A stretch of DNA of 64,000 bases, from contig CACNRW010000012.1 in the NCBI GenBank assembly GCA_902622875.1, positions 1 to 64,000 on the forward strand, given 5' to 3'. The DNA comes from an uncultured SAR116 cluster alpha proteobacterium. Lineage in GTDB: Bacteria; Pseudomonadota; Alphaproteobacteria; Puniceispirillales; Marisalimonadaceae. The position numbers and the translations under genes are program-made. The notes below the pieces were generated by a model, which worked only from the letters and a program-made list of their open reading frames with translations, was not told the DNA's origin and searched no databases. This document shows, piece after piece, positions 1 through 64,000 of the stretch. Numbering within the stretch: the first letter of the stretch is position 1; the number at the start of each line of letters is the position of its first letter.

Positions 1-1211
1 AGATGGCTCTTAATAAGATTTGTATCAGATATGTGTGACGTTATGAATGATAAAAGCCATAAACCCAGTGGTTCAGACTGTATCCAAAAAAACCAAATTA
101 AAAATGCTCCTATTATGGATCCAAAGTTATTGCCAGATCCACCAACAATTACCATGATCCAAATTAAAAAAGTATACCTTAAAGGTTGATAAGAAACAGG
201 TGTAAACTGTCCGTCGAGTGTCGTTAACATTGCTCCTGCAATTCCAACTATAGCAGATCCAATTATAAAAACTTGCAAATGCCTTTTCTTAATATCTTTT
301 CCCATAGCATTAGCTGAAACCTCATTATCCCTTATGGCCCTCATCATTCTACCCCATGGGGACTTAACAGCTATTTGAAGCAAGTATAAAATTACTAATA
401 ATACTAAAAGGAATAAAACAGAGTATGATAATTTAACTATAATTGAAGAAACTTCTGGAAGTGGAATCTTTAATATATTTGCAGTTTCTAACACCCATTC
501 TCTTGATTGTAATTCAATTTCGTAAGGAACAGGTCTTGGTAATCCGTTAACATTTTTAACCCCTCTTGATAACCAATCTTCATTTTTTAAAATATAAATA
601 ATAATCTCTGAGATACCAAGAGTTGCTATTGCTAGATAGTCTGATCTCAACCCAAGAGATATTTTACCAATTATAAAAGCAGCAAAAGCTGCTAACAATC
701 CTCCTACAGGCCAAGATATGATTACAGGAAGATTAAATCCACCTAAGTAACCTGTTTTTGCAGGTTCAATGGATTCTATTTGTTCTATTGGAGAGTCAAC
801 CATGAACCTCATTATAAAGTAACCTACAAATATTATTAAAAAAGAAATTAAGTATTTTATTCTTTTGTTAAAATTAACCCTTTTGAACATAAATACTGAA
901 AAAATAATTGATAAAACAAATATCATCAAACCAATTACTATAAAGTTTCCTCCTGTTTCCCATGCATTGCTTGTTGGAGGCATTGAAATGATTATGTTAG
1001 CGAGGCCACCTAATGCAGCAAAGCCCATTACACCAAAGTTGACAATTCCAGCGTTGCCCCACTGAACATTAATGCCAAGGGTCATTATTGAAGATATAAG
1101 GCATAAATTAAATATCGTTAATGCTACGTTCCAGCTTTGAAATATTGCAACTGCAAATAAAATTATTGCCATTAAAAAATATAAAATTTTTATCCGTGAT
1201 CTATTTTTCAT
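1..1211 (-). CDS. livM: Branched-chain amino acid-type ABC permease LivM (partial)
   Basis: Reading the minus strand from an ATG at 1211 gives about 403 codons with no stop before the window edge, so the C-terminus lies outside. The protein is highly hydrophobic, beginning MKNRSRIKILYFLMAII, and carries LivM hallmarks: NVQWGNAGIVNFGVMGFAALGG near the N-terminus (residues about 45-65) and GRMMRAIRDNEVSANAMGKD, the EAA-like loop that contacts the ATPases. LivM is one of two inner-membrane permeases of Liv-type importers for amino acids, amides or urea. It starts 11 bases after the livH stop, so it is the last visible gene of the operon reading from 4946 leftward. The substrate cannot be read from this subunit. 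Confidence 0.93.
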   Translation of the reverse strand, partial: MKNRSRIKILYFLMAIILFAVAIFQSWNVALTIFNLCLISSIMTLGINVQWGNAGIVNFGVMGFAALGGLANIIISMPPTSNAWETGGNFIVIGLMIFVLSIIFSVFMFKRVNFNKRIKYLISFLIIFVGYFIMRFMVDSPIEQIESIEPAKTGYLGGFNLPVIISWPVGGLLAAFAAFIIGKISLGLRSDYLAIATLGISEIIIYILKNEDWLSRGVKNVNGLPRPVPYEIELQSREWVLETANILKIPLPEVSSIIVKLSYSVLFLLVLLVILYLLQIAVKSPWGRMMRAIRDNEVSANAMGKDIKKRHLQVFIIGSAIVGIAGAMLTTLDGQFTPVSYQPLRYTFLIWIMVIVGGSGNNFGSIIGAFLIWFFWIQSEPLGLWLLSFITSHISDTNLIKSH

Positions 1212-1221
1212 ATCTAAAATT

Positions 1222-2232
1222 TTAAATTATTTTACCTTTATAAATTCCTGTTGGTCTTATTAATAAAACTAAAACTAATATTATAAAAGAAATAGCTATT
1301 TTGTAATCGGTTGAGAGTATTTGTAACAATCCATCTGGAACTAAATAATTAGGAAGAAAATAAAAAAATATTTTTTTGTATGCAAATGTTACTATTAATT
1401 CAGAAAATGCTATCACGAACCCGCCTATAATTGCACCTACAGGATTACCAACTCCACCTACGATGGCTGCAGAAAAAATTGGCAGAACTAAATGTAGATA
1501 TGTAAAAGGTTTATAGCTTTTATCAAGGCCATAAAGAGTGCCTGCCACACAAGCTAAGGTTCCAGTTATTATCCACGTGATTAAAACAACCTTTTCAGGA
1601 TTAATTCCAGATAATAAAGCTAATTCCTTATTATCAGAATAAGCTCTCATAGATTTCCCAGTTTTTGTTTTATTTAAAAACCAAAAAAGTAAAACAACTA
1701 AAATAATGCTTAAAACTATTGTTATACCTTGTGTTGTTTTTAATGCTAATCCTTCGCTTAATCCCGTATAGTTTTTAAAGGTTTTTGCCTTTAAAACAAA
1801 TCTTTCGCCATCAAAGAAATTTTTATCACCAGGTCCTATTATGAACCTAATTAATCCACCTGTAAAAAACATTACACCAATAGAAACAATTAAATTAATT
1901 ACACTCTTTGAGTTTTGTCGTCGATAAAATTTAAAAATTATTTTATCCACCAATATGCAATAAAAAATTGTAATTATAATTGCAAATGGCAAAACTATAA
2001 TCGCTGTTGGCAAGGGATTTAAGTTTATTTCAAGACTTAGAAATAACCAGCATAAAAGGATTGAAGTCATAGCGCCAAATGACATGAATTCACCATGTGC
2101 AAAATTAGAAAATCTGAGAACGCTATAAACTATTGTTATGCCTAAGGCACCGAGCGCTAGTTGACTACCATAAGTTAGACCAGGTATTAGTATATAATTT
2201 GATATTAATGTAATTCCATTTAGAAAATCCAT
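1222..2232 (-). CDS. livH: Branched-chain amino acid-type ABC permease LivH
   Basis: This is a 336-residue membrane protein of LivH type. The segment YGSQLALGALGITIVYSVLRF followed by SNFAHGEFMSFGA is the standard N-terminal LivH signature. GKSMRAYSDNKELALLSGIN is the cytoplasmic coupling loop, and IVGGVGNPVGAIIGGFVIAF is the conserved late segment. It pairs with LivM to form the translocation path driven by LivG and LivF. The gene lies 6 bases from livF and 11 from livM on the same strand, so all are probably cotranscribed. Length and motif order are normal for the family. Confidence 0.95.
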   Translation of the reverse strand: MDFLNGITLISNYILIPGLTYGSQLALGALGITIVYSVLRFSNFAHGEFMSFGAMTSILLCWLFLSLEINLNPLPTAIIVLPFAIIITIFYCILVDKIIFKFYRRQNSKSVINLIVSIGVMFFTGGLIRFIIGPGDKNFFDGERFVLKAKTFKNYTGLSEGLALKTTQGITIVLSIILVVLLFWFLNKTKTGKSMRAYSDNKELALLSGINPEKVVLITWIITGTLACVAGTLYGLDKSYKPFTYLHLVLPIFSAAIVGGVGNPVGAIIGGFVIAFSELIVTFAYKKIFFYFLPNYLVPDGLLQILSTDYKIAISFIILVLVLLIRPTGIYKGKII

Positions 2233-2238
2233 CGAAAT

Positions 2239-2943
2239 CTAACCTCCTAAAAAAGCTTGTCGAACTTCTTTGTTTTCTAAAAGTGAATTTCCAGTATCTG
2301 TAAAAAGGTTTTTTCCTTGATTTAAAACAAAACCCAAATCAGAAATTTTTAAGGCTTGCTTTGCATTTTGTTCAACCATTAAAACTGCAGTTCCTTGATT
2401 AGCTATTTCGGTAACTTTGTTAAATAATCCTTCCATAATAATTGGAGAAACCCCAGCTGAGGGTTCATCCAACATTAATACTTTAGGTTTGGTCATTAAA
2501 GCTCTTCCTACTGCAACTTGTTGTCTTTGACCACCAGATAATTCACCGGCTAACTGATATTGTTTTTCTTTTAAAACAGGAAAGAGTTCATAAATATATT
2601 CTAGCATTTTTTTACAATCATGTTGTTCAACAAATGCACCCATTTCCAAGTTTTCTTCAACTGTTAATGAAGGAAATATATTGTTAGTTTGTGGAACGAA
2701 ACCCATTCCTTTTAGAACTCGTTGCTGAGGCGGTATATTAGTTATGTCTTCACCGTCTAAAATAATCTTTCCTTGTTTTATGGGTAATAGTCCAAATAAT
2801 GCTTTCATAGCTGTTGATTTTCCTGCACCATTAGGACCGACTATTGACGATATCTCTCCTTCATTAACCCCGACATCGCAGTTAAAAAGAATATCAACCG
2901 ATCCATACCCACAAGTTATATTTTCTCCAAATAGTAAGTACAT
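2239..2943 (-). CDS. livF: ABC transporter ATPase LivF
   Basis: This 234-residue ABC ATPase has Walker A GPNGAGKST (residues about 37-45), the signature LSGGQRQQVAVGRAL, Walker B KVLMLDEPSAGVSP and the switch His in VLMVEQNAK. The VEQNAKQALKISD ending and short length are typical of LivF rather than LivG. It would energise the LivHM permease together with LivG. The ATG at 2943 has no convincing Shine-Dalgarno, but the preceding gene ends only 18 bases upstream, which allows translation by reinitiation. Confidence 0.95.
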   Translation of the reverse strand: MYLLFGENITCGYGSVDILFNCDVGVNEGEISSIVGPNGAGKSTAMKALFGLLPIKQGKIILDGEDITNIPPQQRVLKGMGFVPQTNNIFPSLTVEENLEMGAFVEQHDCKKMLEYIYELFPVLKEKQYQLAGELSGGQRQQVAVGRALMTKPKVLMLDEPSAGVSPIIMEGLFNKVTEIANQGTAVLMVEQNAKQALKISDLGFVLNQGKNLFTDTGNSLLENKEVRQAFLGG

Positions 2944-2961
2944 AGCTTAAATATTATTCAT

Positions 2962-3717
2962 TTAATTTTTACCTAGATAAACTTCTATAACTTCTTCATT
3001 TTTTCGTATTTTTGATATTTCATCTGTCATTAAGATGGATCCTTCAGCCATTACAATAACTGGGTTACATAATCTACTTATAAAATCTATATCATGTTCA
3101 ATCATGCAAAAAGTATAATTTAACTCCTTGTTAAGTCTTAATATGGCGTCGCCAATTGTGTTTAACAAAGTACGATTTACGCCGGCGCCTACTTCATCAA
3201 GGAGAACTATTTTTGGTCTTACCATCATTGTTCTTCCTAACTCTAATAATTTTTTTTGTCCTCCAGAAAGATTGCCAGCATATTCATTTGCAATATGTTT
3301 TAATTGTAAAAAATCTAAAACATCATTTGTTTTTTCCAAAATCTTTTGTTCTTCTTGTTTTATTTTATTTTGTCTGAACCATGTATTTATTATTGATTCA
3401 CCTATTTGATTAGGTGGTACCATCATCAAATTATCTCTAACTGTTAGAGATGCAAATTCATGAGCTATCTGAAAGGTTCTAAGTATACCAAGGTTAAAAA
3501 GTTGATGAGGTTCATAACTAGTTATATCTATATTTTCAAGTTTTATGCTTCCTGAATCAGGTTTAATAGAACCATTAATAATATTAAATAAAGTTGTTTT
3601 TCCAGCTCCATTAGGACCAATAAGTGCTGTAACTGTAGATTTTTCAATGCTTAATGAAACATTGTTTATGGCTTGTATACCACCAAAACTTTTGTAAAGA
3701 TTATTTATCGAAAGCAT
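2962..3717 (-). CDS. livG: ABC transporter ATPase LivG
   Basis: This 251-residue ABC ATPase has Walker A GPNGAGKTTLF, LRTFQIAHEFASLTVRDNL (the Q-loop region typical of LivG), the signature LSGGQKKLLELGR, Walker B KIVLLDEVGAGV and the switch region CMIEHDIDFISRLC. The last motif and the length separate it from LivF. One variation is ELGRTMMVRPKIVLLDEVGAGVN, where the usual DEPAAGLN is changed to DEVGAGVN; the catalytic Glu is kept. It lies downstream of the binding-protein gene, separated from it by a 13-bp hairpin (3733-3761). Confidence 0.94.
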   Translation of the reverse strand: MLSINNLYKSFGGIQAINNVSLSIEKSTVTALIGPNGAGKTTLFNIINGSIKPDSGSIKLENIDITSYEPHQLFNLGILRTFQIAHEFASLTVRDNLMMVPPNQIGESIINTWFRQNKIKQEEQKILEKTNDVLDFLQLKHIANEYAGNLSGGQKKLLELGRTMMVRPKIVLLDEVGAGVNRTLLNTIGDAILRLNKELNYTFCMIEHDIDFISRLCNPVIVMAEGSILMTDEISKIRKNEEVIEVYLGKN

Positions 3718-3732
3718 ATATATAACCAGAAT

Positions 3733-3761
3733 AAAGGCTTAAGATTGTATCTTAAGCCTTT
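3733..3761 (-). terminator. Intercistronic hairpin after the binding-protein gene
   Basis: A perfect 13-bp inverted repeat (arms 3733-3745 and 3749-3761, loop 3746-3748) lies directly after the binding-protein stop at 3768 and before livG. On the minus transcript the stem is followed by only three T's and then mixed sequence, so it looks like a leaky terminator or an mRNA 3'-end stabiliser. It may allow more binding protein than membrane subunits to be made; that role is an inference. Confidence 0.72.
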
Positions 3762-3767
3762 TTAACT

Positions 3768-4946
3768 TTATCTATAACTTACTTTGTTAGTTTTCTCATT
3801 ATCAATAAGGATTTCAGCAAAGCTTCCAGATGACTCGCCTGATCCAACAAGCTCTAGTGCAGTTGCTCCAACATAGTCTATTTCCTTACCTGCTTTAATT
3901 AATTTTAATGCTTTTCCAAGCTCACCAGGATATATTTTTTCCCCAGGTGCATTAGCTACATCCATAACACTCTTTTTAAAAGTATTACTTAGTGTAGATT
4001 TAGACTTTTCCATTGCTAACATAATTAAAGCTGCAGAATCGTATGATTCTGGCCCATAAGGCCCAGATTCAAAACCTGCTTTTTTTGCCAGCTCAGAATA
4101 TTTCGCAGCACCAGGACTGTCTGTTCCAGGAACTGATCCTATTGACCCATTAAGGTCTGGACCAATGGCTTTTGGTAATGAATCACCAATCATACCATCT
4201 GGTAAAAAGAATTTATCAAAAGCACCATTATCTAGAGATGTTTGAATTATTCCTTTTCCTCCTTGATCTAAATAACCTGCTACAATTAGGATGTCACCCC
4301 CTGCTTGTGCTAATGCAGCAACCTCTGCACTGTAGTCAGCTTTACCATCTTCATGAGCTGCTGTTACAGTAATTTTACCGCCTCTTGAGATAAAGTTTTT
4401 TTGAATACTTGCTGCCAAGCCTTTTCCATAATCATTGTTAGTATGTGACAAAGCAGCAGATTTAAAACCTTTTTCTATTAATAAATCAGCTATTACTTCG
4501 CCTTGTCTAGCATCGGATGGTGCGGTTCTAAAGAAAAGTCCGTTATCAGGTTCAGTTGATAAAGCAGGTGAAGTTGCTGAAGGAGATATCATAACTATAC
4601 CATTAGGCATTGCTACATTTTTTAAAACTGCTGTAGTAACTCCAGAGCAATCCGCGCCCATTATGGCACTGACTTTATCAGAAGTTATTAATCTTTCTGC
4701 TGCAGCTTGAGCCGCTGCTGCGTCAACACATGTAGAGTCTGCTCTAACACCTTCAATTTTACCATGCATAAAATTACCTGAATTATTTACTTCTTCAATA
4801 GCTAATTCAGCACTTTTGGCCATCACAGGTGCTAAAGATTCAATAGGACCTGTAAATCCTAAAATAATTCCAATTTTCACATTTTTTGCAAATGCTGGAA
4901 AAATAAGGAAAATTGATAGTATTAACGAAATTAGAATTTTTTTCAT
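3768..4946 (-). CDS. Periplasmic amino acid/amide-binding protein of Liv-type ABC importer
   Basis: The gene encodes about 392 residues from the ATG at 4946, chosen because a strong AAAGGGG Shine-Dalgarno precedes it and a signal peptide follows at once (MKKILISLILSIFLIFPAFA). The mature part is a type-1 periplasmic binding protein of the LivJ family: KIGIILGFTGPIESLAPVMA, VSAIMGADCSGVTTAVL, DNGLFFRTAPSDARQGEVIA and YGPESYDSAALIMLAME. It captures substrate for LivHMGF. Being divergent from the sarcosine oxidase genes, it may bind sarcosine or a related methylated amine, but Liv-type proteins also bind branched-chain amino acids, urea and amides, so the ligand is open. Confidence 0.92.
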   Translation of the reverse strand: MKKILISLILSIFLIFPAFAKNVKIGIILGFTGPIESLAPVMAKSAELAIEEVNNSGNFMHGKIEGVRADSTCVDAAAAQAAAERLITSDKVSAIMGADCSGVTTAVLKNVAMPNGIVMISPSATSPALSTEPDNGLFFRTAPSDARQGEVIADLLIEKGFKSAALSHTNNDYGKGLAASIQKNFISRGGKITVTAAHEDGKADYSAEVAALAQAGGDILIVAGYLDQGGKGIIQTSLDNGAFDKFFLPDGMIGDSLPKAIGPDLNGSIGSVPGTDSPGAAKYSELAKKAGFESGPYGPESYDSAALIMLAMEKSKSTLSNTFKKSVMDVANAPGEKIYPGELGKALKLIKAGKEIDYVGATALELVGSGESSGSFAEILIDNEKTNKVSYR

Positions 4947-5089
4947 AAACGTTTCCCCTTTTGTTTTATAAATACATTTAATTTTATAAAGAAATAATAT
5001 TATTAAGCGAATCAAATTTTAAGTTGTTATGCAAAATAACCTTTAGTAGATTAATTATAGATTTACCAAAAAGAAAAGATATTTTCCAT

Positions 5090-6340
5090 ATGTATTACAA
5101 TGTTTTTAAAATATTAAAAGAAGGTTTAAATGACAATAAAGGATGGAAAAAAACATGGAAAAACCCCGAGATAAAGAAAAAATATGATGTGATTATTATT
5201 GGTGGTGGTGGACACGGACTGGCAACAGCTTTTTACTTAGCTAAAGAATTCAAAATAAAAAATATAGCAGTGCTTGAAAAAAACTGGATTGGTGGAGGCA
5301 ACGTTGGACGCAACACGACCATAATTCGATCAAACTATCTACTAAATGAAAATGAAGCCTTTTACGAATTTTCCTTAAAATTATGGGAAACACTTGAAAA
5401 TCAAATTAACTATAATGCAATGGTTAGTCAAAGAGGAGTTTTGAATGTTTTTCATTCTGATGCGCAAAGGGATTCTTTTGTAAGACGAGGTAACTCTATG
5501 ATAATTAATGGAGCAGATGCAGAGCTGTTTGATGTTGATAAAATAAAATCAATTTATCCTTTTTTAGATTATGACAATGCGAGGTTTCCAATTAAGGGAG
5601 GCCTTTTCCAAAAAAGAGGTGGTTCAGTCCGCCATGACGCTGTTGCATGGGGTTACGCTCATGCTGCAGACGAATTAGGTGTTGATATCATACAAAATTG
5701 TGAAGTTACAGGGTTCAAAATCAAATCTGGAACCTGCATTGGTGTAGAGACTAATAAGGGTGATATTTTAGCTAATAAAATTGGTTGTGCTGTAGCTGGA
5801 TCGTCAAGTGTATTAATGTCTAAAGCTAATATGAACCTTCCATTAGAAAGTCATGTTTTACAAGCATTCGTAAGTGAAAGTTTAAAGCCTTTTATTCCAG
5901 GTGTCATTACTTTTGGAGCAGGGCACTTTTATATATCACAATCTGATAAAGGTGGCTTAGTTTTTGGGGGTGATATTGATGGATATAACTCTTATGCGCA
6001 AAGAGGAGGGATGGATATGTTAGAAGATGTTTGTGAGGGTGGTTTAGCATTAATGCCTACCATAGGTAAGGCTAGACTTTTAAGAATGTGGGGAGGTATT
6101 ATGGATATGAGCATGGATGGTTCTCCAATTATAGATAAAACTCACATTAAAGGATTATATTTGAATGCGGGTTGGTGTTATGGGGGCTTTAAAGCAACCC
6201 CAGCTTCTGGCTGGTGTTTTGCTCATTTACTTGCAAAAGGTGATTCTCATTCATTATCTGAAAACTTTCAATTAGATAGATTTAAAAATGGCTATATGAT
6301 TGACGAAAAAGGTCAAGGAGCCCAACCAAATTTACATTAA
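5090..6340 (+). CDS. soxB: Sarcosine oxidase beta subunit
   Basis: This FAD-dependent subunit of heterotetrameric sarcosine oxidase has about 416 residues from the ATG at 5090, where family similarity begins (MYYNVFKILKEGLNDNKGW); an upstream TTG at 5024 would only add an unrelated stretch. The dinucleotide fold is DVIIIGGGGHGLATAFYLAKE. RNTTIIRSNYL and GGSVRHDAVAWGYAHAA are family motifs, and the His of the second is probably the covalent flavin attachment site. The enzyme oxidises sarcosine to glycine, passing the methyl group to tetrahydrofolate. It heads a tight soxBDAG operon divergent from the ABC importer. Confidence 0.95.
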   Translation: MYYNVFKILKEGLNDNKGWKKTWKNPEIKKKYDVIIIGGGGHGLATAFYLAKEFKIKNIAVLEKNWIGGGNVGRNTTIIRSNYLLNENEAFYEFSLKLWETLENQINYNAMVSQRGVLNVFHSDAQRDSFVRRGNSMIINGADAELFDVDKIKSIYPFLDYDNARFPIKGGLFQKRGGSVRHDAVAWGYAHAADELGVDIIQNCEVTGFKIKSGTCIGVETNKGDILANKIGCAVAGSSSVLMSKANMNLPLESHVLQAFVSESLKPFIPGVITFGAGHFYISQSDKGGLVFGGDIDGYNSYAQRGGMDMLEDVCEGGLALMPTIGKARLLRMWGGIMDMSMDGSPIIDKTHIKGLYLNAGWCYGGFKATPASGWCFAHLLAKGDSHSLSENFQLDRFKNGYMIDEKGQGAQPNLH

Positions 6341-6351
6341 AGTAGAAACTA

Positions 6352-6642
6352 ATGATTATTGATCACCCATTATTAGGTCCAAGGGATGCTAGTGAATTCA
6401 TCTATTTGGGTGATGCGTCACTATTGAACAGACCTAAATGGGATGAAGAAAAATCAGAAAATAATTTTTACAAATACCTCTATCTCAGAGAAAATGTTGC
6501 CGGAATGCATAAAGAACTTTGGTTTCATCAACAAGGAGATAGAAGTTGGCTCGTTATTTCAAGAAATACTGTAACTCACGAAATTTTTAAAGTTGAATTA
6601 GCTACTGAATTTAAAAAAAATATGGGAAAGTCTAATGACTAG
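6352..6642 (+). CDS. soxD: Sarcosine oxidase delta subunit, variant without zinc cysteines
   Basis: This 96-residue protein sits in the canonical delta position between soxB and soxA. GPRDASEFIYLGDASLLNRP and the C-terminal half (KELWFHQQGDRSWLVISRNT) match the SoxD family. Classical delta subunits bind zinc through an N-terminal CPYCG-like motif and further ligands. Here the N-terminus reads MIIDHPLLGPRD and the whole protein has no cysteine. Similar Cys-free delta proteins are, from memory, known in marine alphaproteobacteria. Its 3' end overlaps soxA by 8 bases (ATGACTAG), indicating translational coupling. Confidence 0.9.
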   Translation: MIIDHPLLGPRDASEFIYLGDASLLNRPKWDEEKSENNFYKYLYLRENVAGMHKELWFHQQGDRSWLVISRNTVTHEIFKVELATEFKKNMGKSND

Positions 6643-9577
6643 ACCAACAAGAACTAAATCTAGTCTGATCAATACTAATAAAAAATTAAGTTTTGTATTT
6701 AATGGGAAAAAATACGAAGGTTGTCAGGGCGATACTCTGGCATCAGCTCTATTAGCTAATGATGTTAAATTAATTGCTAGATCATTTAAGTATCACAGAC
6801 CAAGGGGAATTTTTACATCGGGTTCTCATGAGCCAAATGCCTTAGTTGAAATTATACATGATGATTATAATGAACCCAATAGTAAAGCTACTACAGTAGA
6901 ATTATATGAAGGATTAGTGGCTAAAAGTCAAAATTGCTGGCCTTCCTTAAAATACGATCTTATGTCAATAAATGATAAATTTTCAAAATTTATTGGTGCT
7001 GGATTCTATTATAAAACTTTCATGTGGCCGTCTTTTTTTTGGGAAAAGGTCTACGAACCAGTCATTAGAAAAGCTGCTGGCTTAGGAAAGTTATCAAAAA
7101 ATAGAAATAATAAAAATTCAGAAAAAGGTTTTTTATATTGCGATCTTCTCATTATTGGCTCAGGTCCCTCAGGATTAATTTGTGCTTATATTGCAGGTTT
7201 GTCGGGAATTAAAGTTATAATAGTTGAAGAAGATTATGTCTTTGGTGGTAGTCTCAACAATGAAATTTTCAAAATTTCTAATATGTCACCACAAGCGTGG
7301 GTTCAATCTATTTTAAAGGAAATTAGAAAACTATCAAACGTTAGATGTATAGAAAATACCTCTGTTATAGGGATGTTTGATCATGGTGCCTTTGGAGCAA
7401 TCCAAAAATTAAAAGAAAGTAAAATAGAACAAATATTTTGGAAAATAGTGTCTAAGAAAGCTTTGCTGTGTTCAGGCTCACTTGAAAGACTAATTCCTTT
7501 TCAAAATAATGATTTACCAGGAATTATGTTATCAGGTTCTATTCGTAGTTATTTAAATAGATGGGGCGTAAATAATTTTGATAAAGTTTTATTATTTACA
7601 AATAATGACGATACTTATGTAACGGCTTTGGACTTAATTTCGAATGGAATAAATTTAATTGGTGTTGTTGATACAAGAGATAATCCTAGAATTTTTGATC
7701 CTAAAATAAAAGTTTTTAAAAGCTCTCAAATAGTCAGTGCTAAAGGTAAGTTATATCTTAAAGGTGTTGATATAGTTAATAAAGTAGGAGAACTTACACA
7801 TTTAAAATGTGACTATCTTGGTATTTCAGGAGGTTGGAACCCAAATATTCATTTAAGTTGTCATACTGGGGTAAGACCTGAATGGAATGAAAAGATATAT
7901 GCATTTGTTGCTGGTAAAAAGAATGTCTCAACACATTTAAAAGCTGTAGGTTCTGCAAATGGAAAGTTTTCATTAAATGAGTGTATCCTAGACGCTGAAA
8001 AACAAGTATTAGAAATACTTTCAGATTTAGAGACGAAACCCAAAAAATATAGCCTCCCAAAAATTAAAGAGCAATCTTTTGAAATAGATCCTTTTTGGTT
8101 TGTAAAGATTGGTTCTCAAAGAAAATGGGTAGATTTACAAAATGACGTGACTGTAAAAGATATTGAAATGGCTTATACTGAAAATTTTAGATCGGTAGAG
8201 CATTTAAAGAGATACACAACTTTAGGAATGGGGACGGATCAAGGTAAAACTTCTAATGTTACCGGGTTAGCTATATTAGCCTCCTTATCGAATAAGTCTA
8301 TACCAGATGTAGGAACTACGTTATTTAGACCACCCTATGTTCCATTATCTATAGAGGCTTTAGTTGGTTCCTCAATTGGTAAAAATTTTAAGCCAACAAG
8401 ATTAACTCCAACCCACAATTGGGCTAGAGATTATGGCGCTAGTTTTACAGAAACAGGATTGTGGCTAAGAGCTGAATGGTATTCTCAAAAAAATGAAAAT
8501 CATTGGAGAATGAGTGTTGATCGAGAGGTGAATTCTGTCAGAAATTCAGTTGGATTTTGTGATGTTTCAACCTTAGGAAAAATTGATATTCAAGGAAAGG
8601 ATGCCCTAGAATTTGTAAATAAAGTCTACTGTAATGGATTTGCAAAATTACCAGTTGGCAAAGTTAGATATGGTTTAATGCTCAGAGAAGACGGTATTGT
8701 CATGGATGATGGAACAACAGCTAGAATGAGTGAAAATCATTTCATCATGACAACTACAACTGTCAATGCAGAAAGTGTATATAGACACCTAGAATTTTGC
8801 CATCAATGTCTGTGGCCAGAGATGGACGTGCATCTAATTTCAACAACAGATGCTTGGGCACAAATAGCAATTGCAGGTCCAAAATCCAGAAAAATAATTT
8901 CTAAAATAGTTGATAAGCAATTTGATGTTTCTAACAAAAATTTCCCTTTTATGGCTTGTAAAGAAATAACAATTTGTGGAGGTGTTTTAGCAAGGCTATT
9001 TAGAATTTCATTTTCAGGTGAACTAGCATATGAGTTATCTATCCCAACACAATATGCATCATCATTAGTGTCGTATCTTATGGAAATAGGAAAAGATGAA
9101 AAAATAATTCCTTACGGTACAGAAGCACTTGGAGTTATGAGAATTGAAAAAGGACATGCTGCTGGAGCAGAATTAAATGGCACAATTTCTGCTCAAAATT
9201 TAAATATGGGCAAAATGGTATCCAATAAAAAGGATAGCATTGGCATGGTTCTATCAAAAAGAGAAGGCTTGAATACCTTAGATGGTTTGCGGTTAGTGGG
9301 CTTAAAACCCATAAAAGCTAACCATCAACTAGTATCTGGTTCTCATTTATTCAATTTAAGTGATAAAATTACTCCTAAAAATGACCTTGGTTATATAACC
9401 TCTTCTTGTTATTCACCAACTTTAAAAAGCTATATTGCGCTGGGATTTCTAAAGAATGGAAGTAACCGCCATGGAGATAAAATAAAAATTAGCAATCCGA
9501 TTTTAGGAAAAGAAGATTTTGCTGAGGTATGTAACCCTATTTTTGTTGATCCCAATGGAGAAAAATTACGTGCATAA
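6635..9577 (+). CDS. soxA: Sarcosine oxidase alpha subunit
   Basis: The protein has 980 residues, the usual length of the alpha subunit. Residues about 15-100 form the N-terminal 2Fe-2S-ferredoxin-like domain (GCQGDTLASALLAND, SFKYHRPRGIFTSGSHEPNA). A dinucleotide-binding domain follows from about 170 (CDLLIIGSGPSGLICAYIAG), and an aminomethyltransferase (GcvT-like) domain runs from about 610 to the end (WYSQKNENHWRMSVDREV, GFCDVSTLGKIDIQGKDA, YGTEALGVMRIEKGH). The last domain transfers the one-carbon unit to tetrahydrofolate. It is coupled to soxD by an 8-base overlap and to soxG by another short overlap. Confidence 0.96.
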   Translation: MTRPTRTKSSLINTNKKLSFVFNGKKYEGCQGDTLASALLANDVKLIARSFKYHRPRGIFTSGSHEPNALVEIIHDDYNEPNSKATTVELYEGLVAKSQNCWPSLKYDLMSINDKFSKFIGAGFYYKTFMWPSFFWEKVYEPVIRKAAGLGKLSKNRNNKNSEKGFLYCDLLIIGSGPSGLICAYIAGLSGIKVIIVEEDYVFGGSLNNEIFKISNMSPQAWVQSILKEIRKLSNVRCIENTSVIGMFDHGAFGAIQKLKESKIEQIFWKIVSKKALLCSGSLERLIPFQNNDLPGIMLSGSIRSYLNRWGVNNFDKVLLFTNNDDTYVTALDLISNGINLIGVVDTRDNPRIFDPKIKVFKSSQIVSAKGKLYLKGVDIVNKVGELTHLKCDYLGISGGWNPNIHLSCHTGVRPEWNEKIYAFVAGKKNVSTHLKAVGSANGKFSLNECILDAEKQVLEILSDLETKPKKYSLPKIKEQSFEIDPFWFVKIGSQRKWVDLQNDVTVKDIEMAYTENFRSVEHLKRYTTLGMGTDQGKTSNVTGLAILASLSNKSIPDVGTTLFRPPYVPLSIEALVGSSIGKNFKPTRLTPTHNWARDYGASFTETGLWLRAEWYSQKNENHWRMSVDREVNSVRNSVGFCDVSTLGKIDIQGKDALEFVNKVYCNGFAKLPVGKVRYGLMLREDGIVMDDGTTARMSENHFIMTTTTVNAESVYRHLEFCHQCLWPEMDVHLISTTDAWAQIAIAGPKSRKIISKIVDKQFDVSNKNFPFMACKEITICGGVLARLFRISFSGELAYELSIPTQYASSLVSYLMEIGKDEKIIPYGTEALGVMRIEKGHAAGAELNGTISAQNLNMGKMVSNKKDSIGMVLSKREGLNTLDGLRLVGLKPIKANHQLVSGSHLFNLSDKITPKNDLGYITSSCYSPTLKSYIALGFLKNGSNRHGDKIKISNPILGKEDFAEVCNPIFVDPNGEKLRA

Positions 9578-10121
9578 AGATTTAACGCTTTACTCAACAA
9601 TATATTCTTCTGAAAATATAGTTGTTAAAAAGGATTTAAAATTAAAGTTAGATAACACAAAAAAAATATTTTCTTTAAGTCATAATTTTTATCAATCAAA
9701 AAAATTTAATTCGACTTTTAAAAATTATTTTTCATACGCGCCTCCTTCTATCTCTAATTTTAAGCAAAATAATAAAGTATTTGTTTTTTGGACAAGGAAC
9801 AACAGTTACTTCATCTTGGGTGATGTTGAGGCTAAAAGCATAATCTCTTCTTTCAATTCAATTGCATCTATCACTGATCAAACAGGTGGGTGGGTATGCT
9901 TTAATTTAAGTGGTCAATATTCTAAATCATTGTTTGAAAAGCTTGTGGTTTTTGATATTGATTCTTTTAAAAAAGGAGAAGTAACTAGAACTTCTATCAA
10001 TAAAATTAATTGTTTTGTTTTATGTAATGAAAAATTTTTAAAATATACAATAGTTTGTCCAATATCTTTTATGGAATCAATGAAAGTGAGGCTTGTAAAT
10101 TTGATTAACTTAATTGCATAG
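9570..10121 (+). CDS. soxG: Sarcosine oxidase gamma subunit
   Basis: The protein has about 183 residues, is weakly conserved as expected for SoxG, and is placed last in the soxBDAG operon. Recognisable parts are NNSYFILGDVEAK and ITDQTGGWVCFNLSGQYSKSLFEKL with VFDIDSFKKGEVTRTSINKINC, which follow the gamma-subunit pattern. A GTG at 9570, 8 bases after a GGAG and overlapping the soxA stop, is the preferred start. An ATG at 9555 is in frame and would add five residues. The 3' end overlaps the convergent dctM gene by 17 bases. Confidence 0.85.
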   Translation: MHKDLTLYSTIYSSENIVVKKDLKLKLDNTKKIFSLSHNFYQSKKFNSTFKNYFSYAPPSISNFKQNNKVFVFWTRNNSYFILGDVEAKSIISSFNSIASITDQTGGWVCFNLSGQYSKSLFEKLVVFDIDSFKKGEVTRTSINKINCFVLCNEKFLKYTIVCPISFMESMKVRLVNLINLIA

Positions 10122-11433
10122 CGTTAGGTAAAAATAAGACAATGCTTGGAAATGCAATTAAAACGCCTACTGTAATAACATCTGCAACAAAAAACGGCGC
10201 ACAGCCTCTAAAAACATCTTGTACAGGAATGTCTGGGCGGACTCCACTCACAACAAAACAATTTAAACCAATTGGTGGAGTTATAAGGCAAAGCTCTGCC
10301 ATTTTTACAACTATAATACCAAACCAGATAGGATCATATCCTAGTGCAATTACTGCTGGTTGAACTACTGGTAAAGTGAGTAGCAACATTCCAATGGCAT
10401 CCATAAACATACCTAAGATCGCATAAACTAATAAAATACAAAGTAAAATAGCTAAAGGTGGATAATCCAATGAAGTTATCCAATTACTGAAAGCATTTGG
10501 CAATCCAGCAAATCCTAAAAATCTGACATATACTAGAACACCCCAAATTATGGAAAAAATCATTACTGTTAGCTTAGCAGTTTCATAGAGTGCAGCCTTG
10601 AGTGCGCTAGCTTTCATTCCCTTTAGAATAGCGATGATAAAGACGACAAAGGCTCCTAGAGCCCCAGCTTCTGTAGGCGTGGCCCAACCAAAATACATGG
10701 AACCAAAAATAATAAAAATAACTGAAAATATTGGAATTGTTGAGGGTAATGAAACGATTTTTTCTTTAAATGAATATATTCTAGTTTTAGGACCCATATC
10801 AGGTTTAAACGAGACAATGCTAACAATTATCAATCCATAAATTATTGCTGAAACTATCCCAGGTAAGAAACCAGCAAGCAAAAGCTGTCCTACTGATTCC
10901 TCAACAATTATAGCATATATAACTAATATAGCACTAGGTGGTATCAAAGTTGCCAAAGTTCCGCCAGCGGCTACAACTCCAGCAGCAAGTTTTCTATTGT
11001 AGCCTTCACGCAACATCTCAGGGATTGCAACCCGAGCAAAAACTGCAGCTGTAGCTGTGCTTGCACCCGAAACAGCTGCAAAGCCAGCAGTTGCAAATAC
11101 TGTAGCTACTGCTAATCCCCCAGGAAGTCTTCCTAACCATCTTTTGGCAGCTTCAAATAAGGATTTTGTTAATCCAGCGTGAAAGGCCAAAAAGCCAATT
11201 AAAATAAACATTGGCAAGATTGACAAAGCATAAGTAACAGCTTTTGAATGTGGAATAGTTCCTGCCATCCCAAGACCTGCAAACATTGCTTTTTCAAGAC
11301 CAAGTTTTGTTGACAATATCCATACTAAACCAGCGGTGCCTGCTAATGCACTAGCAAAAGCTACGCGCATTCCAAAAAAAATCATAAACATCATTATTGA
11401 TGTAACTGTTATGCCAATTTGAAGAGGATCCAA
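10105..11433 (-). CDS. dctM: TRAP transporter large permease (DctM), first system
   Basis: The 442-residue protein has about 12 membrane segments. FFGMRVAFASALAGTAGLVW, the long loop motif VSGASTATAAVFARVAIPEM, AAGGTLATLIPPSAILVIYAI and VKMAELCLITPPIGLNCFVV are the conserved DctM blocks. It forms the sodium-coupled translocation channel of a tripartite ATP-independent periplasmic importer. It follows dctQ by 15 bases in an operon read dctP-dctQ-dctM. The substrate is probably an organic acid. The convergent soxG gene overlaps its end. Confidence 0.95.
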   Translation of the reverse strand: MDPLQIGITVTSIMMFMIFFGMRVAFASALAGTAGLVWILSTKLGLEKAMFAGLGMAGTIPHSKAVTYALSILPMFILIGFLAFHAGLTKSLFEAAKRWLGRLPGGLAVATVFATAGFAAVSGASTATAAVFARVAIPEMLREGYNRKLAAGVVAAGGTLATLIPPSAILVIYAIIVEESVGQLLLAGFLPGIVSAIIYGLIIVSIVSFKPDMGPKTRIYSFKEKIVSLPSTIPIFSVIFIIFGSMYFGWATPTEAGALGAFVVFIIAILKGMKASALKAALYETAKLTVMIFSIIWGVLVYVRFLGFAGLPNAFSNWITSLDYPPLAILLCILLVYAILGMFMDAIGMLLLTLPVVQPAVIALGYDPIWFGIIVVKMAELCLITPPIGLNCFVVSGVRPDIPVQDVFRGCAPFFVADVITVGVLIAFPSIVLFLPNAMQLS

Positions 11434-11448
11434 TATTTAGTTCCTTAC

Positions 11449-12030
11449 CTATTTTGAAGTTTCTATTTGAGATGCTTCTTGTTTTGCTTGGTTTTCTACA
11501 TCTAATATTAAGGGCACTCCAATAGGTTGAAGCTTTGGATCTATAATCAATCTTATATACCCAGCAAATTGTACAATAAGCCGTAAAGTTAATGCTGCAA
11601 ATGCAATTGGTATCATTAACTTTGATGGCCATGTTGGCAATTGTATATCAATCGTACTATCGCCAATGGTCCAAGCTCTTTGAAAATGTTTAAACGAGTA
11701 ATAAGTCAAAATACTTATAATTAATATAGTTGCTGCAGTTTGTATGGCTTCTGCTATCCACTTTGAACGGCCATTTAACATAGATAGAAAAATTTCCATA
11801 CGAACATGTCCACCTAGTCTTTGACAGTACGCTATTCCGATAAACGCAAATATTGCAATTGATTGTTCTGCAAAGTCAATATAACCAGGAATTGGCATAT
11901 TTAAAATTTTTCTACTAACTATTTGCACCGTTGCTGTGATCATTAATATGAAAATTGCTAGCGCTGCAAAGCTAGTTAAAAAATCTTCTATTTTCTCAAG
12001 AAACTTGTCAAAAGTATTTATCATATCCAA
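11449..12030 (-). CDS. dctQ: TRAP transporter small permease (DctQ), first system
   Basis: This 193-residue protein has four predicted membrane helices and an acidic-basic tail (QAKQEASQIETSK). Family features are the helix ALAIFILMITATVQIVSRKI followed by PGYIDFAEQSIAIFAFIGIAYCQRLGGHVRMEIF, the DctQ core with the conserved E and R. It bridges the binding protein DctP and the DctM channel. It lies 47 bases after dctP, with a long perfect hairpin in between. Confidence 0.92.
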   Translation of the reverse strand: MDMINTFDKFLEKIEDFLTSFAALAIFILMITATVQIVSRKILNMPIPGYIDFAEQSIAIFAFIGIAYCQRLGGHVRMEIFLSMLNGRSKWIAEAIQTAATILIISILTYYSFKHFQRAWTIGDSTIDIQLPTWPSKLMIPIAFAALTLRLIVQFAGYIRLIIDPKLQPIGVPLILDVENQAKQEASQIETSK

Positions 12031-12038
12031 CCATTACT

Positions 12039-12068
12039 AAAGAAGGATGAAAACTTTCATCCTTCTTT
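12039..12068 (-). terminator. Intercistronic hairpin between dctP and dctQ
   Basis: A perfect 14-base inverted repeat (arms 12039-12052 and 12055-12068) is separated by two bases, so the real loop is probably four. It starts 10 bases after the dctP stop. On the minus transcript only AAAGAAGG-type sequence closes the stem and no long U tract follows, so partial termination or 3'-end protection of a dctP-only mRNA is likelier than complete termination. The placement repeats that of the hairpin at 3733-3761. Confidence 0.72.
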
Positions 12069-12077
12069 AATTATTAT

Positions 12078-13130
12078 TTACTTACTTGCTTCTTTTGCAG
12101 TTTTAAGAACAAGATCAAGCAGTTCTTGTGCTGGCAAACCTACAGCATTCGCTTCCTTAATCCACTGATCCCATACTGGCTGAGCAGCAGCTTTTCTAAA
12201 AGCATTTAAATCAGACTCAGAATATGTAATCTTTTTAATCCCTTGTTTTTCTGCAACAGGAGTATACTTATCAATTGAAGCTGAATAAGCTTTATCAAGT
12301 GCTGCATAACCTGCATCAACAGCATCTGTTAATATTTTCTTATTTTTATCAGACAAGCTATTATAAGCGTCAATGTTAACTACTAAAGGACAATTCACAG
12401 AACCAGGTGACAGATTTGTTGTTCTCCATGTAGAAACTTCGTTAATTTTATATGAAAAGTGTGAGTAAAATGCAAAAGCGGCAGCATCAACTGTTCCTGT
12501 TTCAATAGCTCTATATGTTTCAGGAGCTGTAACTGTTGTTGGAACTGCACCAATAACTTTCATTGCTTTACCTATTCCACCAAGAGCTCTAACTCTCATA
12601 CCTTTAAAGTCTGCAATTGTTCTTGGCTCTTTACCTCTACCCATAAACTCATATTGAGGAAGAGCAGCTGACATAAGAAGTTTTGCATTCCATTTTTTCA
12701 TTTCTTTTATAGTAGCAGGGTGACTGTAAACGGCTAAGTCAGCAGCTTTTTGCACGTCTCCATTAGTAATGGGTAAAAATGGTAATTCTAAAACTGTAAC
12801 TGCTTTATTTTTATCAGCATGGTATGAAGCACAAAATGTTGCTGCCTCAAATGCTCCAAGAGATATACCATCAAGATTTTCTCTAGGTTTTGATAAAGTT
12901 CCGCCATAGTTAATTTTAATTGTAAAATGTCCACCTGACTTATCAGCCACATATTTAGACACAGCCTCAATTCCTTCGGTAAAAGCTCTTCTTTTACCCC
13001 ATGTTGATAAGTTCCAATTCACATTTTTTCCATGACTGGCTGCTAAAGCTTGCTTGTTTACGCTGTCGACTGGTCCTCCAAAAATTAAACCTAACGACAA
13101 CAGAGATAATAATGGTAGTGATTTCTTCAT
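12078..13130 (-). CDS. dctP: TRAP transporter periplasmic binding protein (DctP), first system
   Basis: The protein has 350 residues with a signal peptide (MKKSLPLLSLLSLGLIFGG to about residue 31). A strong GGAGG lies 5 bases before the ATG at 13130. ADFKGMRVRALGGIGKAMKVIGA contains the conserved arginine that in DctP-type proteins pairs with the substrate carboxylate. APETYRAIETGTVDAAAFAF is the next conserved block. It delivers the ligand to DctQM. Divergent RidA and Ldh genes start 128 bases away, and the pairing suggests that the imported compound is an organic acid processed by the Ldh-type enzyme. Confidence 0.94.
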   Translation of the reverse strand: MKKSLPLLSLLSLGLIFGGPVDSVNKQALAASHGKNVNWNLSTWGKRRAFTEGIEAVSKYVADKSGGHFTIKINYGGTLSKPRENLDGISLGAFEAATFCASYHADKNKAVTVLELPFLPITNGDVQKAADLAVYSHPATIKEMKKWNAKLLMSAALPQYEFMGRGKEPRTIADFKGMRVRALGGIGKAMKVIGAVPTTVTAPETYRAIETGTVDAAAFAFYSHFSYKINEVSTWRTTNLSPGSVNCPLVVNIDAYNSLSDKNKKILTDAVDAGYAALDKAYSASIDKYTPVAEKQGIKKITYSESDLNAFRKAAAQPVWDQWIKEANAVGLPAQELLDLVLKTAKEASK

Positions 13131-13257
13131 TCATTCCTCCGAAATAATATATTTAATGATAGTTTATAGATTATAGTTATAATATAAAAGTTTTATATCA
13201 AATTAAATTAAGAACATGTTAACTTTTTTAAATAAATTAAATATTAAAGTAAAATAA

Positions 13258-13683
13258 ATGGAACCAGGTAAACCCGATTATAACTATTTACCTTTTAAGG
13301 TTCATAATGGTGTAGTATATCTAGCTGGTCAATTGGCAAAAGAAAGTGGTTCTGTGAGAAAAACAGGACAAGTTTTAAAAGAAATCAGTGAACTTGAGGC
13401 CTCAAGACAAATAAAGATTTGTTCTCAACATGCTTTTAGTTGGTTGCAAATTGCAGCTAAAAATAATGACAGTGAAATAGATTCTATTTTGGATCTTAAG
13501 GTTTATGTGTCATGCGATAAGAGTTTTGAAGGTATCTCAAAATTAGCCGATAAAGCTTCAGAGGTTTTTATAGAAAAATTAGGAGAAAAAGGAAAGCATC
13601 CGAGGTCAGTTTTTGCTGTTTTAAGATTACCACAAAATGCACCTGTAATGATTGATCTTAGGGCATCAATTAAATTAAAATAA
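13258..13683 (+). CDS. RidA/YjgF-family protein
   Basis: This 141-residue protein belongs to the RidA (YjgF/YER057c/UK114) superfamily: YLPFKVHNGVVYLAGQLAKES at the N-terminus, ASRQIKICSQHAFSWLQIAA in the helix and a late DLKVYVSCD plus RSVFAVLRLPQNAPVMIDLRA, the usual beta-strand pattern ending with the A-V-(x)-LP block. The catalytic Arg of true enamine deaminases is expected near RSVFAV. RidA members hydrolyse reactive imines or enamines. The gene is followed after 9 bases by the Ldh-type dehydrogenase, forming an apparent two-gene operon divergent from the TRAP genes. Confidence 0.86.
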   Translation: MEPGKPDYNYLPFKVHNGVVYLAGQLAKESGSVRKTGQVLKEISELEASRQIKICSQHAFSWLQIAAKNNDSEIDSILDLKVYVSCDKSFEGISKLADKASEVFIEKLGEKGKHPRSVFAVLRLPQNAPVMIDLRASIKLK

Positions 13684-13692
13684 GGAAGAATA

Positions 13693-14691
13693 ATGAGTAA
13701 TGTTGGTAAAATCGCATTAGAAGAAATTAAAATATTAGTAACTAATGTTTTTCTCAAACAAGGATGTAATAAAGAAAACGCTAGTGCTTTAGCAAACACA
13801 ATTACAAAAGCAGAAGAGGATGGATCTAGTTCTCATGGTTTATTTAGAGTTCCGGGATATGTTGCTTCTTTGCAATCAGGTAAAGTTAATGGTCATGCTT
13901 CCCCAAAGATTAAACAAGTCTCCCCTGTAATATTAAAATGTGACGCTGATAATGGTTTTGCCTCTACGGCTCACGAAACGTCTTTACCACTCTTAGCGGA
14001 TGCTGCAAAAAAAAATGGAATATCAGTTTTAAGTATAAAGGGGTGCTATCATTTTGCTGCTTTATGGCCAGAAACAGAATATTTGGCTAGACAAAATTTA
14101 GTTGGTTTTGCATGTACTGCCTTTAAGCCATCGGTTGCTCCTGCTGGAGCTAAAGAAGCTTTTTTTGGAACAAATCCTATTTCAATGGCTTGGCCAAGAA
14201 GTAATAATGAACCAGTTGTTTTTGATATGGCAACTGCCACAATGGCAAAAGGGGAGGTAATGATTGCAGCAAGGGACGGCCATAATTTACCTGACGGAGT
14301 AGGTCTTGGAGAGAATGGGGAACCCTCAAATGATCCTAAAGATATTTTAAAGGGTGTTTTACTTCCTTTTGGAGGTTATAAAGGCTCTGCAATTTCTATG
14401 ATGGTTGAATTATTTGCAGCTGGTCTAACGGGGGATGTTTTTTCATATGAAGCCCAAGAAAAAGACAATAATGATGGAGGCCCTCCCAGTGGAGGAGAGT
14501 TTATAATGGCTTTAAATCCAGAAATTATTGCTGATTCTAATTGGGAAAAACATTGCGATGATTTTTTTCAAAAATTATTATCAATTGATGGTGTTAGGCT
14601 TCCTGGATCACGAAGGCATAAAAATAGATTAGGAGATCAATATCGTTCTATTAATGAAGAATTATTGTTGAAAGTTAAATCTTTTCTTTAA
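13693..14691 (+). CDS. Ldh-family (malate/L-lactate/ketimine) NAD(P)-dependent oxidoreductase
   Basis: The 332-residue protein is of the Ldh_2 family. The motifs are EEDGSSSHGLFRVPGYVASL (catalytic His in SSSHG), CDADNGFASTAHE, FFGTNPISMAWPR, VFDMATATMAKGEV and LLPFGGYKGSAISMMVEL. The family includes delta-1-piperideine-2-carboxylate reductase, malate/lactate dehydrogenases and ureidoglycolate dehydrogenase, which cannot be told apart by eye. Pairing with a RidA protein fits an imino acid or keto acid substrate, since RidA removes reactive imines. It has a clear AGGAAG ribosome-binding site before the ATG at 13693. Confidence 0.88.
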   Translation: MSNVGKIALEEIKILVTNVFLKQGCNKENASALANTITKAEEDGSSSHGLFRVPGYVASLQSGKVNGHASPKIKQVSPVILKCDADNGFASTAHETSLPLLADAAKKNGISVLSIKGCYHFAALWPETEYLARQNLVGFACTAFKPSVAPAGAKEAFFGTNPISMAWPRSNNEPVVFDMATATMAKGEVMIAARDGHNLPDGVGLGENGEPSNDPKDILKGVLLPFGGYKGSAISMMVELFAAGLTGDVFSYEAQEKDNNDGGPPSGGEFIMALNPEIIADSNWEKHCDDFFQKLLSIDGVRLPGSRRHKNRLGDQYRSINEELLLKVKSFL

Positions 14692-14703
14692 CTTTCAATT
14701 ATC

Positions 14704-14931
14704 TCAACCTTCATTCCTTTTAATTAAATTAAGATATTCTATTATTTCATTAAGCTTTTCATCAGTTGAATCTTTGTAACTTGATCCAAAATTATTTTTT
14801 ACTTTCAATGCCACATGAGCATATCGATTCCTTCCACTTGGATGATGAGGGTGATCAGGTAATTTATTAATCAAATAATCCCCAGTTTACTGAATTATTT
14901 TCCACAAATATTTCTTATTTTGTTCATTCAT
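14704..14931 (-). pseudogene. Small unrecognised gene with in-frame TAA, coupled to dctM
   Basis: Immediately after the dctM stop (TGA at 14935-14933), an ATG at 14931 opens a frame of 76 codons. It is broken once, at codon 15, by TAA (14889-14887), and otherwise runs to a TGA at 14706-14704. The conceptual product continues across the stop as MNEQNKKYLWKIIQ, then TGDYLINKLPDHPHHPSG and RYAHVALKVKNN. The 60 uninterrupted codons after the TAA suggest recent inactivation, or a product restarting at the in-frame TTG at 14877. I do not recognise the family. Confidence 0.45.
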
Positions 14932-14932
14932 T

Positions 14933-16249
14933 TCAAAAAACTTTCAAAAGAAATAAAGTAATTCCAGGGAATGAGAATAAAAGAATAACCCTAAAAATAT
15001 CACTTACTAGAAATGGTAAAACACCCTTAAAGGTCTCTGAAATGCTTACGTCGCCAGCCATTTTATTTATTATAAAAACATTTAATCCAACAGGTGGTGT
15101 TATCAAACCAACTTCAACAACTATAAGGGTTAATATTCCAAACCATATTGCTGTTTCTTCAGGTGTCATTCCAAATTCAAGTGTCATGATTAACGGGAAA
15201 AAAACAGGAATAGTTAAAAGTATCATGGCTAAACTATCCATTAAACAGCCTAAAAATAGATATAGGACAAGAATACAGGCTACAATTAAAAAAGGAGAAA
15301 GATTATTTTCTAATGCTATTTCTCCAAGTTGGTTTGGTAGTTGAGTTAAAGCTATGAAAGAATTAAAAAACTCAGCACCTAACAACACTAAAAATATCAT
15401 AGCTGATGTAATTGCTGTACTTTCAATTACTTCTACCAAGTCTTTAAGCTTAAAGTTTTTATTTAAAATGGCAATTAAACCTGCTCCACCTGCTCCTATT
15501 GCTCCTCCTTCTGTTGGGGTAAACCAGCCTAAATATATTCCTCCAATCATAGTCAAAAAAATTAAAATGATTTGCCAGATATTTTTAAATAATAAAAATC
15601 TTTCTTTCCAAACAACTCTATCTTTTGTAGGCCCGGAGTTTTCCACAAACCTTACGTATAATGCAATTGCTAAAATATATCCTAACGCAGCTAAAATACC
15701 CGGAATAAAAGCTGCTAAAAACATTTTAGCAATGTTTTGTTCAGTCAAAATAGAATAAATTATTAAAATCACTGATGGAGGTATCAATATACCTAAAGTT
15801 CCACCAGCGGCTAATGTGCCTGTGCTAAGAGCTCCAGAATATCCTAGTCTTCTTAGTTCAGGAAGAGCTACTTTACCCATTGTTGCAGCAGTAGCTAAAG
15901 AAGATCCACAAATTGCACCAAAACCTGCACATGCACCTATTGCAGCCATTGCAACACCGCCTTTTCGATGACCTAAGCAAGCACCTGTAAATTTAAATAG
16001 TGCTTCGCTCATACCAGCTTTTCCAGCAAAGTTTCCCATTAGTAAAAAAAGAGGTATGACAGATAAAGAGTAATTTGAAAATAAATGCCATGCACTCGTT
16101 TTAATCTGAGACAAAATTGGAAGCCAACCAGCAATTAAGATGGTTCCAGTACATCCAACTATTAACATAGATAGGCCAATAGGTATGCGTAGAGCTAGCA
16201 TAGAAAATAATACTGGAAAAGCTAGTATACCAAGTGTAAATTTATCCAT
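14933..16249 (-). CDS. dctM: TRAP transporter large permease (DctM), second system
   Basis: The protein has about 438 residues and 12 helices from the ATG at 16249 (MDKFTLGILAFPVLFSMLALRIPIG). This start is chosen because the DctM similarity begins there and dctQ ends 5 bases upstream; the longer reading frame would overlap dctQ. Conserved blocks are GSSLATAATMGKVALPELRR, AAGGTLGILIPPSVILIIYSI and LIVVEVGLITPPVGLNVFII. It is the channel subunit of a second TRAP importer. The direction, away from the adjacent meta-cleavage operon with the binding protein nearest to it, suggests an aromatic or other carboxylate as substrate. Confidence 0.94.
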   Translation of the reverse strand: MDKFTLGILAFPVLFSMLALRIPIGLSMLIVGCTGTILIAGWLPILSQIKTSAWHLFSNYSLSVIPLFLLMGNFAGKAGMSEALFKFTGACLGHRKGGVAMAAIGACAGFGAICGSSLATAATMGKVALPELRRLGYSGALSTGTLAAGGTLGILIPPSVILIIYSILTEQNIAKMFLAAFIPGILAALGYILAIALYVRFVENSGPTKDRVVWKERFLLFKNIWQIILIFLTMIGGIYLGWFTPTEGGAIGAGGAGLIAILNKNFKLKDLVEVIESTAITSAMIFLVLLGAEFFNSFIALTQLPNQLGEIALENNLSPFLIVACILVLYLFLGCLMDSLAMILLTIPVFFPLIMTLEFGMTPEETAIWFGILTLIVVEVGLITPPVGLNVFIINKMAGDVSISETFKGVLPFLVSDIFRVILLFSFPGITLFLLKVF

Positions 16250-16254
16250 TAAAA

Positions 16255-16785
16255 CTAATTTCCTAATATGTAGTAGACTTTTAAAATAAAAGTATAAAAG
16301 CAACAAATAGTTAGAAGAAAGAAAGATGCGATAACAGGTAAAAATGGTACCCATATAGGAAATGCTAAAAGCATAGTTTCTTCTTGGTAAACATACATAT
16401 CTCTTGCTCCTAAAATCATCCTTAAGCTAAAGAAAAGGGCTACAAATCCGAACAATAGAGAGCTAAAAGCATCTAAGAAATAGACTTTATTTTTAGGTAA
16501 TTTAGCTGTTATAAAGTCTACAATGACATTTCCGTTTTTAAGATGACATAAAGGTAGAAATGAACCAATAGCAACTGCACATGCAATTTCAACTAACTCA
16601 AAGTCACCCAAAATGGGTGATGAAAATACAACTCGACCAAAAATAGAGAATATACTGATTAGTACAGCAATTAAAAGAACAAAACCTCCAAATATTGCAA
16701 AGTATCTAGAGGTTTTATTTAAAATACGACCAAAATTATTATCTGGCCTTATTTTTAAATTTATTAATTTTTTTATAAAACTCAT
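16255..16785 (-). CDS. dctQ: TRAP transporter small permease (DctQ), second system
   Basis: The 176-residue protein has four membrane helices. It matches DctQ by position between dctP and dctM and by the core IFGRVVFSSPILGDFELVEIACAVAIGSF, followed by LPLCHLKNGNVIVDFITAKL. It starts 10 bases after the dctP stop, with no hairpin, unlike the first TRAP operon. The short spacing and lack of a strong Shine-Dalgarno imply coupled translation. Confidence 0.9.
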   Translation of the reverse strand: MSFIKKLINLKIRPDNNFGRILNKTSRYFAIFGGFVLLIAVLISIFSIFGRVVFSSPILGDFELVEIACAVAIGSFLPLCHLKNGNVIVDFITAKLPKNKVYFLDAFSSLLFGFVALFFSLRMILGARDMYVYQEETMLLAFPIWVPFLPVIASFFLLTICCFYTFILKVYYILGN

Positions 16786-16794
16786 TAAAAAGTT

Positions 16795-17829
16795 TTATAA
16801 TGTTTTTTCATATTTTGAAATTAAAGATTTAGCTGTATCATAAAGTTTTTGTCCATCAAGACCTTTACTATTAGCATTTTTAATCCAATCTTGAATTACT
16901 TCATCGGCAGCTTTCTTTATTTCTGCCAAAGGCGCTCCCTGTAGTGTATGAAATTCACCTCCAGCTTTAACAGCTAAGGCGCGCGCAGGACCTTCAAACC
17001 CGTCCCATAAAACACCAGCTTGTTTTGCTAAAGACATTCCAGAATTATTATCTATAACTTTTTTGTGTGCTGCAGATAATGAATCATACTTTGCTTTATT
17101 CATAACAAAGAGAAAAGGAGTAGTATAAAGCCCTCTCTTCCCAGCAACATTTGTATGGGATTTAGTTAGTTCCTGAAGCTTAAAAGATGGCATGATTTCC
17201 CAAGGAACAACCATTCCGGTAATAACACCTTTTGACAAGGATGGCGCAACTTTAGGAATAGGCATACCAACTGGTGTTGCACCTAATTTTTTTAACAAAC
17301 TAGTTGCTGAACGTGTTGGTCCTCTTAACTTAAGGCCTTTAAAATCACTAACTGATTTAATTAATGTTTTTTTTGTATGTATCATACCTGGAGCATGAAC
17401 ATGCACTGCAAGAATTTTATAATCTTTAAGATCTTCTGCTCCTGCAGTTTCTACAAACTCTTGCACTGCTTGCGCTGTTATTTTTGCGCTCGCTGGCATA
17501 AATGGTAATTCAAAAACTGATAATCTTGGAAATCTTCCTGGAGTATATCCTGCTACTGTCCATACTATATCAACAACCCCTTCACGAGCTTGATCAACTA
17601 GTTGGGGTGGTTTTCCTCCAAGTTGCATTGAAGGATACATCTCAGTAATTATTTCTCCATTACTTTCTGCTTTGACTTTATCGGCCCAAGGTTTAACAAA
17701 TTTAGCATTTGAGTTTGCTGGCATTGGAACCATTGTATGAAATTTCAAAGTAACTTTATCAGCTAATGCTGGTAATGATAAACCAGCACTGATTATTGTT
17801 GTAGCTAAAAAGCCAATAATTTTGTTCAT
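16795..17829 (-). CDS. dctP: TRAP transporter periplasmic binding protein (DctP), second system
   Basis: The protein has 344 residues with a signal peptide (MNKIIGFLATTIISAGLSLPALA). GGAGGAATATT precedes the ATG at 17829. VSDFKGLKLRGPTRSATSLLKKLGATPVG holds the carboxylate-binding arginine, and VAPSLSKGVITGMVVPWEI is the conserved following block, where the usual ALERGTVDG is altered. It faces the extradiol dioxygenase operon across a 199-base divergent region. This suggests coordinated control by the IclR-type regulator and an aromatic carboxylate ligand. Confidence 0.93.
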   Translation of the reverse strand: MNKIIGFLATTIISAGLSLPALADKVTLKFHTMVPMPANSNAKFVKPWADKVKAESNGEIITEMYPSMQLGGKPPQLVDQAREGVVDIVWTVAGYTPGRFPRLSVFELPFMPASAKITAQAVQEFVETAGAEDLKDYKILAVHVHAPGMIHTKKTLIKSVSDFKGLKLRGPTRSATSLLKKLGATPVGMPIPKVAPSLSKGVITGMVVPWEIMPSFKLQELTKSHTNVAGKRGLYTTPFLFVMNKAKYDSLSAAHKKVIDNNSGMSLAKQAGVLWDGFEGPARALAVKAGGEFHTLQGAPLAEIKKAADEVIQDWIKNANSKGLDGQKLYDTAKSLISKYEKTL

Positions 17830-17979
17830 TAATATTCCTCCATTTAAATAATTATAAAATAAGATAAATTTATTTATTACTAAATCATTAACTACATATT
17901 ATAATAAATCAAATTTTATTTTGTAAATAATTCCATATTTTCTTGTATTTTGAGAATTTTAGTAATTATTTGTTGTTAA

Positions 17980-17993
17980 ATTATTATAATAAT
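17980..17993. promoter_or_regulatory. AT-rich 14-bp palindrome with embedded TATAAT
   Basis: A perfect 14-bp palindrome (ATTATTATAATAAT) lies about 36 bases before the dioxygenase start, in the divergent region between dctP and the meta-cleavage operon. It contains TATAAT at 17985-17990. It could be an operator over a promoter for the IclR-type regulator at 20485. In such an AT-rich background a palindrome of this composition can arise by chance. Confidence 0.22.
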
Positions 17994-18028
17994 GCATAAT
18001 CAAGTATAATTTATGTAGGAGTTTATAC

Positions 18029-19000
18029 ATGTCCATAAATGCATTAAGTTATATAGGTGTTAACTCAGATAAGTTAGAAGACTGGCAAAATTTTGCTACT
18101 AAATATCTAGGAATGCAATCCATTAATCATGGTACTAAGTCTTTATGTTTTAGAATGGATGATCAAAAACAAAGATTTGCTATATCAGGAGAGCCTGGTG
18201 ATAAACTTGCATTTCTTGGTTGGGAAGTTGAGAAAAAATCTGACCTACAAATGTACGCAAAACGATTAGACGTTATTGGTGTTCCTGTTCAATTGGGAAA
18301 CAAAAATCTTACGGATATGAGGTTTGTAGAAGAATTATTATACTTTGATGATCCAGTGGGTAATCGAATAGAACTTGTTTATAAACCGCATCTTGATAAA
18401 AACGCTTTCGTTTCAGGCAGGCCAATCTCAGGTTTTAAAACAGATATATGTGGACTTGGGCATGCTGTATTACATGTATCTAATGTTAATGATTTAATTC
18501 CTTTTTACAGAGACACTCTTGATTTTAAAATAAGTGATTACAGTCACGACCCTATTTCATTATGCTTTTTTCATGTAAATGGAAGGCATCACAGTTTTGC
18601 TTTGATAGGTACTGGTCAACAAGGATTTCATCATTTTATGGTTGAATATCAAAATTTAGATGATGTTGGTCAAGGATATGACTTGCTTCAATATAAAGAA
18701 GGCTCAATTGCCTATACTTTAGGAAGACATACCAACGATTATATGACTTCATTTTATGCTCACACACCATCAGGATTTTTTATTGAAAATGGTTGGGGAG
18801 GCAGAATAATTGATCCAAACACATGGATACCTCACGAAACAAATATGGGACCAAGTTTTTGGGGGCACGAAAGATTGTACTTACCTGATAATGAAAGATT
18901 AAAATTTAGAGAAAAACGTATGGAAACTGCTCGGGAAGGTAAGCAATCGCCAATGATTATTGATTGTCCTTGGCTTTATCAAAATATTAAGAACAAATAA
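18029..19000 (+). CDS. Type I extradiol ring-cleavage dioxygenase (VOC family)
   Basis: The 323-residue protein has two VOC repeats (about 1-125 and 140-300), the architecture of BphC/HsaC-type extradiol dioxygenases. The expected ferrous-iron ligands are present in the C-terminal repeat: His145 (GLGHAVLHV), His201 or His202 (GFHHFMVEY) and Glu253 (FFIENGWGG). Further active-site features YAHTPSGF and HHSFALIGTG are also seen. It should open a catechol-type ring meta to the hydroxyls. It heads an operon with a flavin hydroxylase, regulator, second VOC enzyme and hydrolase. A TAGGAG ribosome-binding site precedes the ATG. The exact ring substrate is unknown. Confidence 0.9.
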   Translation: MSINALSYIGVNSDKLEDWQNFATKYLGMQSINHGTKSLCFRMDDQKQRFAISGEPGDKLAFLGWEVEKKSDLQMYAKRLDVIGVPVQLGNKNLTDMRFVEELLYFDDPVGNRIELVYKPHLDKNAFVSGRPISGFKTDICGLGHAVLHVSNVNDLIPFYRDTLDFKISDYSHDPISLCFFHVNGRHHSFALIGTGQQGFHHFMVEYQNLDDVGQGYDLLQYKEGSIAYTLGRHTNDYMTSFYAHTPSGFFIENGWGGRIIDPNTWIPHETNMGPSFWGHERLYLPDNERLKFREKRMETAREGKQSPMIIDCPWLYQNIKNK

Positions 19001-19012
19001 GGATAAAATATA

Positions 19013-20476
19013 GTGCAAATGGATTTTGATGTTGTGATAGTTGGACTAGGACCTACCGGTGGAACATTAGCTAATTTATTAGCTATAAATAATTTATCTA
19101 TTCTTATTTTAGAAAAAGAAGCAAGCCTATATAATTTGCCACGAGCAGTCCACTTTGATGATGAAGTCATGAGAGTATTTCAAACTATAGGAATTTCTGA
19201 CAGTTTATCAAAAAAATTAATTATCAACAAAGGTACAAAATTTTTAGATGAAAATGGTAAACTCCTTTTAGACTGGCCAAGGCCAAAAATAATTACTGAA
19301 AACGGGTGGTATCCGAGTTATCGTTTTCATCAACCCGACCTAGAACGTAGTCTTCGTTATAAATTAAAAAAGTTTGATAAGGTTATTTCTCTACAAAACT
19401 GTGAAGTTTTTAACACCGTGAATAAAAAAAACTTTACTGAAGTACATTATAAAAATACAAAAATTAATAAGATAAATTCAGTTAAGTCAAAATACATTAT
19501 TGGTTGTGACGGTGCGAATTCATTCATTAGAAATGAAATGAAAACAGAATTAGAAAACTTAGGTTTTGAGCAGCGTTGGGCTGTCATTGACTTAATATTA
19601 AAAACAAAAAATGTAAATTTGCCTGATCGAACCATTCAATATTGTAACGCAAAAAGGCCTGCAACTTATTGCAGAAATGTTGGTAGGAGAAGAAGATGGG
19701 AAATAGCTTTAAAAGATAATGAGAGTTCTAAAACATTTTTTGATGAAAAAAGGCTTTGGAAATTCTTAAGTAAATGGGTCTCTCCTGATGAAGTAGAAAT
19801 TGAAAGAAAAACTGTATATACATTTCAATCGGCTATTGCAAAAAGTTGGAGAGAAGGCCGCATGTTCTTAGTAGGCGATGCTGCTCATTTAACACCACCC
19901 TTCATGGGACAAGGCATGTGTGCTGGAATAAGGGACGCATCTAATCTAGCTTGGAAAATAAGCATATGTTGTAAAAAGGGTCATAGTGAAAATCTTTTAA
20001 ATAGCTATCAATCAGAGAGATCCTCAAATGTCAGAGATTATATAAACACTGCAATGAGAATGGGAGAATTACTTAATTCGATAGGGGGATCAGAAGTATC
20101 AGATACAGTTTTTGTTCAACCAGACGGCACTATTAAAATGAATACAATTAAACCCCAACTTGGAAAAGGTTTAGGTAAATGTGAAGACATAAATAGGGGA
20201 AAAATATTCCCATCCTTCAAATCTGATTTTAGTAGAGATTTTGATAATATATTCGCATGTGACCCAATATTAATTACCAATAAAAAAATAAATAAAAAGG
20301 AACTTAGAATTAAATCTTATGATTGTTCTGATATACCTGAAATGGAGGTTATATTAAAAAAATTTAAAACAAACACTTTAATTATTCGTCCTGACAGATT
20401 TATTCTGGCTAGCACTCAAAAAAATGATTTATTAAAATTTACCAATACCTGTCTTAACCAAATTTATAGCTTATAA
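19013..20476 (+). CDS. FAD-dependent aromatic hydroxylase (MhpA-like)
   Basis: The 487-residue class A flavoprotein monooxygenase has FAD fingerprint VIVGLGPTGGTLANLLA (residues about 8-24), the DG motif in IIGCDGANSFIRNEM and the GD motif in MFLVGDAAHLTPPFMGQGMC. These match 3-(3-hydroxyphenyl)propionate hydroxylase (MhpA) and related phenol hydroxylases that make the diol cut by the neighbouring dioxygenase. The GTG at 19013 is preferred because AAGGA lies 9-10 bases upstream; an ATG two codons later is too far from it. PRAVHFDDEVMRVFQ is also a MhpA-type motif. Confidence 0.88.
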   Translation: MQMDFDVVIVGLGPTGGTLANLLAINNLSILILEKEASLYNLPRAVHFDDEVMRVFQTIGISDSLSKKLIINKGTKFLDENGKLLLDWPRPKIITENGWYPSYRFHQPDLERSLRYKLKKFDKVISLQNCEVFNTVNKKNFTEVHYKNTKINKINSVKSKYIIGCDGANSFIRNEMKTELENLGFEQRWAVIDLILKTKNVNLPDRTIQYCNAKRPATYCRNVGRRRRWEIALKDNESSKTFFDEKRLWKFLSKWVSPDEVEIERKTVYTFQSAIAKSWREGRMFLVGDAAHLTPPFMGQGMCAGIRDASNLAWKISICCKKGHSENLLNSYQSERSSNVRDYINTAMRMGELLNSIGGSEVSDTVFVQPDGTIKMNTIKPQLGKGLGKCEDINRGKIFPSFKSDFSRDFDNIFACDPILITNKKINKKELRIKSYDCSDIPEMEVILKKFKTNTLIIRPDRFILASTQKNDLLKFTNTCLNQIYSL

Positions 20477-20484
20477 GGTTCTAG

Positions 20485-21258
20485 ATGTCAGGTTTTACAA
20501 GATATAATAAAATCTTAAATCTTTTTTCAGAACAGAGAAGTTCTTGGACAGTTTTAGAAATTTCGGACGAATTGAAAACCCCTTCAAGTACTATTTATAG
20601 AATTGTTCGTGAATTAGTTCTGGCAGAATTTCTTGAAAGTGCGGCAGGGGCCTATTTTAGGCTAGGTCCTGCCTTTATCAAATTTAATAGAATTATTAAT
20701 TTGTCAGATCCCCTAGTTAGAACAGGACAACCATTTTTAAAAAAACTAGCAAATGAAAATCCTATTGAAAGTGTAAACGTTTTAGCCAGGCTTTATGGAA
20801 ACAAAGTAATGTGTGTGGCAGATTATAAAACTCCATTTTTTAAAAATAATACTAGTTATCAAAAAGGAAAATTAATGCCTTTAATTTATGGTGCAACGTC
20901 AAGGGCAATAATTATGAAGATTGTAGGAAAAAATTTAGAAGATCTTCTAAAGCAAGAAATATTTTATGATGATAATGATAAAGATACTTTTTTTAAAAAT
21001 TTAAAAAATGATAATAAAAAAGGATATTGTAAAACTGAAGGTCAAGTTGATAAAGGTCTTATAGGTTTTGCAGTACCGATCAACAACAAAAAATTAGGGA
21101 TAGAAGCATCATTGAGTTCGATATTTAATTCAATTGATTTTCTCCCTGAACATGAACCTATAATTTATGCTAATTTAACAAGCTATTCTCTATTGATAGA
21201 AAGGTACATAAATCAAATTTTTGATGATATTCAAAATTATCATCAGAAATCTAGTTAA
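20485..21258 (+). CDS. IclR-family transcriptional regulator
   Basis: The 257-residue protein has an N-terminal winged helix-turn-helix (residues about 5-65; VLEISDELKTPSSTIYRIVREL is the recognition region) and a C-terminal IclR effector domain (VLARLYGNKVMCVADYKT, KLMPLIYGATSRAIIMKIVG, GQVDKGLIGFAVPI). IclR proteins commonly control aromatic-acid catabolic operons and bind pathway intermediates. Here it lies inside the operon, 8 bases after the hydroxylase, so it probably regulates its own operon and possibly the divergent TRAP genes. Confidence 0.9.
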   Translation: MSGFTRYNKILNLFSEQRSSWTVLEISDELKTPSSTIYRIVRELVLAEFLESAAGAYFRLGPAFIKFNRIINLSDPLVRTGQPFLKKLANENPIESVNVLARLYGNKVMCVADYKTPFFKNNTSYQKGKLMPLIYGATSRAIIMKIVGKNLEDLLKQEIFYDDNDKDTFFKNLKNDNKKGYCKTEGQVDKGLIGFAVPINNKKLGIEASLSSIFNSIDFLPEHEPIIYANLTSYSLLIERYINQIFDDIQNYHQKSS

Positions 21259-21271
21259 ATAAGGAGATTAA

Positions 21272-22114
21272 ATGTCATTAACGGCAGTACAAGCGGACTT
21301 ATCTTTGCATCATCTTGAAATACAGAGTAGTAATCCAGACAGTTTGGCCAATTTTTATTCCAAAATTATGGATATGAAAATAAATAAACTTTCACCAGAG
21401 AAGTTTTTATGTGACGGGCCAGCTCGCAAAATAATAATAACTTTAGGTGAAAATAAAACGCTAAGTAACGCAGGAATGGTTTGCAGAAGTGAAAATAACT
21501 TAAATAGATTTAGAGAGTTCTTAGATCAAAAAGAACTCAAACTAAAGGAGCATAATTCAGAATTTTACAAAGCAGGATCTTTTTCAGTTCAAGACCCTGA
21601 TAACAATGTAATATGTTTTGGAGTTTTAAAAGACAGGAGTCCTTCTCATTTAAAGGGAATTCATGCACCATTACAACATTTAACATTTGCTTCAGAAGAT
21701 GTTGTTTCATTTCAAAATTTTTATCAAAACAAACTTGGTTTTCAAGTTACAGATAGAGTTATAAAAAATAATGGAGAGCTTGCAACTTGCTTCACTACTT
21801 CTAACCATGAGCACCATACTATAGCTTGTTTTAAATCATCTAAATCTGGAATAGATCATCACTCCTACGAGGCGGGGGATTGGAACTTTGTAAAAAATTG
21901 GTGTGATCATTTTGCATTAAATAATATTCAATTGATGTGGGGGCCTGGTAGACATGGGCCAGGAAATAATTTATTTGTATTTATTGAAGACATTGATGGA
22001 AATTGGATTGAAATTTCTGCAGAATTAGAAAAGGTTCATGGTCGACCGGCAAAAAACTGGCCTCAAGAGGAAAGAACCCTGAATTTGTGGGGCAATGCAA
22101 TAATGAGATCTTAA
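21272..22114 (+). CDS. Second VOC-family extradiol-type dioxygenase
   Basis: The 280-residue protein has two VOC repeats. The ligand positions of extradiol enzymes are present: His136 (LQHLTFASED), His196 or His197 (GIDHHSYEAG) and Glu247 (NWIEISAEL). WGPGRHGPGNN is the usual catechol 2,3-dioxygenase block. It differs clearly from the first dioxygenase in the same operon and is shorter. It may act on another ring intermediate or be a paralogue with altered specificity. It has an AAGGAG ribosome-binding site and lies 13 bases from both neighbours. Confidence 0.86.
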   Translation: MSLTAVQADLSLHHLEIQSSNPDSLANFYSKIMDMKINKLSPEKFLCDGPARKIIITLGENKTLSNAGMVCRSENNLNRFREFLDQKELKLKEHNSEFYKAGSFSVQDPDNNVICFGVLKDRSPSHLKGIHAPLQHLTFASEDVVSFQNFYQNKLGFQVTDRVIKNNGELATCFTTSNHEHHTIACFKSSKSGIDHHSYEAGDWNFVKNWCDHFALNNIQLMWGPGRHGPGNNLFVFIEDIDGNWIEISAELEKVHGRPAKNWPQEERTLNLWGNAIMRS

Positions 22115-22127
22115 AAAAGGATATAAA

Positions 22128-22985
22128 ATGAAATTATTAAGCTTTATTAGGTTGGGTAAAACTGGATTTGGTGCAGTGGTTAACAATGGAATAATAGATT
22201 TGACAGGAAAGATTGACCCAAATGTTAATACTATAAAAGAATTAATATATCTCAATATGGAAGATCGGGCTGAAGAGTATATTGTAGGAAAAACAAAAGA
22301 TTTATCTTTTTCAGATATCAGTTTTTTACCTGTTATACCTGATCCAGAAAAAATAATGTGTATAGGTCTAAATTACTTGGAACATAAAAAAGAGACAGGT
22401 AGACCCGATGTTGACAATCCAACAATATTTACAAGATTCGCCGACTCTCAAGTAGCTCATTTACAACCAATGATAAAACCAGATAATTCTGATCGTTTTG
22501 ATTATGAAGCTGAAATGGCAATTATAATTGGTAAAGGTGGTAGGTTCATCTCTGAAGATGAAGCGCTAAATCATATAGCTGGTTATGCTTGTTATAATGA
22601 CGGTAGCATCCGAAATTATCAAAGACACACTTCTCAATTTACCCCAGGTAAAACTTTTCCAGGCACTGGTGGTTTTGGTCCATATATGGTTACCCCTAGT
22701 GAAGTAGGTGACTATACAAAATTACCAATTGAATTAAGACTGAATGGAAAAGTTATGCAAAAAGCTACTTTAGCAGATCTTATCTTTCCAATTCCGAGGT
22801 TGATAAGTTACATATCAGAATTTACTGCATTGTCTTCAGGTGATGTTATTGTGACAGGGACTCCAGGTGGTGTTGGAGACAAAAGAAATCCCCCAGTTTA
22901 TATGGTGCCTGGAGATGTTGTAGAAGTAGAGATTGGATTATTGGGTATATTAAAAAATCCTATAGTTGCGGCTCCAAAATTATAA
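22128..22985 (+). CDS. Fumarylacetoacetate hydrolase-family protein
   Basis: The 285-residue FAH-superfamily protein has the C-terminal catalytic domain (CIGLNYLEHKKETGRP, FTRFADSQVAHLQP, DYEAEMAIIIGKGGRFI with the metal-binding acidic residues, GKTFPGTGGFGPYMV, SGDVIVTGTPGGVG). In meta-cleavage pathways such proteins hydrolyse or hydrate ring-fission products, as 2-keto-4-pentenoate hydratases or acylpyruvate hydrolases do. Its place after two dioxygenases fits that role. The specific reaction is an inference. AAAAAGGAT precedes the ATG. Confidence 0.9.
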   Translation: MKLLSFIRLGKTGFGAVVNNGIIDLTGKIDPNVNTIKELIYLNMEDRAEEYIVGKTKDLSFSDISFLPVIPDPEKIMCIGLNYLEHKKETGRPDVDNPTIFTRFADSQVAHLQPMIKPDNSDRFDYEAEMAIIIGKGGRFISEDEALNHIAGYACYNDGSIRNYQRHTSQFTPGKTFPGTGGFGPYMVTPSEVGDYTKLPIELRLNGKVMQKATLADLIFPIPRLISYISEFTALSSGDVIVTGTPGGVGDKRNPPVYMVPGDVVEVEIGLLGILKNPIVAAPKL

Positions 22986-23005
22986 GTTTTATTCTTAGGT
23001 CTGGA

Positions 23006-23704
23006 ATGATGATAAATAAATCTTTGATTACAAATTTAGTATCTATTTTTATAATATTTATTGGTTATTTCTATAAAGATGAACATTCATTCATTCTGAT
23101 GACAGGAGTTTTTGCCCTATCTGGTAGCGTTACCAATTGGATTGCCGTACATATGTTGTTCGAAAAAATCCCATTTTTATATGGTTCTGGCGTTATTCAA
23201 GATAGATTTGAAGATATTAAGATGGGAATAAAGAACTTAATATTAAAAGAGCTATTTTCAGTTACTCAAATAAATAAATTTTTATTAGATAATAAAGAAG
23301 TTGCGTCAGAAAAGATTATAGAAAAGATTGATTTCGATAAAGTTTTTCTGGGACTTGTTGAAGCTATTGAGGGATCACAGTTGGGTGGAATGCTTTCAAT
23401 GGTAGGAGGTAGAAAAGCACTTGAACCACTTAAAGAACCATTTAATAAAAAATTAAAAATCATTATCGAAGATTTTATAAACAGAAATAATTCTGATGAT
23501 GACGGTAAAACTACATCAGAGGCATTGTTAGTTAAAATTAAAAATATATTAGATGCAAGATTGGCTGATTTATCTCCTGAAGATATAAAAATTATTATTC
23601 AAAAAATGATAAAAGAGCACTTAGGTTGGCTCGTAGTTTGGGGAGGTTTTTTTGGTGGGTTATTAGGACTATTATTAAGTCCCATTGGCCTGAACGTACT
23701 TTAA
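23006..23704 (+). CDS. DUF445-family membrane protein
   Basis: The 232-residue protein begins with two hydrophobic segments (LVSIFIIFIGYFY, FILMTGVFALSGSVTNWIAVHMLF) and ends with one (LVVWGGFFGGLLGLLLSPIGL). It has the DUF445 hallmark TNWIAVHMLFEKIPFLYGSGVIQ, followed by an amphipathic middle region. The function of this family is not established. It lies 21 bases after the FAH gene, so it may be carried on the same transcript without sharing the pathway. It ends just before a bidirectional terminator. Confidence 0.85.
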   Translation: MMINKSLITNLVSIFIIFIGYFYKDEHSFILMTGVFALSGSVTNWIAVHMLFEKIPFLYGSGVIQDRFEDIKMGIKNLILKELFSVTQINKFLLDNKEVASEKIIEKIDFDKVFLGLVEAIEGSQLGGMLSMVGGRKALEPLKEPFNKKLKIIIEDFINRNNSDDDGKTTSEALLVKIKNILDARLADLSPEDIKIIIQKMIKEHLGWLVVWGGFFGGLLGLLLSPIGLNVL

Positions 23705-23710
23705 TAAGCT

Positions 23711-23737
23711 AAGAAGAGTACGCAATATACTCTTCTT
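23711..23737. terminator. Bidirectional terminator between convergent genes
   Basis: A 10-bp perfect stem (23711-23720 with 23728-23737, 7-base loop) lies between the DUF445 gene ending at 23704 and the SDR gene ending at 23746 on the other strand. The arms are purine-rich on one side and TCTTCTTT-like on the other, giving a short T-rich tail to the right. Confidence 0.65.
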
Positions 23738-23745
23738 TGTAGTTT

Positions 23746-24450
23746 CTAAGATATTATGCAACCACCATCTACGTCTATTGTAGTACCAGTTATAAACTCG
23801 TTCTCGATTGCAAAAATTATTCCTTTGGCAACTTCATCTGGAGTGCCGGCCCTTGGAATTAAGTTATCACTAGTGGCTTTTTTATAATACTCCTCTCTAG
23901 CAGTTCCTTCAAGAGGGCTCATTGGAGTATCAATGATACCAGGAGAAACAATGTTGATCCTTTTAGGTAGTATTTCAGGTGCAATACCTCTCGCAAAAGC
24001 TTCTACTGCACCACCAACAGAAGAAATTGCAATTTGTCCTGGACGACATTTTCTTGCAGGAGTCCCGCTTACTAAAACTATATTTCCATTATCTTTTAAA
24101 AATTTGGTACCTAATCTTACTACGTTAGTGTATCCCCAAAGTTTATCAAATGATGCTTTATAGCCATCTAAATCCATAGAAAGAAAAGGACCAACAGCTC
24201 TTTTTCCACCAGTAGCAGCATTAACTAAAATATCAAATTCACCTTCATCCTGAAAAAATTTTTCAACAGCTTCTCTATCAAGAACGTTAATTTTCTTTGT
24301 TGTAACGTTTTTTGGAAGTTGAGTTAATTTCTCGGGATTACGACTTATTGCAATAACATGAGCTCCTTTTTCAGATAACATTTGAGTTGCAGATAGACCA
24401 ATTCCGGAAGTTCCGCCAAATACGATAGCTTTTTTGCCATTAATATTCAT
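23746..24450 (-). CDS. SDR-family protein lacking the canonical YxxxK pair
   Basis: The 234-residue Rossmann protein has cofactor motif VFGGTSGIGLSATQMLSEKGA and the NAATGG block. C-terminal INIVSPGIIDTPMSPL is also typical of short-chain dehydrogenases. Where the active-site YxxxK is expected, after PGQ, the sequence reads IAISSVGGAVEAFARG, aligning Ile for Tyr and Gly for Lys. A known divergent SDR group carries a similar replacement. It may still bind NAD(P) but should not use the normal Tyr-Lys chemistry. Monocistronic and convergent with the DUF445 gene. Confidence 0.85.
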   Translation of the reverse strand: MNINGKKAIVFGGTSGIGLSATQMLSEKGAHVIAISRNPEKLTQLPKNVTTKKINVLDREAVEKFFQDEGEFDILVNAATGGKRAVGPFLSMDLDGYKASFDKLWGYTNVVRLGTKFLKDNGNIVLVSGTPARKCRPGQIAISSVGGAVEAFARGIAPEILPKRINIVSPGIIDTPMSPLEGTAREEYYKKATSDNLIPRAGTPDEVAKGIIFAIENEFITGTTIDVDGGCIIS

Positions 24451-24553
24451 TTTTATTTTACCCTTTAAAATTTAATAAGAATTTATTAATTACTTATAAC
24501 ATTTTGGATATATATTTGTTAAAAAAGTTTTAGGTATTTTATAGGTGTTAAAT

Positions 24554-25246
24554 ATGACTGTTGAGCTATTTAGAAATAATTCTTATTTGAAAGAACATAA
24601 AACGATTATATCTGAAGTTTTACCAGAAGGATTAGTACTAAGTGAAACTATTTTTTATCCAGAAGGAGGGGGGCAACCAGGAGATGAAGGTTTAATTACA
24701 TTTAAAAATAACCGAATAAAAATAGTAGGAACTAAATATATAAATAATAAGCTAGTTCATTTAACTGAAACCACTGATGACTGTAAACAAAATGAGGAAG
24801 TTACAATAATTTTGGATTGGTCAAAAAGATATAGTTACATGCAAGTGCATACCTGTCTTCATCTCTTGTGTTCAATAATACCTTACCCTGTTACAGGTGG
24901 TTCTATAGGAGATGGTAGAGGAAGACTTGATTTTGATCTTGAAACAAAGCCAATGAAAGAAGATGTTTTGTATAAATTAAATGAATTAATTCATAAAGAT
25001 TATTCAGTTCAAATATCAAGTATAACAGATCAAGAATTAGACGATAATCAAGATTTAGTAAGGACAATGTCCGTTAAACCCCCTAGAGGATCAGGTAAGA
25101 TAAGAATGATAAGGATAGGGGATGATGTTGATTTTCAACCTTGTGGAGGAACACATGTAAATAAAACTTTAGAAATTAAGTCAGTCAAATCAGTTAAAAT
25201 TGAAAACAAGGGTAAAATGAATAAAAGAATAATTTTAAATTTTTAA
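24554..25246 (+). CDS. alaX: AlaX-type alanyl-tRNA editing protein
   Basis: The protein has about 230 residues and resembles the editing domain of alanyl-tRNA synthetase. FYPEGGGQPGDEGLITF is the N-terminal motif, and the zinc ligands are in VHTCLHLLCSII (HxxxH) and CGGTHVNKT (CxxxH). AlaX proteins hydrolyse Ser or Gly mischarged on tRNA-Ala in trans. The ATG at 24554 is preferred over the GTG at 24545 because the AGG at 24543-24545 then has normal spacing. It is convergent with the methyltransferase gene, 7 bases apart. Confidence 0.9.
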   Translation: MTVELFRNNSYLKEHKTIISEVLPEGLVLSETIFYPEGGGQPGDEGLITFKNNRIKIVGTKYINNKLVHLTETTDDCKQNEEVTIILDWSKRYSYMQVHTCLHLLCSIIPYPVTGGSIGDGRGRLDFDLETKPMKEDVLYKLNELIHKDYSVQISSITDQELDDNQDLVRTMSVKPPRGSGKIRMIRIGDDVDFQPCGGTHVNKTLEIKSVKSVKIENKGKMNKRIILNF

Positions 25247-25253
25247 ACAACAG

Positions 25254-26078
25254 TTATTTCTTACAAACTATCTCAAATGGCAATGTTCTATTTTCTTTAA
25301 TAGATTGCATTGAGTTAGAAGATCTTTCATTCATACTTTCTCCACCAATTACATGAATACCTAAAATAGGTTTTTTATTTGCAGACTTTAACCCAATAAG
25401 TTTTTCATAACCTGAAATATATTTATCAGCTGTCTCAATTATTTTTATATCAGAAAAACCTATATCTTTTAGTATAGATATAGTTGTTTCAGGGGGTAAT
25501 AAAAAGCTCATTTCTAAAGAATCAGCCCATGGCAGAGGAAAAATTGGATTACCCTCAGGGCCTAACCCGTGTTCAGTAAAAGCAAAAAAACTATCTTTTT
25601 TTAAAACTCTAAAAGCTTCAGAAAAGAATCTTTTTCTGTCTGATATATTCATTGTTACGTGTTGTGAATACGCACCATCAAAAGTTTCATTCTTAAAATC
25701 TAATATTTCTCCATTTCCAACTAAAAGCTGAATATTATCGGACATTGATGTAAGTCTATTGAATTCATTACCTATTTCAATGAAGCTTGGTGTTATGTCT
25801 ATTCCAGTGATGAAGCATTTAAATTCTTTAGCGTAATATCTTGCTGGTCCACCAAGACCACAACCAATATCTATAATTTTTTGATTTTTTGATATTGGCA
25901 TTCTTTTACCAAGGTCAACAGTGGCAGCAATCCCCCTTGCGTGATATTGATCAATAGGAAATAAATCTTCAATATTTAATTCTTTATTGATTAAACCTGC
26001 TTCTGACATTGCGTGGTGTACTCGTGAAAAAATATCACCTCTTGTCCAAAAATTCTCAATACTTTTTGAGTTCATCAT
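25254..26078 (-). CDS. SAM-dependent methyltransferase, sarcosine/dimethylglycine methyltransferase-like
   Basis: This 274-residue class I methyltransferase has motif I KIIDIGCGLGGPARYYAKEF, a DITPSFIEIGNEFN segment with the acidic SAM-ribose residue, and a post-motif block TFDGAYSQHVTMNISDRKRFF. QYHARGIAATVDLG upstream of motif I resembles small-molecule N-methyltransferases such as sarcosine/dimethylglycine methyltransferase. The neighbouring gene, starting 11 bases downstream on the same strand, is a GMC oxidoreductase of choline-dehydrogenase type, consistent with methylamine or betaine chemistry. The acceptor is not determined. Confidence 0.8.
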   Translation of the reverse strand: MMNSKSIENFWTRGDIFSRVHHAMSEAGLINKELNIEDLFPIDQYHARGIAATVDLGKRMPISKNQKIIDIGCGLGGPARYYAKEFKCFITGIDITPSFIEIGNEFNRLTSMSDNIQLLVGNGEILDFKNETFDGAYSQHVTMNISDRKRFFSEAFRVLKKDSFFAFTEHGLGPEGNPIFPLPWADSLEMSFLLPPETTISILKDIGFSDIKIIETADKYISGYEKLIGLKSANKKPILGIHVIGGESMNERSSNSMQSIKENRTLPFEIVCKK

Positions 26079-26089
26079 TTATTTAAATT

Positions 26090-27685
26090 TTAGTTGTTAA
26101 TAATAAAATCTGCACATCTTTCACCTATCATCATGCAAGCAGCATTTGTGTTCCCTGAAATCAGAGTAGGCATTATAGATGCATCTGCTATCCGGAGACC
26201 TTGTATTCCATGGACTTTTAGATTTTTATCAACAACTGCATTCTCATCAAAACCCATTTTACAGGTTCCAACTGGATGATAGACTGTTTCGGCTTTGTCT
26301 CTAATGAAATTCAAAATATCTTTATCGCTTGAATAATCCAACCCAGGCTGAATTTCTAAATCACAAAATTCTTTCATTGGAGCCGATTGCATTAATTTTC
26401 TTATTAACTTTACTCCATCAACGAGTGTGTCCTTATCTAGTTGATTAGACATGAAGTTAAACTTTATACTCGGGAATTCGTTTGGATCGTTAGACTTAAT
26501 GTGGATACTCCCTTTACTTTCAGGTCTGTTTTGATTGACCGTGCAAGTTATGCCTGGTTCCTTTCCTAATGATCTTTTACCATCTTTTAAAACTACTCTA
26601 TATGGTATAAAGTGTACCTGAATGTCGGGTGAAGCTAGTTCTTTTCTCGTTTTAAAAAATCCAACAACTGGTGCAGACGGAAGTGCTAAAAAACCGTCTC
26701 TTTTGAACATATATCTAAAAACTTGCTTTATTAGATTAATACCACCAGCCTTGTCGTTATAGGAAATTCCTTCCTTCTTAATCCTATAAATTATCCGCGG
26801 AGCAATATGATCACGTAGATTTTCTCCAACCCCAACTAAATGATGAATTGGCTCAATTCCTTTTTTTTTAAGTATCGAGCTATTTCCAATACCAGACAAT
26901 TCCAAAATCTGAGGAGAATTAATTGCTCCACCTGATAGAATAACTTCTTTTGACGTCATAAATGTTGATAATTTATTTTTATTTTTTACCTCAACCCCAA
27001 TACATTTTTTTTTCTCAAAGAGTAATTTTGTTACCAACGAGTTGGTTATAATTGTAAGATTTTTTCTTGACTTTATTGGTCTTAGATAAGCAACTTCTGC
27101 ACTCATCCTTTCACCTTTGTAAATTGTAGTCTGAGTATAGCCTAAACCTTCTTGATCTTCGCCATTATAGTCTTTATTGAAAGGAATATTATTGACTTCT
27201 CCAGATTTAAAGATCGCATCATAAATGGGATTTCTGTCACTTACTTCAGAAACTTTAAGTGGACCTTCTTCACCTCGTAATTCAGAGGTGTTACCTTGAT
27301 AATTTTCCATTTTCTTAAAGAAAGGAAGTACATCATCGTATGACCAACCTGTATTTCCCATTTGAGCCCATGTATCATAATCTAATTTGTTTCCTCTTAC
27401 AAAAACTAAACCATTAATAGAACTGGAGCCGCCGAGTAATTTTCCTCTAGGTATTGGGATTTCTCTGTTTCCAGTATTTTCTTCAGGTTCGGATCTATAC
27501 CTCCAATTTGCGAGTGGATTGTCAATTAAGAGAGCAAAACTAGCTGGAAGCCTTGAGATTGGATGAGAAGATCTTCCCGCTTCAATCAGTAAAACTTTAT
27601 TGGTATCATTTTCTGACAACCTGTTTGCAACTGCACAGCCAGCAGAGCCTCCACCCACTACAATATAATCAAATTTGTTAGTCAT
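26090..27685 (-). CDS. GMC-family FAD oxidoreductase, choline dehydrogenase-like
   Basis: The 531-residue glucose-methanol-choline oxidoreductase has the N-terminal FAD motif DYIVVGGGSAGCAVANRLSE, the GMC signature GGSSSINGLVFVRGNKLDYD, the second signature SGGAINSPQILELSGIG and the C-terminal active-site His in VYHPVGTCKMG, ending with ADASIMPTLISGNTNAACMM. It oxidises an alcohol to an aldehyde with FAD. Length and motifs match alphaproteobacterial choline dehydrogenase-like enzymes, but the family includes many aliphatic alcohol dehydrogenases. It is the first gene of a two-gene operon with the methyltransferase. Confidence 0.92.
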   Translation of the reverse strand: MTNKFDYIVVGGGSAGCAVANRLSENDTNKVLLIEAGRSSHPISRLPASFALLIDNPLANWRYRSEPEENTGNREIPIPRGKLLGGSSSINGLVFVRGNKLDYDTWAQMGNTGWSYDDVLPFFKKMENYQGNTSELRGEEGPLKVSEVSDRNPIYDAIFKSGEVNNIPFNKDYNGEDQEGLGYTQTTIYKGERMSAEVAYLRPIKSRKNLTIITNSLVTKLLFEKKKCIGVEVKNKNKLSTFMTSKEVILSGGAINSPQILELSGIGNSSILKKKGIEPIHHLVGVGENLRDHIAPRIIYRIKKEGISYNDKAGGINLIKQVFRYMFKRDGFLALPSAPVVGFFKTRKELASPDIQVHFIPYRVVLKDGKRSLGKEPGITCTVNQNRPESKGSIHIKSNDPNEFPSIKFNFMSNQLDKDTLVDGVKLIRKLMQSAPMKEFCDLEIQPGLDYSSDKDILNFIRDKAETVYHPVGTCKMGFDENAVVDKNLKVHGIQGLRIADASIMPTLISGNTNAACMMIGERCADFIINN

Positions 27686-27834
27686 TAACTTTCCTTCCAG
27701 AAAATAATTTTAGTCATATATATTTTGATATCAATGCCAAAATTATAATAATTGCAAATTCTTTTAGAAAATTCACTTGATTGAAATAATTTAAAAAGAA
27801 TGATAATTAACCAAAATATGTTAGGAGTGTTATT

Positions 27835-28437
27835 TTGTTAGAATGGATCTTAGATGTATCTCAAATAATAATTGCAGATATTGTTTTGTCTGGGGATAAT
27901 GCTTTAATAATTGGAATGGCTGCATCAGCAGTTCCAGAAGAAAGTCGAAAAAAAGTAATTTTTATAGGGCTGATGGCGGCAGCCATTTTAAGAGTTTTAT
28001 TTGCTCTTGTTGCATCTTATCTCATAAGTATACCCGGACTGCTTCTATTAGGTGGATTGTTGCTTTTTTGGGTGTGTTGGAAATTTTATGGAGATATAAA
28101 AGAATTTTCCTCTAATAATGAGGAAAAAGAAAAACTTCAAAAAGATGTTTCAGGTAAAGGGATAAAAGCAGCACTTATAACTATCATAATAGCTGACGTA
28201 TCCATGTCACTTGATAATGTTATTGCAATAACTGCAATAGCAAGAGATAACAAAACATTATTAATCTTAGGCATAGCATTTGCCATATTAATAATGGCGC
28301 TATTTGCAACGGCTATAGTTAAATTATTAACCAAATTTAAGTGGTTATCTTATCTAGGTTTAATATTTCTTGTTTACCTATCGTCAAAGATGACCTTTGA
28401 TGGTTGGTTGCAACTTTATCCTTTGTTAAAAAGTTAA
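27835..28437 (+). CDS. TerC/YjbE-family integral membrane protein
   Basis: The 200-residue protein has about six helices. Two repeats hold the family motifs: DIVLSGDNALIIGMAA (residues about 15-30) and IADVSMSLDNVIAITAIA (about 116-133), whose acidic residues lie in the membrane. TerC relatives include metal ion exporters, notably for manganese. The start is TTG at 27835, supported by AGGAG about 9 bases upstream and by the family N-terminus LEWILDVSQIIIADI. It is convergent with the TRAP permease, with stops one base apart. Confidence 0.9.
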   Translation: MLEWILDVSQIIIADIVLSGDNALIIGMAASAVPEESRKKVIFIGLMAAAILRVLFALVASYLISIPGLLLLGGLLLFWVCWKFYGDIKEFSSNNEEKEKLQKDVSGKGIKAALITIIIADVSMSLDNVIAITAIARDNKTLLILGIAFAILIMALFATAIVKLLTKFKWLSYLGLIFLVYLSSKMTFDGWLQLYPLLKS

Positions 28438-28438
28438 G

Positions 28439-30496
28439 CTACGATCCCAACCATTTTGGAAACCAAAGAGCTATGTCTGGTATAAACATGACCAGAAGCA
28501 TTCCAGTTATTTGAAGAGCAATAAATGGTAACACTGATAGAAAAATTTCTTGCAGAGTTATATCAGCTGGTGCAACAGATTTTAGCCAAAAACATGCTGG
28601 GCCAAAAGGAGGCGATAAGAAATATATTTGAATGTTCATTACGAACAACACACCAAACCAAACTGCAGCCCATTCTGGCTCTAATCCTAATTCAGGGGCC
28701 ATACCAACGACAACTGGAGCGAAAACTGGAACTGTAATAAATGCTATGGCTATCCATTCCATAAATGTACCAAGTATGACTAGAATACCCATCATAACAA
28801 AAACTATTCCAATTGCAGGAAGTCCTAATCCAGAAAACAATGACCTCATAAAATCTGCGCCACCGATTAAGTTATAAATACCAACAAAAGCAACAGCTCC
28901 CAAAATCAACCAAATAATTGTACCTACCGTCGACATTGTACCCGCCAGTGCTATTTGTAAAAGATTCCAGCTATAAGCGTTTCTAAACCAGGCAACGAAA
29001 ATAGCGCCCAAAACACCTACTGCTGCAGCTTCAGTAACTGATGCTATACCTCCATATATTGACCCCATAACACAAAAAATTAAGAATATACTTAGAAAAA
29101 CGGCATATAATTTATCCTTTGACATTTTCATGTCTTTTTGACGAGCTTTGGCAACTTCCTCAGCTGTTGGTGCCATAGCTGGATTTAAATTACATCTTGC
29201 TAGTACATATATTGCATAAAGACCTGCAAGCATTAAACCTGGAACCGCACCAGCCATAAACAAGTCTCCTATCGCAACTTGAGCAGATAAACCATAAATA
29301 ATCATAATAATACTTGGCGGAATCAGTGTTGCTAATGCTCCTGACGCGCATATTAGTCCTATAGACATTTTTCGATCATATCCAAGTCTTAAAAGTTGAG
29401 GTAAAGCTACAAGTCCAAGCATGACAATTTCACCGCCCATGACACCAGACATTGCAGCTAACACAACAGCAACAGCAATTGTTTGTATTGCAACTCCTCC
29501 ACGGAGTTTTCCTGCAAAAATTGACATTGCATCAAATAAATCTTCAGCTACTCCAGCTCTTTCTAGAATAGATGCCATTAACACAAAGAGTGGAACTGCA
29601 ATTAAAGGATACTTTTCAAGTAAACCAAAAGCGTTTGTAGAAACTAAGTATAATCCTCCATATCCAAAATAACAAAGAGCACTAAGGACTGACACAAATA
29701 AAGTTACAACTCCCAACGGCATGCCTGTCATCATCAAAACGAGCATAAGGGCAACAATTAGTAAACTTGCAGTTCCTATATTCATGTCTTGCATATTTAG
29801 ATAATCTTGCGGATTAATGTGAGTTCCAACAGCAGAATATATAGAATTTATGGAACCAAAAACACTTGTTTCTCCCATCAAGTGAACAGCAATAACACAT
29901 ACAATTCTTAAAATAACTATACCGCAAATAAACAAAACAATTTGTTTAGCAATTTTAGAGGAAAAGTGACGGTAAAGATTGATCATTAGTTGGGTTAAGT
30001 AAGTCATTGCTCCAATGGTAAGCATTGACTTCAAAATCATTGGTTGGGGAGAATTCCACGCACTCCCTGCCTTTTCCAGCATCATCACTGAATCGAGCGC
30101 TCTTATCACAGAGTCGTCAATTAATAGCCACAGAGCTATAACCCCAACTACATAAGCAATAAAGTCAAGCCACCACTTTCCTTTATCCGAAGCCATAATA
30201 TAAAAAACTGTAATACCTATATGTCGCTTGTGAAGTGTTACATATGCTGCAGATAACATCCATGCTGTAGCAGCAAGAACCATTACAATTTCAAAAACCC
30301 ACTGAGTTGGAGCATTAAATACATATCTAGAAATGACTTCAAAACCTGTAACAGCTGCACAAACTAGATATAGTTGGGCAACAGCAAGCCCAGAAAATTT
30401 ACTAAAATGATCAAAGAAAGCAAAACTATCTTTACCTGATTCAAAATTTTCCATATTGTCTAGATCAGTCTCATTCCTTTGGATCATTTCCGACAT
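28439..30496 (-). CDS. Fused TRAP permease DctQM, third system
   Basis: The 685-residue protein combines a DctQ domain (residues about 25-200; FEVISRYVFNAPTQWVFEIVMV) with a DctM domain (about 230-685; PLGVVTLFVSVLSALCYFGY, MSGVMGGEIVMLGLVALPQL, CASGALATLIPPSIIMIIYG, NIQIYFLSPPFGPACFW). Such 4TM/12TM fusions occur in a subset of TRAP systems and unite both membrane subunits. A GGGGGAAG ribosome-binding site precedes the ATG at 30496. The binding protein is on the opposite strand, 272 bases away, rather than in the same operon. Confidence 0.94.
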   Translation of the reverse strand: MSEMIQRNETDLDNMENFESGKDSFAFFDHFSKFSGLAVAQLYLVCAAVTGFEVISRYVFNAPTQWVFEIVMVLAATAWMLSAAYVTLHKRHIGITVFYIMASDKGKWWLDFIAYVVGVIALWLLIDDSVIRALDSVMMLEKAGSAWNSPQPMILKSMLTIGAMTYLTQLMINLYRHFSSKIAKQIVLFICGIVILRIVCVIAVHLMGETSVFGSINSIYSAVGTHINPQDYLNMQDMNIGTASLLIVALMLVLMMTGMPLGVVTLFVSVLSALCYFGYGGLYLVSTNAFGLLEKYPLIAVPLFVLMASILERAGVAEDLFDAMSIFAGKLRGGVAIQTIAVAVVLAAMSGVMGGEIVMLGLVALPQLLRLGYDRKMSIGLICASGALATLIPPSIIMIIYGLSAQVAIGDLFMAGAVPGLMLAGLYAIYVLARCNLNPAMAPTAEEVAKARQKDMKMSKDKLYAVFLSIFLIFCVMGSIYGGIASVTEAAAVGVLGAIFVAWFRNAYSWNLLQIALAGTMSTVGTIIWLILGAVAFVGIYNLIGGADFMRSLFSGLGLPAIGIVFVMMGILVILGTFMEWIAIAFITVPVFAPVVVGMAPELGLEPEWAAVWFGVLFVMNIQIYFLSPPFGPACFWLKSVAPADITLQEIFLSVLPFIALQITGMLLVMFIPDIALWFPKWLGS

Positions 30497-30621
30497 TTAC
30501 TTCCCCCAAGTTATTTTCAAAAATTTATATTTTTATCTTGCAATTGTTTGAGATTTATCAATTATAAATAATATCTATTAGAGACATAAATTTAACTATG
30601 TCAAGAACCAAGGGGGAAAAG

Positions 30622-30744
30622 ATGGCGAAACCAGTAAGAAGTGATCATGTTGATACGTATGGTCCATGGGCTTGGGTAGCTGGAATGGCTTTTGCGGGTC
30701 TTGTAACATGGATCATGTTTTATATAGCTGACGGCTTCAGTTAA
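30622..30744 (+). CDS. 40-residue single-helix membrane peptide next to TRAP genes
   Basis: A short frame starts at ATG 30622 with a strong AGGGGGAAAAG ribosome-binding site and encodes 40 residues. A charged N-terminus (MAKPVRSDHVDTYGPW) precedes one hydrophobic helix (WAWVAGMAFAGLVTWIMFYI) and a short ADGFS tail. It ends 23 bases before dctP and is clearly codon-like, with no competing frame. It resembles no family I know. Its place between the fused permease and the binding protein suggests a small accessory subunit or assembly factor of this TRAP system. Confidence 0.75.
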   Translation: MAKPVRSDHVDTYGPWAWVAGMAFAGLVTWIMFYIADGFS

Positions 30745-30767
30745 TTTTCACAAGAGGAGGAGAAAAA

Positions 30768-31784
30768 GTGAAAAAATATCTAATAAGTGCTTTAGTAGTT
30801 GCAGGTTTAACCTTTACAGGTGCTGCAAGTGCAAAGAAGTTAAAATTTCAAATGAGTTCCAAGGCTGGTGACTGGGCGCATACCTACATGGCAAAACACG
30901 CTCCAGTATTATCAGATCTAACTAACGGAGAACTTCAGATTGAAGGATTGCCAACTAAGTCTGTTGTACCACACAGGGAAACTATTGATGCGGTAGCAAA
31001 TGGAATTTTAGATGGTGACTTTAATGCAATAGCTTATTTTGCAGGAAGGGATCCAGCTTTTGCAATCATGGGTGATTTGATTGCGGGTTACGATACTCCA
31101 AAACAATATCAAGAATATTGTATGCATGGTGGTGGTAAAGAAATGCTACAAAAAATCTATGATAAAGTTTTACCAGGCAAAATTCATGTACTAGGTTGTG
31201 GCCCTTATGGAAAAGAAGCTCTTGTTTCTAAGGTTCCAATTAACGGTGTTGCAGATCTTAAAGGTGTGAAAATTAGATCACCTGAAGGTTTGGCTGCAGA
31301 TGTTTTCAGAAGAGCAGGTGCTTCACCATCTTCACTTCCTTTCTCTGAAGTTTATACTTCACTAGAAAAAGGTATTGTTGATGCAGCTGATGCTTCTGTG
31401 TACATAAACAATCATGCTAGTGGTTTCCACAAAATTGCTAAATACCCACTTTACCCAGGTATTCACTCAATGGCTAACCTTCAAACTATTATTAACAAAA
31501 AAGTTTATAATAAGTTAAGTAAGCAAAACCAAACAGCTTTAACAGTCTGGACATACTGGACTTGGACAGCTAAATTAAGGGATGCTGGTTTAGAAGGAAG
31601 AGCGCAGGTTGCTAAGGATAAAGCTGCTGGTGATTTAACGATTATAGATTGGCCTGTAAGTGAAAGAGCGAAGTTCAGAAAAATTGCAGTAGATGCATGG
31701 AATTCCGCAGCTTCAAAAAGCCCACTTGCAAAAGAGGCTTTAGATTCTAATCTAGCTTATATGAAAAAGATAGGTTTACTCTAA
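30768..31784 (+). CDS. dctP: TRAP transporter periplasmic binding protein (DctP), third system
   Basis: The 338-residue protein starts at GTG 30768, with GAGGAGG upstream and a signal peptide (KKYLISALVVAGLTFTGAASA). VADLKGVKIRSPEGLAADVFRR contains the conserved carboxylate-binding arginine, and SEVYTSLEKGIVDAADASVY the second conserved block. WTYWTWTAKLRDAGLEGR in the C-terminal part is tryptophan-rich. It would feed the divergent DctQM fusion. Lone binding protein plus fused permease is a different organisation from the two other TRAP systems in the window. Confidence 0.93.
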   Translation: MKKYLISALVVAGLTFTGAASAKKLKFQMSSKAGDWAHTYMAKHAPVLSDLTNGELQIEGLPTKSVVPHRETIDAVANGILDGDFNAIAYFAGRDPAFAIMGDLIAGYDTPKQYQEYCMHGGGKEMLQKIYDKVLPGKIHVLGCGPYGKEALVSKVPINGVADLKGVKIRSPEGLAADVFRRAGASPSSLPFSEVYTSLEKGIVDAADASVYINNHASGFHKIAKYPLYPGIHSMANLQTIINKKVYNKLSKQNQTALTVWTYWTWTAKLRDAGLEGRAQVAKDKAAGDLTIIDWPVSERAKFRKIAVDAWNSAASKSPLAKEALDSNLAYMKKIGLL

Positions 31785-31795
31785 AATTAAATGTT

Positions 31796-31832
31796 AAAAA
31801 AGCTTGTTGATTAGTAATCAGCAAGCTTTTTT
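31796..31832. terminator. Bidirectional terminator overlapping the amidase stop
   Basis: A 17-bp stem with one wobble pair (arms 31796-31812 and 31816-31832, loop about 3 bases) has A-tracts on the left and T-tracts on the right, so it can end transcription from both sides. It follows the dctP stop by 11 bases. The TAA stop of the convergent amidase gene (31811-31813) lies at its loop, so the amidase 3' coding end forms one arm. Confidence 0.82.
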
Positions 31833-33130
31833 ATTTCTTGAAGAATATACTCGGCAATTTTTAATAATTTAAAGTCTTCATTCCAAGATGATATGATCTG
31901 TACCCCAATCGGAAGACTGTCTTCACCTTTTAAAAGTGGAAGACTAATTGCAGGAACTCCCATCATTGTCCAATAACCATTAAAAATTGCATTACCAGTA
32001 TTCATTAGGTCTCTTGGAGCTTGACCTGTTGCCGCTGGAGTAATTATTACATCAAATTTGTTGAAGAACTTACTTAATGTCTGCTGCATTTTTTTTGCAT
32101 TTTCAATGGCTTCTATATATTGTTTTGCTGAGACTGGAATTCCAGCTTCAATCCTAGATTTGGTGAATGGGTGAAGTTTTTCTTTTTCAGATTCGTAATA
32201 ATGAGATAATGACTTTGCAATAGAACCATTCATAATTACTTCGTGGGAAAGAGCTGCTTCGTTGAAATCATTACCAAGATTGAGTTCTTCAATATCAAAA
32301 GGTGAGTTTTCAACAAATTTTATTATTTGTTCTTGCATGTCTCTATCACCAATATCCCATACCGGACCTTTGACGAATGCAAATTTAGGCGTCTTAATTA
32401 CATAGTTTTGTTTATAATTATATTGTTTAATCATATCTAAATCTTTTTCATCATAAGATAAAATAACTGAAGCTACTAGATCAATGTCACAAATTGAATT
32501 CGCATAAATTCCTGGATGGTCTAATCGTTGTGATATTGGGGACATGCCGTGTCTTGAAATAGTCCCAAAAGTAGGTTTTAACCCTAAAATCCCAGTAAAT
32601 GATGCTGGCCTTAAAATAGAACCACCTGTCTGAGAGCCAATTGCTAATGGTACCATATTGTCAGAAACCGCTGCTGCTGATCCAGAGGAGGATCCTCCTG
32701 GTGTACATTCTAAATCTTTTGGATTTTTTGTTTTGCCGGGCCCAGATAGTGCAAACTCAGTTGTTACACATTTACCCATAATGACTGCCCCAGATTCCTT
32801 TAATAATTTAACTAGATGTGCATCCTCTTTCGGCATTCTGTTTTTACATATTGATGATCCATTTTCAGTAGGCATGTCTTTAGTATCAATGATGTCTTTG
32901 ATGCCAATAGGAAGACCATTAAGTTTACCAGGATTTTTATCTTTCCACCTTTTGTCAGCAAGTTTAGTTTGTTGGATTACTTGTTCATGATTTAAATAAT
33001 TCCAAGCACCTACTAATGGCTCTCTAACTTTAATACGATCCAAAAAAGCTGTAACATATTTTTCAGAAGTGAGTTCACCTCTCTTCATCATATTCAAAGC
33101 ATCCATAGCATTTAATTTGGTTAAATCCAT
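31811..33130 (-). CDS. Amidase-signature family hydrolase
   Basis: The 439-residue amidase-signature enzyme has the Ser-cisSer-Lys triad visible as Lys78 (LPIGIKDIIDT), cis-Ser in GGSSSGSAAAV (about residue 147) and the nucleophile Ser171 in GSQTGGSILRP. The family hydrolyses amides; members include GatA, AtzE and aryl-amidases. No GatB or GatC lies nearby, so a tRNA amidotransferase role is unlikely. A GAGGA site precedes the ATG at 33130. It follows a RidA gene by 15 bases, which points to nitrogen compound breakdown. Confidence 0.9.
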   Translation of the reverse strand: MDLTKLNAMDALNMMKRGELTSEKYVTAFLDRIKVREPLVGAWNYLNHEQVIQQTKLADKRWKDKNPGKLNGLPIGIKDIIDTKDMPTENGSSICKNRMPKEDAHLVKLLKESGAVIMGKCVTTEFALSGPGKTKNPKDLECTPGGSSSGSAAAVSDNMVPLAIGSQTGGSILRPASFTGILGLKPTFGTISRHGMSPISQRLDHPGIYANSICDIDLVASVILSYDEKDLDMIKQYNYKQNYVIKTPKFAFVKGPVWDIGDRDMQEQIIKFVENSPFDIEELNLGNDFNEAALSHEVIMNGSIAKSLSHYYESEKEKLHPFTKSRIEAGIPVSAKQYIEAIENAKKMQQTLSKFFNKFDVIITPAATGQAPRDLMNTGNAIFNGYWTMMGVPAISLPLLKGEDSLPIGVQIISSWNEDFKLLKIAEYILQEIKKLADY

Positions 33131-33144
33131 TTATAATCCTCTAT

Positions 33145-33525
33145 TTATTTTGTTATTACTGCTTCAGCTTCTATTTCAACTTTCATCCGCGGATCTACTA
33201 AAGCTGAAATTTCAAGTAAAGTAGATGCAGGCTTATGATCGCCGAAATATTCAATTCTTTTTGGATTTATAATAGCTCTGTCATCTATGTTAGTTAAAAA
33301 AACTCTTACTTTTACAACATCTTTCGATGAACCTCCAGCAGCTTCTATGCAAGTGTTTAAGTCTCTCATAGCTATATCAAACTGATCTTTAGTACTTTCT
33401 GGAATTGTTCCGTCAAAATACATGCCGACTAATCCTGAAACCCAGATTATACCATTAGCTTCAACAGCATGGCAATAATGACTTACAGGTTGGAGAATAT
33501 CCGGTATTAGGACTCTCTTTATCAT
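33145..33525 (-). CDS. RidA-family protein, amidase-linked
   Basis: The protein has about 126 residues from the ATG at 33525, preferred over 33537 because AGGA then has normal spacing. The RidA pattern is clear: PVSHYCHAVEANGIIWVSGLVGM, TKDQFDIAMRDLNTCIEAAGGS, VVKVRVFLTNIDDRAIINPKR and HKPASTLLEISALVDPRMKVEIEAEA. It lacks the Arg of the canonical site at the STLLEI position, where Ser-Thr occurs, so it may not be a general enamine deaminase. It precedes the amidase in a two-gene unit. Confidence 0.88.
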   Translation of the reverse strand: MIKRVLIPDILQPVSHYCHAVEANGIIWVSGLVGMYFDGTIPESTKDQFDIAMRDLNTCIEAAGGSSKDVVKVRVFLTNIDDRAIINPKRIEYFGDHKPASTLLEISALVDPRMKVEIEAEAVITK

Positions 33526-33679
33526 AATGTTCCTCATAAATATTTATTTCAAATTATTTTTATAAAATTATTCTAGATAAGTTTTTTTTTAAATATAGTT
33601 TAAAAAAAGAGTTTCATTTAATTTGCAACAATTATGAAAAGGCATATCATAAAAGAATAAATTTTTTATAGAGGATAGA

Positions 33680-34708
33680 ATGCCAACAATAGCTTACCTT
33701 GATACTTTACCAGCACAAAATGGTCTAGATATGTTGTACTCTCAGACTAAAGTAAATATTCTTAAGGTTAATAGTTTTGATAGCGAAGAAAAATGTTTAT
33801 CAATTTTAAAAAAAGCTGACGCTTATCAGGTAGGAGCAGCTAGGGATGAAGTACCAAAACATTTGCAAGTTGATAAAAAGTTTTTAAGAAAGGTGCCTAA
33901 TTTACTTGTTATTTCATCTTCTGGTGCAGGATATGACACTATTGATGTAGATGCATGTTCGGATGCAGGTATTTTAGTAGTAAATCAAACGGGTGGAAAT
34001 GCCGAAGGAGTTGCTGAGCATGCTGTTGGAATGATCTTAAGTTTGTTTAAGAGAATTGGTGAATGTGACCATGCTCTTAGAAGAGGTTGGAATGAACCCA
34101 GGGTCAGTCTTATGGGTAAAGATCTTTTAAATAAAACGGTTGGAATAATAGGCCTTGGCAACACTGGTGGTAGGGTAGCTGAAATATGTAAAATTGCATT
34201 TAATTGTAATATTCTAGCTTATGATCCATATTTGTCTGATGATAATTTTCATAAAAAAAATGCTAGCAAAGTGGAACTTGATACTTTGTTAGCTGAAAGC
34301 GATGTGGTTTCTGTGCATGTTCCATTAAATAAAGAGACAAGTAACATGCTTAATAAAGTTTCATTCAAAAAAATGAAAAAGGGTAGTTATTTTGTTACGA
34401 CGTCAAGAGGATCAATTCATAATGAAAATGATTTGTATGATATTCTTAAGGAAGGACATTTAGCAGGTGCGGGACTTGATGTATGGGAATTTGAACCTCC
34501 TCCATCAACACATAAGCTTCTTGAACTTGAAAATGTAATAGCAAGCCCGCATACAGCGGGTATTACTAAAGATAGTCGTGATAAAATGTCTGAATATGTT
34601 GCAACGCAGCTTTTAGATTTATTTGATGGAAAGGATCCAGCAAGGCCAGTTAATCCTGAAGTATTAGACACTTATAGAGAAAAATTTAAAAAAATATTAA
34701 TTAAATAA
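33680..34708 (+). CDS. D-2-hydroxyacid dehydrogenase family protein
   Basis: The 342-residue NAD-dependent dehydrogenase of the D-isomer-specific family has the Rossmann motif VGIIGLGNTGGRVAEICK (residues about 155-172). The catalytic set is present as Arg in VTTSRGSIHNE, Glu in DVWEFEPPPS and His in ASPHTAGIT. The N-terminal half is the substrate domain. The family includes glycerate, lactate and phosphoglycerate dehydrogenases and cannot be narrowed by eye. It shares a divergent region with RidA and amidase and is followed by an SDR gene after 24 bases. Confidence 0.9.
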   Translation: MPTIAYLDTLPAQNGLDMLYSQTKVNILKVNSFDSEEKCLSILKKADAYQVGAARDEVPKHLQVDKKFLRKVPNLLVISSSGAGYDTIDVDACSDAGILVVNQTGGNAEGVAEHAVGMILSLFKRIGECDHALRRGWNEPRVSLMGKDLLNKTVGIIGLGNTGGRVAEICKIAFNCNILAYDPYLSDDNFHKKNASKVELDTLLAESDVVSVHVPLNKETSNMLNKVSFKKMKKGSYFVTTSRGSIHNENDLYDILKEGHLAGAGLDVWEFEPPPSTHKLLELENVIASPHTAGITKDSRDKMSEYVATQLLDLFDGKDPARPVNPEVLDTYREKFKKILIK

Positions 34709-34732
34709 TTACGTTAGTTTAAGAGGAAAATA

Positions 34733-35467
34733 ATGAAAAACATTCTCATCACCGGCGCAAGTCAAGGTATTGGAAAAGCAACAGCTATTGAAGCGGCAAA
34801 AAACAAAATGTTTGTTGGAATAAATTATAACAAAAACTTGGAACCAGCCCAATCTTGCTTAGATGAAGTAAAGTTAGCGGGCGGTGACGGAATGATTTTA
34901 CAATGTGACGTGGCTGACAGTAATGCTGTAAAAGAAATGTTTAATAAATTCCTTGCAAAAGTTAAGACAATTGATGGTGTGTTCAATAATGCAGGAATTA
35001 CTGGGCCTATTTCACCAATACAGGATCTGGATCCTGCAGAATTAAAGATACTTATTGATACTAATGTTTCAGGTGCTTTCTATGTTGCTCAAGAATCTGC
35101 ACGAGCAATGATAAATCAAAAAAACGGAGTAATCGTAAATATGTCTTCAATTGCGGCAGATATTGGTGGAGGTGGAGAATTTATTCATTACGCAATGTCA
35201 AAAGGAGCTATTCACTCTCTTACATACGGAATGGCAAAAGAGCTAGGAAAGCATGGAATTAGAGTAAATGCAGTTGCACCAGGATTAATAGATACAGAAA
35301 TTCATGCAAAAGCTGGGGATGCCTCACGTGTAGATAGATTAATGCCTTCAGTCCCACTAGGAAGAGTAGGCGGTGCAGAAGAAGTTGCTCAAACTGTGAT
35401 ATGGTTATTGAGTGAAAAATCAAGTTATATTTCCGGCTCTATAGTTCCTGTATCTGGAGGAAGATAA
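34733..35467 (+). CDS. SDR-family oxidoreductase
   Basis: The 244-residue classical short-chain dehydrogenase has cofactor motif ITGASQGIGKATA, NNAGITGP, catalytic Ser in VNMSSIAADIG and YAMSK (Tyr and Lys of the YxxxK pair), with PGLIDTEIHA after the active site. It resembles the FabG-like group. It has a GAGGAAA ribosome-binding site and is probably cotranscribed with the preceding hydroxyacid dehydrogenase. Substrate unknown; the pair may act on successive hydroxy and keto intermediates. Confidence 0.91.
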   Translation: MKNILITGASQGIGKATAIEAAKNKMFVGINYNKNLEPAQSCLDEVKLAGGDGMILQCDVADSNAVKEMFNKFLAKVKTIDGVFNNAGITGPISPIQDLDPAELKILIDTNVSGAFYVAQESARAMINQKNGVIVNMSSIAADIGGGGEFIHYAMSKGAIHSLTYGMAKELGKHGIRVNAVAPGLIDTEIHAKAGDASRVDRLMPSVPLGRVGGAEEVAQTVIWLLSEKSSYISGSIVPVSGGR

Positions 35468-35468
35468 A

Positions 35469-36383
35469 TTAAATATTGATATTAGTGTTAGTATTTAATT
35501 CTTCTTTCTTTTTCTTAGCTTGTCTTATTCCAATATAAGTTGATGCACCTAAAATTAATGCAGCTCCCAACCAAAGACCTGGATGAGGTAGTTCATCAAA
35601 AAAGATAAATCCAAAAGATACTGCCCAGATTAGTCTTAAATAATCCAATGGCAGTAATGCAGAAATTTCAGCTCTTTTTAATGCCTCATTGAGGAACCAA
35701 TGAACTAAAGTTCCTGCAACAGCGACCATTAAAAACAAAAATAATTGATATAAAGTTGGCCACTCCCATACTTGAATAGCAAGTAAAAATGTGGCGGGTA
35801 TTAGTCCAGCTGCTTGCCAGAATGTTATACTTAAGGTGCTATCTGTTTTAGTCAAAACTTTTGCCATTAACATTGAGGATGACCACATCAAAGAGGCAAA
35901 AAGTATTAATAATGGCCCAAAACCAAGTTGAATATCTGGTCTTAAAACTATTATTGCGCCACAAAATCCAACAAACATAGCTATCCATCTTCTAATACCA
36001 ACAATTTCTTTTAAAAAAATTATAGCTAAAATTGTTGCAAAAATAGGAACAGTAAACATTAAAGCTGTAGCTTTGGATAACTCAGTTATGCTTAATCCAT
36101 AAAACATGCATAACATGGCTATACTTCCAACTATAGCCCTATGGGTTTGAAGTTTGGCATTATTTGATTTAAGTGAAACCAATCCTTTTTTTGCAACAAA
36201 TGGAATAAAAATAACTAGTACAAAGATAGTTCGGAAGAATGCCACTTCAAAAGGATGATGATCTTCTGTAGCAAAACGAATAAGACAATGCATTGTAGTA
36301 GCAAAAAATCCAGAAAAAATCATAAGAAAAACTGCTAATACTCTTGGAGTAAAAATAGTTGCGGATTTATTTTTATTTTTCAT
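35469..36383 (-). CDS. DMT-superfamily transporter (EamA)
   Basis: The 304-residue protein has about ten helices in two EamA repeats. The signatures are GFFATTMHCLIRFATEDHHP, EVAFFRTIFVLVIFIPF, YGLSITELSKATALMFTVPI in the first half and HWFLNEALKRAEISALLPLDYLRL in the second, followed by the C-terminal helix ending GLWLGAALILGASTYIGIRQ. EamA proteins usually export metabolites or amino acids. It is convergent with the SDR gene, with stops 1 base apart, and is otherwise alone. Confidence 0.92.
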   Translation of the reverse strand: MKNKNKSATIFTPRVLAVFLMIFSGFFATTMHCLIRFATEDHHPFEVAFFRTIFVLVIFIPFVAKKGLVSLKSNNAKLQTHRAIVGSIAMLCMFYGLSITELSKATALMFTVPIFATILAIIFLKEIVGIRRWIAMFVGFCGAIIVLRPDIQLGFGPLLILFASLMWSSSMLMAKVLTKTDSTLSITFWQAAGLIPATFLLAIQVWEWPTLYQLFLFLMVAVAGTLVHWFLNEALKRAEISALLPLDYLRLIWAVSFGFIFFDELPHPGLWLGAALILGASTYIGIRQAKKKKEELNTNTNINI

Positions 36384-36505
36384 GAAATTTATTTAATACT
36401 TTGGTGCTGAAGTCTGATTTATGTTTAAATATTATTATTACAAATAATTCAAAAATGACTAATAATAATATCAAATAATTAGCATATTAATTGATAGGTG
36501 GCAAA

Positions 36506-37231
36506 ATGTTAGAAGTTAAAGCTCTTCTATTTGACGTTTTTGGAACTGTTGTAGATTGGAGAACAGGAATTGCAATTGAAGTTCAAATGATAGCAAAAAA
36601 ATATAATATTGAGCTAAATGCAGACGATTTTGCTGACGCCTGGCGAGCTGAATATCAACCAGCTATGGAACAAATAAGAAGTGGAAAAAGAAGTTTTACA
36701 ATATTAGATAATCTTCATTTAGAGAATTTAAAAAAAATAGCTCCTAGATTTAATTTAAACAATCTTTCCAATGAAGACTTAAATGTTCTTGTAACAGCTT
36801 GGCATAGGCTCCCAGGCTGGCCAGATAGTAGTCAAGGTTTAAATAAACTCAAGAAAAAATTTATATTAGCAACTCAATCAAATGGAAATATAGCTCTGAT
36901 GGTTAATATGGCTAAATATTCTAATCTCAATTGGGATGTTATATTAGGCGCAGAGGTTCTAGGCCATTATAAACCTGAACCAGAAGCATATATTAAAGCT
37001 TGTAGAGCTCTTAATTTAAAACCTTCAGAATGTTTGATGGTTGCCGCTCATGATGACGATCTTAAAGCCGCAAGCCTTCAAGGAATGAAAACGGCTTATG
37101 TTCATAGACCTTTTGAATACGGTAAAGACAAGTTATTTGATATTGCCGAAGTAAATGATTATAAAGGTAATAGAAATTGGGATATTATGTCCAAAGATTT
37201 CAATGATTTGGCTTTTAAGTTAGGTTGTTAA
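36506..37231 (+). CDS. Haloacid dehalogenase type II (HAD superfamily)
   Basis: The protein has about 241 residues from the ATG at 36506, which has AGGTGG upstream; a TTG at 36491 is less likely. HAD motifs are LLFDVFGTVVDWRTGI (nucleophile Asp), ATQSNGNIALM (motif II), GHYKPEPEAYIKACRALN (Lys motif III) and MVAAHDDDLKAASLQG (motif IV). The combination fits L-2-haloacid dehalogenase-type enzymes that release halide from short 2-haloacids, though many relatives act on phosphates. It forms a unit with the PuuD-like gene 41 bases downstream. Confidence 0.88.
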   Translation: MLEVKALLFDVFGTVVDWRTGIAIEVQMIAKKYNIELNADDFADAWRAEYQPAMEQIRSGKRSFTILDNLHLENLKKIAPRFNLNNLSNEDLNVLVTAWHRLPGWPDSSQGLNKLKKKFILATQSNGNIALMVNMAKYSNLNWDVILGAEVLGHYKPEPEAYIKACRALNLKPSECLMVAAHDDDLKAASLQGMKTAYVHRPFEYGKDKLFDIAEVNDYKGNRNWDIMSKDFNDLAFKLGC

Positions 37232-37272
37232 ATCAACATTATTACAAGTAAATAGAAAGTTTGTTATAGAAT

Positions 37273-38040
37273 ATGTCTTCAATCAAACCAATCATAGGCA
37301 TTTCGACTAATGAAATAACTAACTTTGGTGGAAGACAGATTTCACATTCAACTGGTTTGAGGTACGTAAACGCTGTTGCAAAATTCGCGAACGGTATACC
37401 AATTTTAATACCATCTTATATAAAAGATGAAGATTTAGGTCAACTTCTAAAAAAATTAGATGGTCTTGTCTTGACTGGTGGAAGAGCCAACGTAGAACCA
37501 CATCATTTTGGCGGAGATCCATTTCCTCCAGATGAACCAATAGATGTTGGAAGAGACGAAATTGTTTTAAAATTAATACCTAAATGTGTAAATTTAGGTG
37601 TTCCTATATTCGGTATCTGTAGAGGTATACAAGAGATGAATGTAGCTTATGGAGGAACCCTTCATTACCGAGTACACTTGATACCTGACAAAAATGATCA
37701 TCGAATGCCAAGAGGTGACGATGTAACTGTAAAAGAAATATTCACATTAAGACACAGGATTGACTTTACTAAAAACGGATTTTTTTCCAAGCTTATAAAA
37801 AAAGATAGTTGTATGGTTAATTCTCTTCATGGCCAGGCGATTGATAATTTAGCTGAAAATTTAAAAATTGAAGCTTATTCAGATGATGGTGTTATTGAGG
37901 CTATAAGTATTCCAGAACACCCTTCATTTGCTGTTGGTGTTCAATGGCATGCTGAATATGAACCTGAAAAAAATGAACTAAATAAAAGTTTGTTTATGGA
38001 GTTTGGACAAGCATGTTTAAACTATATTAATAAAAAATAA
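37273..38040 (+). CDS. puuD: Gamma-glutamyl-GABA hydrolase-like class I amidotransferase (PuuD-type)
   Basis: The 255-residue protein of the peptidase C26 family begins with PIIGISTNEI and holds GLVLTGGRANVEPHHFGG, the nucleophile Cys in PIFGICRGIQEMNVAYGG, and the His in FAVGVQWHAEYEP. PuuD releases GABA from gamma-glutamyl-GABA in putrescine breakdown. The other Puu genes are absent here, so a wider role in gamma-glutamyl amide hydrolysis is possible. It follows the HAD gene and is convergent with the quinone reductase gene, with stops one base apart. Confidence 0.87.
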   Translation: MSSIKPIIGISTNEITNFGGRQISHSTGLRYVNAVAKFANGIPILIPSYIKDEDLGQLLKKLDGLVLTGGRANVEPHHFGGDPFPPDEPIDVGRDEIVLKLIPKCVNLGVPIFGICRGIQEMNVAYGGTLHYRVHLIPDKNDHRMPRGDDVTVKEIFTLRHRIDFTKNGFFSKLIKKDSCMVNSLHGQAIDNLAENLKIEAYSDDGVIEAISIPEHPSFAVGVQWHAEYEPEKNELNKSLFMEFGQACLNYINKK

Positions 38041-38041
38041 A

Positions 38042-38980
38042 CTACTTGTACAATGATAACTCAGGTCCAATAGGAATTATTCTGTAAGGATTTATATGCT
38101 CATGAGAAAAATAATAATGTCTTTTAATATGTTCAAAATTAGTTGTTGTATTTATTGCCTTTTTTTCAAATAAATTTTTAAGATATCTACTTATATTTTT
38201 GTAATCATTTATTTTTTTTAAATTACATTTAAAATGTAGATAATACACACAATCAAACCTTATTAAGGTTGGCACTAACCTAATATCAGCCTCGGTAAGT
38301 ACGTTCCCAACCAAAAAATCTTGTTTATTTAATATTTTTTCAATCATTTCTAATGTGGAAAATAATTTATAAACGGCATCTTCGTATGAGGCCTGTGTTG
38401 TTGAAAAGCCAGATTTATAAACTCCATTATTCACATTTTCGTATATAATTTCATTAATATAGTCTATTTCCTTTCTCAGCTTATAAGGATAATAGTCGTT
38501 ATAATTTTTGGTGATATTGTTAAATGCACTGTTCAAAATTCTGATGATTTCGGATGATTCATTATTTACAATTGAGTGGGTTTTTTTGTCCCATAATATT
38601 GGGACTGTAGCTTTAGTGGATACTTTTTCATCTGAAATTTGATAAATTTCATGTGCATATTTTTTATTATAAAGAGTATCGCCGGTCGCTTTTGGAAAGT
38701 CTTTTGCAAATGACCACCCCATCTCAAGCATATCTGGATGAGAAAAATCTACACTTATATGATCTTCTAAATTTTTTAACTTGCGAAAAATAAGAGTGCG
38801 ATGTGCCCAAGGACAAGCATAGCTGACATATAGATGATACCTATTTGATTCTGCCAAATAAGTATCATGGCCTTCACTTATATTATTTCTAAAAATACTG
38901 TTTAACCTTTTAAAACCACCATCTTTAGAATTATTAGAAACTGATCCTTTAACCCATTCCCCATTAATAAGTTGACCCAT
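38042..38980 (-). CDS. Glutathionyl-hydroquinone reductase (Xi-class GST, YqjG/ECM4-like)
   Basis: The 312-residue protein starts MGQLINGEWVKGS and shows the Xi-class pattern: RYHLYVSYACPWAHRTLIFRK (catalytic Cys), GDTLYNKKYAHEIY, TKATVPILWDKK and NNESSEIIRILN. These enzymes reduce glutathionylated hydroquinones, helping to detoxify quinones and to process aromatic-ring intermediates. It stands alone. The link to the aromatic operon at 18-23 kb is only thematic, since the two are far apart. Confidence 0.93.
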   Translation of the reverse strand: MGQLINGEWVKGSVSNNSKDGGFKRLNSIFRNNISEGHDTYLAESNRYHLYVSYACPWAHRTLIFRKLKNLEDHISVDFSHPDMLEMGWSFAKDFPKATGDTLYNKKYAHEIYQISDEKVSTKATVPILWDKKTHSIVNNESSEIIRILNSAFNNITKNYNDYYPYKLRKEIDYINEIIYENVNNGVYKSGFSTTQASYEDAVYKLFSTLEMIEKILNKQDFLVGNVLTEADIRLVPTLIRFDCVYYLHFKCNLKKINDYKNISRYLKNLFEKKAINTTTNFEHIKRHYYFSHEHINPYRIIPIGPELSLYK

Positions 38981-39116
38981 TCATATATCCCACTGAGAAT
39001 TTTTTTAAAATCATTATATCATGATTGTAAAAATTAAATTAAAAAATAATTTAAATAGTTTGTTTACTTAAACTATAAATAAATCGAGTTTACTATTTTT
39101 ATTTAAGGAATTTAAG

Positions 39117-40049
39117 ATGAAAAATATTGGCGTAATAGGTGGAGGTCTAATAGGGGCTAGTTGGGCAGCTATATTTTCCAAGAGCGGATTTAATGTATTT
39201 GTTTACGATCCATACCCAGATGTTTTTGATACATATAAAACAAGGGTTACATCTTTTTTAGAAGAGTTAAAAACTATTGATGAGACTATAAATGTTGAAG
39301 AAAGCTTAAATAGAATAAATGCAAACGTAACTATAGAAGATTTATGTAGTAATGTGGAATACATTCAAGAAAGCGCCCCAGAGATATTATCTGTTAAACA
39401 AGAGTTATTTGCAAAGTTAGATAATTTAGCACCTGAAGAAGTTGTTATTGGCTCATCTTCTTCAGCTATGCCAATCTCAAGCATTACGCAAAATTTGAAA
39501 GGACAACATAGGTGTATAATAACACACCCAGCTAATCCACCGCACTTAATTCCTTGTGTTGAAATTTGTCCTGGAAAAAATACTTCAAGTAAAACAATTG
39601 AAAAGACAAAAGAAATTTTCACTGCTTCTGGTGCGTCTATTGTAAATGTTAAAAAAGAAATAGACGGATTTATTTTAAATCGGCTTCAAGGAGCTCTCCT
39701 TAATGAAGCAATGAGACTTTATTCTGACGGATATGCTAGTTCAGATGAGATAGATGCAACGATAAGAGATGGTTTAGGTTTGAGATGGGCATTTATGGGA
39801 CCTTTTGAAACTATAGATTTGAATGCACCAGGAGGTATAAAAGATTATATTTCAAGATACGGCCCCATTTTTGTTGAAATGGCGAAAAATCAAACAAAAA
39901 TTCCTGATTGGTCTGAAGAAGCAGGAAAAAAACTTGAGTTAGAAAGAAGAAAAATGCTTAGTCACGACAAATTAGAAGATCGGGCTAAAAAAAGAAATCA
40001 ACTGCTCAAATCATTAAGAAAAGTTAAAATAGATAATGGTGAAGCATAA
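39117..40049 (+). CDS. 3-hydroxyacyl-CoA dehydrogenase-family protein (lambda-crystallin/L-gulonate 3-dehydrogenase-like)
   Basis: The 310-residue protein has NAD motif IGVIGGGLIGASWAAIFSKSG, a GSSSSAMPISSI segment, CIITHPANPPHLIPCVEICPG and GFILNRLQGALLNEAMRLYSDG. HPANPPHLIP and the NRLQ-LLNEA block match lambda-crystallin and L-carnitine dehydrogenases better than fatty-acid HADs. It should oxidise a 3-hydroxy acid. A leader with a GGAATTTAAG-like site precedes the ATG. It begins an operon with a CoA-transferase and an amidohydrolase. Confidence 0.9.
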   Translation: MKNIGVIGGGLIGASWAAIFSKSGFNVFVYDPYPDVFDTYKTRVTSFLEELKTIDETINVEESLNRINANVTIEDLCSNVEYIQESAPEILSVKQELFAKLDNLAPEEVVIGSSSSAMPISSITQNLKGQHRCIITHPANPPHLIPCVEICPGKNTSSKTIEKTKEIFTASGASIVNVKKEIDGFILNRLQGALLNEAMRLYSDGYASSDEIDATIRDGLGLRWAFMGPFETIDLNAPGGIKDYISRYGPIFVEMAKNQTKIPDWSEEAGKKLELERRKMLSHDKLEDRAKKRNQLLKSLRKVKIDNGEA

Positions 40050-40070
40050 CTAAAAGAGGTATTAAGAATT

Positions 40071-41255
40071 TTGTTACCATTAGAAAATATTAGAATTTTA
40101 GATTTATCTAGATTAGCAGCGGGTAATATGGTTAGTCATATGTTTGCGGATTTTGGAGCAGACGTTATTAAAGTTGAAAAACCAGGAAAAGGTGATGATC
40201 TCAGGAATTGGCAAGTTAATGACGTCTCTCACTGGTGGGCAGTTTATTCAAGAAATAAAAGAAGTATAGCTTTAAATCTTAAAGAAGAAGAAGGATTAAA
40301 ACTTTTAAAAGAATTATTAAAAACTGCAGATGTTTTTATAGAAAATTTTGTTCCAGGCACTCTCGAGAAATGGGGTATTGGCCCAGATAATTTATTGGAC
40401 CTAAATAAAAATCTAATTATTTTAAGAATTTCAGGTTGGGGCCAAACAGGAATATATAAAGACGCACCTGGATTTGGTTCTTTAGTTGAGGGCATGAGTG
40501 GTTTTGCTTCCATGACAGGAGAAGAGTATCAAAAGCCATTACTTCCTCCATTAGCTCTTGCCGACATGGTAGCGGGTTTGACTGGCTTTGGTGCGATTTT
40601 GATGGCTCTGATTGCATCAAAGAAAAATCAAACCGGAGGGCAGGTTATTGATCTTTCCCTTTTTGAACCTTTTTTTTCGATATTAGGTCCTTGGGCAGCA
40701 AGTTATAAAATATCAGGAAAAATACCTCCTCGAATTGGAAATAGAAGTAATGTTGCTGCACCCAGAGGTATTTATAAAACTAAGGATAATAAATTTGTAT
40801 CATTATCAGCATCAATGCAATCGATGTGGGAAAAACTTGCAATTACTATTGGAGCTCAAGAGTTAATCAATGACCCCAAATTTCTTACAAATAGTGATAG
40901 ATTGAGCAATCAGGATGACTTAGATGATGTGATTTCCAATTTCATCAAAAAATTTGAAAGAGACACTCTTTTAAAATTATTTTCAGAAAAGGGAATTACA
41001 GTCGGACCCGTCTTAGACATATCAGAAATAATTGAACATCCATATGTCTTAGATAGAAAGATTTTAATAGAACACTATAATAATAATTATGGAAATATTT
41101 TAATGCATCAAGCTTTTCCAAGACTTAGTAAAACGCCTGGGAAAGTAAAATCTTCTGCACCCTCAATAGGTGAGAACACCAATGATATATTAAAAGAAAT
41201 CGGTCTTACAAAAAGTCAAATTGAAAAACTTAGAGACAATAAGATTATAAATTAG
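40071..41255 (+). CDS. Class III CoA-transferase (CaiB/BaiF family)
   Basis: The 394-residue protein has N-terminal LENIRILDLSRLAAGNMVSHMFADFGADVIKVEKPGKGD, RSIALNLKEEEGLKLLKELLKTADVFIENFVPGT, and ALADMVAGLTGFGAILMAL with the catalytic Asp. It transfers CoA between acyl groups, typically formyl, carnitine or bile-acid type substrates. The start is a TTG at 40071, with GAGG upstream; no in-frame ATG fits the family N-terminus. It lies between the hydroxyacyl-CoA dehydrogenase and the deacylase. Confidence 0.92.
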   Translation: MLPLENIRILDLSRLAAGNMVSHMFADFGADVIKVEKPGKGDDLRNWQVNDVSHWWAVYSRNKRSIALNLKEEEGLKLLKELLKTADVFIENFVPGTLEKWGIGPDNLLDLNKNLIILRISGWGQTGIYKDAPGFGSLVEGMSGFASMTGEEYQKPLLPPLALADMVAGLTGFGAILMALIASKKNQTGGQVIDLSLFEPFFSILGPWAASYKISGKIPPRIGNRSNVAAPRGIYKTKDNKFVSLSASMQSMWEKLAITIGAQELINDPKFLTNSDRLSNQDDLDDVISNFIKKFERDTLLKLFSEKGITVGPVLDISEIIEHPYVLDRKILIEHYNNNYGNILMHQAFPRLSKTPGKVKSSAPSIGENTNDILKEIGLTKSQIEKLRDNKIIN

Positions 41256-41332
41256 TTAGATATGTCAATGAAATCAATTATTGACATCAAAAAATATAAA
41301 GAACAAAATATCAAAAATGGGAGGTATTTTTA

Positions 41333-43090
41333 ATGGATGGTCTAAGTAGAGAAATAAATGATTATGATCTAATTATTAAAAATGGAACTATTGTTGATGG
41401 AACAGGTAAAAAATCTGAAACAGCTGATATAGCTATAAAAAATGGTCTAATAGCAGCAATAGGAACTATTAAAGGAAAAGCTAATCAAGAAATAGATGCA
41501 ACTAATTTAATAGTTACCCCTGGATTTGTAGATATTCATACGCACTATGATGGGCAAGCAATATGGGATAGTCAGTTGAAACCATCATCAATTCATGGAG
41601 TAACAACAGTAGTTATGGGTAATTGTGGAGTAGGCTTTGCTCCGTGCAAACCAGAAGATAGGGTCAAACTAGTTGAGTTAATGGAAGGGGTAGAAGATAT
41701 TCCTGCTCCAGTTATGCATGAGGGTTTAGATTGGCAATGGGAAACCTTTGAAGAATATATTCAAGCACTAGAAAAAAACAAATTAGACATTGATGTTTGT
41801 GCACTTTTACCACATGCGGCTTTGAGAGTTTATGTTATGGGTGAGAGGGCTATTAAGCATGATGTTGCTAACGCAAGTGATATGGAGGTAATGAGGAAGC
41901 TTGCTAAACAAGCAGTTGAAGCGGGTGCATTTGGCTTCTCTACATCTAGAACAATAAGTCACAAAAGTTTAAAAGGTGAATTTACACCAACTCTCAGAGC
42001 ACATGAAAATGAATTAACAGCAATAGCAATGGGTTTGTCAGACGCTGGATCAGGTTTTATGGAGATAGTTTCGGATTGGAACGAACCTGACCCAGAAACA
42101 GAATTTGAAGTACTTAAACGTATTGTTAAGAAATCTGGAAGGCCAGTTGTGTTTAGCTGTACTCAGAGACATGATAGGCCGGATTTTTGGGAAGATTTAA
42201 TGTCAATGGCGAGGCAGGCTCAAAAAGAAGGATTGCCAATTAGGCCTGTGGTAACACCTAGGCCAATAGGGCTACTATTAGGTTTAAACGGAAGTCAAAA
42301 CCCCTTCTCAGGAACAGATACATATAAATCTATTGCCGAATTACCTCTTTCGCAAAGAGTTAATGAAATGAAGAAAGAAAATATTAAAAAGAAGATTTTA
42401 TCAGAAGACCCTATCAAAGGAAGTACATTTCCTTTAATTAATAGAATTGGGTATTCTCAAATGTATAGGTTTGGTTCTCCACCAAACTATAATCCTAAAC
42501 CAGAAGAATCTATAGAAGCATTGGCTAAGGTTAATGGTGTTTCTACAGCAGAATTGGCATATGAAATTCTTCTTGAGAATGAAGGTAATAATTTTATTTA
42601 TGCACCTCTAGTCAATTATGCTGAACATACATTTGGTGTTTGTCAAAAAATGCTAGAAGACAAAAATGCTATAATGGGTCTTGGGGACGGTGGAGCTCAT
42701 GTTGGATTTATCTTAGATGCAGGATATCCTACATGGCTTATATCTTATTGGTCTGTAAAAAAGAAAGTTTTTTCTATGGAAGAGACAATAAGACGATTAA
42801 CGTCCGACACAGCAGAAGCTGCAGGTTTGTCTGATAGAGGAGTTTTAAAAATAGGTTTGAAAGCTGATGTAAATATAATTGATTGGGAAAATGTGGGGTC
42901 TTCTGATCCTTTTATGACCCAAGACTTACCAGCTGGTGGAAAAAGATTAATGCAACATACTCATGGTTATGTGGCAACAATAGTATCAGGAAAAATTACG
43001 TATCGAAATGGGGTGTCTACTAAAGAAAGACCGGGAGGTCTTGTAAGATCAGTAAAAGATAGTAAAAAAATATTCGCCTATTCAAGTTGA
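41333..43090 (+). CDS. N-acyl-D-amino-acid deacylase-type amidohydrolase
   Basis: The 585-residue metal-dependent amidohydrolase begins DLIIKNGTIVDGTGKKSETADI; the metal motif is VDIHTHYDGQAIWD, then VTTVVMGNCGVGFAPCK, which is characteristic of D-aminoacylase. LGDGGAHVGFILDAG and RLTSDTAEAAGLSDRGVLKIG are the C-terminal catalytic and closing-barrel blocks. The enzyme would remove an acyl group from a D-amino acid or related amide. A GGGAGG site precedes the ATG at 41333. The end overlaps the MATE gene start by four bases. Confidence 0.93.
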   Translation: MDGLSREINDYDLIIKNGTIVDGTGKKSETADIAIKNGLIAAIGTIKGKANQEIDATNLIVTPGFVDIHTHYDGQAIWDSQLKPSSIHGVTTVVMGNCGVGFAPCKPEDRVKLVELMEGVEDIPAPVMHEGLDWQWETFEEYIQALEKNKLDIDVCALLPHAALRVYVMGERAIKHDVANASDMEVMRKLAKQAVEAGAFGFSTSRTISHKSLKGEFTPTLRAHENELTAIAMGLSDAGSGFMEIVSDWNEPDPETEFEVLKRIVKKSGRPVVFSCTQRHDRPDFWEDLMSMARQAQKEGLPIRPVVTPRPIGLLLGLNGSQNPFSGTDTYKSIAELPLSQRVNEMKKENIKKKILSEDPIKGSTFPLINRIGYSQMYRFGSPPNYNPKPEESIEALAKVNGVSTAELAYEILLENEGNNFIYAPLVNYAEHTFGVCQKMLEDKNAIMGLGDGGAHVGFILDAGYPTWLISYWSVKKKVFSMEETIRRLTSDTAEAAGLSDRGVLKIGLKADVNIIDWENVGSSDPFMTQDLPAGGKRLMQHTHGYVATIVSGKITYRNGVSTKERPGGLVRSVKDSKKIFAYSS

Positions 43091-44493
43091 TTTTGAGAAA
43101 TAATAATTCAAGTGAATTGATAGAGTTACCTTTTACGAAAATTTTTTTTAAATTAGCTATACCTAACTTATATTCTACTTTGATAGCGGCAGTGACTGTT
43201 ATTTTTGATCTTTGGTATGTAGGTCAAATTGGAGTTTCACAGTTAGCAGGAGTAGCTTATATATTTCCAATTTATATGCTTACCAGCATGCTTTCTAATG
43301 GTGCATTTGGAGGAGCAATAAGTGGTGCAGTTGCAAGAGCATTTGGTAGTAGAAATATTTTTCAAGCTGAATGTGTTTTCCGATCGGCAATTTTGATCGC
43401 TTGTCTAGGCTCTTTAATAATGATGTTAATTTTTTTCCTATTAGCAGAATCTTTCTTTATTTATTTTAATATAGACAAAGAAGTTGCTGTTTCAGCATTA
43501 AGTTATGGAAATATATTACTTGGTGGCATCTTTTTAATTTGGCTTTTTAATATAATTATTTCAGTTACACGTGGTTCTGGGAACACATTAGTTCCTGCGT
43601 ATAGTTGGTCAATTGTATTAATTTTCCATATTATTATAGCATGTATGAACTTTAATTTTGAAAATGGAACAATAATTTTAGTTAAAAATGTAAAATTATT
43701 TAATGAGGTATTTATCTTTTCAGCACTTCAATGGTCAGTTATTTCATTATTATCAGGATATTTTGTAGGAATAATTTTTGTTATAGGTTTTTATTATTTT
43801 GGAAAACACTCTTTTTCCTTTAATTTAAGAGATGTTTTAAAGTTTGATGGAATCTTAAAACTTTTTAAATCAGGTTCATTAGCAAGTTGTCAATCTTTAA
43901 TGACAATAGTTTTAGCTCTTTTTTGTACGACCGTAATTAGTATTTTTGGCCCAAACTGGACGGCAGGTTTAGGAATTGCCCTAAGACTTGAATTATTATT
44001 AATTCCTATAATATTTGGAATTGGTGGAGCACTTATCGCAATTGTTGGTGCAAATGTAGGAGCAAAAAAATTTTCAAGAGCAATTGCTATGACATGGAAA
44101 GGAACATTTTTTTCAGTATTTATTGTTGGCTTTATTGGATTATTTTTTTCTATTTATCCAGATTTATGGTCAGCTTTTTTTACTGATAATGCTGAAATAA
44201 AAGAAACATCAAAACTTTATTTAAAGGTAGTAGCACCATTTTACGCTTTTTTTGCTTTAGGCCTTGGCCTTTATTTTACTTGTCAGGCTTTCAACACTCT
44301 ACTTTGGCCAGTTGTTGGAACTTTTATAAGAATGGTATTTGTTATTTTGGTAATAATGCTTCTCTTTAACTTTAAAGTAGAAAGTCCTTATTTGATATTT
44401 GTGACTATGTCTTCAGGATTAATTATATATGGATTATTTATAAGTTTAGGTCTTCAATTTGGTCCTTGGAAAAATTATAATAAAATTAATTGA
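43087..44493 (+). CDS. MATE-family multidrug/metabolite antiporter
   Basis: The 468-residue protein has about 12 helices. The MATE features are ELPFTKIFFKLAIPNLYSTLI, DLWYVGQIGVSQLAGVAYIF and GGAISGAVARAFGSR in the first half, with related segments RLELLLIPIIFGIGGALIAIVGANVGAK in the second. It exports cationic compounds or metabolites by sodium or proton antiport. The start overlaps the deacylase stop: TTG at 43087, or a second TTG two codons later. Coupling to the deacylase gene suggests that it could export a product or substrate of that pathway. Confidence 0.9.
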   Translation: MILRNNNSSELIELPFTKIFFKLAIPNLYSTLIAAVTVIFDLWYVGQIGVSQLAGVAYIFPIYMLTSMLSNGAFGGAISGAVARAFGSRNIFQAECVFRSAILIACLGSLIMMLIFFLLAESFFIYFNIDKEVAVSALSYGNILLGGIFLIWLFNIIISVTRGSGNTLVPAYSWSIVLIFHIIIACMNFNFENGTIILVKNVKLFNEVFIFSALQWSVISLLSGYFVGIIFVIGFYYFGKHSFSFNLRDVLKFDGILKLFKSGSLASCQSLMTIVLALFCTTVISIFGPNWTAGLGIALRLELLLIPIIFGIGGALIAIVGANVGAKKFSRAIAMTWKGTFFSVFIVGFIGLFFSIYPDLWSAFFTDNAEIKETSKLYLKVVAPFYAFFALGLGLYFTCQAFNTLLWPVVGTFIRMVFVILVIMLLFNFKVESPYLIFVTMSSGLIIYGLFISLGLQFGPWKNYNKIN

Positions 44494-44503
44494 TTTTCAA
44501 TTT

Positions 44504-45553
44504 TCAAGGAATAAACACACCTTTACCATCTGATTGATTGTCAAAAAGCTCATAGGCTTCTTCAGCTTGATCCAAAGACCATTGGTGCGTAAATAATTTA
44601 TCTACATCAAGATCTTTTTCTGCAACATAATCAGCACATTCAGCTTGCCCGTATTTGGAAAAAGTCCAGCTACCTATTAATGTTACTTGTCTTCTTAACA
44701 AATCATTACTTACATCTAAAGTAACTTCTCCACCTTCTCCAACAAAGCAAGCTTTCCCCCACGTTTTGACGCATTTAACAGAGTTTGATCTAGCAGACGG
44801 TGAAGAAGAAGCGTCAATAGATGCGTTTACACCAAGTCCCTTGGTGTGATCTTTTATTTCGGTTAATAGATCTATACTTTCTGCAGGATTTATTACTATG
44901 TCAGCACCAAATTCAAATGATCTGTTTAATCTTTTTTTGTTAGTATCGAGGGCAATAATCTTAGCTCCCATGCTATGGGCTAACATTACAGCAGATAAAC
45001 CAACAGGACCCATTCCAAATATTGCGATAGTTTGATTTGCTTTCAAATCTAATCTTTCTAATGCCCCCCATGCAGTTCCAGTTCCACAAGAAATTGCAGC
45101 GCCTGCTATAAAAGATATATCATCTCTAAGAGGAACTATTGTGCTTACCGGACACTTCATATATTTTGCATGCGCTCCATTACCTGTGACCCCATAAACT
45201 GCTTTTACACCACTGTCACACAGTTGTTGCCAGCCTGTTGAACAATGAGAACATGTGCCACAACCTTCATAATGGTGTTGCATAACCCTCATACCCTTAA
45301 AGACTATGTTTTTTGGAACATTTGAACCTATCTCAACAATAACTCCACAGGGCTCATGACCTGCTATGACAGGTTTATCATCGCCACCAAGACCTAAAGA
45401 TGACGGTCCACTATTAGCTCTATAGAATTTAAGATCACTTCCGCACATTCCAGAAGCTTGAATTTTGATGATTACATCATCTGGACCTGGAGTAGGATCT
45501 GGAAAATTTTGAATTTCTAATTTTTTATCCCCTAAAAAAACTATACCCTTCAC
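44504..45553 (-). CDS. Zinc-dependent alcohol dehydrogenase (MDR superfamily)
   Basis: The 349-residue MDR enzyme has catalytic zinc ligands in GMCGSDLKFYRAN (Cys) and GHEPCGVIVEIG (His, Glu). The structural zinc site is HHYEGCGTCSHCSTGWQQLC with four Cys, and the NAD motif is FGMGPVGLSAVMLAHSMGAKIIALD. It likely oxidises a secondary alcohol or polyol and resembles the sorbitol/threonine dehydrogenase side. It lies 25 bases downstream of a small cytochrome c gene on the same strand, an unusual pairing for an NAD enzyme. Convergent with MATE. Confidence 0.92.
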   Translation of the reverse strand: MKGIVFLGDKKLEIQNFPDPTPGPDDVIIKIQASGMCGSDLKFYRANSGPSSLGLGGDDKPVIAGHEPCGVIVEIGSNVPKNIVFKGMRVMQHHYEGCGTCSHCSTGWQQLCDSGVKAVYGVTGNGAHAKYMKCPVSTIVPLRDDISFIAGAAISCGTGTAWGALERLDLKANQTIAIFGMGPVGLSAVMLAHSMGAKIIALDTNKKRLNRSFEFGADIVINPAESIDLLTEIKDHTKGLGVNASIDASSSPSARSNSVKCVKTWGKACFVGEGGEVTLDVSNDLLRRQVTLIGSWTFSKYGQAECADYVAEKDLDVDKLFTHQWSLDQAEEAYELFDNQSDGKGVFIP

Positions 45554-45577
45554 GCATTTATCCCCTGGAGTATTTCC

Positions 45578-46027
45578 TTAATTTCTAAATTTTTGATGAC
45601 AACCTTTACAAGTTTTAGCTAGATTTCGAAAAGAATTTACGGTCATATCAAAATCTTTATTTTGTGATTGGGCTATTAACTCTAATGAGGCTGATTCAAA
45701 GTTATTGATTGCAATTTTAAATCCTTCAGGATCAAGCCAAATATCTGATGAAGCTTCAGATGGAGGTGTATCACTACCCTCAGGAAAATAATTTGACATT
45801 TCCTTGCTCCAGTTCAACAAAGTTTGAGCAGATTTTTCAATAATTACAAAATCATCATTTTGTAATCCTTGATTAATCTTTCTCATAAGGCTTTTACTCA
45901 TTTTGAATTTATCCATTCTTTCTTTAATTATACCTGTAGCACCTTCGTGAGCATATAATTCACTAAATGAAAAAATATTCAAAAATATAATTAAATTTAA
46001 ACAAATAAATAATTTTTTTATATTCAT
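45578..46027 (-). CDS. Class II cytochrome c (cytochrome c'/c556-like)
   Basis: The 149-residue protein has a signal peptide (MNIKKLFICLNLIIFLNIF to SELYA) and a heme-binding motif CKGCH near the C-terminus (residues about 139-143), as in class II cytochromes where the heme lies at the end of a four-helix bundle. AKTCKGCHQKFRN matches c' and c556 proteins. It would be periplasmic and may carry electrons or bind gases. Upstream of the zinc alcohol dehydrogenase gene in the same direction. Confidence 0.91.
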   Translation of the reverse strand: MNIKKLFICLNLIIFLNIFSFSELYAHEGATGIIKERMDKFKMSKSLMRKINQGLQNDDFVIIEKSAQTLLNWSKEMSNYFPEGSDTPPSEASSDIWLDPEGFKIAINNFESASLELIAQSQNKDFDMTVNSFRNLAKTCKGCHQKFRN

Positions 46028-46134
46028 AATTTAAGACCTGTTTTTTATATTTTCAGTTTAGAACAAATATAATATTAATGTAATTAAATATTTTTATATA
46101 TTTCAACTTGTAACAAAACTTTTAGGAAATTTTT

Positions 46135-47337
46135 GTGGAAACTAAAAAAAAGGAAAATGTTACTCATACAGATATTTTATTTTCCTTCTTTTTGCTTGGC
46201 TTGACATCATTTGGTGGCCCAATAGCTCACATTAGTTATTTTAGAAATGTTTTTGTTAAACAAAAAAAATGGTTGGATGAAAAAACTTATTTAGATTTTG
46301 TTTCTTTATGTAATTTTTTTCCTGGACCCTCATCTAGTCAAGTAGGGATGTCTATTGGTTATCATTTTAAGGGTGTCAGTGGATCTTTATTAGCTTGGTT
46401 TGGTTTTACTTTACCCTCTACCATAATTTTAATGATTTTTGGATATGCTATTTTTAATTTTGAAAACTCAATTTCTTATGGTGTTCTTCAAGGTTTAAAA
46501 GCAATAGTTGTTGTTATTGTCCTTCAAGCAATATTGGGAATGAGAAAAAATTTATTAAGAGACTCTTATGGCTATATGATAGTATTTGTAACAACGGTGA
46601 TATTAATTATTTTTCCCTCGTCCCTAAACCAATTTTTATGTTTGGTGTTGAGTGGATTTCTTGGGCTAATAATATATAAAAATGAAAAACAAAGTAAAAT
46701 TAAAAATAATATTCAAATAAAAATCAACTTGTTGAGTTGTTTACCGTTAATTTTCTTTTTTTCCTTACTTTTTTTATTACCTATTTTGAGTGAATTTTTT
46801 AACTCAAATATTCTAAATTTAGCTTCTAGTTTTTATAGAATAGGCTCTCTAGTGTTTGGTGGTGGGCATGTTGTTTTACCGTTATTACAGGAGGAGTTTG
46901 TTTCCTCTGGAATGATTGAAAAGGATATATTTCTTGCGGGATATGGAGCAGCTCAGGCAATACCAGGACCATTATTTACATTTTCTTCATATTTAGGCAT
47001 TTTTTTCAAAAGTGAATTTAGCATTTTTTTGATAAGTTTGCTTTGTTTATTGTTTATTTTTTTACCTTCTTTTTTACTTGTTATTGGCATCATGCCTATA
47101 TGGCAAGAATTGAAGAAAATGGATATAATTATTCGATCTTTTAAAGGGATTAATGCAAGCGTTATTGGCTTGTTAATAGCAGCTTTTTATGATCCTATTA
47201 TTACATCGTCACTACATAGTTTTGAAGACATTATACTTATTACAATAGCGTTGGTTTTATTGTTCTTAACAAAAATTCCACAATGGCTTGCAGTTTTTAT
47301 TTTATCAATGTGTGGTTGGGGTATATCCTTTTTATAG
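46135..47337 (+). CDS. chrA: Chromate transporter (ChrA)
   Basis: The 400-residue protein of the long, two-repeat CHR type starts at GTG 46135. The N-repeat has LTSFGGPIAHISYFRNVFV, NFFPGPSSSQVGMSIGY and the C-repeat VFGGGHVVLPLLQEEFV followed by AIPGPLFTFSSYLGIFF. Both FGGP-like and PGP motifs of the family are present. ChrA expels chromate with proton coupling and in marine bacteria may serve sulfate or related oxyanions. It is convergent with the MOSC gene, with stops two bases apart. Confidence 0.92.
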   Translation: METKKKENVTHTDILFSFFLLGLTSFGGPIAHISYFRNVFVKQKKWLDEKTYLDFVSLCNFFPGPSSSQVGMSIGYHFKGVSGSLLAWFGFTLPSTIILMIFGYAIFNFENSISYGVLQGLKAIVVVIVLQAILGMRKNLLRDSYGYMIVFVTTVILIIFPSSLNQFLCLVLSGFLGLIIYKNEKQSKIKNNIQIKINLLSCLPLIFFFSLLFLLPILSEFFNSNILNLASSFYRIGSLVFGGGHVVLPLLQEEFVSSGMIEKDIFLAGYGAAQAIPGPLFTFSSYLGIFFKSEFSIFLISLLCLLFIFLPSFLLVIGIMPIWQELKKMDIIIRSFKGINASVIGLLIAAFYDPIITSSLHSFEDIILITIALVLLFLTKIPQWLAVFILSMCGWGISFL

Positions 47338-47339
47338 AA

Positions 47340-47831
47340 TTAATCTTCGAGTTGAATAATTTTGTCGCCCTTTTTAATCCAGCCACCCTTTTCAATAGAA
47401 CAATTCAAGCCTGATCTGTTGTATAGTGGTAAAACAAGTGGTTTTTTAAGAAGATCTGCTAAATACTTACATGGAAAGTTTAGTCGTCCACCTTTCAAAA
47501 TTACTTCTCCTATTTTAAATTTTTTTCCAACTAGATAATTCAAAGGGACACCAGAAGATGTAAGGTTGCGCCTATGTTCAATAGGTTTTAAAATTATAGG
47601 TTTATCTTGAAGTGGGGGTTGATTTATTGCTAGTGCTTCTAAAACTTCATTTTCAATTAAAGTTATATCTCTTATGTCAGGCTTTGGAGAATAAGTACCT
47701 GTTTCATTATAATAACGGTCACCAACAATCCCTTTTCCTTCAATTAACTCTGCTTCATTTAATTCGATCATGTTAGCAGAAGCTTTTGGTGCTATATGTA
47801 TGTATAATAAAGTACCGTTATTCCATTTCAT
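47340..47831 (-). CDS. MOSC-domain protein
   Basis: The 163-residue protein is a single MOSC domain. The features are LIEGKGIVGDRYYNETGTYS, DITLIENEVLEAL, EHRRNLTSSGVPLNYLVGKKF (the HRRN block) and GRLNFPCKYLADLLKKPLV, with the conserved Cys. YNRSGLNCSIEKGGWIKKGD closes the beta-barrel. MOSC proteins bind molybdenum cofactor sulfur species. No molybdoenzyme gene is adjacent. The start at 47831 has no strong Shine-Dalgarno but matches the family N-terminus. Confidence 0.9.
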   Translation of the reverse strand: MKWNNGTLLYIHIAPKASANMIELNEAELIEGKGIVGDRYYNETGTYSPKPDIRDITLIENEVLEALAINQPPLQDKPIILKPIEHRRNLTSSGVPLNYLVGKKFKIGEVILKGGRLNFPCKYLADLLKKPLVLPLYNRSGLNCSIEKGGWIKKGDKIIQLED

Positions 47832-47953
47832 ATTTTAATATCCATTTTATTACAATAATTAATGTAATTTAATTTTGAGCATTGTGAAATATTTTTTGAT
47901 AAATTTTTAGAAACGTAATACTAGCTCAATTTCATTATTTTTTAGGCGTGATC

Positions 47954-48361
47954 ATGGAAGATAAAAATGTTACGGTAATTGCTGTTCAAGTGAGTGATAC
48001 TAATTCTCAACTTGTAGGCAGTACTATGACCAAAGCAGGTAGGTTAGCCATGGAACTATCACATGAGAAAAAAAGACTTAAACAAGAATTGGAAGAACTA
48101 CAAACAGAATATGACGAAATAAATCCAACAACACATACGGGAACAACGGATTGGTATGTAAAATGGATACCAATGTTATTGGCAGTCGTAGGTATTTTTT
48201 TAATTAGTGCATCATTAACTTTTTATGGTCAAATAGCTTATATAGTAAGTTGTTTAGGATGGATTTATGTTGGAATGCAGTGGGGTGATAGAGTAATTAT
48301 GATTGGCTCTGTAGTGAGTTGTACTGCCATAGCTATGGACTTGGTGAATACTTTTACTTAA
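47954..48361 (+). CDS. Unrecognised coiled-coil membrane protein
   Basis: The protein has about 135 residues from the ATG at 47954, preferred over GTG 47948 because an AGG lies 7 bases upstream. An N-terminal stretch with VTVIAVQVSDTNSQLVGST is followed by a heptad-like coil (AMELSHEKKRLKQELEELQ, about residues 38-56) and three hydrophobic segments (MLLAVVGIFLISASLTFYG, IAYIVSCLGWIYVGM, VIMIGSVVSCTAIAMDLV). I do not recognise the family. It overlaps the next gene, on the opposite strand, by 8 bases at the 3' ends. Confidence 0.75.
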   Translation: MEDKNVTVIAVQVSDTNSQLVGSTMTKAGRLAMELSHEKKRLKQELEELQTEYDEINPTTHTGTTDWYVKWIPMLLAVVGIFLISASLTFYGQIAYIVSCLGWIYVGMQWGDRVIMIGSVVSCTAIAMDLVNTFT

Positions 48362-48566
48362 AGTATTTTTTTTGTTTGATTTTGAAGATAAAACTTTTCC
48401 ATGAGTACTGATTTTTTTCATTATTTTTGACTAAATAACTTGCAACTAATATCCCAAATGTAATTATGATTATTAAAATATAGTACCACTCTAAATTTTT
48501 ATTTTTAAATAAATATGCAAGAAAAAATGGTACTAAAAAACATAATATTAGGATAAAAAATTTCAT
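48354..48566 (-). CDS. Small unrecognised two-helix membrane protein
   Basis: The 70-residue frame encodes two hydrophobic helices (FFILILCFLVPFFLAYLF and WYYILIIIITFGILVASYLV) joined by a short polar turn and a basic tail (SWKSFIFKIKQKKYFK). It starts at ATG 48566 without a clear ribosome-binding site. It overlaps the end of the coiled-coil membrane protein gene on the other strand by 8 bases. Function unknown. Confidence 0.6.
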   Translation of the reverse strand: MKFFILILCFLVPFFLAYLFKNKNLEWYYILIIIITFGILVASYLVKNNEKNQYSWKSFIFKIKQKKYFK

Positions 48567-48608
48567 TATTCAATTTTAATATCTATATCCAAATTAACAA
48601 CTCTTAAA

Positions 48609-49136
48609 TTAAATTTTTGATTTACACTTAAATATATCTGCTGTTACGCTAGACAAAAGATTTGTCTCTTTGATTAGTGTGTTAATCACATCATCACTAT
48701 TTTTCTTAGCTGTTCTTTGATTTGTAAAAGTAACTTGTTTATTCTCACTTAAATCTTGTATTCCGATAGCATTGCCCCCCATTGTTTTGGCTCTTTTCTT
48801 TAGCTCATACATTAATTCATCATAGCTTAAGCTACCACCAACTTTTACTCTTATGATGTCAACACAATCAGCATTACCTTTTAAGAATTTAGTTGAAGAA
48901 AAATCAATATCTTTAAATTGATTTAAATAATTTTTCTTTTCCTTTGTAGGGGTAGTATTAGGCTTAACTAAACTAGTTAATTTTTGGTCTGAAATGGTTT
49001 CAATAGCACCCTCCGACATTTGCTTTTGATCTGGGTTCAAAACTATACTTTGACCATATCTTGATATATATGATGAACCTTGATGGCAACTAGACAAAAA
49101 AATTAGTAAGAATGTTAATAGAAATATTTTAACCAT
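48609..49136 (-). CDS. Lipoprotein with YbjQ/DUF4156-like conserved segment
   Basis: The protein has about 175 residues from the ATG at 49136, chosen over the TTG four codons earlier. The signal peptide ends in a lipobox (VKIFLLTFLLIFLSSC, LSSC), so the mature protein should be anchored by lipid. The C-terminal region has DCVDIIRVKVGGSLSYDELM then YELKKRAKTMGGNAIGIQDL, reminiscent of small heavy-metal or stress lipoproteins with a GGNAIG motif. No enzyme motif is seen. It is the last gene of the putative adhesin-linked group reading from 50832. Confidence 0.75.
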   Translation of the reverse strand: MVKIFLLTFLLIFLSSCHQGSSYISRYGQSIVLNPDQKQMSEGAIETISDQKLTSLVKPNTTPTKEKKNYLNQFKDIDFSSTKFLKGNADCVDIIRVKVGGSLSYDELMYELKKRAKTMGGNAIGIQDLSENKQVTFTNQRTAKKNSDDVINTLIKETNLLSSVTADIFKCKSKI

Positions 49137-49219
49137 TATAAATCTCAAAATTTAATTACAATTAACATTACGTCACTTATAAAAATATTTTTAATATTGT
49201 TTTTTAAATGTACTTACAA

Positions 49220-49570
49220 CTAAGATTGATTTTTACACGTGAAATTTTTTACAAAAAACTTTCCTATCACTTTATTTGCCTCAACACTCATAAACTGCGC
49301 ATTATCAATAACAAAGTCAACAATAGATAACCGGATACTTTTTATAGAAATATTTTCTGGGACGCAGATCTTCGTTTGATCACTCTCTATGCTATAAATT
49401 ACATCATTAATTGCTATTATATAGCCATCACAAATACCCTGTTCATATGAATTGCTACTTTTACAATAAGTGATAAATTGTGCTGTTGTGAAAAAAAGAT
49501 TATTTGATGCCGCATATGGTTTATGGATGATGATTATACTCAGTAATATAAAAGTTAAAAATTTTACCAT
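49220..49570 (-). CDS. Rap1a/Tai-like small secreted protein
   Basis: The 116-residue protein has a signal peptide (MVKFLTFILLSIIIIHKPYA). The mature sequence has the Rap1a/Tai pattern of paired cysteines and GYI: YCKSSNSYEQGICDGYIIAINDVIYS, ICVPENISIKSI, DNAQFMSVEANKVIGKFFVKNFTC. Rap1a proteins were named as periplasmic immunity proteins against type VI effectors, but many relatives have no known toxin. It overlaps the adhesin gene by 7 bases, so the two are coupled. A toxin partner is not evident, and the immunity role is an inference from the family. Confidence 0.75.
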   Translation of the reverse strand: MVKFLTFILLSIIIIHKPYAASNNLFFTTAQFITYCKSSNSYEQGICDGYIIAINDVIYSIESDQTKICVPENISIKSIRLSIVDFVIDNAQFMSVEANKVIGKFFVKNFTCKNQS

Positions 49571-50832
49571 GACATACCTAAAGAAAACTTACCCATATTA
49601 TAGTCTCCAGAAAAGGCACTACCTAATGAAAAGTCGACTGGTAGATGCAATCCATCATAAATTCCAACAAAATTTAATCCAAAAGCTATTTCATTATTTG
49701 TAGATGCGCTACTTAAGTTTAAAGAATGTTTGTTTCCATATAAGGGCAAACGTGTATCCAAAGTAGTTGCCATAAGACTTACTTTGTCAGCATATCGTCT
49801 TGTTGCAGCATGATTTGATTCAGTTGGTTCTTCAATTATCAGGTCTCCTACAATTGTAGTTGTATCATTAGCATTTTTTCCAATTTGAACGTTACCCGTT
49901 GAAGAAGCCATAATATCTTTTCCATAAGTAGAAGAATCATAAAATAGCATAGATTCACTACCAATATGAACTATATCATTTGAAGTGTCCTTATATAAAA
50001 ATGTGTCTCCATTACTATCATTAATAGTATTTGCTTTTATTGAGTCTGCTGTAAAGGTACCAGTTACAGTTATATTTCTAAATCCAGAAATATCAGAATT
50101 ACCATCTACAACTACAACTTTATTAGCTGAAACTGTTCCAGCAGTAACTTGATCAATAGTTTCCAATTCACTTTCAGATATATTTGCATTGCCAATATTT
50201 AATGTAGTACCACTGGTTATTGAACCTGTCGAAGTAATGCTGCCGGAGCCAATAGTTCCAAGATTAGTAACATTTCCGTGAGTATCAAAAGTGAAGTTAC
50301 CGTCAGAAAAGGTACCTGTTATTACTAAATTATCATTTATAGTAACAATATTGCTGTCAAAATCTCCATATATTAAAGGACTATTTGTAGCACTATTATC
50401 TATATATAGCCTATCAGCAACGGTAGTTCCTGCATTCGATCCTGCCAAATTTCCTATAAAAATATTTCTAGAACCAGTTTGGTTAGAGTAACCTGCTCTA
50501 TACCCAAGTGCAGTATTACTTTCTCCAGATGTTAGGGAAGACAAACTCTCAGAACCTATCGCAGTATTATAACTGCCAGTGTGAATTAGTTTCCCAGATT
50601 CGTAACCAACCACTGTATTTGCGTCGCCTGTAGTAATATCCATTCCAGCATTATGATATCCGTGAGCTGTGTTAAAATTTGCCTGTCCTGTTGTAATATC
50701 TGGGAAAACTGCTACTGAGCTATCAGCACCACAATTAGTTGTCTCTGTGCATGTAGCATATGCTGAGAAGTCACTAATTAAACTTATACTTAAGCATAGA
50801 ATGATGAGTATTTTAAAAAAAATTAAAACCAT
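49564..50832 (-). CDS. YadA-head-like repeat surface protein (adhesin-like)
   Basis: The 422-residue protein has a signal peptide (MVLIFFKILIILCLSISLIS to SAYA). About residues 53-135 carry five short repeats of the YadA head type, seen as ANTVVGYESG, YNTAIGSESL, SNTALGYRAG and RNIFIGNLAG. A Thr/Ser/Ile-rich stalk (about 165-350) follows, then ATRRYADKVS and a C-terminal segment ending with aromatic residues (KFSLGMSW), reminiscent of an outer-membrane anchor. It may be a short trimeric-autotransporter-like adhesin; a full YadA anchor is not obvious. It is the first gene of a three-gene set with the Rap1a-like protein and lipoprotein. Confidence 0.75.
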   Translation of the reverse strand: MVLIFFKILIILCLSISLISDFSAYATCTETTNCGADSSVAVFPDITTGQANFNTAHGYHNAGMDITTGDANTVVGYESGKLIHTGSYNTAIGSESLSSLTSGESNTALGYRAGYSNQTGSRNIFIGNLAGSNAGTTVADRLYIDNSATNSPLIYGDFDSNIVTINDNLVITGTFSDGNFTFDTHGNVTNLGTIGSGSITSTGSITSGTTLNIGNANISESELETIDQVTAGTVSANKVVVVDGNSDISGFRNITVTGTFTADSIKANTINDSNGDTFLYKDTSNDIVHIGSESMLFYDSSTYGKDIMASSTGNVQIGKNANDTTTIVGDLIIEEPTESNHAATRRYADKVSLMATTLDTRLPLYGNKHSLNLSSASTNNEIAFGLNFVGIYDGLHLPVDFSLGSAFSGDYNMGKFSLGMSW

Positions 50833-50867
50833 ATTATTTATACGGCATAATGAACTTTTTGTTAAAA

Positions 50868-51452
50868 CTAAGCTACCATATGGACATCATAGCGTATAGT
50901 TTTGCCTAAAATCTGATGTGAACATTGCTTAATATCTTTTATAGGTTCCGCATATCTTGGCTGTTTAATGACAACTCTATTCGTCGCAAATTTTAAGGCC
51001 ACCTCTATTAATTCAGTATGATCAGAATCTGATCCTACTATTTCTCTTACTAATCTCATTTCATTTTTTACAAGAGCTGTTTTTTTTCTATCTTTGTACA
51101 TTGTATCTATTAAAATTACCTCTGGTGATAAATGGGGTAAAATATTTTTTGAGTCACCAAAAATTAAATTCATTCTGCCTACAATTTTACCTATCTCGCC
51201 CCCAAACAAAATACCTTCTCCAATACCATCTTGAAGTAGTTTATATATTGTTTCGGATCGTTCTATTAAAGTAACATTCGCTCCAAGTGAAGCTAGTATA
51301 AAAGCATCATACCCCAAGCCAGCGGTTGCATCTATAATGTTTCTGTTTTTATTAGATCTCATTCCAACGGCTTTGGCTAAACTTTGACCTCTACCTTTAC
51401 TGTATTTTAATCTATGTAATATTGGACCTTTAATAAAAGAACATTTCAACAT
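50868..51452 (-). CDS. rsmJ: 16S rRNA guanine-1516 methyltransferase RsmJ
   Basis: The 194-residue protein matches RsmJ: KYSKGRGQSLAKAVGMRSNKN, the SAM motif IIDATAGLGYDAFILASLGANV and LIERSETIYKLLQDGI, then VILIDTMYKDRKKTALVKNEMRL. RsmJ adds the N2-methyl of G1516 in 16S rRNA. It is shorter at the N-terminus than the roughly 250-residue E. coli enzyme, keeping the catalytic core. The ATG at 51452 is the only in-frame start before a stop-rich stretch. Same strand as the adhesin group. Confidence 0.92.
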   Translation of the reverse strand: MLKCSFIKGPILHRLKYSKGRGQSLAKAVGMRSNKNRNIIDATAGLGYDAFILASLGANVTLIERSETIYKLLQDGIGEGILFGGEIGKIVGRMNLIFGDSKNILPHLSPEVILIDTMYKDRKKTALVKNEMRLVREIVGSDSDHTELIEVALKFATNRVVIKQPRYAEPIKDIKQCSHQILGKTIRYDVHMVA

Positions 51453-51500
51453 TTTTAATATAAAATTAAACTTTTTTATTTTTTCAAATATCTAAAAAAT

Positions 51501-52388
51501 TTAATTATTCTCCATTGGTAATGTTTGATCAATTGCAGCCCACTCGTGTAATGAGTTATCATAAATAACTATATTTTCAAATCCTAATTGATATAGAACA
51601 AATGCTTCTAAAGACGCAGCAATTCCTCCACCACAATAGTTAATGATTTTCTTGTCTTTAGTAATTTTATTTGTCTCAAATATTTTAGCAAGTTCTTCAA
51701 TTGGTTTGAATTTTCCGGTTTTATCTAATAATTCATGAAATGGTATATTTTTGCTGCTTGGTATTTTCCCTCGTCTTCCATATCTAGGGTTTTTACCTTC
51801 ATGGATATCTGCAGTTAGAGAATTTAATATTATAGAATCTGGGTTACCAATGGCATTAATTACTACATCTTTATTTACAAAAATATTCTCTTTAGGTGTA
51901 AAATCAAAATTAGATGGTGCATATTTTAAACTTGTTTGCGAGGTTGGCAGATCATTCTGTTCCCATTCCTTAAAGCCTCCATCTAATATGCTTGCGTGAT
52001 CAATTCCTACAGATCTTAGCATCCACCAAAGCCGAGCTGACCATTGTGCACCATTTCTAGAATATAGTATTATATGAAAATCACTGCCAACACCTAATTT
52101 TTTAAATTTTTTTGCCAGTTTTTCTAATTTTGGTAATGCAAATCTGTATGGACTTTTTTCATCGGATAAATCCAAATGAAGATCCATGAAGCTCGAGTTT
52201 TCTATATGTTTTATTTCATATTTTTTTCTTCCACTTTCAACAATATAAGGTAGGGATGGATCATTATCTCTGTAATGTAGATAAGTAGAACAATCATATA
52301 TTCTTATTTCTGGACTGTTCAAATTATCATGAAGCCATTTGCAACTTACAATTGCGTTTGGGTTTTTCCATTCTAATTCTGTTGTCAT
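51501..52388 (-). CDS. sseA: Two-domain sulfurtransferase (thiosulfate/3-mercaptopyruvate type)
   Basis: The protein has about 295 residues from the ATG at 52388, three codons inside a GTG-initiated frame and better spaced from AGG. Two rhodanese domains are seen: N-terminal VSCKWLHDNLNSPEIRIYDCS, with LYSRNGAQWSARLWWMLRSVG, and C-terminal catalytic KKIINYCGGGIAASLEAFVL. The active-site loop CGGGIAA differs from the CGSGVTA of E. coli SseA but keeps the Cys. It transfers sulfur to thiophilic acceptors. It is followed on the same strand by rsmJ. Confidence 0.91.
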   Translation of the reverse strand: MTTELEWKNPNAIVSCKWLHDNLNSPEIRIYDCSTYLHYRDNDPSLPYIVESGRKKYEIKHIENSSFMDLHLDLSDEKSPYRFALPKLEKLAKKFKKLGVGSDFHIILYSRNGAQWSARLWWMLRSVGIDHASILDGGFKEWEQNDLPTSQTSLKYAPSNFDFTPKENIFVNKDVVINAIGNPDSIILNSLTADIHEGKNPRYGRRGKIPSSKNIPFHELLDKTGKFKPIEELAKIFETNKITKDKKIINYCGGGIAASLEAFVLYQLGFENIVIYDNSLHEWAAIDQTLPMENN

Positions 52389-52430
52389 AAGATACACCTA
52401 TAGGTAAAATTTTAATTTATTAAAACTATT

Positions 52431-53405
52431 TTAGGGCGTTAAAAATACACTGCCTCCACCTCTTCTAGACTCTAACACATCGTGAGCTAAAGGGGCGTCT
52501 TTGAGTTTATAAGGTTCTAATTTTGGGATTTTTATTTGGTTATTTTGAAAAGCTCTAAAAACGGAATCAGCCATTTTTTCATATAAGTTGGAGTTAGATA
52601 TGTAATCAAAAAGAATAGGTCTTGAAATTGTTAGGGATTTACCGGCTAGGGTTGACATAGATACTGGTTCAACTGGACCTGAGGATTGTCCAAAATTTAT
52701 TAAATGTCCGCAAGCACTTATACTTTTTAACGAGTTTTCAAATGTATCCTTTCCTACTGAGTCAAAAACTTTGTTAACTCCATCACCCTCAGTTATATCC
52801 ATAATTTGAGTCACAAAGTCTTTTTGGTTATAGGTAAATACATAGTCACATCCAAATGAATGAGCTAAAGAAATTTTTGCATCACTACCTACACTCCCAA
52901 TTACACATGCACCTTTTGATTTTGCCCATTGAGAAAAAAGTCTTCCTACTCCTCCAGTAGCAGCTGTGATTAAAATAGTATCACTGGGTTTAACTTGAGT
53001 TACTTGCTCTATTAACATTTGAACCGTTATTGCTCTTGAAAAATTTGTGGCAATTACTTCATCAGAAATATAGTCAGGTATTTTTATAACAAGTTTACTA
53101 TCTATTACTCTATGACTTGCATATGCTCCATAATACCTAGTTATATAGCCAATCCTGTCTCCAATATTAAAATTAATATTGTTTTTACCAACATCTTCAA
53201 CAATTCCTGCGGCTTCTAATCCAGGTATACCAGGTAATTCAAGTGTTTTATATAGCCCAGATCTAACATAAATATCATGAAAGTGAACTCCAATTGCAGT
53301 TTGTTTAATGAGCAATTCGTTATCTTTAGGTTTTTCAACGATAACATCTTCTAATTTTAAAACATTTGATTTTCCGTGATTTCTTAAAACAATAGCTTTG
53401 GACAT
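52431..53405 (-). CDS. Quinone oxidoreductase-type zinc-less MDR enzyme
   Basis: The 324-residue MDR protein without zinc ligands matches the Qor group: GVHFHDIYVRSGLYK, LPGIPGLEAAGIVEDVG, the NADPH motif ATGGVGRLFSQWAKSKGA and the C-terminal HDVLESRRGGGSVFLTP. It reduces quinones or enones with NADPH. AGGAATTT precedes the ATG at 53405. It is the first gene in a minus-strand run with sseA and rsmJ. Confidence 0.93.
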   Translation of the reverse strand: MSKAIVLRNHGKSNVLKLEDVIVEKPKDNELLIKQTAIGVHFHDIYVRSGLYKTLELPGIPGLEAAGIVEDVGKNNINFNIGDRIGYITRYYGAYASHRVIDSKLVIKIPDYISDEVIATNFSRAITVQMLIEQVTQVKPSDTILITAATGGVGRLFSQWAKSKGACVIGSVGSDAKISLAHSFGCDYVFTYNQKDFVTQIMDITEGDGVNKVFDSVGKDTFENSLKSISACGHLINFGQSSGPVEPVSMSTLAGKSLTISRPILFDYISNSNLYEKMADSVFRAFQNNQIKIPKLEPYKLKDAPLAHDVLESRRGGGSVFLTP

Positions 53406-53522
53406 AAATTCCTCATAACAATTTCAATTTTAGGTAATGATATAAAATATTTGTAATTCTTCAAATCATTAATAAGATGTTTATATTGTATTTGGATATT
53501 ATTCGTTAGGATTTTAAATTCT

Positions 53523-53819
53523 ATGTCTATCATGAGAATAACAGTTCGCACATTTCAAAATGAACAACATGCAGAAATGTTTATCGCTATGTCCCAAAAA
53601 ATTATGGAAGATACGCTTAAAAATAAATTTAAGATTGATTTTACTATGATACAGAATAAATCAACCAAAAATCAGGTTACGGCTATTTGGAAATATGATA
53701 ACGAACAACACTTAAAAGAAGTCCGAAAATATTTGTCAAAGCATAACTCTATACCAAATTCTTTATCGCCAAAAGAAGTTGTTTTTTCGGGTGATGTAAT
53801 ATTAGACTCTAAATTATAA
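53523..53819 (+). CDS. Unrecognised 98-residue protein (intact copy of a duplicated pair)
   Basis: This 98-residue protein with no signal peptide resembles a ferredoxin-like, monooxygenase/NIPSNAP-size alpha-beta fold: a first strand MRITVRTFQ, helix HAEMFIAMSQKIME, strand KIDFTMIQNK, strand QVTAIWKYDNEQHLKEV and an acidic tail. A full-length relative with the same length lies at 59575-59871 but contains one stop. Function unknown; the shared features are IWKY, NSLSPKE and SG(D/E)V. AGGA is 11 bases before the ATG at 53523. Confidence 0.75.
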   Translation: MSIMRITVRTFQNEQHAEMFIAMSQKIMEDTLKNKFKIDFTMIQNKSTKNQVTAIWKYDNEQHLKEVRKYLSKHNSIPNSLSPKEVVFSGDVILDSKL

Positions 53820-53827
53820 AATGTATT

Positions 53828-54211
53828 TTAAAAAAATTTAATACTCATCATAATTAGGCAAATTAGAGCAACAGCCCACACACCTGTTCTTAAATAATTA
53901 ATTCCCAGAATATATAGAGGTATATAAATTGTTCTTGACACCAGCCATAATAACGCCAATGAAGAATTGTCGACCTCTTTGATAATTGATATTAAGACCA
54001 AACCAATAAAAATTGGTAATGTCTCAAAAAGATTCCTCAATGCTCTATTAGCTCTCCCAAAAAATTGAGATGTATCTTGATCATTGTCTCTTGAAGAAAA
54101 AAGATATATAAATTTTATTTTATTAGTTATCAAAAGGTCAATTATTACAGGAATAGATATTTGAACTATAACCAACAAAAAAGAAAGTATAAGAATCTTT
54201 TCTAAAGTCAT
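53828..54211 (-). CDS. MAPEG-family membrane protein
   Basis: The 127-residue protein has about four helices. The family motif is FFGRANRALRNLFETLPIFIG with the conserved Arg-Ala-x2-N-(x)2-E-x2-P block, followed by SRTIYIPLYILGINYLRTGVW. MAPEG proteins include microsomal glutathione transferases and related enzymes; bacterial members are often uncharacterised. A GGAG site lies 6 bases before the ATG at 54211. It begins 35 bases from the 54-residue peptide gene. Confidence 0.85.
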   Translation of the reverse strand: MTLEKILILSFLLVIVQISIPVIIDLLITNKIKFIYLFSSRDNDQDTSQFFGRANRALRNLFETLPIFIGLVLISIIKEVDNSSLALLWLVSRTIYIPLYILGINYLRTGVWAVALICLIMMSIKFF

Positions 54212-54227
54212 TATAATCTCCGATTAA

Positions 54228-54392
54228 TTATTTATTTTTATATAATTTTAATCTGTCGTGTAAAGAGTTTATATATTCTTCACATTCTAACAATTTTTTT
54301 TTTAAATTTTTATTTTGTTCCTCAAGAAAATAATTTTGTCTTTTTAACCACTCACTATGTTCAAGTTCAGGAGGATACTTTTTCTTAGACAT
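54228..54392 (-). CDS. 54-residue coiled-coil peptide
   Basis: An ATG at 54392 opens 55 codons to a TAA at 54228-54230. The product (MSKKKYPPELEHSEWLKRQN followed by YFLEEQNKNLKKKLLECEEY) is strongly charged and heptad-like over residues 15-50, so probably a coiled coil. No ribosome-binding site is obvious, but the frame is free of stops in an AT-rich region and the composition is protein-like. Possibly translated with the MAPEG gene downstream of it. Function unknown. Confidence 0.55.
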   Translation of the reverse strand: MSKKKYPPELEHSEWLKRQNYFLEEQNKNLKKKLLECEEYINSLHDRLKLYKNK

Positions 54393-54484
54393 TAAATTTC
54401 TCTTATTTAAATTTCTTTAGATAGATGTATTAATTAACTTTTAAGATATCAACCTAAATGCTAAAAATACTTTATATAAAAATA

Positions 54485-54652
54485 TTAACTTTCTTCTTTT
54501 GTTAAATCTTTTGTAAGATATACCCCAAAACAAAAGCCACCAATTGCAAAAAAATTTAGAACAAAATTAGGCTCAACCAAATCAATAGTCCGTAAAACAC
54601 CCCATAATAAGCACATACTAATTATTATCCATCCTGCTATTTGTCTATTCAT
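54485..54652 (-). CDS. 55-residue two-helix membrane peptide, related to the one at 57113
   Basis: An ATG at 54652, preceded by AAAAAGGAT, opens 56 codons ending in TAA at 54485-54487. The product has two hydrophobic helices (IAGWIIISMCLLWGVLRTI and FFAIGGFCFGVYLTKD) and the charged tail TKEES. The pattern W-x5-C-x3-G-x2-R-x-I, then A-I-x-G-F-C-x3-Y-x-T, recurs in the peptide at 57113-57286. I know no named family. Unlike many small frames here it has good start signals. Confidence 0.65.
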   Translation of the reverse strand: MNRQIAGWIIISMCLLWGVLRTIDLVEPNFVLNFFAIGGFCFGVYLTKDLTKEES

Positions 54653-54793
54653 AAATAATCCTTTTTAGAGACTTTAATAGTTTTAACTATCTACTCAAAT
54701 AATAATTTATTAATATTAAAAATAATCGTTGAAATTGACTTAGAAGTTTATCTAGTTAGTTTAATATCTAAGTTAAATTAGTGTGTTTTTTTC

Positions 54794-55336
54794 ATGAATA
54801 TTTTAGGATCTATTTTAATTCTAATAATTGTGATGTCTGAATCTTTGGCTGATAGTGTTTTTAAAGATAGTTTTCAAAACTCAGAAAAGTGGAGTTTTTT
54901 AACAGATCAGGTTATGGGAGGTGTTTCTTCAGGAAATGTAGAGTTTATTTCTATTGAAAATAAACTTGTTGCACATATTACAGGTAAAGTATCAACTGAA
55001 AATAGGGGTGGTTTTATTCAAATTAGAAGAAAACTTAACAAAATAAATTTAGAAAATTCTAAATTTATTGATATAACTGCAAAGGGAAATAACCAAAAGT
55101 ATTTTATTCATTTGAGAACTACTGGTACTATTCTGCCTTGGCAATATTACCAAATTGACTTTAAAGTGAAAAATGAATTCCAGATTTTTAGATTACCAAT
55201 TGAGGCCTTTAAAAGATCAAGTTCATTTTTATCTAATAAAATTAACCCAAAAAAAATTACTTCAATTGGAATAGTAGCTTTCGGACGAAATCACTTTGCA
55301 GATATCTTCATTAAAGAGATAAATTTTGTTAACTAA
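54794..55336 (+). CDS. Secreted CIA30-like protein
   Basis: The 180-residue protein has a signal peptide (MNILGSILILIIVMSESLA). The mature part resembles the CIA30 family (complex I intermediate-associated protein 30): KWSFLTDQVMGGVSSGNVEF, then HITGKVSTENRGGFIQIRRK, with WQYYQIDFKV and SIGIVAFGRNHFADIFIKEI typical of the jelly-roll core. Bacterial secreted members have no firmly known function. There is no clear Shine-Dalgarno before the ATG at 54794. It is divergent from the two-helix peptide gene. Confidence 0.85.
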   Translation: MNILGSILILIIVMSESLADSVFKDSFQNSEKWSFLTDQVMGGVSSGNVEFISIENKLVAHITGKVSTENRGGFIQIRRKLNKINLENSKFIDITAKGNNQKYFIHLRTTGTILPWQYYQIDFKVKNEFQIFRLPIEAFKRSSSFLSNKINPKKITSIGIVAFGRNHFADIFIKEINFVN

Positions 55337-55353
55337 TTTAATAAAATCTTTAA

Positions 55354-55551
55354 TTATTCCTTAAGTAAAGTAGCTCTTTTAAATTCTACGTTTTTTGGAC
55401 GAATTGTAAAAAAACGTGATATTCTATGTTGCTCTAACGCTTTATCAATTATGGTTTGCAAATCACCTAATTTTCCTTCAATTGGTTGACTATTCCATTC
55501 CCTGCCATCTACTAAAAGTGTTATTATATATTTTTGCTTTTCATTTATCAT
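55354..55551 (-). CDS. Unrecognised 65-residue protein
   Basis: The 65-residue soluble protein (YIITLLVDGREWNSQPIEG, then DLQTIIDKALEQHRISRFF) has no membrane segment, metal motif or signal peptide. It starts at ATG 55551 with AGGTGAACAA upstream, 4 bases after the YugP-type protease stop, so it is probably cotranscribed with it. Function unknown. Confidence 0.7.
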   Translation of the reverse strand: MINEKQKYIITLLVDGREWNSQPIEGKLGDLQTIIDKALEQHRISRFFTIRPKNVEFKRATLLKE

Positions 55552-55555
55552 TTGT

Positions 55556-56233
55556 TCACCTAATTCTTGATAATAATAACCAAATAAACCTCAGTGAAAC
55601 AAAGTTCCTAACAACTCCAATAACATAAGTAAAGGCTGCAGCTCTAAGTATTGATTGGCAAGCATTGTGATATTCAGGTGGTACTTTATTTTTTATTATT
55701 GGTAAGGCCCTATTGAAACTTGCATCTAGCTCAACCTCTAAAGTTATTAAATGTACAACCACGCCTATTAATAAAGACAATAGAACTAAAAGTAGACATA
55801 TTTTTATTAAGGGGTATGAGCCTGTGGCTAAAATCGTTGGAATACCAACCATTAATAATCCACTACCTAGTTGCGAAATCCATGCAGTACTTTTTACAAG
55901 AGTGGTTCTTTGTTCTAGAGGTCTATATTTTTCGTGATGTTGTATTGCGTGTCCTATTTCGTGGCAAACAATAGATATGGCTGTAAGACTTTTTTTTGCT
56001 AAACGGTCCTCAGAAACTTTAACTTTTTTTTCTTTAAGATCGTAATGATCTACGGTCAATGATTTTTCTATTTTTACTTCCTTTAAACCCATTTCTTTTA
56101 ATATTATCTTGCCAAACTCAAGACCAGTAAATGGCATATTTACTAATACTTTATCATTTTTACTAAATACAATATTTAACCAGATTACAGGTGCGATAGA
56201 AAGAATTAGAAATAATATGAGATATATAATCAT
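55556..56233 (-). CDS. Zinc metallopeptidase, YugP family
   Basis: The 225-residue membrane-bound protein has the HExxH motif His91-Glu92-x2-His95 in VCHEIGHAIQHHEKYRPLEQR and the characteristic preceding block TVDHYDLKEKKVKVSEDRLA. Membrane helices lie at the start (LILFLILSIAPVIWLNIV), centre and end. The third zinc ligand is probably the Glu in LEVELDASFNRALP. YugP-type enzymes are poorly characterised neutral zinc proteases. It is followed by the 65-residue gene on the same strand. Confidence 0.9.
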   Translation of the reverse strand: MIIYLILFLILSIAPVIWLNIVFSKNDKVLVNMPFTGLEFGKIILKEMGLKEVKIEKSLTVDHYDLKEKKVKVSEDRLAKKSLTAISIVCHEIGHAIQHHEKYRPLEQRTTLVKSTAWISQLGSGLLMVGIPTILATGSYPLIKICLLLVLLSLLIGVVVHLITLEVELDASFNRALPIIKNKVPPEYHNACQSILRAAAFTYVIGVVRNFVSLRFIWLLLSRIR

Positions 56234-56415
56234 TTTAGTTTGTGTAACCTTTTATTTAGGTAATATCTACATAATTATATTTGGTATTTTTTAAACGTAA
56301 TTCAACTGTTTTAATTAGAATTTAATACTGTCATTATCTTCCCCATAAGCATTTTATTACTTATGTTTTTAATTCTGTTAAGTCGTTATAATTATGTAAA
56401 AAAAGAGAAATTATT

Positions 56416-56739
56416 TTATACTATTGTTGATTCTAACCAATTTAAAAATTTTTTATTACCCTTTGAAATATCAAGTTTTAGAATACAAGGAGTTTCATAA
56501 CTATGATTCTCAGTAATTAAATTTTCAAGTTTTTCAAATTTACTTTCAATAGTTTTCAGGATTAAAACCGTTTCTTTTTCTAAATTTATTTGTCCTTCCC
56601 ATTCAAAAACTGAATGGATTTCAGGGAAAATATTTGTACAAGCACACAATTTATTTTTTATAGCTAGTTCTGAAATTATTTTAGCTTGTCTAAAATTTTC
56701 AACAGTGACATATACGAAGCAAAACTTAATATCTTTCAT
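56416..56739 (-). CDS. cutA: CutA1 divalent-cation tolerance protein
   Basis: The 107-residue protein follows the CutA1 pattern: FVYVTVENFRQAKIISELAIKNKLCACTNIFP, SVFEWEGQINLEKETVLILKT and ENHSYETPCILKLDISKGNKKFLNWL. The trimeric CutA fold with ENHSYETP is diagnostic. It has been linked to copper tolerance, though the exact role is unclear. It is isolated, with a large AT-rich gap upstream. Confidence 0.93.
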   Translation of the reverse strand: MKDIKFCFVYVTVENFRQAKIISELAIKNKLCACTNIFPEIHSVFEWEGQINLEKETVLILKTIESKFEKLENLITENHSYETPCILKLDISKGNKKFLNWLESTIV

Positions 56740-57112
56740 AAAATAAGTTTAATCAAAATATTTATGACGTAAATAGTTATAAATTTTAATAGATAAGAAA
56801 ATCTGATGTTTTAACATTAAGAAAAATAAAATATTAAATCACATGAATTGAAAGTCGAGCAAAAAGCTAAGTCAAAAAAATAAATAATATGCTTATCACA
56901 TCAAATACTCTAGCAATATTTAAGAAAAAATTGCTTTGATAAAGCAGAACAAATAGATGACAGTTTTGTCTTTTTTGAACTCTTAAATTTTAATGAAAGA
57001 AAAGAAAGGTTAAAAGAAAATAAGACTATTTTATTTATGTATATAAATACATATTATTAAAAAATATGTATAGGTAGTTAATTTTTTATCTTTTAAGAGT
57101 TTGCCCAAAAAA
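56740..57112. other. AT-rich gap; possible remnant of a small frameshifted gene
   Basis: No credible intact gene is present in these 373 bases. A short frame starts at ATG 56889, runs 16 codons across a poly-A run and stops at TGA. Shifting frame at the poly-A run continues as KNCFDKAEQIDDSFVFFELL and NFNERKERLKENKTIL to a TAA at 57058-57060. This protein-like stretch may be the decayed end of a gene, but no family is recognised and the start side is weak. Confidence 0.2.
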
Positions 57113-57286
57113 CTATTCTTCCTTTGAACTGGCAATTTGGGTTACATATATCGAATAACAAAAACCAATAATGGCAACTATATCAACCCAATTGAAAGTT
57201 TTGTCTGATCCGCCAATGACTCTATAAATACCATAAACAAAACAAACAATACCTAATAACCAACTTTGCGCATATTTGAAATCCAT
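57113..57286 (-). CDS. 57-residue two-helix membrane peptide, related to the one at 54485
   Basis: An ATG at 57286, preceded by AGAGGG at 5 bases, opens 58 codons to a TAG at 57113-57115. The product MDFKYAQSWLLGIVCFVYGI then DIVAIIGFCYSIYVTQ has two hydrophobic helices and a charged KEE tail. It shares the W-x5-C-x3-G-x2-R-x-I and A-I-x-G-F-C-x3-Y-x-T patterns with the peptide at 54485-54652. No known family. The similarity suggests a duplication. Confidence 0.65.
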   Translation of the reverse strand: MDFKYAQSWLLGIVCFVYGIYRVIGGSDKTFNWVDIVAIIGFCYSIYVTQIASSKEE

Positions 57287-57375
57287 TTAATCCCTCTTAT
57301 ATAAAATTTAAATACAATATTTGTAAATCCTTTAATGTTAATAAAAATTTAAAAAGTAATATTATTCTAATCATT

Positions 57376-57741
57376 TTATTCGATAGGGGGATACTTTTTC
57401 CATATTAAAAAAGTCCATCCTAAACAAAGACAATATAAAATTAAAAAAAATTCAGATGGAAAATCCCAATAAATTACTTCAGTTATCCACCTAGATAAAA
57501 ATAACTGATTTTCATTAATGCCTCTTAAATTATTTTCTAAAATAGTTAGAGGACAAGACAATCCTAATATTGTTTCAAAAGTAACGAAAATCATCATTCC
57601 AAAATGAAGTAATCTTAATTTTTTATTTTTAATCCAAATCCAATTAAAATTGTAACCAATTGGTATTAACACAAAACCAAATGTAATAAATACAACAATA
57701 CAAAAGTGAAAAAAAAGAATAATATCTGCTATTAATATCAT
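57376..57741 (-). CDS. DUF2784-family membrane protein
   Basis: The 121-residue protein has about three or four helices. The DUF2784 features are FFHFCIVVFITFGFVLIPIGYNF, RLLHFGMMIFVTFETILGLSCPLTILENNLR and a WDFPSEFFLILYCLCLGWTFLIW end. CPLTxLE-x-LR is the diagnostic block. Function unknown. It stands alone between two small, unrelated genes. Confidence 0.87.
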   Translation of the reverse strand: MILIADIILFFHFCIVVFITFGFVLIPIGYNFNWIWIKNKKLRLLHFGMMIFVTFETILGLSCPLTILENNLRGINENQLFLSRWITEVIYWDFPSEFFLILYCLCLGWTFLIWKKYPPIE

Positions 57742-57860
57742 TTTTAACTCTTAATTTTGTTGTAAAAAGTTCATTAATAAATTTTAATAAAAAAAAAATA
57801 CTTTTGCATTCTAATTACAAAATATTTAAAAATTAAATATGAATAGATAATCTTAATATT

Positions 57861-58412
57861 ATGTGTGGCCGATTTGTAATATCATCTAATAATGTTTTTG
57901 GTCTAGAATATAAGCCCTCGTTTAATATTGTACCATCACAATTGGTGCCTGTGAAAACTATTAATGATGCAAAGTTGATGAAATGGACTTATGCACCATT
58001 ATGGAAAAAAGATATGAACCTCATTAATTGTCGTTCAGAGACTATGAATGAAAAACCATCCTTTAGAAATGCTAAAAGATGTGTGATATTTCATAATGGT
58101 TGGTACGAGTGGCTAAGAAAAGATAAAGAAAAAATTCCATTTTATCATTATTGTCAATCAAACAGTTTTGCAGGGCTTTATAACGATATTGGATGTCTTA
58201 TTCTGACGCGAACTGCAACAGATCAAATCAATCATATTCACCATCGACAACCTGTTTTATTGAACAATTCTGAAATATCTTCTTACCTTGAAGGAGAAAA
58301 TTTATTAAACAGTAAAGCAAATTATAACATAAATTTTTATCGTGTAAGTAAAGATGTAAATAGTCCCCAAAATAATAATTCAAATCTAATTACTATGGTT
58401 GACACAACTTAA
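57861..58412 (+). CDS. yedK: SRAP (SOS response-associated peptidase/HMCES-like) protein
   Basis: The 183-residue protein starts MCGRF with the catalytic Cys2 exposed once Met is removed. LINCRSETMNEKPSF (the NARxE-like block), FHNGWYEWLRKDKEKIPFY with the conserved Glu, and ILTRTATDQINHIHHRQPVLL with the active-site His are present. SRAP proteins crosslink to abasic sites in single-stranded DNA, protecting them. It is shorter than the roughly 220-residue E. coli YedK. It follows no operon and is preceded by an A-rich leader. Confidence 0.9.
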   Translation: MCGRFVISSNNVFGLEYKPSFNIVPSQLVPVKTINDAKLMKWTYAPLWKKDMNLINCRSETMNEKPSFRNAKRCVIFHNGWYEWLRKDKEKIPFYHYCQSNSFAGLYNDIGCLILTRTATDQINHIHHRQPVLLNNSEISSYLEGENLLNSKANYNINFYRVSKDVNSPQNNNSNLITMVDTT

Positions 58413-58738
58413 CCTTTTAAGGTTTATCAAATAAGGATTTATTAAATTACTAAGGATCAACACAAATTTACCCAAAATTTCTAAATAAAATATATTAATA
58501 TAAATTTTTACTCTTTAACTTTGTTACAATCTTTATAAATAATAGAAATTTTATAATTAATTATTTTATAAGAACAATTGAGCTAATATTAATATTTTTA
58601 GACTAGTCATTAAGTTAACTTCTATATTCTTATTAGCACTAGCACGCTTAGTGGGGATTTGGAATTATTCTTAAATAAAGAACCACATTATTTAAAATCG
58701 TGCCTAAATATTTTTCCGACAAATATAATCTTTGGTAA
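58413..58738. other. Intergenic AT-rich stretch without recognised features
   Basis: No convincing gene, RNA gene or strong terminator is seen. A short AACCTTTTAAGGTT inverted repeat just after the SRAP stop (about 58410-58424) could be a weak transcript end, but no T-tract follows. Several stops in all frames exclude a protein of useful length. Confidence 0.4.
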
Positions 58739-59035
58739 TTACTTATTAATCTGATTACTTTCTTCTTCTTTAAAAATATAATGTGAACCGATACAACCTA
58801 TCATAATTGCAATTAATAATTCTGGTTGGCCCTTTTCAAGCGAGTTTTTAATAATTAGCCAAAGTATAATAATCAAAATACTAAGTGGGAAAACAATTAG
58901 AACTTTAACTTTCCAGAGAATATGTTGATAACATAATTTAACAAATTTTAAGATCCACTTTAAAAGACCTAAAATTAACACACCAAAAATAACGAACATA
59001 CAAAAGATAAATATTTTAAAAATTGTATATTCCAT
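58739..59035 (-). CDS. Unrecognised 98-residue membrane protein
   Basis: The 98-residue protein has a long N-terminal hydrophobic helix (IFKIFIFCMFVIFGVLILGLL), a second pair (KVLIVFPLSILIIILWLI and LLIAIMIGCIGSHYIF) and an acidic tail (KEEESNQ). The last helix-tail combination recalls the two-helix peptides nearby but the match is weak. It is probably cotranscribed with the Cys-rich gene upstream of it, 8 bases away. Function unknown. Confidence 0.6.
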   Translation of the reverse strand: MEYTIFKIFIFCMFVIFGVLILGLLKWILKFVKLCYQHILWKVKVLIVFPLSILIIILWLIIKNSLEKGQPELLIAIMIGCIGSHYIFKEEESNQINK

Positions 59036-59043
59036 AATTATAA

Positions 59044-59298
59044 TTAGTTGGCTTCATATAAAGGAAGTACTATTTTAGCTGAATTTAATCGATACTTAAT
59101 ACATGCTTTAATATTTTGAAATTGAGATTTAAAATTTTTTCCATTAAGGTATTTATAATATCTAATGCAGTTACCGCAAAGATAGATCCAATCTTTGTCA
59201 GATAAATGTTTTTTGCAATTCCATATAATTTTGTGAGGATCAAAACATTCTTTACAAAAACTATTTAATTTAAACATATAATCAAATACTCCATTCAT
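59044..59298 (-). CDS. Unrecognised Cys-rich small protein
   Basis: The frame is open from a TTG at 59331; ATG at 59298 gives about 84 residues and ATG at 59277, seven codons later, is also possible. The product has paired cysteines in FCKECFDPHKIIWNC and WIYLCGNCIRYYK, giving a CxxC-x(n)-CxxC arrangement with nearby His, which suggests a small zinc-binding domain. The family is not recognised. It overlaps the end of a 30-residue frame upstream. Confidence 0.5.
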   Translation of the reverse strand: MNGVFDYMFKLNSFCKECFDPHKIIWNCKKHLSDKDWIYLCGNCIRYYKYLNGKNFKSQFQNIKACIKYRLNSAKIVLPLYEAN

Positions 59299-59374
59299 TA
59301 ATCCAATATGATATAGTTGGGAAAAAAACAAAAAGCATAAATAATACTGATATAATTATTACCCATTTATTCAT
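59282..59374 (-). CDS. Possible 30-residue membrane peptide
   Basis: An ATG at 59374 with GGAATATAA upstream opens a 30-codon frame (MNKWVIIISVLFMLFVFF ending EWSI) to a TGA at 59284-59282. It is one hydrophobic helix. The stop overlaps the beginning of the Cys-rich frame, so it could be a coupled leader peptide. It is short enough to be chance in AT-rich DNA. Confidence 0.3.
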   Translation of the reverse strand: MNKWVIIISVLFMLFVFFPTISYWINEWSI

Positions 59375-59574
59375 TTATATTCCATAATTTTAAAAACTGT
59401 TAAAAGCAAAAACTAATGTGCCATGATTAGTAAAATATTCAAAATAATTTAATACAAAAAATTAATTTTTAACTAAAATAATTTTTTCCAATAGTTTTCA
59501 AAACATATCAATAATATTATTAGTTAATTAAAATAATTTTAAAATTTATAAGGATTCATCAATTAAAAAAGTAA

Positions 59575-59871
59575 CTAATCATATGGATCAATTTTAACTT
59601 CACCGCTGTAAACAATTTCTTTTGGAGATAATGAATTTGGCATTTTAACATGTTTAGCTAAATATGTTCTAACAGTTTTTAAATGTTTTTCATCTTCGTA
59701 TTTCCAAATACTTGTAACTTGACTTTTGTTGGTCTCATTTTAAAGAACAGTCAAATTAATTTTAATATCATTACTAAAACATTCTTTTTTAATTTTTTGA
59801 CAAAATAGAAGAAACAAATCCGCATGTTCTTCATTTTGAAAAGTCTGGACATATATCCTCATAATAGACAT
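59575..59871 (-). pseudogene. Second copy of the 98-residue protein, broken by one in-frame TAA
   Basis: The minus strand from ATG 59871 to TAG 59575 has 99 codons, exactly the length of the gene at 53523-53819, and its translation aligns along the whole length: MSIMRIYVQTFQNEEHADLF, QVTSIWKYEDEKHLKTVRTY, NSLSPKEIVYSGEVKIDP. Codon 44 is TAA (59742-59740), where the other copy has Gln (CAG), so one base change from CAA explains it. No other lesion is present. The start side keeps an AGGA-like site. This is a recent inactivation of a paralogue. Confidence 0.85.
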
Positions 59872-59941
59872 CTAAAATGATTCCTAAAATTAAAGTACTA
59901 ATAATAACAATAATTCTTTGATTAATTATATGATGAAATTA

Positions 59942-60712
59942 CTAATTTATATAGCCATAAGTCAATATTGGAAGATTTGTGTATGCAAACCGTCCTTCTT
60001 CCTCAGCCATACTTAACTGACTTTGCCATTCATCTACTTTGTCCGATGAAACTCCTTGCTGTATAGCAAATTTAGCCATAACGTCAGCTGCATACCTTGC
60101 TGGTGAATTATTATCTCTATTCGTTATAAATAGAGGTAATGGTTTGTGTTTAATGTGTTTAAACCCAAACTTTTTGAGTTTACCAGTGAGATCCATAGGT
60201 AGCATTTGATGGAAACAATGATTTTTGAATGTATCTTGGATAATGTTATTTAAGTTTTCATCGGCACCATAAAATTTATAATAATCCCATAGAATAGATA
60301 TATTTACAAAAATAGATTCTGGTTTAAGCACTCTAATAACTTCTTCAATTGATTCATCAACATTTTTAATATATTCAAAGGTTTGTACAGAGACCACAGC
60401 GTCACAACTATCGTCATTCAAATTTATTGAATTTGCTAATCCATGTAGAGTAAAAACATTATCATGTGAATTACATCTTTCTTTAGCTTGTTTTAGTTGG
60501 TCTTCGCTAGTATCTAATCCATATACTTTACCATTTGGGCCGACGGCTTTTGCAAGTTCTTCTAAAAGATGCCCTCCTCCACAACCTATGTCGAGAACCT
60601 GTTGACCTGATTGCAAGTCTAAAGTATTTAAAATTTCTAGCCTTCTAGAAGTTCCCGCAATACTAGCAGCCATTTTTCTCTGTATAAGGCCAATTTCATT
60701 TTGAAATTCCAT
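59942..60712 (-). CDS. Class I SAM-dependent methyltransferase
   Basis: The 256-residue protein has the methyltransferase motif I QVLDIGCGGGHLLEELAKAVG, then GLDTSEDQLKQAKERC and AVVSVQTFEYIKNVDESIEEVIRVLKPES. The C-terminal half (NSPARYAADVMAKFAIQQG) is not a known specificity domain. The acceptor is unknown; the methyltransferase_11 type fold fits many small-molecule enzymes. AGGGATGTT precedes the ATG at 60712. It stands alone between a pseudogene and a featureless gap. Confidence 0.88.
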   Translation of the reverse strand: MEFQNEIGLIQRKMAASIAGTSRRLEILNTLDLQSGQQVLDIGCGGGHLLEELAKAVGPNGKVYGLDTSEDQLKQAKERCNSHDNVFTLHGLANSINLNDDSCDAVVSVQTFEYIKNVDESIEEVIRVLKPESIFVNISILWDYYKFYGADENLNNIIQDTFKNHCFHQMLPMDLTGKLKKFGFKHIKHKPLPLFITNRDNNSPARYAADVMAKFAIQQGVSSDKVDEWQSQLSMAEEEGRFAYTNLPILTYGYIN

Positions 60713-61105
60713 AACATCCCTATATTTAGTTTTAATATAAACATTATAATTATTAAGATATAAAAAGGTAAATATTTCAAATAAATTTAAATATTTTTAT
60801 TTGTTAACAACTATTATTAAACTAAGGGCTATATCTTTAACTTAGTAAATTCATAAGCAACAATTTTAGATATTCTACTTAACTTTTTTTAATTTTTCAT
60901 ACCAACATTAAAGTATCAGAACGATATTTAAATGCACAAAATCTAAATATTGTTAAAATTAGGACAATAAAATAAAACTATGTTGCTATCCCACAGTAGA
61001 TGATTTAGAAAAAATTCATATAAAAGTTTTACATATTAGATTGTATATTCTTTAATCTATATTAATAGGCATTAGTTTATACTGAAAATTAGGTAGTATA
61101 AAATA
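60713..61105. other. Intergenic AT-rich stretch without recognised features
   Basis: No gene of convincing length is seen. A 29-codon stretch (plus strand, ending in TAA near 61054) reads KIKLCCYPTVDDLEKIHIKV but has no start codon and is preceded by a stop. An AGGTAG site at 61091-61096 belongs to the next gene. No tRNA-like fold or strong repeat was found. Confidence 0.4.
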
Positions 61106-61528
61106 TTGAAAAAAAAATTATGTATATTATTAATTTTATTGATGATTCCAACTATTAGCAATTCAACTACAAAAATAAATTTAGAAAGTTATATCAACTC
61201 ATTATTGTGGGAAAAAAGGATAGTTCTTTTTATTTCAAAGGCAAAATATGTTCATTTTATTAATGAAACTGACGATTTTTTTAAAAATAATAGTTGTGAA
61301 AATGAAGCTAGAAATTTGAAGTACATTAGAATCGTTGGGGATGAAATTAATAGATATATTATGCCAGACAGATATATTAATAAATATGGTATCTGGTTAA
61401 TTGGCTACGATGGACAAGATAAATCACATTCAACGGATATTTCATTATTAAAAGAAATTTATAATATTATCGACAAAATGCCTCTAAGAAGAAGAGAAAT
61501 GACAGAACAAAACAAGAAATGTAATTAA
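61106..61528 (+). CDS. Unrecognised secreted protein of 140 residues
   Basis: The protein starts at TTG 61106, with AGGTAG about 9 bases upstream, followed by a signal peptide (KKKLCILLILLMIPTISNS). The mature part (INLESYINSLLWEKRIVLFISKAKY, DRYINKYGIWLIGYDGQDKS, RRREMTEQNKKCN) contains a strand-like IVLFI plus IWLIGYDG; this pattern resembles the DUF4174-type family of periplasmic proteins, but the match is uncertain. It lies next to a pseudogene on the opposite strand. Confidence 0.68.
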   Translation: MKKKLCILLILLMIPTISNSTTKINLESYINSLLWEKRIVLFISKAKYVHFINETDDFFKNNSCENEARNLKYIRIVGDEINRYIMPDRYINKYGIWLIGYDGQDKSHSTDISLLKEIYNIIDKMPLRRREMTEQNKKCN

Positions 61529-61582
61529 TAAGCAAGATTAATTGGATTAAAGTATTTGAATATTTTTTTATGAATACTAATT

Positions 61583-62176
61583 TTAGTTAAAATCAAATAA
61601 TTTAACTTTAAAAACCTCTCCATTTGAAAAATATGTTACATTCTGGCTTTGATAAGAAGAAAGATTTTCATTGCATTTTTGCATTGATACATTTCTTATT
61701 AAGTATAAGGGGGATCCACCACTACCTTTTCTTGAATTTTTTTTGAAACTGTCAGGTATAAAGTCTTATTATTTTTTAAACGAATAGTGTTATCTTCACT
61801 AAAGATAAACTCTTGAAAGTTTATACATTTCGTAAGATTTAAACTTACCGGGTGCCAGTATGAAGCTGCTTGCAAACATACACCAAAATTAGGAAAAAAT
61901 AATTGTCTTTGTTTAAGTTTTTTGCATCTAAACCTTGGTCAACAGCAATTTCCCATCATAAGAGTAACAAGTGTGTACTTGAGTCCCTGTTTTCATTTTA
62001 GCCTTAAATTTATATCCTTTAATATCAATACAAAATCCTCTTTTATCGTCTAAATTATCTAATTACTTAATCGCTACTAAACCAACATTTGAATTACTCC
62101 AAACTTTTGAAGAATTGATAAAAAGACAAAATAAAACTCCTAAAAATATTAAGATTTTTTTGAATACTGAAAACAT
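61583..62176 (-). pseudogene. Decayed secreted protein, possibly beta-trefoil lectin-like
   Basis: From ATG 62176 the minus strand reads a signal peptide (KKILIFLGVLFCLFI), reaches an in-frame TAA about 38 codons in, and then continues with GFCIDIKGYKFKAKMKTGTQ and VHTCYSYDG. Changing frame twice or more gives AVDQGLDAKN, then FGVCLQAASYWHPVSLNL and NTIRLKNNKTLYLTVS, and in the original frame GSGGSPLYLIRNVSMQKC, to a TAA at 61583-61585. The CxD-xKG and CLQA-x-xL patterns with cysteine pairs suggest a ricin-type beta-trefoil, tentatively. At least three frameshifts and one stop mark it as dead. Confidence 0.65.
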
Positions 62177-62303
62177 TGCTGAATCTTAAAAGTTAGCATT
62201 AAAATTGATAAAGAATAATTAATATTCTTTAAAGACAACTCATTAATTGCGTGTTTGTTTGGATTGTTAGTTTTAAAATAATAATAAATATCATACTCAC
62301 TCA

Positions 62304-62654
62304 TCATATAATTTTATATCCAAACTTTTTTGAAATAAAATCTACAATAAATATAAAAAAAATTGTCATTACAATACTTAATATCACTGATATATAAAAT
62401 CCAAACTTGTTTATTAAATATGGAAAAGTTAAAAACATAGGAAGTGTAGGCAGGACATACAAAAATGTAAACGACATATGGTTAGAAATTTTTTCTGTAG
62501 GTGTTTTTTCGTAATATAACCAAAATAGAATCATAATGGTCGTTATTGGAAGTGCAGCAACCAGTCCTCCCATACGTTCATTCGTTTTAGCAATTTCACT
62601 AATAATAACAATTAAAAATGCAGTGACTAAAACTTTGGAAATAAGATATAACAT
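62304..62654 (-). CDS. DUF3147-like membrane protein
   Basis: The 116-residue protein has four predicted helices. The segment ERMGGLVAALPITTIMILFWLYYEKTPTEK has the GGLxAxLP...YxE block of DUF3147, followed by HMSFTFLYVLPTLPMFLTF. Function unknown. It starts at ATG 62654 and lies between the decayed secreted gene and a TolA-like lipoprotein gene, all on the minus strand. Confidence 0.8.
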   Translation of the reverse strand: MLYLISKVLVTAFLIVIISEIAKTNERMGGLVAALPITTIMILFWLYYEKTPTEKISNHMSFTFLYVLPTLPMFLTFPYLINKFGFYISVILSIVMTIFFIFIVDFISKKFGYKII

Positions 62655-62728
62655 TTTTAAAATAACTTTTAACTTTTGATTTCACGGTTTTAAATAATAA
62701 AACTTATTTACTTCATAAAGGGAAGTTT

Positions 62729-63574
62729 TTATTTTTCTAATATGAATTTTGGATCAAATTTCACTATAAAGTTTTTAAATAATTTAATTTTATTATTTGG
62801 AATAGGCAGATATAAACAATTTAATGCAGCTTTATTAGCAATATCTGCAAGGATTTTATATTCAGAATCGTTTTCATACTTTTTTCGATCTACAATGCTT
62901 GTACTATTTATTAATCCGTCATTACTAATAAAAATTTGTAGAGAAACTACAGGGTAATTTTTTAAATAATTTATAGATGGAAAATTTAATTTAAAACACT
63001 TATTCATATGAACTTGTACAATATTTTTTAAATTTCTTAATTCAAAATTTGGTACATCTTTTAATTCATTAAAAATATTTTTTATATTTTTTATCGGTAT
63101 GGAAGTAGTGTCAAAACTTTTGCAATCATAAGCATGTTTTGGACTTGACAGTGCACCTAGTTTTGTATTCTCAAAATTATAAAACCATCCATTACCAGAA
63201 GGATGAATTATTATTTGATAATTATTGTACTTTTCTCCTCCCCAATCCCAGTAATGTTGAACACCTTTACGAGAATACATAGCAAGTTTTTTTTCTTTTG
63301 TATCATTTAACAAAGACATACCAATCCTATTTTGGTCAATTTTTTGAAATTCCGGAAAATATCCAACTGTATAGACTAGTTGTTTATATTTGATCAACCA
63401 ATGGGATTTGTAACATTTCCATTTAACAAATTTATATTCTATAACATTTTTATTTATTTTATTTTGAGATATACGTAACTTTGTCTCTATCTCAGGAAAA
63501 TCATTATTTTTTTGATTTGTTATACAACTATTTAATCCAATAAATAATAAAAATATAATAATAAATTTATTCAT
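62729..63574 (-). CDS. Lipoprotein with TolA/TonB-like C-terminal domain
   Basis: The 281-residue protein has a lipoprotein signal (MNKFIIIFLLFIGLNSC, lipobox LNSC). The middle carries QHYWDWGGEKYN and IIIHPSGNGWFYNFENTKLG. The last 80 residues match the TolA/TonB C-terminal domain pattern: YPVVSLQIFISNDGLINSTS, YKILADIANKAALNCLYLPIP, ending IVKFDPKFIL. Classical TolA has an N-terminal helix and a long coiled domain, absent here, so this would be a periplasmic partner rather than TolA. No tol or pal genes adjoin. Confidence 0.72.
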   Translation of the reverse strand: MNKFIIIFLLFIGLNSCITNQKNNDFPEIETKLRISQNKINKNVIEYKFVKWKCYKSHWLIKYKQLVYTVGYFPEFQKIDQNRIGMSLLNDTKEKKLAMYSRKGVQHYWDWGGEKYNNYQIIIHPSGNGWFYNFENTKLGALSSPKHAYDCKSFDTTSIPIKNIKNIFNELKDVPNFELRNLKNIVQVHMNKCFKLNFPSINYLKNYPVVSLQIFISNDGLINSTSIVDRKKYENDSEYKILADIANKAALNCLYLPIPNNKIKLFKNFIVKFDPKFILEK

Positions 63575-63691
63575 TTTTAAATCTTAACGAAAAATGTATT
63601 AAAATAACAACAATGTTTAATAATTAAACATGTTAAATGCTTTTATTTAATGTAAACATATTCTAGTATTGACTTAGAGTAAGGAGATATT

Positions 63692-64000
63692 GTGCAAAAA
63701 TTAATCTATGATATTTGGAACATTGTTATGAACCATAACAAAAATCCTTTAAAAAATATTCCAGATATAAATACAAGACATATGATAATGCAGGTTTTAG
63801 CATGGATGTGGTGCATTATTTTTTCAATGTACTTTACCAGTATGTGGATATTTGGAATAACAACAATTACACATATACTTTTATTGAGTGCAATCGCTAT
63901 CACAGTAGCTACTTTTGAAACTGCTAAGAGAAAACCAAAATATTTTGGAAACTACTATACTCCTAGTCGAAGCCGTGCAATATATGTTGATGGAAAAAGA
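63692..64000 (+). CDS. Membrane protein, partial at the right edge
   Basis: A GTG at 63692, 5 bases after AAGGAG (63681-63686), opens a frame without stops to the window end (103 codons). It encodes KLIYDIWNIVMNHNKNPLKN, IPDINTRHMIMQVLAWMWC, two hydrophobic segments (IIFSMYFTSMWIFGI and LLLSAIAITVATFETAKR) and a basic stretch FGNYYTPSRSRAIYVDGKR. I recall no named family; the regular composition and start signal mark it as a real gene. The C-terminus lies outside. Confidence 0.78.
   Translation, partial: MQKLIYDIWNIVMNHNKNPLKNIPDINTRHMIMQVLAWMWCIIFSMYFTSMWIFGITTITHILLLSAIAITVATFETAKRKPKYFGNYYTPSRSRAIYVDGKR

Follow-up and report, generated by a model that had tools for sequence, protein, structure and literature searches.

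A conserved single-helix membrane peptide is a probable fourth subunit in one clade of DctP-type TRAP transporters

The canonical DctP-type TRAP transporter (TC 2.A.56) has three components, the substrate-binding protein DctP and the permease parts DctQ and DctM, the last two either separate or fused as DctQM. An extra protein in a TRAP operon is known from TeaD, a soluble, cytoplasmic, nucleotide-binding universal stress protein whose gene accompanies those of the ectoine transporter TeaABC. Outside the TRAP systems, MetS of the MetPS methionine transporter is one of the small subunits or modulators of transporters. TRAP systems are described as three-part (PMC5812351, PMC11574862), and we found no single-helix fourth subunit in the TRAP reviews and papers searched, a search that left most subscription papers outside its reach. 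Small, mostly single-helix proteins are known from other membrane assemblies, among them AcrZ (AcrB), KdpF (KdpFABC), CydX and CcmD; at about 30–70 amino acids, they either belong to large membrane complexes as subunits or modulate them allosterically (PMC7267776, PMC10903887), and AcrZ and KdpF are single-helix partners that modulate their transporters (PMC7267776).

The window analyzed here, a 64,000-nucleotide stretch from an uncultured SAR116 alphaproteobacterium, encodes a TRAP system with the same domains as the canonical one (PF03480, PF04290 and PF06808), but also an additional gene for a single-helix peptide. In contrast to soluble TeaD, this product is a predicted membrane helix of 40 amino acids. 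None of AcrZ, KdpF, CydX, CcmD and MetS is linked to TRAP permeases, and neither the peptide nor an alignment of 27 members of its family matched any entry in Pfam, NCBIfam or the PDB. Because the small protein travels with one TRAP branch, we think that these ‘three-part’ importers probably have a tiny fourth subunit.

A short gene next to a TRAP permease

The features of the locus are as follows.

28439..30496, minus strand: DctQM fusion permease (PF04290 + PF06808), pointing away from the small ORF; domain search
30612..30616, plus strand: Shine-Dalgarno core of the small ORF, GGGGG, kept in relatives, there mostly as GGAGG; sequence
30622..30744, plus strand: coding sequence of the 40-residue single-helix membrane peptide, a candidate TRAP-linked small subunit; sequence, conservation, selection and AF2 model
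30754..30762, plus strand: Shine-Dalgarno of dctP, gaggaggag, inside the 23-nt gap; sequence
30768..31784, plus strand: dctP, TRAP substrate-binding protein (PF03480), starting with GTG; domain and structure searches
31795..31833, plus strand: terminator-like inverted repeat and T-run after dctP, closing the small ORF–dctP unit; one such element, against about 1.0 expected by chance

The small ORF (MAKPVRSDHVDTYGPWAWVAGMAFAGLVTWIMFYIADGFS) starts with ATG at 30622, stops with TAA at 30742–30744, and is preceded by the purine-rich Shine-Dalgarno aagggggaaaag. Its stop lies 23 nt from the GTG of dctP on the same strand. An earlier sequence-only reading of this DNA had given the same coordinates and 40 residues, a ribosome-binding site and a position between DctQM and DctP, and we found each of these as described, with the Shine-Dalgarno conserved in relatives. 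An alternative in-frame ATG at 30598 would yield 48 amino acids and has no Shine-Dalgarno. We favored the start at 30622 because within the genus the start codon drifts at a single position (TTG in 13, GTG in 8 and ATG in 5) behind the same Shine-Dalgarno, and because other genera lack the extension from 30598.

The small ORF is a real gene under purifying selection, and we count it as one because it is conserved, not because of its length. In 23% of cases, a dinucleotide shuffle of the 271-nt intergenic gap produced an ORF of at least 40 codons, and length was dropped as evidence for this reason. Across 20 distinct nucleotide sequences from the genus, the pooled pN/pS of the small ORF was 0.129, compared to 0.095 for DctP residues 1–140, and the differences at codon positions 1, 2 and 3 numbered 480, 258 and 2200, which shows purifying selection at the protein level. 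A chance ORF, which the insignificant length taken by itself would allow, has virtually no probability given this conservation, the selection and the copies in relatives; the pN/pS analysis refutes it.

The 27 members share a pattern: a short polar tail, followed in most by Y/F-G-x-W, then a hydrophobic stretch of 18–22 residues with an invariant Gly and an invariant Phe, and at the C-terminus ADGF or a short variant of it. In SAR116 the N-terminal tail is neutral, in other members acidic with charges down to -8, and the charge rule fixes no topology. AF2 predicted one helix at residues 9–36, with a pLDDT of about 80 over the whole peptide and of 96 in its core, in agreement with the charged N-terminus and single helix proposed from the sequence. 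Scanned against Pfam and NCBIfam, the 27 members gave nothing better than E 0.04, which places them in no curated family of small transporter subunits.

The peptide had also been called undocumented and below the annotation threshold. The gene is indeed often missed, and it matches no family, but the description is too strong for some homologs, which are annotated as ‘hypothetical protein’ in records of Acuticoccus, Sulfitobacter and Marinovum. No gene is listed at the site of the small ORF in Thalassospira or in Hyphomicrobiales bacterium UR115 (the plasmid gene table is incomplete). The small-protein family is new; the linked TRAP genes are ordinary.

Distribution of the small gene and its permease

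Within the genus, 27 of 36 genomes carry the small gene, and every copy sits between the QM ortholog and DctP; strong matches were present in two further genomes of the order (G039 and G053). Eight of the nine genus genomes without the gene also have no QM ortholog, their paralogs being at most 36% identical in the QM search, and in the ninth (G020) QM is interrupted by the contig end. Searching 84,980 species genomes yielded 42 relatives. Homologs are known here from SAR116, many other alphaproteobacterial groups and two records outside Alphaproteobacteria, in both marine and soil bacteria. One host outside Alphaproteobacteria, G645, looks like a recipient by transfer, because 81 genomes of its family held no more copies. 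Another genome, G712, has two TRAP systems of the clade described below, and each is accompanied by a separate, diverged copy of the small gene. One refuting condition named by the sequence-only reading, a lack of homologs at equivalent positions in relatives, was checked and did not hold: homologs lie beside the cognate permease.

We scored the M domains of 150 loci for an adjoining copy of the small gene. All M domains at least 56% identical to the one in the window had a copy, except for L139 and L140, which lie at contig edges, and G254; every M at most 54% identical lacked it. In a maximum-likelihood tree of M, the copies fell within one clade with 100/100 support, in which 35 of 37 rows have an adjacent copy, a count that is circular for those rows whose neighbors of M helped to build the profile. 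Loci L184–L187, L192 and L173 were found first by the genome-wide profile search and only afterwards seen beside M. As for the two negative rows of the clade, one is at a contig edge and the other belongs to a genome with a copy elsewhere (G254).

Outside the clade, the 320 nt behind each M contained no small membrane ORF with a Shine-Dalgarno. Since this small-ORF scan used no profile, the absence there is not mere insensitivity of the profile. Seven other complete DctM genes of the same genome were examined, and none is flanked by such an ORF. The window itself has two DctM genes besides the DctQM fusion, at 10144–11397 and 14960–16213 (both minus strand), and neither has a small membrane ORF with a Shine-Dalgarno beside it. 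Weak profile matches inside long ORFs were discounted as chance hits.

The family is therefore confined to one permease clade, with a single orphan, L072, seen without a close permease. This copy (L072:3465–3590, in a Filomicrobium MAG) lies behind a gene that by eye is sulfatase-like. No TRAP gene lies closer to it than about 3.5 kb, and the rest of the assembly lacks a close QM. In G254 the small gene (L172:1468–1605) adjoins a gene identified by eye as threonine-aldolase-like, and the permease is on another contig; G346, in which the small gene is tail-to-tail with M, is a relative of this genome. In G442 the small gene and DctP form a pair on L067 and the QM is on a separate contig, L139, with its N-terminus cut by the contig end; this QM may be unlinked, since the pair is preceded by an apparently unrelated gene. 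Orphan and displaced copies such as those of Filomicrobium and G254 are what one would expect of a small membrane protein that is independent, perhaps toxin-like or with a function of its own, and came to be linked by chance. The clean co-occurrence and co-localization with a single permease clade, seen in several families and gene orders, make that account extremely unlikely, and we saw no antitoxin-like partner.

Gene order in relatives

The homologous short ORF lies beside the permease in differing gene orders. The small gene and P are divergent from QM in SAR116, Sulfitobacter (L104) and Roseovarius (L070). The order is P-QM-small in Acuticoccus (L102), Thalassospira (L103), L071, L110, L111, G437 and G167. 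Where Q and M are split, the small gene follows M (with P in front, P-Q-M-small), as in Marinovum (L105), L077/L114, L115–L118, L187 and L192; genomes with the small gene after M in a split system include G100, G221, G325, G645 and G712. In Marinovum the stop of M and the start of the small gene overlap as ATGA, and in G346 the small gene is tail-to-tail with M.

Because many relatives place the small gene after the permease, the partner that stays constant is the permease and not DctP, and because the layout varies, neither a shared leader nor a shared promoter explains the linkage. The proposal that the gene is transcribed with DctP fits the SAR116 layout but not these relatives. In SAR116 the small ORF is short, comes first in the presumed dctP transcript and lies 23 nt ahead of dctP, as would a regulatory leader peptide, an upstream ORF whose translation controls dctP and whose product is irrelevant. 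We consider such a leader very unlikely: selection acts at the amino-acid level, many relatives have the small gene last, after QM or M and apart from dctP, the arrangement in G346 is tail-to-tail, and all products are membrane helices bearing conserved motifs.

A candidate fourth subunit and its transporter

A functional link of the peptide to this TRAP clade is strongly supported. From purifying selection, co-occurrence with the permease and adjacency maintained through rearrangements, we conclude that the peptide is quite likely a fourth, accessory single-helix subunit, in the inner membrane, of one clade of DctP-type TRAP transporters. Gene linkage and distribution in one clade support the candidate small accessory subunit suggested by the sequence-only reading; we infer that the peptide is translated, takes up a membrane topology, binds QM and affects transport. 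Its helix, which spans about residues 15–36 from the conserved YGxW to ADGF, would most likely pack against the Q/M permease, and may stabilize it or tune its elevator cycle. AcrZ and KdpF, acting on their transporters, would serve as a working analogy. The peptide is no obvious substitute for the linker helix of fused systems, because a helix is predicted between Q and M here (residues 181–207 of the fusion, in a low-confidence AF2 model). That model of QM was built from seven sequences only, had a mean pLDDT of 51 and was not used for fold searches.

Strict linkage, a single helix and small size would suit equally well a membrane-embedded regulator or inhibitor, like SgrT or MgrB, or an assembly or stability factor that is not a stoichiometric subunit, and other transporters have small regulators of this sort (PMC7267776). 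A mere regulator would be lost or moved more often, however, and the peptide is kept in nearly all clade members, so we regard this alternative as unlikely, if a serious one. The fourth-subunit reading itself has to explain the orphan L072 and the displaced copy of G254, as well as published cryo-EM structures of other TRAP permeases, which were described without such a subunit. To our knowledge, those structures belong to other clades. That the whole clade is four-component, with the helix gained once at its base and obligate for transport coupled to the substrate-binding protein, we hold to have slightly less than an even chance.

Mechanistic models of TRAP transport, in which an elevator permease is strictly coupled to the binding protein, rest on structures without a further subunit. 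If the peptide is a subunit, it would be a new architectural component and a possible control point, in a clade of abundant SAR116 and other alphaproteobacteria, and heterologous reconstitution of clade systems from P, Q and M alone may fail. Absent from every library searched and often overlooked in annotation, the small gene is a concrete target.

DctP, DctQ and DctM domains are encoded together at the locus, as in other DctP-type TRAP systems. The nearest solved structures to DctP are 4pe3, then the lactate-binding TTHA0766 and, more distantly, 2hzk, which we take to be the alpha-keto-acid receptor TakP (PMC1839085). Genes for D-2-hydroxyacid dehydrogenases lie by or near the TRAP system in three lineages (33680–34708 in the window, L108:3599–4582 and L109:189–1160), and other neighbors in the clade encode a glycerate kinase (L104), an IlvD/Edd dehydratase (L105) and an isopropylmalate-dehydrogenase-type enzyme (L187). 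Because of these neighboring enzyme genes, hydroxy or sugar acids are the likely cargo, and judged by gene context the clade probably imports them. On the other side of the permease, a gene for a TerC/YjbE-family membrane protein (27835–28437, plus strand) is convergent with the QM gene and ends 1 nt from its end; a very similar gene follows QM in G020 (L140).
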